A DNA stretch of 32,026 nt from Desulfovirgula sp. (GTDB taxonomy: Bacteria; Bacillota; Desulfotomaculia; Desulfotomaculales; Desulfovirgulaceae). The notes under the pieces were generated by a model. That model ran no database searches, was not told where the DNA came from, and saw nothing but the letters and a program-made list of their open reading frames with translations. Positions 1-32,026 of this stretch are shown in pieces; position 1 is the stretch's first letter; each line of letters opens with the position of its first letter. The stretch lies in contig DYEX01000185.1 of assembly GCA_020725525.1 (NCBI GenBank), forward strand, positions 1 through 32,026. Direction: 5' to 3'. A program made the translations under genes and the position numbers.

Positions 1-2
1 AC

Positions 3-29
3 AGCCAGGCCGTCACCATGACCCTGTAA
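3..29 (+). CDS. 3' end of an unidentified gene cut by the window edge
   Basis: An open frame enters from the left edge and stops at TAA (27-29), giving the C-terminal residues SQAVTMTL. A strong rho-independent terminator begins 14 bases after the stop, which is what one expects at the end of a transcribed gene. Nothing in eight residues identifies the product. The reading frame is inferred only from the stop-terminator spacing. Confidence 0.35.
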   Translation, partial: SQAVTMTL

Positions 30-43
30 GCTTCTAAAGCAGA

Positions 44-82
44 CCGGGCTGGAACCCCTGATAATTCCAGCCCGGTTTTTTC
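44..82 (+). terminator. Rho-independent terminator
   Basis: A perfect 11-bp stem CCGGGCTGGAA (44-54) pairs with TTCCAGCCCGG (65-75) around a 10-nt loop, followed by six T residues (76-81). It closes the transcript entering from the left and isolates it from the tolC unit. From 83 to 348 I see no supportable gene: the open frames there lack ribosome sites and one runs through the Rpn relic in the wrong sense. Confidence 0.9.
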
Positions 83-348
83 TTTCGTTTCTGGCTGGTT
101 TTCGTTTGTCAGCTACAAACACTCGAAGCTCTGAACCCCGATTATTCCCTTTTCCTTCGCCCTTTCCACAACCCGGTGGGTACTGAAAACGGCAAGGATG
201 GCGGTGGTCGGCTTGAACACGTTAAGGGACGCCCGCGGCGGTAAGATGCAGCGGGCACGGCGAAAAGCGGGTGCAGGGGATGGACCGGGTACGTGTAAAG
301 GGTGCCGGTCGGGGAGGGTACGGGATAATTACGGGATGAAGGTGACGG

Positions 349-478
349 TTAGAGGTACTCCTCCAGGTCGGAGAGGGTGTTTATTTCAAAGATGTTATCC
401 AGGATCAGCCCCAGGGCATATTCATCGAGGGTTTTTATTTTATCCACATAAGGGCGGGGTACTTTCTTGAACTTTTGT
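349..478 (-). pseudogene. Relic of the C-terminus of an Rpn-family nuclease
   Basis: Read on the minus strand, about 42 codons ending at TAA (351-349) give KFKKVPRPYVDKIKTLDEYA and continue to a C-terminus of DLEEYL. This is almost identical to the last residues of the intact Rpn-family gene at 1896-2855. Similarity stops abruptly near 478, next to the codons for KFKK, and no start or ribosome site is present. It is therefore a 5'-truncated copy, left by a duplication or by decay of a second gene. It has the same orientation as the intact copy, so the two make a direct repeat about 1.55 kb apart around tolC. Confidence 0.85.
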
Positions 479-509
479 GAAAATCATGGTCTTCAAGGAC
501 GAAAAACCC

Positions 510-539
510 TTGACTGCACCTGTTTGCCAGGGGTATACT
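510..539 (+). promoter_or_regulatory. SigA-type promoter of the tolC-like gene
   Basis: TTGACT (510-515) and TATACT (534-539) are separated by 18 bp, and each box differs from the vegetative consensus by one base. The predicted start of transcription lies near 546, just upstream of the palindrome at 554-568. Confidence 0.75.
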
Positions 540-553
540 GGGGGTGAAAATTA

Positions 554-568
554 GTTAAACGGTTTAAC
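554..568. promoter_or_regulatory. Operator-like palindrome before the tolC-like gene
   Basis: GTTAAAC (554-560) and GTTTAAC (562-568) form a perfect 7-bp inverted repeat around one G. A further half-site TTTAAC lies at 574-579. The site is at about +9 to +23 relative to the predicted start of transcription, a position where a repressor would block elongation. It does not resemble the palindrome at the marR promoter (3766-3777), so a different regulator is likely. Confidence 0.55.
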
Positions 569-615
569 AATAATTTAACAAGTTGAAACCGGACAGGAAA
601 AAGGAGGGCTTAAAG

Positions 616-1752
616 TTGGGCCGCATTCTCACAGTGTTTATCCTCATAGCTTCTTTGCTCGTTCCACCCTTCGCCTGGGCCAAAGAGCCGGCCACGCCCG
701 AGCTGACCCTGAACCAGGCGATAGCCCTGGCCCTGGCGCACAGTGAGGCCGTGAAAAGGGCAGAGAGGGATGTGGACCGTACGTACGAATGGCGCGTATA
801 TAGGTCGGAAAAACTCAATTATACGCCTTTGGCGCCCCCGGGCGACCCGAAGGTGGAAATAGCCTGGAGCAACCTCCTGGCCGCCGACCTGACCTGGCGC
901 ATGTCCAAGAAAAGTTTGACCGCCGAGCAGGACGAGGTGGCCCTGGACGCGTGCAAAAAGTACTGGGATGTACTGAAGGCGCAGGAAAAGGTGCGGGCGG
1001 CGGAAGAAGGATTAAAAAAAGCCGACTGGGAGCTGCGCAGGGCGCGGGCCAATTTCCAGGTGGGGATGATCCCGCAGGCCGCCCTGGTGGCGGCGGAAGC
1101 CGGGCTGGCCCAGGCTAAGGCAGCCCTGGAAGCGGCGAAAAACGATCTCGATAACGCCTATGCCTCTTTCAACCGGCTGGTGGGTCTGTGGCCCCAGGAC
1201 CGTCCGGTGCTGGTGGACGGGGTGAACTTTAATCCGCTGCAGGTGTCCGACGTGGAAACCGAGGTGGGCCGGATAGTGGACGAGAGCCCCACCGTCTGGC
1301 TGGCCAACGAGAAGGTGACGTTGCAGAAATACTATGAAGACATGATGTTCTATACCGGTGAGTACCGGCCCTACCAGGTAAGAAAAATAGAAGTCGAGCA
1401 GGCCGAGCTGGATGCCGCCGCCGCCAGGAAAATGATGGAGGAGATAACCCGGTCCCTATACTACAATGCCAAAAGCCTGGAGGAATCCTACCAGGCCCTG
1501 CAGGAGGGGGTAAAAACCGCCGAGGAAAACCTGCGTGTGACGAAGGTGAAATACGACGTGGGTATGGCCACCCGGGCCGAGGTGGCGGCCGCCGAGGCCG
1601 CCCTGGCGGAGGCGAAACAAAAGGCGCTGGAGATAGCCTGCCAGCACGCCTACCTCAAGCTGGCCTTTGAAAAGCCGTGGGCCTACATCAGCCTGGCTGC
1701 TGCCGGTGCCGGTGCGGGCGGCAGCGGTTCTCCGGGAAATGCTCAGGGTTAG
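616..1752 (+). CDS. TolC-family (outer-membrane-efflux-like) protein
   Basis: This is the exit-duct family of tripartite efflux pumps. I place the start at TTG 616, eight bases after AAGGAGG (601-607); the in-frame TTG at 583 has no ribosome site. The 378-residue product opens with a signal peptide (GRILTVFILIASLLVPPFAWA). It then shows the two Ala/Glu/Lys-rich helical-hairpin repeats of the family, around residues 110-190 and 285-360, with the repeat hallmarks FQVGM and YDVGM. It is shorter than E. coli TolC (about 470 mature residues). It has its own promoter and a terminator at 1770-1797. The RND and MFS pumps with their adaptors start 2.7 kb downstream and are the obvious partners. In a monoderm cell a TolC duct has no outer membrane to span, so its role is open. 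The family call is firm; the function is inferred. Confidence 0.85.
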   Translation: MGRILTVFILIASLLVPPFAWAKEPATPELTLNQAIALALAHSEAVKRAERDVDRTYEWRVYRSEKLNYTPLAPPGDPKVEIAWSNLLAADLTWRMSKKSLTAEQDEVALDACKKYWDVLKAQEKVRAAEEGLKKADWELRRARANFQVGMIPQAALVAAEAGLAQAKAALEAAKNDLDNAYASFNRLVGLWPQDRPVLVDGVNFNPLQVSDVETEVGRIVDESPTVWLANEKVTLQKYYEDMMFYTGEYRPYQVRKIEVEQAELDAAAARKMMEEITRSLYYNAKSLEESYQALQEGVKTAEENLRVTKVKYDVGMATRAEVAAAEAALAEAKQKALEIACQHAYLKLAFEKPWAYISLAAAGAGAGGSGSPGNAQG

Positions 1753-1769
1753 CGTGGCAGTGATAAAAA

Positions 1770-1801
1770 GACCCCTGTCCTCTAAAAGGGCAGGGGTTTA
1801 T
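1770..1801 (+). terminator. Terminator after the tolC-like gene
   Basis: A stem formed by ACCCCTGTCC (1771-1780) and GGGCAGGGGT (1788-1797), with one G-T pair, encloses a short A-rich loop. It is followed by TTTATAG, a weak T-tract. It starts 18 bases after the tolC stop codon. Confidence 0.65.
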
Positions 1802-1895
1802 AGCTTGGGGTTAACGGTTGTAAACAGCCAAAAGCAAACCGCCGATTCCTAAAAATTTCATTTCTTCAACTTCCACAACTAATTTTTCTTTTCTT

Positions 1896-2855
1896 CTAAG
1901 GTAAGTAATCCTCCAGATCAGCCAGGGTGTTTATTTCAAAGATATTGTCAAGGATGAGCCCCAGGGCATATTCATCGAGGGTCTTAATTTTATCCACATA
2001 AGGGCGGGGCACTTTCTTGAACTTTTTATGCAAAAGCTTCAACACGTTCTCCCTGAGGGTTTCCTGCCGGCCTTTTTCAATGCCTTTTTCAATGCCTTTT
2101 TCAATACCTTTTTCAATGCCTATTTCAATGCCCTGTTGTATTCCCTTTTCGACACCTTTTTTGAAAATCCGTTGATAACCGGCCGATTCTTCGATATTTA
2201 GCATCGTTTCCACCTCCCTGAAAATTTGTTCGATGATTTTCTCTTCAAGATACAGACCGGCAAATATCTCCGCTCGCAGAAGGGTCTTTCTTTTTTCCTC
2301 CGTGGTGACGGGAGCCTGCAAGATATCCAGCACGCATTCCCGTAAAAAGGCCTCCGGGTGCTGCCTTCTTCTCGTTCTGTCGGCCAGTGGCAGCAGCGCG
2401 TAAAGGGTATAGTTGTTCGTTTTTTTGATTTCCTCCCGGGGTATGCTGCCCAGGTCGACGGCCCTGTAGCGGTAATCCAGATGGTTTTGCGGACCGAAGC
2501 TGTATTCCAGGCCGTCAGCCATGGTCATTTCCCGCTCACCGAAATAAATGAGGATCTGGTAAACGGGCAACCTGTATTTCAGCTGCAGTTCCGTTGCGTA
2601 TCTCAGCATGCGGAAAGGGATGTCGCTGTCGTTGGTGCTTTGAAACTCCAGGTGCACGGCGGCGGGGCCCAGTTCCGTCCGGCACTCCAGGATGAGGTCG
2701 CTCCTTTTTTTCTCCACCCGGGCAAACTCGATGTTGAGATGCTGGATCACTTTCGTTTTCAGGTGGCCGAAAAAGCTGATCAGTTCTTCCTCGCCGTCAC
2801 CAAACAGTTCCTTTATGGTCGTATCGTATCTGTCCCGGGGCAGGTTTTCGGTCAT
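1896..2855 (-). CDS. Rpn-family recombination-promoting nuclease / PD-(D/E)XK transposase-like protein
   Basis: The 319-residue product matches the Rpn (YhgA-like) family, PD-(D/E)XK nucleases that raise RecA-independent recombination and are often annotated as putative transposases. The N-terminus (DTTIKELFGD, then VEKKRSDLILEC) and the core VHLEFQS carry the acidic D...ExQ pattern of the fold at about residues 53-72. Around residues 240-262 there is a run of GIEKGIEKGIEKG repeats encoded by a 12-bp tandem repeat, a known feature of this family. The start ATG (2855-2853) is preceded by GGTGAT. A promoter lies at 2899-2871, so the gene need not depend on the vapBC unit 75 bp upstream on the same strand. 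A truncated relic of its 3' end lies at 349-478. Confidence 0.85.
   Translation of the reverse strand: MTENLPRDRYDTTIKELFGDGEEELISFFGHLKTKVIQHLNIEFARVEKKRSDLILECRTELGPAAVHLEFQSTNDSDIPFRMLRYATELQLKYRLPVYQILIYFGEREMTMADGLEYSFGPQNHLDYRYRAVDLGSIPREEIKKTNNYTLYALLPLADRTRRRQHPEAFLRECVLDILQAPVTTEEKRKTLLRAEIFAGLYLEEKIIEQIFREVETMLNIEESAGYQRIFKKGVEKGIQQGIEIGIEKGIEKGIEKGIEKGRQETLRENVLKLLHKKFKKVPRPYVDKIKTLDEYALGLILDNIFEINTLADLEDYLP
2071..2130. repeat. 12-bp tandem repeat inside the Rpn gene (five copies)
   Basis: The unit CCTTTTTCAATG occurs five times in a row (one copy ends in ATA, one has TAT for TTT) and fades into diverged units up to about 2160. On the coding strand it encodes the four-residue repeat KGIE. 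Because the unit is a multiple of three, copy-number change leaves the frame intact. Confidence 0.9.
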
Positions 2856-2870
2856 AATATCACCAATTTG

Positions 2871-2899
2871 ATTTTAACAAATACGGCAATGGGTGGCAA
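2871..2899 (-). promoter_or_regulatory. Probable promoter of the Rpn gene
   Basis: On the minus strand TTGCCA (2899-2894) and TAAAAT (2876-2871) are 17 bp apart, each one mismatch from consensus. The predicted transcript would start only about ten bases before the ATG, so the leader is very short and the call is moderate. Confidence 0.5.
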
Positions 2900-2930
2900 C
2901 ACAATCTGCCCGCCCTTATTGTCCTGGGAT

Positions 2931-3353
2931 TCACGGCTCGCAGATGAAGGCCTTCCTCCGGCCGGGCCCGTAGCGGTAGACCAGGAAGTGACGGTCGAAG
3001 GTAAAGACCCGTTCAATGCGCAGCCTCTCCATGACGGCAAAAGTGGTGCAATCTGTAAAACTGAAATCCTGGTCGGGGAAGGCATGCATTATCTGCCAGG
3101 CTGCCTCCATGTCCGGTTGTTCCAGGGCGACTACGGGAGTGCCGGTTTCGCGCAGCATTTGCCAGAAGATCTGGGCGGCATGACGGCCCAGGCGGGCGGC
3201 CAGTAAAGCCCATGTTTCTACCAGAATGGCAACAGTCGTTAGAAGCGGGACTTCGCCGGCTACTTTTTCGTAAAAGTTTCTCGCCCGTTCATGGTTCCGA
3301 TCTGAGATATCGCAAATCGCGTACCAGGCGCCTGTATCAACCAATATGGCCAC
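2931..3353 (-). CDS. vapC: PIN-domain ribonuclease toxin, VapC family
   Basis: This 140-residue protein is a typical-length VapC toxin, an Mg2+-dependent RNase that halts translation until bound by its antitoxin. The four acidic residues of the PIN active site are visible: D6 (ILVDTGAW), E46 (ILVETWALL), D101 (FTDCTTFAVMERL) and D120 (FTFDRHF). The GTG start (3353-3351) has GGAGG about nine bases upstream. It overlaps the end of the antitoxin gene by 17 bp, implying coupled translation. A decayed fragment of a related toxin lies at 29360-29476. The target RNA cannot be deduced. Family assignment is firm. Confidence 0.9.
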   Translation of the reverse strand: MAILVDTGAWYAICDISDRNHERARNFYEKVAGEVPLLTTVAILVETWALLAARLGRHAAQIFWQMLRETGTPVVALEQPDMEAAWQIMHAFPDQDFSFTDCTTFAVMERLRIERVFTFDRHFLVYRYGPGRRKAFICEP

Positions 3354-3591
3354 GGTCTAACGCCTCCGCCAGGTAATAGTCGTGTCGCTCTGAAACGTCT
3401 TCCCTGCCGCTTGCCCCCATACCTATAATCCGCTGGAATGCTTCTTTGGGAGCCTTCCTTTCCCCCTGCCTTTCCAGGTGTTCAGAAACGATTTGCCGTA
3501 TCAGTTCGGCGAGCGAGATGCCCTTTTTTGCCGCTTCATCCAGTAGCGCCCTGTGTTGTTCAGGGCGGAGGTAAATTTGGGTGCGCTGCAT
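3337..3591 (-). CDS. vapB: Ribbon-helix-helix antitoxin, VapB-like
   Basis: The 84-residue product begins MQRTQIYLRPEQHRALLDEA, a ribbon-helix-helix (CopG/MetJ-type) DNA-binding start in which QIYL is the beta strand. The helix pair is completed by GISLAELIRQIVSEHL. The C-terminal half is charged and would wrap the toxin. I chose ATG 3591 because GAGGTGA (on the minus strand at 3604-3598) stands six bases before it; the TTG at 3594 is too close. The gene leads the vapBC unit, overlaps vapC by 17 bp, and lies directly downstream of a promoter embedded in a perfect palindrome that is its likely own operator. Confidence 0.88.
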   Translation of the reverse strand: MQRTQIYLRPEQHRALLDEAAKKGISLAELIRQIVSEHLERQGERKAPKEAFQRIIGMGASGREDVSERHDYYLAEALDRGHIG

Positions 3592-3607
3592 CAAACATCA
3601 CCTCTGC

Positions 3608-3640
3608 CAACATTATAATGTTGTAACTGGCTTTCGTCAA
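3608..3640 (-). promoter_or_regulatory. vapBC promoter with operator palindrome over the -10 box
   Basis: On the minus strand TTGACG (3640-3635) is followed after exactly 17 bp by TATAAT (3617-3612). The -10 box is the core of the perfect 16-bp palindrome CAACATTATAATGTTG (3608-3623). RHH antitoxins bind such palindromes, so binding here would directly block RNA polymerase and give the usual autorepression. The palindrome also offers TATAAT on the plus strand, but no fitting -35 box was seen for that direction. Confidence 0.85.
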
Positions 3641-3748
3641 TAAGGTCAGCTTCCCTTTGCATTTTTACATAATTTTTCTCCCGGGGTGCCGGTGGTAATC
3701 ATCACAAGCTACATAGTATTTGGAGGCCATGAACTGCATCTCTTTCTG

Positions 3749-3778
3749 TTGACAGGGTCTTACTCGTATACATATACT
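3749..3778 (+). promoter_or_regulatory. Promoter of the marR/efflux unit with overlapping palindrome
   Basis: TTGACA (3749-3754) and TATACT (3773-3778) are 18 bp apart. The inverted repeat GTATA-CA-TATAC (3766-3777) overlaps the -10 box and is a fitting site for autorepression by the MarR protein encoded next. The leader to the GTG start is about 50 nt. From 3641 to 3748 I see nothing else. Confidence 0.7.
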
Positions 3779-3832
3779 TAACTTGATAAACTTTTTGCGA
3801 CGTTAATTTTTTCGACGGGAAGGGTGACTGGG

Positions 3833-4363
3833 GTGAGCAATCAAAAATTATCCGCCTGGCTGGACAGGCTGGAAGAGGTGTTCAACCAGGTGGCCAGGCG
3901 GCTTCACGCCGAGCTGGATCACCACCTGATGGATGGTCTGACCGGGAGCCAGTTTATTGTGCTCATGCGCATCTTCCGGCGTGGGCGCATGAGTGTGTCC
4001 GAGGTGGCCGAAAACATGGGGGTATCGCTCAGCGCCGTCACTGCCCTTGTGGACAGGCTGCACCGGGCGGGCTTTGTGGAGCGCCGCCGGGACGAGGACG
4101 ACCGGCGAGTGGTGTGGCTTGAGCTGACGCCCAAAGGGGAGGAGGTTGCACGCTCTTGCCTGGCCACCAGAAGGCGGGTGATGGAAAAATATTTGGGCCA
4201 GCTTCCGGAAGAAGATGTGGAGCAACTGGTACGAATCTACGAGAAATTGCTGTCCATTTTGATACGGGAGGGGGCGGGAGGCGCCGGGGGAAGGTCCGGA
4301 CACACCAGAGGTGGGCCGGAAGTGTCTTCCGAAGGCGGCAGGAATGCCCCCAAAGCGGAATAA
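3833..4363 (+). CDS. MarR-family transcriptional regulator
   Basis: The 176-residue protein carries the MarR winged helix. The helix-turn-helix is MSVSEVAENMGVSLSAVTAL followed by VDRLHRAGFVERR, and the wing is DEDDRRVVWLELTPKGEE. The helical dimer regions lie on both sides. I prefer GTG 3833, which has AAGGGTGA (3820-3827) at good distance, over GTG 3824, which is too close to any ribosome site. The last 30 residues are Gly/Arg-rich and outside the family domain. MarR proteins usually repress adjacent drug-efflux genes and are released by a ligand; the RND and MFS pump genes follow on the same strand. Confidence 0.9.
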   Translation: MSNQKLSAWLDRLEEVFNQVARRLHAELDHHLMDGLTGSQFIVLMRIFRRGRMSVSEVAENMGVSLSAVTALVDRLHRAGFVERRRDEDDRRVVWLELTPKGEEVARSCLATRRRVMEKYLGQLPEEDVEQLVRIYEKLLSILIREGAGGAGGRSGHTRGGPEVSSEGGRNAPKAE

Positions 4364-4481
4364 TTGAGGCAAAAGAAACGGACGGTCAACCCCGGAAAGT
4401 TGGGGGGATGCCCGTATGAGAGGGAGGCCTCCCGACTGCCGGCTATGGTTGAGAGTATTTACCTGGGGAGAGTGAAGAGGA

Positions 4482-5642
4482 ATGCCTGGAAGAAAAATTG
4501 CCCTGGTAATTGCCCTGGTGGCCTTAGTGCTGGCCGCCGGATGCGGGAAAAAGCAGGCAGCCGCCCCGGCTGATGCGGGTGCCACGGTGGTCAGTACGGC
4601 CAAAGCGGCCACGGGACTGCTGAACAACCGGGCGGTTGTGAGCGGCAAACTGGAGGCCGTTCAAACTGCCGGCATCGTATCCAAAGTGCCCGGCAAGGTG
4701 GCCAAAGTGCATGTGGATGTTGGGGACCGGGTTGGCGCCGGGCAGGTGCTGGTTACCCTGGAGAACAAAGACCTGGCGGACCGGGTGACCCAGGCACAGG
4801 CTGCTGTAGCTCAGGCCGAAGCGGGTTTGAAGTCGGCCCGGGCGGCCCTGGCCAACGCCCGGGACAATTTTATGGTGGCCGAGGCCAATTACAAGCGTGC
4901 CCGGGAACTGCTGGCCATGGGAGCCATTTCCCAGGCCGTCTTTGAGAGCCAGTACGAACTGCCCTACAAGCAGGCCAGGCAGGCATACGAGAATACTGCT
5001 CCCGCCCAGGTGGAGCTGGCCCAGGCCCAGCTGAACCAGGCCCGGGCGCAGCTGGCCCTGGCCCGGTCGAGCTATGAGGACAGTTTCATCAGAGCGCCCT
5101 TTTCCGGCGTGGTTACCGCCCGGAACGTGAATCCGGGGGAGATGGCGGCCACCATGCCCGTAATTTCCATGGCCAATATCGACCGGGTGGTGGTCAAGGC
5201 CACCGTCGGCGAGGATCACATCAATCAGTTGAAGCAGGGGGAAAAAGTACAGGTGAAGATCGGCGCCGTATCGGCCCAGCCCTTTACCGGCGTGATTACC
5301 AGCGTCGCCCCGGCCGCCGACCCCACGACCAAAGCATTCCCCATCAAAATTGAAATTGACAACCCCAAACACCTCTTGAAGCCGGGTATGTTTGCCGAGG
5401 TGCAGCTGCCCTCTTCGGGGCAGAAGCAGCTGCTGGTCCCCCGGGAAGCGGTGGTAAAAGACGGGGAACGGGATTGCGTGTGGGTGGTCAAACAGGGCAA
5501 AGTCCAGCGCCGCGAGATCAAGGCGGGAGAATCGGACGGCAGGTACATTGCCGTTATTTCCGGCCTGGAGGCGGGGGAAGAGGTGGTCACTGCCGGCCAG
5601 GAGAGCCTGCAGGATGGAGCCAGGGTGACGGTCAAGAACTGA
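4482..5642 (+). CDS. RND efflux adaptor (membrane-fusion) lipoprotein
   Basis: The 386-residue protein is the HlyD/AcrA-type adaptor that couples an RND pump to an exit duct. A signal peptide ends in the lipobox LAAGC with Cys21 as lipidation site. Then come the first half of the lipoyl domain (KVPGKVAKVHVDVGDRVGAG), an Ala/Gln-rich helical hairpin at about residues 100-195, and the second lipoyl half (SFIRAPFSGVVTARNVNPGE). The beta-barrel and membrane-proximal domains fill the C-terminal 150 residues. The ATG 4482 has GGGGAG at 4465-4470. It stands 118 bp after marR and 179 bp before the pump gene. The hairpin is the part that would contact TolC in diderms. Confidence 0.92.
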   Translation: MPGRKIALVIALVALVLAAGCGKKQAAAPADAGATVVSTAKAATGLLNNRAVVSGKLEAVQTAGIVSKVPGKVAKVHVDVGDRVGAGQVLVTLENKDLADRVTQAQAAVAQAEAGLKSARAALANARDNFMVAEANYKRARELLAMGAISQAVFESQYELPYKQARQAYENTAPAQVELAQAQLNQARAQLALARSSYEDSFIRAPFSGVVTARNVNPGEMAATMPVISMANIDRVVVKATVGEDHINQLKQGEKVQVKIGAVSAQPFTGVITSVAPAADPTTKAFPIKIEIDNPKHLLKPGMFAEVQLPSSGQKQLLVPREAVVKDGERDCVWVVKQGKVQRREIKAGESDGRYIAVISGLEAGEEVVTAGQESLQDGARVTVKN

Positions 5643-5757
5643 CAGGGGCCGTCACGGGCGCTGCGTTAAGCATCCGGTGACGCCCCTGCGACAGTAAAAA
5701 TGAACAGGGGCCAACCGAAAATACAGGGTCAAAAGGCCCCGGCTGGCCCCGGCCTGA
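5643..5757 (+). other. Two intercistronic hairpins between adaptor and RND pump genes
   Basis: CAGGGGCCGTCAC right at the adaptor stop codon can pair, with one bulged C, with GTGACGCCCCTG about 25 bases on. A second inverted repeat, AGGGGCCA near 5705 with TGGCCCC near 5745, follows. Neither has a T-tract, so they look more like mRNA-stabilising or attenuating structures than terminators. Confidence 0.45.
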
Positions 5758-5821
5758 ATGTTAAATTGCCCGGGATGCGGATTTTTTAATTATCGCCGTG
5801 CTTTCGCAGGAGGTTTATTGA

Positions 5822-8800
5822 ATGAAAATTACCGATACATCCATCCAGCGCCCCATGCTGGTGGCCGTGCTGGTAACCGTACTGCTGATCCTGGGCGGCG
5901 TTTCTTTAAGCCGCCTGGCCATTGACCTGTGGCCCGAAATGAACCTGCCCGTGGCCGCGGTGGTCACCGAATATCCCGGGGCGGGGCCGGAGGAAGTGGA
6001 GCAGCAGGTCACCCGGCCTCTGGAGTCCATCCTGGCCACGGTGAGCAACCTGGATACCATCCGGTCCACCAGCAGCATGGGTACTTCCACCATTATCCTC
6101 ATGTTTGATTGGGGGACGGACATGAACTACGCCGCCCTGCAGATCCGGGAAAAGGTGGATATCATCCGGCAGTACCTGCCGTCGGGGGTCAAGACACCCA
6201 TGACCTTCAAGATGGACCCCAACATGATGCCCATCATGCAGCTGGCCCTGTCCTCCGAAGATCCCCGGCGGTTGAAACAGCTTACCGATGATGTAATCCA
6301 GCCTCGGCTGGAACGGGTCGGCGGCGTGGCCAGCGTCTGGTCGGCCGGCGGGGTGGAGCGGGAGATCCGGGTGCTGGTGGACCCGGAGCGGCTGGCCGGA
6401 TACGGCCTCACCTTAAACGGCCTGACCCAGGCCCTTTCGGCGGAAAACCTGAACGTTTCCGGGGGCACCGTGCAGGAAGGCACGAAAGATCTGCTGGTGC
6501 GGGTGACCGGGGAGTTCCGGGATCTGGACCAGGTGCGCCGGGTGGTGGTGGGTGCTCCGGGAGGGCACCCGGTGCACCTGGGGGATGTGGCCCGGGTGGA
6601 GGACGGGCACAAAAAGATCACCCAGTTCAGCCGGGTGGACGGCAAGCCCGGCCTGTCGGTATATATCCAGAAACAGAGCGGCGCCAATACGGTCCAGGTG
6701 GCCCGGGCGGTGCACAAAGCCCTGGATGATTTGAAGAAGGAGTTGCCCGGGGTCCGCTTTGACGTGGTCCTGGACCAGTCGGAATTCATTGAGCGGAGCA
6801 TCAACCACGTGGTGAAGGAAATCCTGGTGGGCGGCTTCCTGGCCATGCTGGTGATGTGGATTTTCCTGCGCAACCTGCGCAGCACCCTGATCATCTCCAC
6901 GTCCATTCCCATTTCCATCATCGGCACCTTTGTGCTCATTTACTTTAATGATATGACCCTTAACCTGATCACCATGGGCGGCCTGGCCCTGGGGGTCGGC
7001 CTGATCGTGGACGACGCCATCGTGGTGCTGGAGAACATCTACCGCCACCGCCAGCTGGGTTACGGCCTGGTGGAGGCCGCCCGGGTGGGTACCGACGAGG
7101 TGGGCGGGGCGGTCATTGCTTCCACCCTGACCACCATGGCCGTCTTCCTGCCCGTGGTTTTTGTAAAAGGCCTGGCGGCCCAGCTGTTTACTCCCCTGGC
7201 TTTGACGGTATCCTTTGCCATTTTCACCTCCCTGGTGGTGGCCCTCACCCTGGTGCCCCTGATGGCCAGCCGCTGGCTTCACCTTGAGGAGGACCCAGCG
7301 GTGCCGGTACCGGAAGGGAGTGCTTCGCCGGGCAGTGCCGCCTCCGGCCTGCAGGGCTGGCGGAAGCTCTACAAACTGTCCGAGCGCTGGTTCAACAATT
7401 TAAATAACGCCTACCGCCGGTTACTGGAGTGGGCGTTGGACCACCGGCGGCGGGTAATCATCATCGTGGCGGTGCTCTTTGTCCTGAGCCTGGCGGCCTT
7501 TCCCCTGGTGGGCTTCGAGTTCATGCCCTCCATGGACCAGGGGCAGGTGAGCATTACCGTGGAAATGCCCCGGGGCACCTCCCTGGAGGAAACCAACCGG
7601 GTGGCCACGCGCATCGAAAAAATGGTGCAGGATCCCTGGGTGGAGAGCATTTTTACCGGGGTGGGCTTCACCGGCACCCAGGGCATGTGGGGGGAAAGTT
7701 CCACCGACGTTGCCCAGATCACCCTGCAGCTGGTGGATAAATCCCGGCGCAGCGTTACCGCCGAGGAGGTGGCGGAAATTTTACGCCAGAGGCTGAAGGA
7801 GATCCCCGGGGCGAAGATCAAGGTGAGCGCCGTGGAAGAGGGCAGCGGCATGATGGGCGGCGGCGCCCCGGTGCAGATCCAGGTGCGGGGCGATGATATG
7901 GCCACCCTCACCCGGCTGGGCGACCGGGTGGCGGAACTGGTGCGCCGGGTCCCCGGCACCCGGGAGGTGACCAGCAGCCTCCAGGAGGGCCGCCCCGAGG
8001 TGCAGGTGCTGGTCCACCGTGACCGGGCGGCGGCCTGCGGCCTGTCACCGGCGGAGGTGGCCTCCACCGTGCGCACGGCCGTTGAAGGCACTGTGGCCAC
8101 CCGCTACCGCACCGGCGGGGAAGAGGTGGACATCCGGGTGCAGCTGGCCGGCGGTGCGGTCACCCGCCTGTCCGATTTATCCACCCTGACCATTCTATCC
8201 CCCACCGGCGCGTCCGTACCTTTAAGCCAGGTGGCGGAAATAGTGGAAACCCGGGGGCCCCACGCCATTGACCGGCAGGACCAGACCCGGCTGGTAACCG
8301 TTACCGCCCAGCTGGCGGGGCGGGACCTGGGCAGCGTGATCAAGGATATCCGGGCCGGGTTGAAAGGCCTTTCCCTGCCTCCGGGGTACACCGTGGAATT
8401 CAGCGGTGAGCAGGAGCAGATGGCCGAAACCTTCGGCGACCTGAGCCTGGCCCTGGTGCTGGCGGTGGTCCTGGTCTATCTGGTGATGGTGGCCCAGTTT
8501 GAGTCGGCGTTGTACCCCTTCATCATCATGTTTTCCGTGCCCGTGACCATGGTGGGGGTTACCTTCAGCCTGCTGGTTACCGGGCGTACCTTTTCCGTGC
8601 CTGCCTTCATCGGCCTGATCATGCTGGTGGGCATAGTGGTGAAAAACGCCATAGTTTTTGTGGATTACGTCAACATCCTGCGCCGGAGGGGTCTGGAGCG
8701 CCGGGAGGCCATTTTGAAGGCCGGTCCCACCCGCCTGCGCCCCATCCTGATGACGGCGCTCACGGCCATCCTGGCCATGCTGCCCATGGCTCTGGGTATC

Positions 8801-8986
8801 GGCGAGGGCTCCGAAGGGCAGGCGCCCATGGCCACGGTGGTGGCCGGCGGGCTGGCCTTTTCGACCCTGATCACCCTGGTGCTGGTACCCGTGATTTACA
8901 CCATCCTGGACGACTGGAAGGAGCGCTGGCAGGCCCGGTGGGCCGGGAGACGGACCGCCCGCCTGGAGGCCGGGAATAGAGGTTAG
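5822..8986 (+). CDS. RND multidrug efflux transporter (AcrB/HAE-type)
   Basis: At 1054 residues this is a full-length RND pump that uses the proton gradient to expel hydrophobic compounds. The two-fold repeat is complete: TM1 (PMLVAVLVTVLLILGGVSLS), a first periplasmic-type loop (porter domain), TM2-6, a second half beginning near residue 540 (RRRVIIIVAVLFVLSLAAFP), and TM8-12. The proton-relay residues are present: D397-D398 in GLIVDDAIVVLENI (TM4) and K941 in GIVVKNAIVFVDY (TM10). The ATG has AGGAGG eight bases upstream. It follows its lipoprotein adaptor and precedes a second adaptor-pump pair. Substrates cannot be told from sequence. Confidence 0.95.
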   Translation: MKITDTSIQRPMLVAVLVTVLLILGGVSLSRLAIDLWPEMNLPVAAVVTEYPGAGPEEVEQQVTRPLESILATVSNLDTIRSTSSMGTSTIILMFDWGTDMNYAALQIREKVDIIRQYLPSGVKTPMTFKMDPNMMPIMQLALSSEDPRRLKQLTDDVIQPRLERVGGVASVWSAGGVEREIRVLVDPERLAGYGLTLNGLTQALSAENLNVSGGTVQEGTKDLLVRVTGEFRDLDQVRRVVVGAPGGHPVHLGDVARVEDGHKKITQFSRVDGKPGLSVYIQKQSGANTVQVARAVHKALDDLKKELPGVRFDVVLDQSEFIERSINHVVKEILVGGFLAMLVMWIFLRNLRSTLIISTSIPISIIGTFVLIYFNDMTLNLITMGGLALGVGLIVDDAIVVLENIYRHRQLGYGLVEAARVGTDEVGGAVIASTLTTMAVFLPVVFVKGLAAQLFTPLALTVSFAIFTSLVVALTLVPLMASRWLHLEEDPAVPVPEGSASPGSAASGLQGWRKLYKLSERWFNNLNNAYRRLLEWALDHRRRVIIIVAVLFVLSLAAFPLVGFEFMPSMDQGQVSITVEMPRGTSLEETNRVATRIEKMVQDPWVESIFTGVGFTGTQGMWGESSTDVAQITLQLVDKSRRSVTAEEVAEILRQRLKEIPGAKIKVSAVEEGSGMMGGGAPVQIQVRGDDMATLTRLGDRVAELVRRVPGTREVTSSLQEGRPEVQVLVHRDRAAACGLSPAEVASTVRTAVEGTVATRYRTGGEEVDIRVQLAGGAVTRLSDLSTLTILSPTGASVPLSQVAEIVETRGPHAIDRQDQTRLVTVTAQLAGRDLGSVIKDIRAGLKGLSLPPGYTVEFSGEQEQMAETFGDLSLALVLAVVLVYLVMVAQFESALYPFIIMFSVPVTMVGVTFSLLVTGRTFSVPAFIGLIMLVGIVVKNAIVFVDYVNILRRRGLERREAILKAGPTRLRPILMTALTAILAMLPMALGIGEGSEGQAPMATVVAGGLAFSTLITLVLVPVIYTILDDWKERWQARWAGRRTARLEAGNRG

Positions 8987-8987
8987 A

Positions 8988-9065
8988 GGTTGGAGGTCGG
9001 AAGTAGGAAACAAGGTCGGAGGTCGGAAGTGGGAAATAAGGTTGGAGGTCGGAAGCCGGAGAGAG
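8988..9065. repeat. 26-bp tandem repeat of the GGTCGGAAGT family
   Basis: Three consecutive 26-bp units (8988-9013, 9014-9039, 9040-9065) share the pattern GGTTGGAGGTCGGAAGTAGG plus an A-rich end. They begin two bases after the RND stop codon and run into the ribosome site of the next gene. Related sequence occurs at 18121-18156, 27771-27873 and, more loosely, 29699-29730. Confidence 0.85.
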
Positions 9066-9080
9066 AAGGGAGAGTTCGGG

Positions 9081-9734
9081 ATGAAAAACAAAAAGGCTAT
9101 GCTGGCCGTGGCCGCGGTAATGGTGGCCGTCCTTGCCGCCATATCTTTTTACTACTGGCATATGAACCGCTACTACGTCACTACCGAAGATGCCCGTATC
9201 GATGGGGATATTTACCGGGTGAGTCCCCAGGTATCCGGTAAATTGCTGGAGATAAACGTGGAAGAGGGGCAGGCGGTCAGGGCCGGGGATATCGTTGCCC
9301 GTCTGGACGACACCACCCTCTCCCCGGGGGCCAACATTGACCTTACGGTGGTGCGGTCACCCGTAAGCGGCGTGGTGGTTAAAAAGGTGGCCCATGTGGG
9401 TGAAATTGCCGCTCCGGGACAGCCTGTAATCATGGTTGTGGATCCGTCAGCCCTCTACATCACCGCCAATATCGAGGAGACCGATCTGAAAAAGGTGCGT
9501 CCGGGTCAAAAGGTGGACATTACGCTGGATGTCCTGCCGGGGCACAAATTCACGGGCCATGTGGCACGTATAGGGCGGGCCTCCCTTTCCACCTTCTCCT
9601 TATTGCCCTCCAGCACCGGGGGAAGCTTTACCAAAGTGGTGCAGCGGGTGCCCGTGAAGATCGTGTTCGACGAGTATCCCGAAAATTATGTGGAAGTAGG
9701 CACCAATGCCCGGGTGAAGATTCATATCCGGTGA
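9081..9734 (+). CDS. EmrA/HlyD-type adaptor lacking the coiled-coil hairpin
   Basis: The ATG 9081 stands eight bases after AAGGGAG; the longer frame from 9042 would translate the tandem repeat and is rejected. The 217-residue protein has one N-terminal membrane anchor (residues 5-25) and the EmrA-like stretch YVTTEDARIDGDIYRVSPQV. It then has a lipoyl first half (INVEEGQAVRAGDIVARLDD), only about 15 residues of linker, and the second half (VVRSPVSGVVVKK). A beta-barrel domain follows. In E. coli EmrA (about 390 residues) a long helical hairpin sits where this short linker is, so this adaptor cannot reach a TolC duct the usual way. It lies 16 bp before the DHA2 pump gene and is surely its partner. 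Confidence 0.88.
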   Translation: MKNKKAMLAVAAVMVAVLAAISFYYWHMNRYYVTTEDARIDGDIYRVSPQVSGKLLEINVEEGQAVRAGDIVARLDDTTLSPGANIDLTVVRSPVSGVVVKKVAHVGEIAAPGQPVIMVVDPSALYITANIEETDLKKVRPGQKVDITLDVLPGHKFTGHVARIGRASLSTFSLLPSSTGGSFTKVVQRVPVKIVFDEYPENYVEVGTNARVKIHIR

Positions 9735-9750
9735 CCGGGCGGGGGGTTGT

Positions 9751-11283
9751 ATGATCATGTCCGAGGCTAAACCGGCCGTTTCTGAAGGAAAGGGGTTTCC
9801 CTGGCGGGAATTGTTAATCCTGGTCATCGGTCCCTTTATGGCCATACTCGACGGGAGCATTGTCAATGTGGCCGTACCCAAGCTGATGGCCGTTTTTGGC
9901 GTGGGTACAGATAAAGTGCAGTGGGTTTTAACCGCCTACCTGCTTACCTCCGGGGTCGTCATTCCGGTCAGCGGGTATCTGGGGGACGTCCTGGGGTACA
10001 GGCGCATGTATATCCTATCCCTGGCGGCTTTCACCCTCGGTTCCCTTTTCTGCGGCCTGTCGTGGAGCAACACTTCCCTGGTGGTGGCCAGGGTATGCCA
10101 GGCCGTGGGGGGCGGGATGCTTGTCCCCATCAGCATGGGCATGCTTTTTAAAGTCGTTCCCCGGGGAAAGATGGGTATGGCCATGGGCATCTGGGGGATA
10201 TCGGCCATGATGGCACCCACCATCGGCCCAACCCTGGGCGGCTACCTGGTGGATGAACTTTCCTGGCACATGATCTTTTTAATCAACCTGCCGGTTGGTT
10301 TGCTGGGTATGTTCCTTGCTGCCGTTTTTTTGAAGGAAACCCCCCTGCTGAAAGCCAGGTTCGACCTGGTGGGTTGTCTTTTGTGCGGGGCCGGCTGCTT
10401 TGCCGTCCTGCTGGCTTTAAGCGAAGGGCAGGATAAGGGATGGACTTCCCAGTACATTGTCACCCTGCTGGCGGCGGCCTTCTTTTTCCTGCTCCTGTTT
10501 GTGCTCTGGGAACTGCAGGAAGAACAACCCATGCTGGACGTCCGGCTGCTGACGAACCCCGTGTTTGCGGCCAGCCTTTTAACCACAGCTGTGGTGACGA
10601 TCGGCCTTTTCGGCGGGCTTTTTCTGGTCCCCATTTTTACCCAAAACCTGCTGGGTTTAACACCCATGCAGACGGGTTTGCTCATTATGCCTTCGGCTCT
10701 GGCCAGCGGCCTGATGATGCCCATCAGCGGCCGGTTGTACGATAAAATTGGGGCGAGACCGCTGGCCCTGGTGGGGCTGTCGGTGGTTGCCTTTACGACA
10801 TGGGAGCTTCATAAAATAAACCTGGACATTTCCACGCACTGGCTGCAAATGATGATGGTGTACCGGTCTCTCGGTATGGGGCTGGCCATGATGCCCATCA
10901 GCACCGCGGGTATGGAGGCCGTTCCGGCCGTGCTTTCCGGGCGGGCGTCGGCATTTAACAACCTGGTGCGCCAGGTTTCGGCTTCCCTGGGCATCGCCTT
11001 TCTCACTTACGTCATGACCAGGCGCCAGGCCTACCACTTCAGCTGGTTGGGCGACGGTTTTTCCTGGTCTTCCCCGGTGGCTTATGGAGCCCTCCAGCAG
11101 GTCAAGCAGGCTCTGGCCCTGTCCGGGGACAGCGCCCTGGCCGTCATCAGCATGGCCGCCCAGCGGCAGGCCATGGCCAGCGCCATTGCCGATACCTTCA
11201 TTGTCAGTGCCGTGATGGTGGCCGTGGCCATACCGCTGTCCCTGTTTCTGGGCAAGAAGGGGAAGGATGCCAGGGGTGGATAG
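9751..11283 (+). CDS. DHA2-family (EmrB/QacA) MFS drug:proton antiporter
   Basis: The 510-residue, 14-TM-type transporter shows motif D1 (LDGSIVNVAVP) in TM1, motif A (GYLGDVLGYRR) in loop 2-3 and the antiporter motif C region (MAPTIGPTLGGYLVDELSWH) in TM5. These are diagnostic of DHA2 drug exporters. Start ATG 9751 (or ATG 9757, same frame) follows a G-rich ribosome site at 9740-9745. With the preceding short adaptor it forms an EmrAB-like pair, and it ends the efflux unit begun by marR. A promoter for the next gene starts right after its stop codon. Substrate is unknown. Confidence 0.93.
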   Translation: MIMSEAKPAVSEGKGFPWRELLILVIGPFMAILDGSIVNVAVPKLMAVFGVGTDKVQWVLTAYLLTSGVVIPVSGYLGDVLGYRRMYILSLAAFTLGSLFCGLSWSNTSLVVARVCQAVGGGMLVPISMGMLFKVVPRGKMGMAMGIWGISAMMAPTIGPTLGGYLVDELSWHMIFLINLPVGLLGMFLAAVFLKETPLLKARFDLVGCLLCGAGCFAVLLALSEGQDKGWTSQYIVTLLAAAFFFLLLFVLWELQEEQPMLDVRLLTNPVFAASLLTTAVVTIGLFGGLFLVPIFTQNLLGLTPMQTGLLIMPSALASGLMMPISGRLYDKIGARPLALVGLSVVAFTTWELHKINLDISTHWLQMMMVYRSLGMGLAMMPISTAGMEAVPAVLSGRASAFNNLVRQVSASLGIAFLTYVMTRRQAYHFSWLGDGFSWSSPVAYGALQQVKQALALSGDSALAVISMAAQRQAMASAIADTFIVSAVMVAVAIPLSLFLGKKGKDARGG

Positions 11284-11289
11284 GGTTGC

Positions 11290-11318
11290 TTGACGGTAGG
11301 GTTAACGGGTAGTATTAT
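11290..11318 (+). promoter_or_regulatory. Promoter of the cell-wall glycosyltransferase unit
   Basis: TTGACG (11290-11295) and TATTAT (11313-11318) are exactly 17 bp apart. The leader to the start codon at 11446 is about 120 nt. A second TTGACG at 11341 has no good -10 box at the right distance. Confidence 0.65.
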
Positions 11319-11445
11319 AAGGTGGGCCATTTTTCATTTGTTGACGGCCTCGAGGTGTTGGAAATTAACACAATGCTTGCCGGTCGTTGAATGGAACCAA
11401 ATGGGGCTGTAATTCGTCTATTAGCGTGGGAGGGTTTCGGAGTCC

Positions 11446-12207
11446 ATGCACATAAACCTCCTGGGTGCCCGGGTTGATGCGGTCGATCTGGCCGGAGCGG
11501 TGGAGAAAGTGACTGCCTTTGTGGCCACGGGACGCCCTCACCAGGTAATTACCTTAAACCCGGAAATTTTGTACCGTGCCCAGCAGGAGCCGGAACTGCT
11601 GGCCTTAATTAACCAGGCCGACCTGGTCACCGCCGACGGCATCGGCATCGTCTGGGCGGCAGGGGTGGCCGGCACCCCCGTGCCCTGTCGGGTGACGGGC
11701 ATCGATCTCATGCTGGCGCTGGTGGAAAGGGCCGCCCGGGAAAGGTGGCGCATCTTTCTGCTGGGGGCGGCGCCGGGGGTGGCGGAGGAGGCCGCCCGCC
11801 GGCTGCAGGAAAAATACCCGGGGCTTGTGGTGGCCGGCACGCAGCACGGCTATTTCAAACCGGCCCCCGTTGCTGCAGGGGCCGGGGAAACAGGTGTGAC
11901 GGAGTGGGACGTGGTGGAACAGATCCGGGCGGCAAAACCCGACCTGCTTTTTGTGGCCCTGGGTGCCCCCAGGCAGGAAAAATTTATCGCCCGGCACAAG
12001 CAGGCCCTGGGCGTGCCTGTGGCCATGGGCGTGGGCGGCAGCTTTGATGTGATTGCCGGCCGGGTGGCCAGGGCTCCAGTGTGGATGCAGCGCCTCCACC
12101 TGGAATGGCTGGGCCGGCTGCTCCGGGAACCGCGCCGCTGGCGCCGCATGCTGGTGTTGCCCCGTTTTGCCTGGCTGGTCTGGCGAAAGGCACGGTTGGG
12201 GAAATGA
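11446..12207 (+). CDS. WecG/TagA/CpsF-family glycosyltransferase
   Basis: This GT26 enzyme transfers an N-acetylmannosamine-type sugar onto an undecaprenyl-PP-GlcNAc lipid, the second step of wall teichoic acid or secondary polymer synthesis at the inner membrane face. Of 253 residues, the ones known from TagA are visible: T36 and N38 (VITLNPEIL), the proposed base D64 (VTADGIGIVW), R82 (PCRVTGID) and Q177 (LGAPRQEKFI). The C-terminus is basic and membrane-binding (GRLLREPRRWRRMLVLPRF). About 15 extra residues (around 140-155) make a Gly/Ala loop. A WecA/TagO-type enzyme that could supply its substrate is encoded at 23689. Donor sugar is inferred from the family. Confidence 0.9.
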   Translation: MHINLLGARVDAVDLAGAVEKVTAFVATGRPHQVITLNPEILYRAQQEPELLALINQADLVTADGIGIVWAAGVAGTPVPCRVTGIDLMLALVERAARERWRIFLLGAAPGVAEEAARRLQEKYPGLVVAGTQHGYFKPAPVAAGAGETGVTEWDVVEQIRAAKPDLLFVALGAPRQEKFIARHKQALGVPVAMGVGGSFDVIAGRVARAPVWMQRLHLEWLGRLLREPRRWRRMLVLPRFAWLVWRKARLGK

Positions 12208-12329
12208 TTAAGGCTCACCGGAGCAAGCGAGAGGCAGAACAGGGTAGTTGGAAAGTGGGGATAACTCAGGCAGGAAAGAGAAAGCTTTTGTCGAACCTTA
12301 AATTAATTATGGCCATTGGAGGGATTCGG

Positions 12330-12797
12330 ATGCGTAAAAAATGGCCTGCCGTGGTGGCAGCCGTGTTATTGTGCGGACTGCTCGCGGTTGGGGGATATGC
12401 CCGCCTGGCCGGGGCGGCGGTTGGCGGGGAACCGGGTTCCGACGCCGATCCCCTGGTAAGCAAGAGCTTCGTGGAGGAATATGTGGCCAGATATGTGCGC
12501 GAAGTCCTGGGAGAAAGGCAGGGCGGCGGGGACTTCCAGTGGCGGGTGACCACCGTACCTGCCGGGCAGGAGTTTACCGGCGGTGCGGGAATGGAATTTA
12601 TCCTGCGTTCCGGTAAGGCAGTGGCCGTGGATCCCACGGGCAGCGGCATACCGGATGTCACTGCCGGTACCAACCTGACCGCCGGGAAGGCGGTGGCTCC
12701 CAACCACCTGTATATTATTCCTAAGGCCGACGGCCGGGGCCTGCGTGCCCAGACCAATGTCATTGTTATGTACCGGGGGCAGGCAAGCGGGAAGTGA
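12330..12797 (+). CDS. Secreted protein of unknown function
   Basis: ATG 12330 has GGAGGG seven bases upstream; the frame is open further left but lacks starts with ribosome sites. The 155-residue product has a clear signal peptide (KKWPAVVAAVLLCGLLAVGG) and no other membrane segment. The mature part has SDADPLVSKSFVEEYVARYV, then GQEFTGGAGMEFILRSGKAV, GIPDVTAGTNL and ANHLYIIP-like PNHLYIIPKADGRG. I recognise this as a recurrent small secreted domain in Firmicutes but know no function or name for it. It lies between a TagA-type transferase and an LCP ligase, so a role in wall-polymer display is a reasonable inference only. Confidence 0.8.
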   Translation: MRKKWPAVVAAVLLCGLLAVGGYARLAGAAVGGEPGSDADPLVSKSFVEEYVARYVREVLGERQGGGDFQWRVTTVPAGQEFTGGAGMEFILRSGKAVAVDPTGSGIPDVTAGTNLTAGKAVAPNHLYIIPKADGRGLRAQTNVIVMYRGQASGK

Positions 12798-12867
12798 AAT
12801 GGACTGCCCGGCTGAGGGGCTAACCGGTGTTCTGCCGCCGGTGGTGCTGAAATGAGGTGTTCATATC

Positions 12868-14211
12868 GTGGTAAGGCCAAGAAGACGCAGAAGGGGCTTT
12901 CTACCCTTGCTGGGGCTGGCCCTGCTCCTGTTTTTGGGGGGCGGTTTTTTACTGGCCAACCAGTTGGGGTTCTTGTGGTTGGGTCTGGCCGTTGACCCGG
13001 AAGGCAATACGGTGGAGGCCAGTCAGCCCCCGGAGTCCTTTACCGTGCTGCTCCTGGGCACCGATGCCCGGCCCGGGGAAAAGGTGGGTCGAACCGACAG
13101 TATTATTGTGGCCAACGTGGATGGCGAAAAAAAGCGCATAGCCCTGCTTTCCATACCCCGGGATACCCGGGTGGAAATCCCCGGTCACGGGACGGATAAA
13201 ATCAATGCCGCCGCCGTTTACGGCGGGCCGGCGCTGACCTGTGAGACCGTCTCCAACCTCATCGGGATGCCCGTGCAGTATTACGCCCTGGCCCGCTGGG
13301 AAGGGTTCAAGAACATTGTGGACGTCCTGGGCGGCGTGACCATCGACGTGGAAAGGAACATGTATCACTACGACAGTTCCGACGGCCGTCAATATGCCAT
13401 CAACCTGCGCAAGGGGGTACAGCGCCTGGACGGCGATAAGGCCCTGCAGTATGTCCGCTTCCGGGGGGACGCCCTGGGGGACATCGGCCGCACGGAAAGG
13501 CAGCTGAAATTTTTAAAGGCCCTGGCCGGGGAAGTGATGCAGCCGGTCACCCTGGTAAAACTGCCCCGTCTGGTGCCGGAAATAAACAAGAGCGTGGAAA
13601 CCAACATGGGCTTCAAGCAGATGCTGGCCCTGGCCCGGGCGGCCCGGTATTTCGACCAGGCCGAAATCGTCACCCAGACCCTGCCCGGGCGGTTTCTGGA
13701 TTTAAGGGGCGTCAGCTACTGGTATGTGGACCCGGCGCAGGCCCATGAGGTGGCCCTGGCCCTCTTTGAAGAGGGGCGTGTGACGGAAGTGGTTCAGGGC
13801 CCCACGGTCAGCGAGGGTAAGTCTTCTTCCGGCCCGCCCGCGCGCAGGACGGGGACGGGTCAGCTTGCTGCCGGTGAGCCGGTGGTAACACCGTCTCAGT
13901 CACCCCCACCGGCGGTGCCGCCAGTTCTTCCTGGACCGGAAACAAACTCACCGGGCAGCGAGCCCGCGCCCGGTGATGGTGCCAACGGCGGTGCACCTGC
14001 AGGCGCTACGCCGGGGCAGGATAACGCTCCGTCTCCCGCCGATCAGCCGGGTAACGGTGGAGACACCGGTGACGGCAGCCCTTCTCCGCCTGCAGCGCGC
14101 ATAAAAACGGGCGAAAAGCAGAAGCCTCCCGCACCTGATGCGGAAAAACAGAGCGGTGATACCGGCGGGGTCATAGAAATTATCCCCATTCCCAGCGGAA
14201 GTGCCAGTTAG
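12868..14211 (+). CDS. LytR-CpsA-Psr (LCP) family wall-polymer ligase
   Basis: LCP enzymes move undecaprenyl-linked polymers onto peptidoglycan outside the membrane. The 447-residue protein has an Arg-rich N-terminus and one TM helix (residues 12-30). The LCP domain follows with FTVLLLGTDARPGEKVGRTD, LLSIPRDTRVEIPGHGTDKINAA, GGVTIDV and YVRFRGDALGDIGRTERQ, which contain the conserved Asp and Arg pyrophosphate-binding residues. From about residue 315 the tail is Pro/Gly/Ser-rich and low complexity, probably a wall-spanning spacer. GTG 12868 follows GAGGTG. It sits with the TagA-type transferase and CsaB, the enzymes of the polymer it would attach. Confidence 0.92.
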   Translation: MVRPRRRRRGFLPLLGLALLLFLGGGFLLANQLGFLWLGLAVDPEGNTVEASQPPESFTVLLLGTDARPGEKVGRTDSIIVANVDGEKKRIALLSIPRDTRVEIPGHGTDKINAAAVYGGPALTCETVSNLIGMPVQYYALARWEGFKNIVDVLGGVTIDVERNMYHYDSSDGRQYAINLRKGVQRLDGDKALQYVRFRGDALGDIGRTERQLKFLKALAGEVMQPVTLVKLPRLVPEINKSVETNMGFKQMLALARAARYFDQAEIVTQTLPGRFLDLRGVSYWYVDPAQAHEVALALFEEGRVTEVVQGPTVSEGKSSSGPPARRTGTGQLAAGEPVVTPSQSPPPAVPPVLPGPETNSPGSEPAPGDGANGGAPAGATPGQDNAPSPADQPGNGGDTGDGSPSPPAARIKTGEKQKPPAPDAEKQSGDTGGVIEIIPIPSGSAS

Positions 14212-14219
14212 TGGAAAAA

Positions 14220-14249
14220 TTCAGTAAAACGTTATGAGGAGGATGCGGC
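14220..14249 (+). repeat. Post-stop repeat module (CAGTAAAACCGT type)
   Basis: This 30-nt stretch, beginning TTCAGTAAAACGTTATGAGG, recurs at 31949-31979 with one substitution and one indel. Its first part also recurs at 16424. In all three places it lies just downstream of a stop codon on the same strand. Here it runs directly into the hairpin element. Confidence 0.75.
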
Positions 14250-14345
14250 ACTCACTGGAATACTAGCTCTTCCCAAAACCTGATGTGTCAATTAAACCTG
14301 AAACACCGGAAGCAGAGTCATATTTGGGTGAGTGGTGGGCCGCAT
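14243..14345. repeat. Hairpin element, copy 1 (subfamily A)
   Basis: The ends ATGCGGC (14243-14249) and GCCGCAT (14339-14345) are inverted, and CACTCAC (14249-14255) pairs with GTGAGTG (14328-14334). Inside, GTGT (14285-14288) pairs with ACAC (14303-14306) around a 14-nt loop that is nearly identical to the loop in copy 4. Compared with copies 2-4 the left arm of the closing stem lacks the CCCAG part. It lies in the 271-bp gap between the LCP and DUF5693 genes. Confidence 0.8.
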
Positions 14346-14385
14346 TCAACCTGGTTCACTGAATATTTACCCGTGAAGGTTTCCG

Positions 14386-14430
14386 TACGCCTCCTGTAGC
14401 ACCACTTGCAGTGCCCGCAGGAGGCTCGTA
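14386..14430 (+). other. Strong leader hairpin upstream of the DUF5693 gene
   Basis: GCCTCCTG (14389-14396) pairs with CAGGAGGC (14418-14425), with an inner stem GCAC (14399-14402)/GTGC (14411-14414) and an outer TACG/CGTA extension across a small bulge. A second small CCCC/GGGG hairpin follows near 14443-14454. There is no T-tract. The structure lies about 55 bases before the start codon and may attenuate or stabilise the transcript. Confidence 0.55.
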
Positions 14431-14483
14431 ACTTAAGGGCCCCCTCCGGGGAACAATTTGCCTGTGCTGGAGGTCTGTATATT

Positions 14484-16415
14484 ATGAAACAACGCTGGTA
14501 CCCCCTGTTGCTGGTGTTTCTTTTGCTGGCCGGTTTGGTGGCGGCAGCGGCGGTCGGATGGCAGCGCTACCGGGTGGAGGCCGGTTTTCGCACCGTGGAA
14601 GTGGCCATGCCCTATGACGAGCTGAACACCCTGGCCCGGCTGTCGGGGCGGGATACCCTGGAGGTGATGCGCCTTTTCCGGGAGCAGGGGCTGACCACCG
14701 TGCTTTTCAAAGAGCCCACGGTGGACGAACTGCGCCGCGCGGGAGAGCTCGCGGTAATGACCGGCCAGGAGCTGCAGTTAATGTCGCCCTCCTGGCTGGG
14801 GCAGCTGCGGGTCGGGGGTGAAACAGGTACGGGCGGTACCTATCTGATTACCTCCCGGGAAGAGACATTCCGGCGCCTGCTGGTCCAGCTGGAAGCCAGG
14901 ACCCCGGGAGCGCGGGGTTACCGGCCGGCACCGGGGGTTTACGTGGTGCACACCCCCGCCGACCCCGCCCTGCTTTCACAGCTGGGCCTGGGCTTTCCGG
15001 ACGGTCCTCTGCAGGACAGCGCCCGGGCCGGGTTGATGGCCATAGTCCAGGTGCGCAGCTGGCCCGGGGCCACCGCCAGGGGGATTGAGCAGGCCCTGGC
15101 GCCCTTGAAAGAGGTCCCCAACCTCTCGGCCCTGGCCTTTAACGACGACACCCTGCCCGGCTACCCGCAGGAATTACGGGCACTGGCCCAGGTGGTGGAC
15201 CAGCTGGGGGTTCCTGTGGCCCAGATTGAATTTTACCCCCAGAAAGGCCTTGATAAGCTTGGTGTGCTGCTGGACAAGGATGTGGTGCGCCTGCACAGCA
15301 TTCCCCCCAGGGATATGGGTCGCTACACCCCGGCCGAAGCACTGGAACGCTACAGGCTGGCTGCTGCCGAACGCAACATGCGGGTGCTGCTGGTGCGGCC
15401 CTTCCTGGGGGCGGGAGCCCGGGACGTGCTCCAGGAAAACCTCGATTATATAAGCAGCCTGAAAGAGAGTTTGCAGCGGGAAGGCCTGGTGGTGGGACAG
15501 GCTTCCACCCTGCCGGCACTGCCCGTCTCCCGCGCGAATCTCTTCGTCATGGGCCTGGGGGTTATTGCCGGCGGCCTTTTGCTCGCCGGGCGTCTGGGTT
15601 TACGCCGGGGGGAACTGTGGTTGCTGCTCCTGGCGGTGGCGGCCTGGGCCGGTCTTTTAGCGGCGGCTCCATCTCCGGCGCGCAAGCTGATGGCCTTAGC
15701 TGCGGTCATCATTTTCCCCAGCCTGGCTCTAATTACCAACGTTCGCGCCCGGGGTGCTTCCGCCCTGGAAAGTGCGGGCATGCTTTTGCGCACCACCCTG
15801 GCTTCCCTGCTGGGTGCGTTTTTTACCGTGGGCCTTCTGGCGGACGCCGGGTTCATGCTCAAGCTGGACCAGTTCAGCGGGGTTAAGCTGGCCCACCTGG
15901 CGCCGCTATTGCTGGTGGCGGGGGTGTTTTTCTTCCTGTCCGGCCCTGCAGAACCCTTTGGAAAGCGCCTGGAGAGGACGTTGAACCAGCCGGTGCTGGT
16001 CAAATGGGCCGCCCTCGCAGTAATGTTGCTGGTGGTTCTGGCCGTTTACCTCGTGCGTACCGGCAACGAAGGGCAAATGGCTACCTCCGCCCTGGAGCTG
16101 AAATTCCGGGGGGTCCTGGATGCCGTCCTGGGAGTGCGCCCGAGAACCAAGGAATTTTTACTCGGCCACCCCGCTTTGATGCTGTTGTTTTACACCGGCT
16201 ACCGTGACAACCGCTTCCTGCCCCTGCTGCTGCTGGGGGCCATCGGCCAGGTCTCCCTGGTGAACACCTTTGCCCATATCCACACGCCGCTTCTGGTTTC
16301 CCTGATGCGGCTGGTCAACGGCCTGTGGCTGGGGATTCTGGTGGGCCTGGCGCTCATCCTGGTGGTAAACCTGGCCGGGCACTGGTGGCGCAGGTTCTCC
16401 CCGGGGGACAATTAG
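14484..16415 (+). CDS. DUF5693-family multi-pass membrane protein
   Basis: ATG 14484 has GGAGGT nine bases upstream; the earlier in-frame candidate at 14406 would start inside the leader hairpin. The 643-residue protein begins with a TM helix (WYPLLLVFLLLAGLVAAAAV). An outside domain of about 330 residues follows, with motifs such as LNTLARLSGRDTLEVMRLFR and LEALERYRLAAAERNMRVLLVRPF. The C-terminal half holds about eight further TM helices from residue 352. Proteins of this type are habitually encoded next to csaB, as here, and are thought to take part in S-layer or secondary-polymer export or pyruvylation. No enzymatic motif is visible. Family call from gene order and architecture. Confidence 0.82.
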   Translation: MKQRWYPLLLVFLLLAGLVAAAAVGWQRYRVEAGFRTVEVAMPYDELNTLARLSGRDTLEVMRLFREQGLTTVLFKEPTVDELRRAGELAVMTGQELQLMSPSWLGQLRVGGETGTGGTYLITSREETFRRLLVQLEARTPGARGYRPAPGVYVVHTPADPALLSQLGLGFPDGPLQDSARAGLMAIVQVRSWPGATARGIEQALAPLKEVPNLSALAFNDDTLPGYPQELRALAQVVDQLGVPVAQIEFYPQKGLDKLGVLLDKDVVRLHSIPPRDMGRYTPAEALERYRLAAAERNMRVLLVRPFLGAGARDVLQENLDYISSLKESLQREGLVVGQASTLPALPVSRANLFVMGLGVIAGGLLLAGRLGLRRGELWLLLLAVAAWAGLLAAAPSPARKLMALAAVIIFPSLALITNVRARGASALESAGMLLRTTLASLLGAFFTVGLLADAGFMLKLDQFSGVKLAHLAPLLLVAGVFFFLSGPAEPFGKRLERTLNQPVLVKWAALAVMLLVVLAVYLVRTGNEGQMATSALELKFRGVLDAVLGVRPRTKEFLLGHPALMLLFYTGYRDNRFLPLLLLGAIGQVSLVNTFAHIHTPLLVSLMRLVNGLWLGILVGLALILVVNLAGHWWRRFSPGDN

Positions 16416-16423
16416 AGTATATC

Positions 16424-16437
16424 AGTAAAACCGTGTT
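16424..16437 (+). repeat. Partial post-stop repeat module after the DUF5693 gene
   Basis: TATCAGTAAAACCGTG begins eight bases after the DUF5693 stop codon and matches the first half of the modules at 14220 and 31949. It then diverges and runs into the left arm of the composite element at 16448. Confidence 0.6.
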
Positions 16438-16482
16438 GTTAACTACAAAGGCACGGTGTTGTCCAGAGCGAACAATTTTGCG

Positions 16483-16576
16483 CCCGGCACTCACCGGAAA
16501 GTTATACTTTTTTAGACTGATGTAACAGGTTGTAAACGCTGCCCTTTCCAGTATATCTTTTTCAGTGGGTGCTGGG
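16483..16576. repeat. Hairpin element, copy 2 (subfamily B)
   Basis: CCCGGCACTCAC (16483-16494) pairs with GTGGGTGCTGGG (16565-16576) through 12 positions, two of them G-U pairs where copies 3 and 4 have A-T. Inside, GGAAAG (16496-16501) can pair with CTTTCC (16544-16549). The right half CTTTCCAGTATATCTTTTTC matches copy 3 closely. Confidence 0.8.
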
Positions 16577-16676
16577 GAGGACGCCAACGAAACCAGGCGA
16601 GAGTAATGTAGAAGAACCATATCGGGTGGAAAAAGTAGATAGCATAAAGACAGTATCGATGGCAATCCGCAGAAGA

Positions 16677-16772
16677 CCCAGCACTCACTGGCCTTAATGC
16701 TCTTTCTAAGCTTGCTGTAACAAAATAGTAAATGCAGAGCTTTCCAGTATAGCTTTTTCAGTGAGTGCTGGG
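16677..16772. repeat. Hairpin element, copy 3 (subfamily B)
   Basis: CCCAGCACTCACT (16677-16689) and AGTGAGTGCTGGG (16760-16772) form a perfect 13-bp closing stem around about 70 nt. The right half CTTTCCAGTATAGCTTTTTC matches copy 2. It lies about 110 bases before csaB. Confidence 0.85.
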
Positions 16773-16879
16773 CGGCCCGAAGCGAACCGGGGTGCTGTCG
16801 GCGTGGAGCATATGAGTGAGCGGGACAACACCGTGCCTTAAGTTGGAAAGTGAATTCGGGTGAAAACGGGGGTGCTGTT

Positions 16880-18160
16880 ATGGCGGCCGGCAAAGGGCCG
16901 GTGGTGGCCATCTCCGGTTACTACGGTTTCGACAACCTGGGGGATGAGGCGGTCCTCTACAGCCTGCTGGAGGCTCTGCGGGAGGCGTGCCCCACCGTCC
17001 GGCCGGTGGTCCTTTCCCATGCCCCTGAAAGAACCAGTGCTCTCTACGGCGTAGAGGCGGTAAACCGCTGGCGGATAGGGGAAGTCTACCGCGCCCTCAC
17101 CAGAGCCGATCTGCTGCTCAGCGGCGGGGGCAGCCTGCTGCAGGATGTCACCGGCCTCAAAAGCCTGGTTTACTACCTGGGGGTGGTCTGGCTGGCCCGG
17201 CGCCTGGGCAAGCCGGTGGTTTTTTACGCCCAGGGCATCGGCCCCGTAAAAAGTAAAACCGGCCGGCTGTTGATGCGCCTGGTGGCCAGCGACGTGCAGC
17301 TCATTACCGTGCGGGACGAAAATTCCGCCCGGGACCTGGCGGAAATGGGGGTAACCCGCCCCCCGGTGGAGGTCACCGCCGACCCGGTGCTGGGTCTGGA
17401 CCCGGCCCGGGCGGATAGGAAGAAAGGGATGGAGATCCTGGAAAGAACGGGGGTTTTTGAACCCTCAGCCGGCCGGGATGGGGGGGACAACCAGCCCGGA
17501 TCAGCCCCATCCCCCGGGGAGGTATGCAGTGCGGGTAAACCCCACCCCCTGGTTGGGGCCGGACCGGCTTTGGGTGGAGGCGGGGGCAGGGGAAGTACAA
17601 CAGCCCCCGTGGCGGGAGTGTCGGTGCGGGAATGGCCCGGTTTTGGGGAGAAACAACAAGAGGCCCTGGCCCGGGTGTGCGACGATCTCTGCCGGCGGGG
17701 CTACCGGGTGCTTTTCATCCCCCTGCAGTACCCCGGAGATCTAACCGTGAGCCGGCAGGTGGCCGCCATGATGCGGGAACGGGCCGCTGTCCTGGACCGG
17801 AGGCTGACCGTTGGTGAGGCCGTTTCCCTGGTTGCCTGCCTGGACCTGCTTATCGGCATGCGGCTGCACGCCCTGATCCTGGCGGCGGTGATGGGTGTGC
17901 CGCCGGTGGGAATAAGTTACGACCCGAAGGTCGACCGTTTCCTGGAACAGCTGGGGCTGCAGCCTGCGGGGCAGGTAACCGGCCTGGAGTACGCCGCCTT
18001 GAGCCGGGCAGTAGATGAGGTTCTGGCCGATCCTGCCGGGTTCAGAGCCAGACTGGGCCGGGCGGTGGTCCCCTTGAGGGAGCGTGCCCGGGCCACCGCC
18101 CGGCTGGCCAGCGCATTAATGGAAGTTGGAGGTCGGAAGTCGGAAGTTAGAAACAATTGA
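16880..18160 (+). CDS. csaB: CsaB polysaccharide pyruvyl transferase
   Basis: CsaB adds ketal-pyruvate to the secondary cell-wall polymer, the ligand of SLH domains that anchor S-layer proteins. I use ATG 16880, preceded by GGGGGTG; GTG 16850 is an alternative. The 426-residue protein shows the family start VVAISGYYGFDNLGDEAVLY, the segment DLLLSGGGSLLQDVTG, FYAQGIGPVKS, ITVRDENSARDLAEMG, and the C-terminal GMRLHALILAAVMGVPPVGISYDPKV. Between the two lobes, about 60 low-complexity Gly/Pro/Ser residues are inserted (around 195-255), so it exceeds the usual 360-380. The last residues, MEVGGRKSEVRNN, are encoded by a copy of the dispersed GGTCGGAAGT repeat. Confidence 0.93.
   Translation: MAAGKGPVVAISGYYGFDNLGDEAVLYSLLEALREACPTVRPVVLSHAPERTSALYGVEAVNRWRIGEVYRALTRADLLLSGGGSLLQDVTGLKSLVYYLGVVWLARRLGKPVVFYAQGIGPVKSKTGRLLMRLVASDVQLITVRDENSARDLAEMGVTRPPVEVTADPVLGLDPARADRKKGMEILERTGVFEPSAGRDGGDNQPGSAPSPGEVCSAGKPHPLVGAGPALGGGGGRGSTTAPVAGVSVREWPGFGEKQQEALARVCDDLCRRGYRVLFIPLQYPGDLTVSRQVAAMMRERAAVLDRRLTVGEAVSLVACLDLLIGMRLHALILAAVMGVPPVGISYDPKVDRFLEQLGLQPAGQVTGLEYAALSRAVDEVLADPAGFRARLGRAVVPLRERARATARLASALMEVGGRKSEVRNN
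18121..18156. repeat. GGTCGGAAGT-family repeat inside the 3' end of csaB
   Basis: The stretch contains GGAGGTCGGAAGTCGGAAGT followed by an A-rich end, the same unit as in the tandem array at 8988-9065. It lies within the last codons of csaB and supplies its C-terminal 12 or so residues. Confidence 0.85.
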
Positions 18161-18170
18161 TTAGTTAAAC

Positions 18171-18193
18171 TCGCCCCGGGCGAAAGATTTTTT
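18171..18193 (+). terminator. Possible weak terminator after csaB
   Basis: TCGCC (18171-18175) and GGCGA (18179-18183) form a short stem with a 3-nt loop, followed four bases later by TTTTTT (18188-18193). The stem is short, so termination would be partial. Confidence 0.4.
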
Positions 18194-18254
18194 GCCCCTT
18201 CGCCATGGAAAAATTACGAAAGCAAGGCATTGTTTGTCTGGGGAGGTAATTCTG

Positions 18255-18315
18255 TTGATTGGTGTGAAAAAATTAGCCGCCATCCTGCTCGGGGGGGGCC
18301 TTTCTGTGGGGCAGC
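18255..18315 (+). other. Out-of-frame start and signal peptide of the phosphodiester glycosidase
   Basis: GGAGGT (18242-18247) is followed after seven bases by TTG 18255, which reads MIGVKKLAAILLGG. It then meets a run of eight G (18291-18298) and, in that frame, stops at 18333. The large frame downstream has a stop at 18274 and no ribosome site near its first ATG (18316). With seven G, the two parts join as KKLAAILLGGAFLWGSMAAF, a textbook signal peptide leading straight into the mature enzyme. So the real gene very likely begins here and is shifted by one base at the G-tract, by slippage, phase variation or a sequence error. Confidence 0.75.
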
Positions 18316-19818
18316 ATGGCCGCCTTTGCAGTTAAACCGGCCGGGGCGGATAGTGCCGCCGCCGGTTCCCAGGCCGTACAGGCCACGCTCGTGGGCAGGC
18401 CGGCACCGCAACCCCTGGTTTCCAGGCCGCCTGCCGGCCAGATCCAGACCCTGGCCCCGGGCGTCCGCTACTACCCCATTTCCGGCCGCACCTGGCAGGG
18501 GGAGCCCCTGCAGGGGCATGTGGTGGAGGTGGACCCCGGCCAGGCCCTGCTGGAGGTGCGGGTAGCGGTTGGCGGCGACGCTCTGGGCAATAGGGAAACT
18601 TTGAGCCAGCTGGCCGCCCGCCACGGGGCGGTGGCCGCCGTAAACGGGGGATTTTTTGATCCCTCCCGGGGACACCCCATCGGCAGCCTGGTCCAGGACG
18701 GCCGGCTCCTGGCCACCTCCGAAATTTTGCGGACCTCCATTGGTATCACCGGGCGCAACCAGGTCCAGTTTGGTTACTTTGCGCCCCGGGTGAGTGTTCG
18801 TTTTGGCTCGTCCGGGCCCCTGGCGGTGGCGCGGGTCAATACTTCTCCCGCATCCGAGGGCATTACCCTTTATACCCCGGCCTGGGGTGAGCGCGCCGGT
18901 TCCGCCGGTGACGGTATTGATGTGGTGGTGCGCCCGGAGACAGAAAAAAGCAACCGGTACATAGTTTCGGAAATTGGTTACGGGGGCAGCCCCATCCCGC
19001 GGGACGGATATGTATTCACTTTCCGGGGCGGCGCAGTGGGAGAAGCTGCCAGCCTGGCCGAGGGTACCCCAGTGATCCTGCAGTTTGACTGGGGTCCCGG
19101 ATGGGAGGAGCTAAAGCACCTGGTTACTGCCGGGCCTCTTTTAGTGGATGAAGGACAGCCCGTGCTGCAGGCCATTATGGAAGGGTTCCGGGGCAGCGTC
19201 CTGGAGCCGGCACCCCGCACGGCCATTGGTGTAAACGGCAAGGGTCAACTCCTGCTGGTGGAGGTGGACGGCCGGCAGAAGGATTGGAGCGCCGGTGTCA
19301 CCCTGGAGGAACTGGCCTACCTGATGACCGACCTGGGAGCGGTACGCGCCGCGGCCCTGGACGGGGGCGGTTCCAGCGGCCTTTGGGTCAAGGGCAAGCT
19401 GGTCAGCCGGCCTTCAGAGGGCCGGGAGCGGGGACTGGCCAACGCCATCCTGGTGCTCCGCCAGGTACCGGTTTACCTGAACGGCAAGCGCCTCTTCTTT
19501 GACGTCCCTCCCGTAGTGGATAAGGGGCGCACCCTGGTACCCATGCGGGGGATTTTCGAGGCCCTGGGGGCCACGGTGCACTGGGATGAAAAAACCAAGA
19601 CCGTAACGGCAACCCGCGGCGGGCGTACGGTCAGCCTGACCCTGGGTAAGGGTGAGGCGCTGGTCAACGGTAAAACGTTGCTCCTGGACGCCCCGGCCCG
19701 GGCGGTGGAAGGACGCACCATGGTTCCCCTGCGCTTTGTAGGTGAAGCCCTGGGGGCTGCCGTGACCTGGCAAAACGCCCCGCCGGCGGTAATAATTGAG
19801 GCAAAATCAGCTGGTTAG
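18316..19818 (+). CDS. Secreted phosphodiester glycosidase (NAGPA domain) with copper-amine-oxidase-N repeats
   Basis: The 500-residue frame (the true gene probably starts at 18255, see the preceding entry) carries a NAGPA/phosphodiester-glycosidase domain. Its marks are AVAAVNGGFFDPSRGHPIGS, PRTAIGVNGKGQLLLVEVDG and AAALDGGGSSGLWVKGK. In bacteria such enzymes cut or trim sugar-phosphodiester links in wall and exopolysaccharides. The last 115 residues are a copper-amine-oxidase-N-type module (VYLNGKRLFFDVPPVV, GRTLVPMRGIFEALGATVHW and a second half GRTMVPLRFVGEALGAAVTW), a common wall-associated add-on in Firmicutes. It follows csaB on the same strand, consistent with remodelling of the same polymer. 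Function is from family; substrate is unknown. Confidence 0.88.
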   Translation: MAAFAVKPAGADSAAAGSQAVQATLVGRPAPQPLVSRPPAGQIQTLAPGVRYYPISGRTWQGEPLQGHVVEVDPGQALLEVRVAVGGDALGNRETLSQLAARHGAVAAVNGGFFDPSRGHPIGSLVQDGRLLATSEILRTSIGITGRNQVQFGYFAPRVSVRFGSSGPLAVARVNTSPASEGITLYTPAWGERAGSAGDGIDVVVRPETEKSNRYIVSEIGYGGSPIPRDGYVFTFRGGAVGEAASLAEGTPVILQFDWGPGWEELKHLVTAGPLLVDEGQPVLQAIMEGFRGSVLEPAPRTAIGVNGKGQLLLVEVDGRQKDWSAGVTLEELAYLMTDLGAVRAAALDGGGSSGLWVKGKLVSRPSEGRERGLANAILVLRQVPVYLNGKRLFFDVPPVVDKGRTLVPMRGIFEALGATVHWDEKTKTVTATRGGRTVSLTLGKGEALVNGKTLLLDAPARAVEGRTMVPLRFVGEALGAAVTWQNAPPAVIIEAKSAG

Positions 19819-19846
19819 CCAAGATAAGTGAAAGGTGAGGATCACC

Positions 19847-20959
19847 ATGACCATAAGGGCAAATAAGTTCCTGGCGGCCGCTATTGCCGTATGCCTGGCC
19901 GCCGTCACCCTCCTTCCCCTGCCGGCCCCGGCCCAGGAAGCGGCGGTGGAGGTGGATTACCGGGACGACATTACCGTTAACCACCCCTACTACGTGGAGC
20001 AACTGCCCGACGGCAACCTGCTCATGACCCGGGTGGGACACCAGTCCCCGGCGGTGGTGGAAGTCACTCCGGCCGGGCAGGAGGTATGGTCGTACCAGGG
20101 CGTCCAGGCTGCTACGGCCCGGCGCCTGGCCAACGGCAATACCCTCATCGCCGATTCCGGTGCACCGGGCAACCCCTTTGTACCCCGGGTAATAGAAGTG
20201 AACCCGGCCGGCAAGGTGGTCTGGGAATACCGGCTGCCTTCCCCGGCACGGGCACCGCGGTATGCCCAGCGCCTGTCCGGCGGCAGCACCCTGATCACCC
20301 TGCCCTACCAGATTATCGAGGTAACCCCGGACAAAAAGGTGGTCTGGTCCTACGGCTGGGGCAGGCCGGTGCCGCCCGGCACTCCCGGCCACCTGGCCAA
20401 TCCGGTGCAGGCCGTCCGGCTGCCCAACGGGCACACCCTGATTGTGGACCAGGGCTTTACCGGGGGACGGGTACTGGAAATCAATGCTAAAAAGCAGGTG
20501 GTCTGGCAGGTAGGGGACGGCACGTACAACCCGTCGCCTGCCTCACAAGGAACCGTGCAGGGAACAGCGGGGAGTAGTGAAGAGCAAAGCAGCCAGCCGG
20601 AAGTTCCGGGTTTGGCCGGGTCAGGTGCCGGTACTACCCCGGCGGTCGACACCGTTCCCCGGGCAGTCAGGCTCAAGCGCCCCACGGGTGCCCTGCGTCT
20701 TCCCAACGGGAACACGCTGATTGCCGATGCCGGTACTTCCACCTTGTTAGAAGTATCTCCAGACCGGCAGATTATCAGTTCCTGGTCCTGGAGGGGCGCG
20801 CTGGCCGGCCTGCCCGTGATGAACCAGTGGCTGGTCACTCCCCTGGACCAATCCAGGGTGATCGTACCCCTGACGCTGACCAGTTCCAAATCCCGCGTGC
20901 TGGTGGTCACTTCTCCAGCCTTGCTCCCATTCGGCGCAGGGTTTGCTGGACCCAGCTGA
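19847..20959 (+). CDS. Secreted PQQ/arylsulfotransferase-like beta-propeller protein
   Basis: ATG 19847 is six bases after AGGTGAGG; GTG 19835 would lie inside that site. The 370-residue product has a signal peptide (residues 5-30, ending PAPAQ). It then has blade repeats whose clearest copies are RLANGNTLIADSG, RLPNGHTLIVDQG and RLPNGNTLIADAG, alternating with PAGKVVWEY-type strands. This is the pattern of arylsulfotransferase-like or PQQ-like propellers. No catalytic His of arylsulfotransferase was identified, so an adhesive or scaffold role is as likely. A Ser/Gly/Pro loop at about 230-265 interrupts the propeller. Its 3' end overlaps the convergent oxidoreductase gene by 53 bp. Confidence 0.75.
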   Translation: MTIRANKFLAAAIAVCLAAVTLLPLPAPAQEAAVEVDYRDDITVNHPYYVEQLPDGNLLMTRVGHQSPAVVEVTPAGQEVWSYQGVQAATARRLANGNTLIADSGAPGNPFVPRVIEVNPAGKVVWEYRLPSPARAPRYAQRLSGGSTLITLPYQIIEVTPDKKVVWSYGWGRPVPPGTPGHLANPVQAVRLPNGHTLIVDQGFTGGRVLEINAKKQVVWQVGDGTYNPSPASQGTVQGTAGSSEEQSSQPEVPGLAGSGAGTTPAVDTVPRAVRLKRPTGALRLPNGNTLIADAGTSTLLEVSPDRQIISSWSWRGALAGLPVMNQWLVTPLDQSRVIVPLTLTSSKSRVLVVTSPALLPFGAGFAGPS

Positions 20960-22793
20960 TCTGGGCGGGGCCGAAGCGGGCCGGCGCCTCGCCGTACAGG
21001 ACGGCCCGGGCCGCTGCCGCCCCCGCCGCATCCCCCAGCACGCATAAATTGGGAATAACCCGGATTTCCGCCCAGGCCAGTGAGGAGGCTCCGGTGGCAT
21101 AGCCCGGCACCAGTAAATTTTCGGCCTGCGGGGTGACCAGCATGCGGTAGGGAAGGTAGACGGGGTTCTGCGGCTCCCCGCCCTTCTGCTCCCAGTCGGG
21201 GCGCACGGTCCCCGTAACCGGCCAGGTGTACACGCCGTTTTGTTTTAAATCCCGGCAGGTGTAGGCATTGATATCCATGGCGTAATAACCCAGCCCGATG
21301 CGGGTGGGGTAGTTGGCCGCATCGGCTCCGTGCAGGATTGTCCGGTAATCTTTGGCGGTTGCTCGTTGCAAAACCGCTTTCCCGTTCCGGTCCGGTGTCG
21401 TGCCGTTTTCGGACCCGTCCCCCGCTCCCTGGCAGGCCTTTGCCGTCAGGGCATAGTTTGTGTTCTCCGTTCCATGGCCCACCTTTTCCGCATCCAGGGG
21501 CAGGTGGATGGTTTCCCGCAGGTAGAGAATATCCCCTACCACCGGCTCTCCCCGGCTGTCCCGCACCAGTTCCGCCCCGGCAAAACCGTAACGTTGCCCC
21601 GTGGCAGGGTTGACTGTGGAAAACTGCCGCAGCGCTTCCAGAAAGGCCGGGTTTTTCAGCATCTCCCTGGCCTTGAGCCGGGCGGTGTCCACATCCAGGT
21701 AGTCTTCACGCACGGCGGGATAGCGGGCAGTGCCCCGGTCCCGCAGGCAGGCCCGGCCGTCCACGTTGAAAACCACCAGGGCGTTCACCCACCACTCGGA
21801 ACTGCCCGGGCCGTTGGAGGCGGCATTTAACGGTTTTAAAGCAAACCCCCGGGGGGCGTAGCGGTCGTTGAAGGCCCTTACCACCGGGTTTTCCCTGAAA
21901 GTGCGGCTGCCTCCGGCAATACCCAGGCCGCCGCGAGGATCACGGATAAAGGTCAGGTCGCCTAATTTGAGCACCCTTCCCGTTTCCGGAGGGGGTACTT
22001 CCACGCCCCTGACCTTAAACATCAGGGTGGCTGCCTGCTGGCGGGCCAGCCCGGCGGTGGTGGTTTGAGCCTTTATTTGTCCCAGCCGCAAGTTCCGTTC
22101 CGAATCGTCAAGGTACTCTGCCGGCCAGTCGTAGCGCCCCCCGGTGGTGGCGACTCCCGCCAGGCGCGTCAGGCGGCCGTCGTCCGAGGCGTCCACAAAC
22201 ACCTCCCCCTTCACCCGGCGCACGTCGCTGCCCCAGCGGGTTACCCCGTTCTGGTCCGGGAAAACTTCCCGCAGGACGAGCTGTACAATGCGCCGGGGGT
22301 GGCCGGTATAATCTACCGCTTCTATATCATGGCACCAGAGAATAGAGATATTATCGTGTGCCGCCAGGTCCGCCCGCAGCAGGGTGGCCATGGTTCCCGG
22401 GTGGTAAAACTGCCCGGTCTGGCCGTACCAGCGGGCGAAGGAACCTCTAGCCACCAGTTGCCCCCGCCAGTGCCAGACATCAAAAAAGTTTTGCCCGCCG
22501 ATGGTGCCGGTACTGCCCAGGGCCGGTACGGGATCCGGTACCACCAGCAGGATGGACTTTTGCGGGGCGGCCAGGGCGGCGGTGCGGGCCGCGGCGCAGC
22601 CGGCGAAGCTGCCGCCGTAGATCACGACGTCGTATTGTTCTACCCTGGCGGTTAAGCCGGCATCGTACCAGGCGGTCAGCGGGAGGAGGGAGAGGAGAAA
22701 AAGGACCGGCAAAAGGGATGTAAAAAGGCGATCGCCGGCAAAATGCCGCGGCCGGTAACCGTTTTCACGCACGGGCCAGGTCTTGTTGTCCAT
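20907..22793 (-). CDS. Membrane-anchored FAD-dependent oxidoreductase (PF12831-like)
   Basis: The 628-residue protein starts at ATG 22793 with AAGGTGG upstream. It has an N-terminal anchor (LFTSLLPVLFLLSLLPLTAW), so the enzyme domain should lie outside the cell. The Rossmann FAD site is YDVVIYGGSFAGCAAARTAA at about residues 54-73, and the second FAD segment VIPNLCVLGDAAGAAAARAV is near the C-terminus. GEVFVDASDDGRLTRLAGV in the middle is typical of the FAD-dependent oxidoreductase / xanthan-lyase-associated group. No substrate can be named. It is transcribed against the surface-polymer genes and overlaps the propeller gene tail to tail. An external flavoprotein in an anaerobe is odd, unless it is a Tat- or Sec-exported sugar oxidoreductase. 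Confidence 0.82.
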   Translation of the reverse strand: MDNKTWPVRENGYRPRHFAGDRLFTSLLPVLFLLSLLPLTAWYDAGLTARVEQYDVVIYGGSFAGCAAARTAALAAPQKSILLVVPDPVPALGSTGTIGGQNFFDVWHWRGQLVARGSFARWYGQTGQFYHPGTMATLLRADLAAHDNISILWCHDIEAVDYTGHPRRIVQLVLREVFPDQNGVTRWGSDVRRVKGEVFVDASDDGRLTRLAGVATTGGRYDWPAEYLDDSERNLRLGQIKAQTTTAGLARQQAATLMFKVRGVEVPPPETGRVLKLGDLTFIRDPRGGLGIAGGSRTFRENPVVRAFNDRYAPRGFALKPLNAASNGPGSSEWWVNALVVFNVDGRACLRDRGTARYPAVREDYLDVDTARLKAREMLKNPAFLEALRQFSTVNPATGQRYGFAGAELVRDSRGEPVVGDILYLRETIHLPLDAEKVGHGTENTNYALTAKACQGAGDGSENGTTPDRNGKAVLQRATAKDYRTILHGADAANYPTRIGLGYYAMDINAYTCRDLKQNGVYTWPVTGTVRPDWEQKGGEPQNPVYLPYRMLVTPQAENLLVPGYATGASSLAWAEIRVIPNLCVLGDAAGAAAARAVLYGEAPARFGPAQISWVQQTLRRMGARLEK

Positions 22794-22832
22794 ACCATTG
22801 CCACCTTATTGTAAATTTTTCCGGCAAAAGGG

Positions 22833-22863
22833 TTGGCCAGGAGAAGGACTCCTGTGGTATAAT
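22833..22863 (+). promoter_or_regulatory. Extended -10 promoter upstream of fabZ with inverted repeat
   Basis: TATAAT (22858-22863) is preceded by TG one base upstream (an extended -10); a poor -35 TTGGCC stands 19 bp before. A perfect inverted repeat CAGGAG-AAGGA-CTCCTG (22838-22854) fills the spacer and could be an operator. The transcript would carry hairpin element copy 4 in its 5' leader. Confidence 0.6.
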
Positions 22864-22919
22864 ATTCCTGTTTTAGCTCGAAGCTTTAGCGTAGTCCGTT
22901 TGCAGTCGTTCGCTCCGGA

Positions 22920-23014
22920 CCCAGCACTCACTAGCATATCAGGTCTTCAAAAACCTCGGGTATCAATTAAGCCTGAAATACCAAGAGCTGAGTCGTATTC
23001 TGGTGAGTGCTGGG
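22920..23014. repeat. Hairpin element, copy 4 (subfamily A), in the fabZ leader
   Basis: CCCAGCACTCAC (22920-22931) pairs perfectly with GTGAGTGCTGGG (23003-23014). Inside, GTAT (22960-22963) pairs with ATAC (22978-22981) around a 14-nt loop differing from copy 1 at one base. TCAG-g-TCTT (22939-22947) can pair with AAGA-g-CTGA (22983-22991). It is flanked on the left by GTTCGCTCCGGAC, the reverse complement of a motif at 31983-31995. Confidence 0.85.
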
Positions 23015-23054
23015 CGGCATCCGTGTCAAAACGATTTTATTGAAATATTTACAG

Positions 23055-23083
23055 AAAGGAGTGTCAGCCCGGCTGCGGCCGGG
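23055..23083 (+). promoter_or_regulatory. fabZ ribosome site and hairpin that shortens its spacing
   Basis: AAAGGAG (23055-23061) lies 29 bases before ATG 23091, too far for normal use. Between them CCCGGC (23068-23073) and GCCGGG (23078-23083) make a tight GC hairpin with loop TGCG. Folding would leave about 13 unpaired bases between the site and the start codon. The GTG at 23061 overlaps the site itself and is an unlikely start. Confidence 0.45.
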
Positions 23084-23090
23084 AAAGCGC

Positions 23091-23522
23091 ATGCTGGACG
23101 TACAGTCGATACAAAAAATTCTCCCCCACCGCTACCCCTTCCTTCTGGTGGACAGGATTGTGGAGGTGGAAGAGGGGAAGCGGGCCGTGGGCATTAAAAA
23201 TGTCACCATCAACGAGCCCTTTTTTGCCGGGCACTTTCCCGGCCATCCGGTGATGCCCGGGGTGTTGATTATTGAAGCCATGGCGCAGGTAGGGGCGGTG
23301 GCTCTCCTGCAAATGCCGGAGTTTGCCGGTAAGCTGGCTCTTTTTGCCGGTATCGATAAAGCCCGGTTCCGCCGCCAGGTGGTACCCGGGGACCAGCTGC
23401 ACATTGAAGTCCAGATTCTCAAAATGCGCGGGAGCATTGGCAGGGCGGCGGGGCGGGCCATGGTGGGAGACCAGCTGGCGGCCGAAGCGGAGCTCATTTT
23501 TGCCGTAGAACAGGGAAGTTAA
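23091..23522 (+). CDS. fabZ: 3-hydroxyacyl-ACP dehydratase FabZ
   Basis: FabZ removes water from 3-hydroxyacyl-ACP in each round of fatty-acid elongation. From ATG 23091 the protein is 143 residues, the usual length. It starts [20 protein letters not shown], as FabZ proteins do. The hot-dog fold active site is [20 protein letters not shown] followed by EAMAQ, with catalytic His in GHFPGHP and Glu in IEAMAQ. The frame stays open upstream to 23007, but that extension crosses the hairpin element. It stands alone, away from other fab genes. The lack of a visible terminator after it leaves read-through into the wecA-like gene possible. Confidence 0.95.
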
Positions 23523-23614
23523 TCAAATTTTCCTTGAGCAGGCAATAAGTTAAAAAAGCTTGTCCAGAATCCACCGCACCCCAATTATCACCCTCCGACA
23601 TCATATAGCGCAGT

Positions 23615-23644
23615 TTGTAGATATAAAGTTCATAATGGTACAAT
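23615..23644 (+). promoter_or_regulatory. Probable promoter of the WecA/TagO-like gene
   Basis: An extended -10, TGGTACAAT (23636-23644), is preceded by TTGTAG (23615-23620) 18 bp upstream. The leader is about 38 nt. Confidence 0.5.
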
Positions 23645-23688
23645 ACCTCTGATACTATGGGTTATTGTCGTTAGCGGAGGGATAGAGC

Positions 23689-24756
23689 TTGCTCAAAGTG
23701 TTGCTGGGCCTGTTGCTGGCCGTCGGGATTACCCTGGTTGCAACCCCCTGGGTGCGGCGGCAGGCCTTCCGTTGGGGAGCGGTGGACCGGCCCAATGCCC
23801 GCAAGGTGCATAAGGGTGTTATGCCGCGATTGGGTGGTTTGGCGGTATACGCAGGTTTTGTTACCGCAGTTCTGGTCACCATACAGCCCACCCGCAGCCT
23901 TTACGGCTTGCTGCTGGGGATGACGTTGATCATGCTCCTTGGTGCGCTGGATGATATCCGGGGTCTTTCGCCCCGGGTGAAGCTGGCCGGGCAGGTGGCT
24001 GCGGCACTGGTCCTGTTGCCTCTGGGTGTGCAGGTGTATTTTGTCACCAATCCCTTTAACGGCCATATAGTCGATCTCGGGTGGCTGGGTATTCCCATCA
24101 CCATTTTCTGGGTGGTGGCGGTTACCAACGCGGTCAATTTAATTGACGGGTTGGATGGTCTGGCCGGCGGCGTTTCCTGTATTGCCGCTTTAACTATGGC
24201 GGTGGTGGGCTGGACACAGTGGCAGGTTTTTGGTGCCGCAGGACAGCGTGAGGTAATCATGCTGGCCTTAATGCTTGCGGCGGCATTGCTGGGCTTCTTA
24301 CGCTACAATTTTCATCCGGCTAAAATCTTCCTTGGTGACTCCGGTTCCATGTTGCTGGGTTATACCCTGGCCGTAATGGCCATCATGGGCTTGACCAAGA
24401 GTGTCACTGCCGTTTCGGTGCTGGTGCCCCTGGTTATTCTGGGCATCCCCCTGCTGGATACCTTCTTTGCCGTATTGCGCCGCTACCACAGGCACCGTCC
24501 CATCTTCCAGCCGGATAAAGAGCACCTGCATCATCAACTGCTGGCCTTGGGACTTTCCCACCGGCAGGCCGTGTTGGTGATTTACGGCATCAGCGCCCTG
24601 CTGGGAGCCAGCGCGGTGGTATTGAACCTGGTGGCTACCGACCAGGCTCTGGCCCTGCTGGCTGTACTGGCCGTCATCGTCATTACCGCGGCAAACAAAG
24701 TGGGCGTGATTGGTGGGGCCCCTGAAAAGGATCGGCAGATTTCGAGTAGATTATAG
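23689..24756 (+). CDS. Undecaprenyl-phosphate GlcNAc-1-phosphate transferase (WecA/TagO type)
   Basis: This polytopic enzyme links a sugar-1-phosphate from its UDP form to undecaprenyl phosphate, the first step of wall teichoic acid or secondary polymer synthesis. TTG 23689 has GGAGGG seven bases upstream. The 355 residues include the PNPT marks RPNARKVHKGVMPRLGGLAV, D88-D89 (LGALDDIRGL), NAVNLIDGLDGLAGG with D153 and D156, FLGDSGSMLLGY with D217, and the HLHHQLL motif (H279-H282) that sets WecA/TagO apart from MraY. Its product is the acceptor for the TagA-type enzyme at 11446. GalU, an epimerase and a phosphohexomutase, which provide nucleotide sugars, follow downstream. Confidence 0.93.
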   Translation: MLKVLLGLLLAVGITLVATPWVRRQAFRWGAVDRPNARKVHKGVMPRLGGLAVYAGFVTAVLVTIQPTRSLYGLLLGMTLIMLLGALDDIRGLSPRVKLAGQVAAALVLLPLGVQVYFVTNPFNGHIVDLGWLGIPITIFWVVAVTNAVNLIDGLDGLAGGVSCIAALTMAVVGWTQWQVFGAAGQREVIMLALMLAAALLGFLRYNFHPAKIFLGDSGSMLLGYTLAVMAIMGLTKSVTAVSVLVPLVILGIPLLDTFFAVLRRYHRHRPIFQPDKEHLHHQLLALGLSHRQAVLVIYGISALLGASAVVLNLVATDQALALLAVLAVIVITAANKVGVIGGAPEKDRQISSRL

Positions 24757-24769
24757 CTTGTGTTACAGC

Positions 24770-24806
24770 AGCGGTCCTGCCGTGATGGAGGACCGCTTAA
24801 TTTTAC
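24770..24806 (+). terminator. Terminator or attenuator between the WecA-like gene and galU
   Basis: AGCGGTCCT (24770-24778) and AGGACCGCT (24789-24797) form a perfect 9-bp stem with a 10-nt loop, followed by TAATTTTA. The T-tract is broken, so partial termination ahead of galU is likely. Confidence 0.6.
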
Positions 24807-24825
24807 ATGATGGGGGTGTTGCTTT

Positions 24826-25695
24826 TTGCAGATCCGTAAGGCCATTATTCCGGCAGCCGGTTTGGGGGTACGTTTTTTGCCGGCCACCAAAGCACAGCCC
24901 AAGGAAATGCTGCCCATAGTCGACAAGCCCACCATCCAGTACATCATTGAAGAGGCGGTGCATTCAGGCATTGAAGATATTCTGATCATTACCGGCCGCC
25001 ATAAGCGGGCCATAGAGGATCATTTCGATAAGTCTCCAGACCTGGAGGAGCAGTTAAGGGCCAGGGAGAAGCTGGGGCTGCTGGAACTGGTTCAGGATAT
25101 CAGCGAAATGGTTGATATATATTACGTGCGGCAAAAGGAACCCAGGGGCCTGGGCCATGCCGTATACTGCGCCCGGAAGTTTATCGGCAGCGAGCCCTTT
25201 GCCGTGCTCCTGGGCGACGATATCGTGCGCAGCAGGACGCCGTGCTTGAAACAGCTTTTAACCCTCTACGAAGAAATGCCCGGCACCATCCTGGCGGTGC
25301 AGGAAGTGCCTCCGGAAGACGTCAGCAAGTACGGGATCCTGGACGCCGAGCCCATCAGGGAAGGCGTTTACCGGGTGCGGGATCTGGTGGAAAAACCGGC
25401 TCCCGGTGAGGCCCCTTCCCGCCTGGCCATCATGGGCCGTTACATAATTGACCCGCGTATCTTTGACATACTGGCCGAAACACCCCCCGGGGCGGGCGGG
25501 GAGATCCAGCTTACCGATGCCTTAAGGGTGCTCTGCCGGGAACAGCCCGTGTACGGCCTGGTCTTTAAAGGGCGGCGCTACGATGTGGGAGATAAGCTGG
25601 GCTACCTGAAAGCCATGGTGGAATTTGCCCTGGACCGGCCGGATCTGGGTGAAGAATTTGCGGCCTATCTCAAGGAGGTTGCCCGGACCCTCTAA
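24826..25695 (+). CDS. galU: UTP-glucose-1-phosphate uridylyltransferase GalU
   Basis: GalU makes UDP-glucose from UTP and glucose-1-phosphate. The TTG start at 24826 has GGGGGTG at 24812-24818. The 289-residue length is typical. The nucleotide-binding start IRKAIIPAAGLGVRFLPATK continues with the Lys-containing PKEMLPIVDKPTIQYIIEEA. Also present are the sugar-site regions GLGHAVYCARKFIGSEPFAV, LLGDDIV, YGILD, LVEKP and GRYI. The closing GRRYDVGDKLGYLKA is as in other GalU proteins. It would feed the epimerase encoded next and the wall-polymer enzymes. Confidence 0.95.
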   Translation: MQIRKAIIPAAGLGVRFLPATKAQPKEMLPIVDKPTIQYIIEEAVHSGIEDILIITGRHKRAIEDHFDKSPDLEEQLRAREKLGLLELVQDISEMVDIYYVRQKEPRGLGHAVYCARKFIGSEPFAVLLGDDIVRSRTPCLKQLLTLYEEMPGTILAVQEVPPEDVSKYGILDAEPIREGVYRVRDLVEKPAPGEAPSRLAIMGRYIIDPRIFDILAETPPGAGGEIQLTDALRVLCREQPVYGLVFKGRRYDVGDKLGYLKAMVEFALDRPDLGEEFAAYLKEVARTL

Positions 25696-25711
25696 GGGCC
25701 CGGCAGGTACG

Positions 25712-25736
25712 GGAGCCGGTGGCAAAGGCCGGCTCC
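25712..25736 (+). other. GC-rich hairpin between galU and the epimerase gene
   Basis: GGAGCCGG (25712-25719) and CCGGCTCC (25729-25736) are perfectly complementary, with outer flanks GGGCCCGGCAG and CTGCTGGGCC adding imperfect pairs. No T-tract follows, so it is not a standard terminator. Confidence 0.5.
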
Positions 25737-25768
25737 TGCTGGGCCACTGATGACGAAAGGAGTTAATC

Positions 25769-26710
25769 ATGCGGGTTCTGGTTACCGGCGGTGCCGGTTT
25801 TATTGGTTCCCATGTGGTGGAACAGCTGGCGGCCTGCGGGGCGGACGTTGCGGTGCTGGATGATCTCTCCCGGGGCAGCCTTTCCAACCTGCACCCTGCG
25901 GCCAGCCTCTATCACGGAGATATCCGGGACGAAGGGTTTGTGCGGGAAACCCTGGAGCAGTTCCGGCCCCGGGTGGTCATTCACCAGGCGGCCCAGGTGG
26001 ACGTACAGGCCTCCCTGGAAGACCCCGCCCGGGATGCCGCAGTAAACATTGGCGGCACCATCCACCTGCTGGAGGCCTGCCGGCGCACCGGAGTGGAAAA
26101 GGTGATCTATGCCTCCTCGGCGGCAGTTTACGGGGATCCCCTCTACCTGCCCGTGGACGAGGAACATCCCGTTCGCCCCCTGGCGGGGTACGGCATTTCC
26201 AAACATACGGTGGAACACTACCTGGAAGTTTACCGGGGGCTTTACGGGCTGGATTACACCGTGCTGCGCTACGCCAATGTTTACGGTCCCCGGCAGGATG
26301 CCACCGGTGAGGGGGGCGTGGTGGCCGTTTTTGTCCACCGCCTGCTGCGGGGTGAAACTCCCTGTATCTTTGGCGACGGCGAGCAGACCCGGGATTTCGT
26401 TTACGTGGGGGATGTGGCCGCGGCCAACCTGGCCGCCATCAAAGGGGGAAGCGGCCGGGTGCTTAATGTGAGCACCGGCCGGGCCACGTCGGTGAACGAT
26501 CTATTCCAGTTGCTGCAACAAATTACCGGGAGCAAAATAAAAGCCCGCTACTGCCCGCCCCGCCCGGGGGACATTCGCCACAGCTATTTATCCTGCGACC
26601 TGGCGCGGAAAACCCTGGGCTGGCGGGCCCTCACGGACCTGGCTGCCGGTTTGAGCTTAACCGTGGAGTGGTATAGTAAAGAAAGGCGCCTATTTATGAG
26701 CGGTTCTTGA
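25769..26710 (+). CDS. NAD-dependent sugar-nucleotide epimerase/dehydratase (GalE-like)
   Basis: This 313-residue short-chain dehydrogenase of the extended type converts UDP-sugars, most likely as a UDP-glucose 4-epimerase. The NAD site is VTGGAGFIGSH at residues 6-15 with D31-D32 at the end of the second strand. The catalytic set is S116-S117 (IYASSAAVYGD) with Y141 and K145 (YGISK). NVYGPRQDATGEGGVV and FGDGEQTRDFVYVGDVA complete the substrate region. It follows galU by 73 bp. At 313 residues it resembles bacterial/archaeal short GalE-type enzymes more than the 338-residue E. coli GalE; substrate is not certain. Confidence 0.9.
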   Translation: MRVLVTGGAGFIGSHVVEQLAACGADVAVLDDLSRGSLSNLHPAASLYHGDIRDEGFVRETLEQFRPRVVIHQAAQVDVQASLEDPARDAAVNIGGTIHLLEACRRTGVEKVIYASSAAVYGDPLYLPVDEEHPVRPLAGYGISKHTVEHYLEVYRGLYGLDYTVLRYANVYGPRQDATGEGGVVAVFVHRLLRGETPCIFGDGEQTRDFVYVGDVAAANLAAIKGGSGRVLNVSTGRATSVNDLFQLLQQITGSKIKARYCPPRPGDIRHSYLSCDLARKTLGWRALTDLAAGLSLTVEWYSKERRLFMSGS

Positions 26711-26824
26711 GCTCCTGTGGCTGAGCGGGGCCTTGCTTTTCCGGCTTTGTCTAACCTGCCGGAGATATTCTTCAAACATCTTTTGTTTCTTTTCAAGCTG
26801 TTTAAGCAGTTTTCGGCTGTTCAT
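26690..26824 (-). CDS. Small basic protein (44 aa) of unknown function
   Basis: A minus-strand frame from ATG 26824 to TAG (26692-26690) encodes MNSRKLLKQLEKKQKMFEEY and ends RSSRTAHK. The support is a strong ribosome site, GGGAGGGTG (26839-26831), six to nine bases before the ATG, plus codon use fitting a Lys/Gln/Glu-rich amphipathic helix in the first 28 residues. The tail is basic. Its last 21 bases overlap the convergent epimerase gene. A perfect 13-bp palindrome (ACCATA-A-TATGGT, 26853-26865) and a TATAAT on the minus strand (26874-26869, no good -35) lie upstream. I know no family for it. Confidence 0.6.
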   Translation of the reverse strand: MNSRKLLKQLEKKQKMFEEYLRQVRQSRKSKAPLSHRSSRTAHK

Positions 26825-26981
26825 GCATTACACCCTCCCAGGGGGTATTATTACCATAATATGGTTAAATTATACCCCGTTTGCAAAGAGTTCCCGGATG
26901 TCCCGGCCTTCAAGAGGTATAAATTCCCTGACCCCCGGTAAACTAAGGCCTGTAAATTAATACTGACGGAGGGAAGGGAAG

Positions 26982-27719
26982 ATGAATCCTTATTTACAAA
27001 TCCTCATCCGGGGTATCGGGGCCTTTGTGGGGGTGCTGGTGATCACCCGGGTGGTGGGTAAAACCCAGGTGGGCCAGCTTACAGTCGCAGACTTTGTCAA
27101 TGCTATTGTGATCGGCTCCATTGCTGCGGCCATGGTTACGGATTTAAAGGAAAACGGCTGGTATTATGCCTTTGGCCTGCTGCTTTTTGGCCTTTTGACG
27201 GTTATTTCGGAGTATGCCTCTCTAAAATACCGCCCCCTGCGCAAGTTAATTGAAGGCGAACCTACTGTGGTCATCCATAACGGCAAGATCCTGGAAAATA
27301 ACATGAAAAAATTAATTTACAATGTGGATGACCTCATGATGCAGTTGAGGGAAAAAAATGTGTTCAATATTGCCGATGTGGAGTTTGCCGTGGCCGAGCC
27401 AAACGGGGGGCTAAGCGTGCTGTTGAAAAGCCACAAGCAGCCCCTTACCCCCGGCGATATGCAGATCCCCACCAAATACCAGGGTATTCCTTCGGAGTTG
27501 ATTGTGGACGGTGTAGTAATCCAGCAAAACCTGAAGCAAAACAATCTGACCGGGGACTGGCTCTACCAGGAACTGGAAAAGCAGGGCGTCAAATCGGTCA
27601 AGGATGTCATGTACGCCAGCCTGGACTCGGAAGGCAAGTTGTATGTGGACAAAAAAGAGGACACCATGCAGCACATTACAGATATTACCGACAAACTTCC
27701 CGGCAAAATGCCCCAGTAG
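26982..27719 (+). CDS. DUF421-family membrane protein (YetF/YcaP type)
   Basis: The 245-residue protein starts at ATG 26982 after a GGAGGGAAGGG ribosome site. Its N-terminal third holds three TM helices (QILIRGIGAFVGVLVITRVV, a second in the VGSIAAAM-type region, and YYAFGLLLFGLLTVISEYAS). Then comes the conserved cytosolic part EGEPTVVIHNGKILENNMKK with DDLMMQLREKNVFNIADVEF and LLKSHKQPLTPGD. This is the standard DUF421/YetF layout. Relatives are linked to membrane stress or spore membranes in bacilli, but the biochemical function is unknown. It has no clear operon partner here. Confidence 0.9.
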   Translation: MNPYLQILIRGIGAFVGVLVITRVVGKTQVGQLTVADFVNAIVIGSIAAAMVTDLKENGWYYAFGLLLFGLLTVISEYASLKYRPLRKLIEGEPTVVIHNGKILENNMKKLIYNVDDLMMQLREKNVFNIADVEFAVAEPNGGLSVLLKSHKQPLTPGDMQIPTKYQGIPSELIVDGVVIQQNLKQNNLTGDWLYQELEKQGVKSVKDVMYASLDSEGKLYVDKKEDTMQHITDITDKLPGKMPQ

Positions 27720-27770
27720 GGCCACCGGGAAAAGGAATCGGGCGGTGGTGGGAAGAATCACCGTTAATAT

Positions 27771-27873
27771 GGAGGTTAGAGGTCGGAAGTCGGAAGTCGG
27801 AAAAGAGGTGGGAATTCGCGCAGCGAATTCCTACAGCAGTTCCGACCTCTGACATCTGACTTCCGACGTCCGA
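27771..27873. repeat. Inverted pair of GGTCGGAAGT repeats around a palindrome
   Basis: The left arm (27771-27803) is GGAGGTTAGAGGTCGGAAGT plus two more GTCGGAA units. The right arm (27838-27873) is the same family in reverse, ending TCTGACTTCCGACGTCCGAA. Between them lies a perfect 9-bp hairpin GGAATTCGC-GCA-GCGAATTCC (27811-27831). Head-to-head repeat arms should fold into one long stem-loop just before the phosphohexomutase start. Confidence 0.85.
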
Positions 27874-27892
27874 ATTAGAGGGGGGACTTAAC

Positions 27893-29314
27893 CTGGCAAC
27901 CAGAATTTCCTTCGGTACCGACGGCTGGCGGGGTATTTTGGCCCGGGATTTCACCTTTGATAATGTGGCTCTGGTGACCCGGGCGGTGGCCGAATACCTC
28001 GAAGCCCACCACCTGGCCGGACAAGGTGTGGTGGTCGGTTACGACAACCGTTTCCTGTCGGAACAACTGGCCGCCACCGTGGCCGGTGTTTTCACCGGGC
28101 GGGGTATTCCCGTCTATCTTACCGGAAGGGCCACTCCCACCCCCGTTACCGCCTTTGCCATCAAGGAGCACCGGGCCGGGGGGGCCGTAATGCTGACGGC
28201 CAGCCATAACCCGCCGGAATATAACGGTTTTAAGTTTATCCCCGAGTATGCGGGGCCGGCCCTGCCCCACATTACCCGGGAGATTGAAGATAATATTCAC
28301 CGCCTGCAGGCAACCGGGGAACACGAAGGCGGGCCGGCTGAGATGCCTCCCGGGGCCGCTGCTCAAAAGATCGACCCCCGGCCTGCTTACTTCCAGCACA
28401 TTACAAGGCTCGTTGATCTTGACGCCATTCGAAAGGCTCGTTTAAGGATTATCGTGGATCCCATGTACGGGGCGGGTATCGGCTACCTGGAAGATATTCT
28501 GGCCGGTGAGGGGATCGAGGTGGAAGCAATCCATAACCGGCGGGATCCCCTTTTCGGCGGCAGCCTGCCCGAGCCAACCGGAAAGTCCCTGGGGGAGCTG
28601 CGCTCCCTGGTCCTGGAGCGTAATGCCCATCTGGGCCTGGCCCTGGACGGTGATGCCGACCGTTTCGGCATCATTGACCGGGACGGCACCTATATCGCAC
28701 CCAACCTGTTCCTGCCCCTGCTGTACTACCACCTGCTCCAGACCCGGGGTGAACGGGGACCGGTGGCCCGCACGGTGGCCACCACCCATTTGCTGGACCG
28801 CCTGGCCCGTGCTTTTAATCAAGAAGTTTACGAGACGCCCGTTGGCTTTAAGTACATCGGCCAGCACCTGCTGGAGAAGAACTGCCTTTTAGGGGGGGAA
28901 GAAAGCGGCGGGTTGTCCATTCGCGGGCACATTCCCGAAAAAGACGGCATCCTGGCCGGGCTTCTGGCGGCGGAAATGGTGGCCGCCCGCGGCAAAAGCC
29001 TGACCGGCCTGGCCTCCGAGGTATGGTCCCGCTTTGGCCGCCTTTACAGCGAGCGGCTGGACATTCATACTTCGGCGGAAGAAAAGGAAAGGGTCCTGGG
29101 TGTTTTAAAGGACCTTTATCCTCCGGAAATTGGCGGCTTGAAGGTGGAGCGGCGCATCGCCGTGGATGGGACCAAGCTGGTGCTGGAAAACGGCGCCTGG
29201 GTGCTGGTGCGGGCTTCGGGCACCGAGCCCCTTTTCCGCATTTACGTGGAGGCCAATACTGAAGATGAGCTGCGCCGGCTCCAGCAGGCCGCGCGGAGTA
29301 TCCTGGGGCTGTAG
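27893..29314 (+). CDS. Phosphoglucomutase/phosphomannomutase family enzyme, CTG start
   Basis: Alpha-D-phosphohexomutases interconvert sugar-6- and sugar-1-phosphates for nucleotide-sugar synthesis. The conserved N-terminus RISFGTDGWRG lies upstream of the first standard start (TTG 27938). The only candidate in the open frame (stop at 27857) is CTG 27893, set seven bases after GAGGGGGG (27878-27885). This gives 473 residues. All four family loops are present: the catalytic Ser in TASHNPPEYNGFK (about residue 104), the metal loop DGDADRFGIID, the sugar loop GGEESGGLSIRGH, and the phosphate loop VRASGTEPLFRIYVEA. It could supply glucose-1-phosphate to GalU. Glucose or mannose preference is not decidable by eye. 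Confidence 0.92.
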   Translation: MATRISFGTDGWRGILARDFTFDNVALVTRAVAEYLEAHHLAGQGVVVGYDNRFLSEQLAATVAGVFTGRGIPVYLTGRATPTPVTAFAIKEHRAGGAVMLTASHNPPEYNGFKFIPEYAGPALPHITREIEDNIHRLQATGEHEGGPAEMPPGAAAQKIDPRPAYFQHITRLVDLDAIRKARLRIIVDPMYGAGIGYLEDILAGEGIEVEAIHNRRDPLFGGSLPEPTGKSLGELRSLVLERNAHLGLALDGDADRFGIIDRDGTYIAPNLFLPLLYYHLLQTRGERGPVARTVATTHLLDRLARAFNQEVYETPVGFKYIGQHLLEKNCLLGGEESGGLSIRGHIPEKDGILAGLLAAEMVAARGKSLTGLASEVWSRFGRLYSERLDIHTSAEEKERVLGVLKDLYPPEIGGLKVERRIAVDGTKLVLENGAWVLVRASGTEPLFRIYVEANTEDELRRLQQAARSILGL

Positions 29315-29319
29315 GAGGT

Positions 29320-29348
29320 AAAGCCGGGCAATTTTTTAGCCCGGCTTT
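29320..29348 (+). terminator. Terminator after the phosphohexomutase gene
   Basis: AAAGCCGGGC (29320-29329) and GCCCGGCTTT (29339-29348) form a perfect 10-bp stem; the loop contains TTTTTT. The tail is only TTTGCTC. It lies six bases after the stop codon. Confidence 0.7.
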
Positions 29349-29359
29349 GCTCAATTCCG

Positions 29360-29476
29360 GCACGAACCGACGCTACCACCTTTGCAGTCATAGAACGCCT
29401 GGGAATAAGTAGTGCTTTTGCTTTTGATCGCCATTTCATTCAGTTTGGCTTTGATCTGTACGGGGTGGAATCTTAA
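29360..29476 (+). pseudogene. Relic of a PIN-domain (VapC) toxin gene
   Basis: Codons up to TAA (29474-29476) read DATTFAVIERLGISSAFAFD followed by RHFIQFGF and DLYGVES. This is the C-terminal third of a VapC, containing the third and fourth acidic positions (DATTF, FDRHF), and it parallels DCTTFAVMERL and FTFDRHF of the intact toxin at 2931-3353. The preceding sequence is unrelated and there is no start or N-terminal PIN motif. It is a decayed toxin gene from a different lineage than the intact one. Confidence 0.75.
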
Positions 29477-29531
29477 TTGCGAAGTGCTGGCGGTAAAAGT
29501 GAGTGGCTCTGTAGTTTTCCAGCCGGGGTTG

Positions 29532-29678
29532 CTACTTCCGCAGGGCGTTCACCGCCTGGGCCAGGCCGGCGATGCTGGCGGCCAGACTTTCCAGCCTGGT
29601 TTCAATGCGCACCAGCAGGTAGGCGGTGACCACAATGGGAAAGCCCAGGTTGCCTACAGCCTGCAAAATGGCTTCCAC
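29532..29678 (-). CDS. yvrJ: YvrJ-family small membrane protein
   Basis: GTG 29678 follows GGAGGTG by seven bases and encodes 48 residues, VEAILQAVGNLGFPIVVTAY onward. It has a single TM helix with the conserved FP, then the amphipathic LLVRIETRLESLAASIAGLA. This is the YvrJ family layout (about 45-50 residues). It is the last gene of the minus-strand set DUF1659, DUF2922, yvrJ, three small genes that recur together in Firmicutes. Function unknown. Confidence 0.85.
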   Translation of the reverse strand: MEAILQAVGNLGFPIVVTAYLLVRIETRLESLAASIAGLAQAVNALRK

Positions 29679-29698
29679 AAGGCAGCACCTCCGTATAT

Positions 29699-29730
29699 GG
29701 GAAGTGAGAAGTGAGAGGTGAGAAGTGAGA
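29699..29730. repeat. Degenerate GAAGTGAGAAGTGAGAGG repeat
   Basis: Four units of about 7-8 bp (GAAGTGA, GAAGTGA, GAGGTGA, GAAGTGA) lie just upstream of yvrJ on the opposite strand. The pattern recalls the GGTCGGAAGT family in purine phase but lacks the CGG core, so the relation is uncertain. Confidence 0.55.
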
Positions 29731-29731
29731 T

Positions 29732-29840
29732 TAAGAAGGTATTCGGCTAAAGCCGGATACCAGCCTTAGAATCCCTTCTTACGTCTTTCAAAGTTTGTGG
29801 TTCGGGGCAGCCGGCCCCCGGCAGTGTTGCCGGGGGCCGG
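29732..29840 (-). other. Two stem-loops between the DUF2922 gene and yvrJ
   Basis: CCGGCCCCCGGC (29811-29822) and GCCGGGGGCCGG (29829-29840) form a perfect 12-bp GC stem 19 bp after the DUF2922 stop codon. Further along the minus strand, TAAGAAGG (29732-29739) pairs with CCTTCTTA (29774-29781) and encloses a second stem, GGTATTCGGCT/AGCCGGATACC. Neither has a T-tract on the minus strand. They may limit read-through into yvrJ. Confidence 0.6.
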
Positions 29841-29858
29841 GATGTTGAAGGGGATGGT

Positions 29859-30092
29859 TTAGGCCGGGTCGTACAGGTCGTTGGTGGTGCGGTCGACGAT
29901 CTGCACATCCTGCTTGGATACCAGGGCGCCGCCGCCGGTGAGAAAGACGTTCCTGCTGATGATCAGGTCCATTACGGCTTCGATTTCGGCGGCGGTAACG
30001 TTATTCCGGGGGTTGTCCAGGCTGATGGTGAAGTTGGAGCCGCTTTCGTTTTTAAAGACCATACGCAGGGTCTGGGTGGTGGTAACAGCCAT
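29859..30092 (-). CDS. DUF2922 protein
   Basis: The 77-residue protein reads AVTTTQTLRMVFKNESGSNF, then TISLDNPRNNVTAAEIEAVM and LIISRNVFLTGGGALVSKQD. This is the DUF2922 pattern of a small beta-rich start and a helix. ATG 30092 has CAGGAGGTG upstream. It is the middle gene of the DUF1659-DUF2922-yvrJ set. No function is known; it carries no signal peptide or membrane segment. Confidence 0.88.
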   Translation of the reverse strand: MAVTTTQTLRMVFKNESGSNFTISLDNPRNNVTAAEIEAVMDLIISRNVFLTGGGALVSKQDVQIVDRTTNDLYDPA

Positions 30093-30169
30093 AATGATTA
30101 CACCTCCTGTTTTTTCGGCCGGCTTTGAACCGCCGGGGAATCTAACTTTTACTCGATTACAGGATCAAC

Positions 30170-30201
30170 AGGCGGGGCCTGTATCCAAACCGGCCCCGCC
30201 T
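30170..30201 (-). other. GC-rich intercistronic hairpin between DUF1659 and DUF2922 genes
   Basis: AGGCGGGGCC (30170-30179) and GGCCCCGCCT (30192-30201) are a perfect 10-bp inverted repeat with a 12-nt loop, starting about 16 bases after the DUF1659 stop codon on the minus strand. It has no T-tract on either side and may set relative expression of the two genes. Confidence 0.6.
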
Positions 30202-30216
30202 CCTGTGCGCTGATCG

Positions 30217-30441
30217 TTACACCTGCACCAGGCGGGCGCTGTCAATCCGGTTCACGCCGGCCAGGGGATATTCCTGCAGGCCGGCCAGGGCCTGGGCCAC
30301 ATCAAAAAGATCCTGGTCGGCGGCACCGGGGCGCACGTTATTTAAGTTTTTGTTGCGGTAGACCGGGTTGCCCTCCCCGTCAACGCCGGTTTGCAGCACC
30401 AGCCGCAGGACCGTGGTGCTGGGAACCTTGCTCACTGCCAT
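30217..30441 (-). CDS. DUF1659 protein
   Basis: I start at ATG 30441, nine bases after AAGGAGGTG (30459-30451); a start at 30453 would overlap that site. The 74-residue product reads AVSKVPSTTVLRLVLQTGVD, then NPVYRNKNLNNVRPGAADQD and LFDVAQALAGLQEYPL. This is the DUF1659 pattern. It is first in the minus-strand set and stands behind a near-consensus promoter. Function unknown. Confidence 0.88.
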   Translation of the reverse strand: MAVSKVPSTTVLRLVLQTGVDGEGNPVYRNKNLNNVRPGAADQDLFDVAQALAGLQEYPLAGVNRIDSARLVQV

Positions 30442-30469
30442 AACTTTAAGCACCTCCTTGAGCTTTGAC

Positions 30470-30524
30470 CGAACACGTGTTCGCCTTGTGGTTTTATTAT
30501 ACCCCGGGCAGGGGGTACCGTCAA
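30470..30524 (-). promoter_or_regulatory. Promoter and 14-bp palindrome of the DUF1659-DUF2922-yvrJ operon
   Basis: On the minus strand TTGACG (30524-30519) and TATAAT (30501-30496) are exactly 17 bp apart. A perfect 14-bp palindrome CGAACACGTGTTCG (30470-30483) lies at about +6 to +19. It can serve as an operator (roadblock) or as an mRNA hairpin, and the ribosome site begins about ten bases later. Confidence 0.82.
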
Positions 30525-30643
30525 GGCCAGAATTTGTCAGTTCATGTCTAATTTTGGAGCAGTTCTATTTTTGGTACTTGCTGTATGCCAGAATATGGTT
30601 GGCCCGTGCTGTTGCCGATTTTCAAGATTGATGTTGATTTAAT

Positions 30644-30672
30644 TTGACACTATTCGGGCTATTTGCTAGAAT
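30644..30672 (+). promoter_or_regulatory. metK promoter
   Basis: TTGACA (30644-30649) and TAGAAT (30667-30672) are 17 bp apart. ACTATT (30649-30654) and AATAGT (30670-30675) form an inverted repeat that overlaps both boxes. The leader is only about 37 nt, too short for a SAM riboswitch. Confidence 0.78.
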
Positions 30673-30715
30673 AGTCGTGGCAGTTTTTGCCCGCAGGACA
30701 TGGAGGTGGGTTGTC

Positions 30716-31906
30716 ATGGCCAGGAGGCTGTTTACTTCAGAATCAGTTACCGAAGGCCACCCGGATAAGGTGGCCGATCAGATTTCCGATGCCATTCTGG
30801 ATGAAATTATCGCCCGGGATCCCGAAGCCCGGGTGGCCTGTGAAACGCTGGTCACCACCGGTTTGATTCTCGTGGCCGGCGAGATTACCACCAAATGTTA
30901 TGTGGATATCCCCCGGATTGCCCGGGAAACGGTGCGGGAGATTGGCTATACCCGGGCCAAATACGGTTTTGACTGCGATACCTGCGCGGTGATTACTTCC
31001 ATTGACGAGCAGTCGCCGGATATTGCCATGGGTGTGGATAGGGCCCTGGAGGCCCGCTCCGGGGAGATGACCGATTCGGAAATTGAAGCCATTGGTGCGG
31101 GGGACCAGGGTATGATGTTTGGTTTTGCCACCAACGAAACCAGGGAGTTCATGCCCCTTCCCATTGCCCTGGCCCACCGGCTGGCCCGCCGGCTGGCCAC
31201 GGTCAGGAAGACCCGGGAACTGCCCTACCTGCGCCCCGACGGCAAGGTGCAGGTGACGGTGGAATATGAAGACGACCGGCCGGTGCGCATTGATACGGTG
31301 GTCATTTCGGCCCAGCATCACCCCCGGGTTCCTCTGGACCAGATCCGGGAGGACCTGATCGAAAAGGTTGTCCGGCCGATCATACCGCCGGAACTGCTCA
31401 ACTCCACCACTCGCTATTTCATTAACCCCACCGGCCGTTTTGTCATTGGCGGTCCCCAGGGGGATACGGGTTTGACCGGGCGCAAGATTATTGTGGATAC
31501 CTACGGCGGTATGGCCCGGCACGGCGGCGGATGCTTTTCCGGAAAGGACCCCACCAAGGTGGATCGTTCCGCCAGCTATGCCGCCCGCTACGTGGCCAAG
31601 AACATCGTGGCCGCCGGGCTGGCCGATAAGTGCGAGGTGCAGCTGGCCTACGCCATCGGTGTGGCCCGTCCGGTGTCCATAATGGTGGATACCTTCGGTA
31701 CCGGCAGGGTCGGTGATGAGCTTCTGGTCAAGCTGATCCGGGAACATTTTGACCTGCGCCCGGCCGGAATCATCAAAGCCCTGGATTTGCGGCGGCCCAT
31801 CTACCGCCGTACTGCCGCCTACGGCCACTTCGGCCGCACCGACATCGACCTCCCCTGGGAGCGCACCGACAAGGCCGAGATCCTGCGCAAGGAAGCGGGA
31901 GCGTAG
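30716..31906 (+). CDS. metK: S-adenosylmethionine synthetase MetK
   Basis: MetK joins methionine and ATP to make SAM in the cytosol. ATG 30716 is preceded by GGAGGTGGG. The 396-residue length is standard. The ATP/methionine-site motifs are [56 protein letters not shown], the loop [20 protein letters not shown], and [20 protein letters not shown] at the end. It is a single-gene unit with its own promoter. A post-stop repeat module follows it. Confidence 0.97.
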
Positions 31907-31948
31907 GAAACCAGGCACATAGACATTGAGTTAAGCAATTTAAAAGTA

Positions 31949-31979
31949 TTCAGTAAAACCGTTATGAAGAGGATGCGGC
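31949..31979 (+). repeat. Post-stop repeat module after metK
   Basis: The 31-nt stretch beginning TTCAGTAAAACCGTTATGAA matches 14220-14249 with one substitution and one indel. The following CGCTGTCCGGAGCGAACGAC resembles 16458-16474 and is the reverse complement of sequence at 22906-22919. It probably heads another repeat element that continues past the window edge. Confidence 0.75.
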
Positions 31980-32026
31980 GCTGTCCGGAGCGAACGACTT
32001 GCGAAGCGCCGGTAACAGCACCCGGT

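Follow-up and report, generated by a model that had tools for sequence, protein, structure and literature searches.

Whether a hairpin that recurs with two-sided base changes is kept for its structure, or is repeated for some other reason, is the question raised by four hairpins of about 95 nt in the window, the whole 32,026-nt stretch of Desulfovirgula sp. DNA analysed here. The original prediction had read such changes as a sign of selection on structure, as RNA or as single-stranded DNA. All four hairpins were present at the positions it had given, far above chance by copy counts and a reversed-pattern control, and its two subfamilies were right, copies 1 and 4 forming subfamily A and copies 2 and 3 subfamily B. 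The common closing stem, CCCAGCACTCAC/GTGAGTGCTGGG, was exact in copies 3 and 4, but only there. In copy 2 the stem reads CCCGGCACTCAC/GTGGGTGCTGGG, with one change per arm and two G.U-type pairs, as had been described; in copy 1 the left arm lacks CCCA, the right arm is GTGAGTGGTGGG with one change, and the outer ATGCGG/CCGCAT stem is part of the surrounding element. The reported change of the inner stem from GTGT/ACAC to GTAT/ATAC is also there, with 13 positions of the 14-nt loop alike, but its two-sided part amounts to one base pair. Furthermore, a unit of about 95 nt proved too small, as conserved flanks and inverted ends continue beyond the copies. The features of the window, under the reading argued below, are as follows.

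14213-14370, no strand assigned: putative IS66-type MITE with copy 1; left end degenerate (4 mismatches), right end at 14351-14370 (1 mismatch), reading GTAAATATTCAGTGAACCAG on the minus strand
14248-14339, plus strand: hairpin cassette copy 1, subfamily A
16417-16841, no strand assigned: putative MITE with copies 2 and 3; ends degenerate and limits approximate, by eye, left end read as GTATATCAGTAAAACCG
16483-16576, plus strand: hairpin cassette copy 2, subfamily B
16677-16772, plus strand: hairpin cassette copy 3, subfamily B; other interior with the same arms and flanks in G004
16826-16830, plus strand: CAACA, cassette-free site; in G004 an A cassette exactly replaces these 5 nt
22920-23014, plus strand: hairpin cassette copy 4, the second sequence type of subfamily A; also found in G005, with CAGCG at its place in G002
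23015-23052, plus strand: right part of the copy 4 element, ending TTGAAATATTTAC; left end unrecognisable
31942-32026, plus strand: further putative MITE of the same family, start only, cut by the contig end; end motif at 31942-31961 (3 mismatches)

Copy number and distribution

The hairpins occur throughout the genome and in other genomes, as expected of the family that had been proposed. BLAST against the 3.24-Mb own genome gave at least 26 matches for copy 4 and at least 14 for copy 3 (query counted; best 40 of 66 candidates scored), and the exact arm-plus-arm pattern gave 42 matches against none for the reversed control. The exact double-arm pattern was found in 9 of 150 genomes; the matches listed include, among named genomes, Desulfofundulus thermosubterraneus, D. 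australicus and D. thermobenzoicus, and also Moorella mulderi, M. stamsii, a Syntrophomonadaceae MAG and two unclassified Clostridia assemblies. A phage or plasmid origin was rejected, since positions 16400-16860 of the window matched no phages or plasmids and the exact arm pattern had no match in viral contigs. The bacteria whose elements carry these hairpins are heat-loving sulfate reducers.

Terminal inverted repeats and target duplications

Extension of the copies led into conserved flanks that terminate in inverted copies of a 20-nt motif, GTAAATRTTCAGTRAAMCCG, which has 89 matches in the own genome at up to three mismatches, the reversed pattern having none. At up to two mismatches each of the six genomes of the genus carries 14-111 copies of the motif, and 38 of the 150 genomes searched, the own one counted, have it; the reversed control gives one hit each in five genomes, so isolated hits elsewhere may be due to chance. 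Pairing of the ends produced 43 candidates, overlapping alternatives counted. When overlaps were reduced to their best pair and the summed mismatches limited to 6, 28 were left; the 15 candidates removed include three whose flanks agree at 7-8 of 8 positions (C93, C3 and C148:20511-20823). An 8-bp target duplication, taken as at least 7 of 8 flank matches, was found at 13 of the 28 non-overlapping pairs, whereas 10,000 shuffles gave 0.46 on average and never more than 5, and at the same stringency no pair was duplicated at widths 5-7 or 9-11. The other 15 pairs lack a clear duplication, among them that of copy 1 (14213-14370), whose 8-bp flanks agree at just 4 of 8 positions.

The 28 end pairs span 36-403 bp, extremes that may be false pairs, and five of them are 58 bp long; these lengths are too short for a transposase. 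The elements combine what characterises an IS66-derived MITE: IS66-like terminal inverted repeats, an 8-bp duplication and a small size without a transposase gene. In this regard, the table in PMC3281130 has the value 8 for both of its IS66 elements, and the passages on ISDge4 in PMC12898284 describe an IS66-family element observed transposing, with terminal inverted repeats GTGACTACTCAGCA/GTAACTGCTCAGCA and an 8-bp direct repeat. The MITEs of the window carry no transposase gene.

Empty sites in sister genomes

The three sites of the window were compared with five sister genomes (sites 1 and 4 lack anchors in G003), and eight further sites of the own genome with 20 fetched sister loci, the coverage of sisters varying by site. 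At five of these eight sites (C109, C66, C14b, C148 and C93) at least one sister is without the element. G004 and G005 are empty at C148 and carry ATTGACAT once, and G002 is empty at C14b and carries GTAGCCGG once, in both cases exactly 8 nt, one target copy, between the anchors. Between the anchors of C66 there are 5 nt in G001, G002 and G005, those of C93 enclose 11 nt in G004, and those of C109 nothing in G004 and G003. The short sister sequences at C102 (G005, 27 nt) and C14a (G001, 18 nt) are ambiguous, and C115 has other sequence in G001. In the window, site 4 is element-free in G001 and G004, two of the four sisters with both anchors; at site 1 remnants were found in G001 and G005, and G004 reads CCAGTTAGCATTTACAAAGG, where the element is absent or an end remnant is left. 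Inverted ends, 8-bp duplications and empty sites together show that this is a transposable element, a reading that the author of the prediction had not considered.

Search for the parent transposon

The own genome has a single IS66 match, without these ends, and hence no matching autonomous element. The IS66 loci fetched from the genus contained no end pair and one lone 5-mismatch hit (L222); lacking these ends, the IS66 copies of the genus were rejected as parents. G004 has 52 hairpin matches yet no IS66 hit. An autonomous partner in the same genome is not known to be essential to the definition of a MITE.

Related elements were found elsewhere in the order. Two such ends in G046 enclose a decayed element of 1983 bp (L230), flanked twice by CGAAGGCA, in which Pfam, applied to this locus, identified PF03050, here the tail of an IS66 transposase, and PF14236, a DruA domain; the DruA-like ORFs of other loci were recognised by eye. 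A search with the L230 tail matched 50 of 120 genomes. Among the 30 loci returned, 8 show an end within 4 mismatches, and allowing 5 adds another 3, a level at which the reversed control also yields 2 hits. Three elements have both ends and a perfect 8-bp repeat, namely L271 (3272 bp, AAAAATTC twice), L274 (3340 bp, AAAACCAG twice) and L276 (2754 bp, TATAGCTC twice), and each encodes a transposase of 535-569 aa, recognised by similarity to the L230 tail, together with a DruA-like ORF. The ends of these three and of L230 are 1-3 mismatches from the 20-nt motif. Additionally, the whole contig of L275 is one such element, the end pairs of L272, L273 and L281 are not accompanied by a matching 8-bp repeat, and L277, L278, L279 and L280 have no accepted end pair among the 11 longer stretches examined. 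Since IS66/DruA transposons elsewhere in the order have similar ends and 8-bp duplications, we read the elements of the window as non-autonomous IS66-derived MITEs, with putative mobilisation in trans.

Conserved arms and replaceable interiors

Within these elements the hairpin behaves as a unit whose borders are far better kept than its content. In subfamily A (23 of 27 copies of the own genome) the mean pairwise difference per site is 0.036 in each arm and 0.178 in the interior, and in subfamily B (12 of 14 copies) it is 0.042 and 0.028 in the arms and 0.326 in the interior, the places omitted (4 A, 2 B) being short or cut; the 12-bp arms therefore vary about 5-12 times less than the interior of about 72 bp. 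Most A copies were fetched via exact arms, and this own-genome comparison is the unbiased figure. The closing arms are without covariation and are kept as sequence. It is surprising that the 12-nt ends of a module stay constant while its middle gets replaced.

A collection of 117 distinct hairpins with exact arms, a set biased to such arms since they were used to fetch most loci, has 105 members of 94-99 nt. Five of more than 100 nt were set aside, and the remaining 112 sorted into interior families of 36, 31, 14, 10, 9 and 8 members plus four singletons. As only 3 of the 28 pairs among eight interior consensi reach z of at least 3, the families appear mostly unalignable, and a few may have an old origin in common. 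Furthermore, they sit in elements with differing ends, for example GATACTGTCGCAAAACC for family E and GGCTGGCATTTGT in Moorella, ends that were read by eye and at which no duplication was established. In 42 of 52 A copies the left arm is preceded by GA, and at L195 an A cassette adjoins an GGTTATGCGACAGTATC end. In the 96-nt form the arms are spaced 84 bp centre to centre, arithmetically about eight helical turns.

Cassette turnover within shared insertions

At 6 of 11 sites (window sites 1, 2 and 4; C109, C115 and C14b) one and the same insertion differs in content between species. G002 has the same element at site 1, with a 21-nt tip in place of hairpin A, and at site 4 hairpin A, present in the window and G005, corresponds to CAGCG in G002. 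A near-identical counterpart of the 16417-16841 MITE is inserted in G004 and has its first B cassette in common with the window; the second cassette is B in the window, and in G004 the same arms and near flanks enclose a different interior. The other element at site 2 contains A in G002, G005 and G003, which additionally has B, and TGCTA in G001.

Outside the window, C109 has an A cassette in the own genome that exactly replaces CAACG, a short form in G001 (GTGGACAACGCGGCACC) and G005, and a form of about 310 bp without the A cassette in G002. At C115 the own genome has A replacing CGTTG; in G002 a B-type cassette lies at a different place within the element, and of that cassette only an apparent right arm remains in G005 and the own genome. 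G001 shares the insertion at C14b and has GCGAAGC, along with a further insert, where the own genome has a B-type cassette. The same cassette was found in two species at two sites, C66 (G004) and C14a (G002). The cassette replaces exactly 5 nt in five of seven differences, the exceptions being 7 nt (C14b) and about 21 nt (site 1), and the direction of change, gain or loss, we infer. In this MITE family the internal modules change while the insertions stay fixed, which offers natural before and after pairs, insertions with and without a cassette or with another interior, for working out the mechanism of exchange.

Proposed origin and exchange of the cassettes

We consider it probable that the hairpin of about 96 bp is an exchangeable cassette inside a non-autonomous MITE of IS66 type whose transposition is putative. 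The MITEs would have been spread by an IS66/DruA-type transposase, although none with such ends is now found in the genus. Common flanks and arms would prime template switching or short-tract gene conversion, through which cassettes would pass between resident MITEs, with a 5-nt stretch (CARCR-like) usually exchanged for a hairpin. The arms may be retained because some factor recognises them, as inverted DNA repeats or as a hairpin, and the interior would be mainly spacer. Against gene conversion stands the shortness of the homology, for example about GTGGA on the left at C109 (by eye), and conversion fails to account for the recurrence of these arms in Moorella and further genomes, where the elements end differently. 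The favoured reading is also weakened by the lack of an autonomous partner with these ends among the IS66 loci fetched from the genus, by the 15 end pairs that show no clear duplication, and by the two exchanges of 7 and about 21 nt.

A possible though doubtful alternative is that the cassette moves independently of the MITEs, through a site-specific enzyme of its own; such a module would have the 12-bp arms as its ends, usually exchange with 5 nt and pass between MITEs of different origin. The same arms across differing ends and genera, the exact exchange of 5 nt in most of the differences, the A cassette beside the GGTTATGCGACAGTATC end and the near-constant length with mostly unrelated interiors would all be explained. 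However, no candidate enzyme was found and no target duplication was seen, the two exceptions break the 5-nt rule, which could itself go back to one old insertion spread by conversion, and the GA before the left arm places A copies mostly in one kind of place. Unlikely in our estimation is also the wider idea of a class of mobile hairpin cassettes, in which a dedicated candidate enzyme would swap units of about 96 bp, usually for 5 nt, into unrelated miniature transposons of several clostridial lineages, such cassettes being defined by just the 12-bp inverted arms and a near-fixed spacing. The arms common across genera raise the question of what recognises CCCAGCACTCAC inverted at 84 bp.

Template-switch correction at replication, which would yield two-sided arm differences with no selection on pairing, is quite improbable as the explanation. 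Long palindromic DNA suits it, and so do the outer arms of 21 elements, whose match within elements is not clearly above that across elements (3671 of 20000 permutations), a comparison confounded by the cassette taking the place of part of one arm; however, it leaves the identity of the arms across genera unexplained.

Covariation and the RNA reading

The proposal that pairing is kept while sequence drifts was examined in 37 A sequences. The inner stem has 86.5% paired cells, a value reached by 7 of 500 shuffles, and a covariation score of 0.337, which no shuffle reaches and slid versions of the stem fall below; related sequences can exceed shuffles without any structure, as the tool warns. 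The 14 two-sided cells are matched by 1 of 500 shuffles, which favours the proposal, but they are all at one pair, 46-64, and the number of pairs with two-sided change, one, is reached by 422 of 500 shuffles, with no more pair types than in shuffled data. The other three pairs of the inner stem have one-sided changes or are broken, and no two-sided change was found in the closing stem and other inner helices of A, nor in subfamily B (29 of 32 sequences, L014, L047 and L137 omitted). The case for covariation is weak, coming down to one pair in one subfamily with a score above all shuffles, and in our judgement the change at 46-64 is a single event.

That the repeats encode a structured RNA, be it a riboswitch, a small RNA or a processing hairpin, under selection for its fold is very unlikely, and a free-standing RNA family is disfavoured on covariation and context. 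In its favour are the covariation score, predicted folds of -27 to -43 kcal/mol, given with no shuffle baseline, and the place of copy 4, with a TATAAT box (22858-22863) before it and a fabZ-like start (23091) after it, where it may be transcribed; gene names in the window come from reading ORFs rather than from a family search. Against it are the two-sided change at a single A pair and none in B, and the sisters that are element-free at site 4; as G001 and G004 do without the element there, copy 4 seems not to be needed for the fabZ-like gene. Rfam is also against it: no family reached threshold, in agreement with the earlier remark that no described riboswitch, T-box or REP class with this consensus was known, and the curated threshold (whole window) and a loose one (14200-14400 and 16400-16860, the stretches of copies 1 to 3) returned only a sub-threshold mir-2774 at 18.5 bits against 51. 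A hammerhead-like CTGATG...GAAA in subfamily A was dropped because it is absent from B. The lesson is that a two-sided change among few repeat copies is weak evidence of structured RNA.

Lastly, REP and REPIN elements are defined by conserved inverted ends and a variable interior. That the repeats are of this type, mobilised by a REP-associated Y1 transposase (RAYT), is scarcely credible: they have such ends and interiors, many copies, and Y1_Tnp matches in 7 of 9 carriers, but two carriers, G002 (16 hairpin matches, 99% complete) and G080 (83% complete), have no Y1_Tnp match, and 8-bp duplications and IS66-type ends argue against it.

Comparison with known systems

These repeats were not recognised in any description in the open-access literature searched, as far as titles and the openings of abstracts go. 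The elements differ from REP and REPIN sequences in having no obligatory Y1 transposase and in having IS66-type ends with an 8-bp duplication. They resemble ISDge4 (IS66 family, ISBst12 group), whose end GTAACTGCTCAGCA is similar to the GTAACTGTTCAGTA of some MITEs and which has an 8-bp direct repeat according to the passages of PMC12898284 that concern it, and differ from it and from the IS66 family in lacking a transposase gene. Small size, lack of autonomy and inverted ends are shared with the prokaryotic MITEs reviewed in PMC10969869; in the main text of that review IS66, hairpin and nested do not appear, cassette refers to gene cassettes, and none of its passages on such terms describes an exchangeable hairpin.

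By architecture, the closest analogue would be the BOX elements of Streptococcus pneumoniae and S. suis. In the sections of PMC3049150 that describe them, these are short, modular repeats with inverted ends and target duplications, their length at one locus differs between strains, and the boxB of S. suis occurs within two different sets of ends. The likeness lies in the short modular build, the inverted ends, the target duplications and the strain-variable length. As far as those sections go, boxB differs in being a tandem module of variable copy number, whereas the cassettes of the window have conserved 12-bp inverted arms, a near-constant length of about 96 bp, exchangeable interiors and IS66-type ends around them.

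Related hairpins and carrier elements

Hairpins akin to the cassette were also observed with slightly altered arms (CCCCGCACTCAA/TTGAGTGCGGGG) at loci L147, L149, L158, L196, L201, L204 and L207 and at the Moorella loci L129 (arms CCCAGCACTCAACTCG/CGAGTTGAGTGCTGGG) and L153. Their sequences suggest a wider hairpin superfamily centred on GCACTCA/TGAGTGC. The cassette was also present in the family E elements (L169, L195, L200); these make up a second family of miniature elements, whose ends resemble GATACTGTCGCAAAACC.

In the window, a TATAAT box, copy 4 and the start codon of a fabZ-like gene follow one another (22858-23091), and copy 4 is presumed to be located in the 5' leader of this gene. 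A further MITE begins at the contig end:

window 31942-32026, MITE of the same family as the window elements

In the same genome, the start or end of contigs C176 and C181 falls inside hairpins. Repeats of this family therefore seem to break the assembly.

Additionally, four IS66-type transposons with 8-bp duplications carried a DruA-like (PF14236) passenger gene, matched by Pfam on L230 and recognised by eye on the others:

L271:1412-4683, IS66-type transposon
L274:1261-4600, IS66-type transposon
L276:1479-4232, IS66-type transposon
L230:1111-3093, IS66-type transposon

The name DruA otherwise belongs to an anti-phage system.
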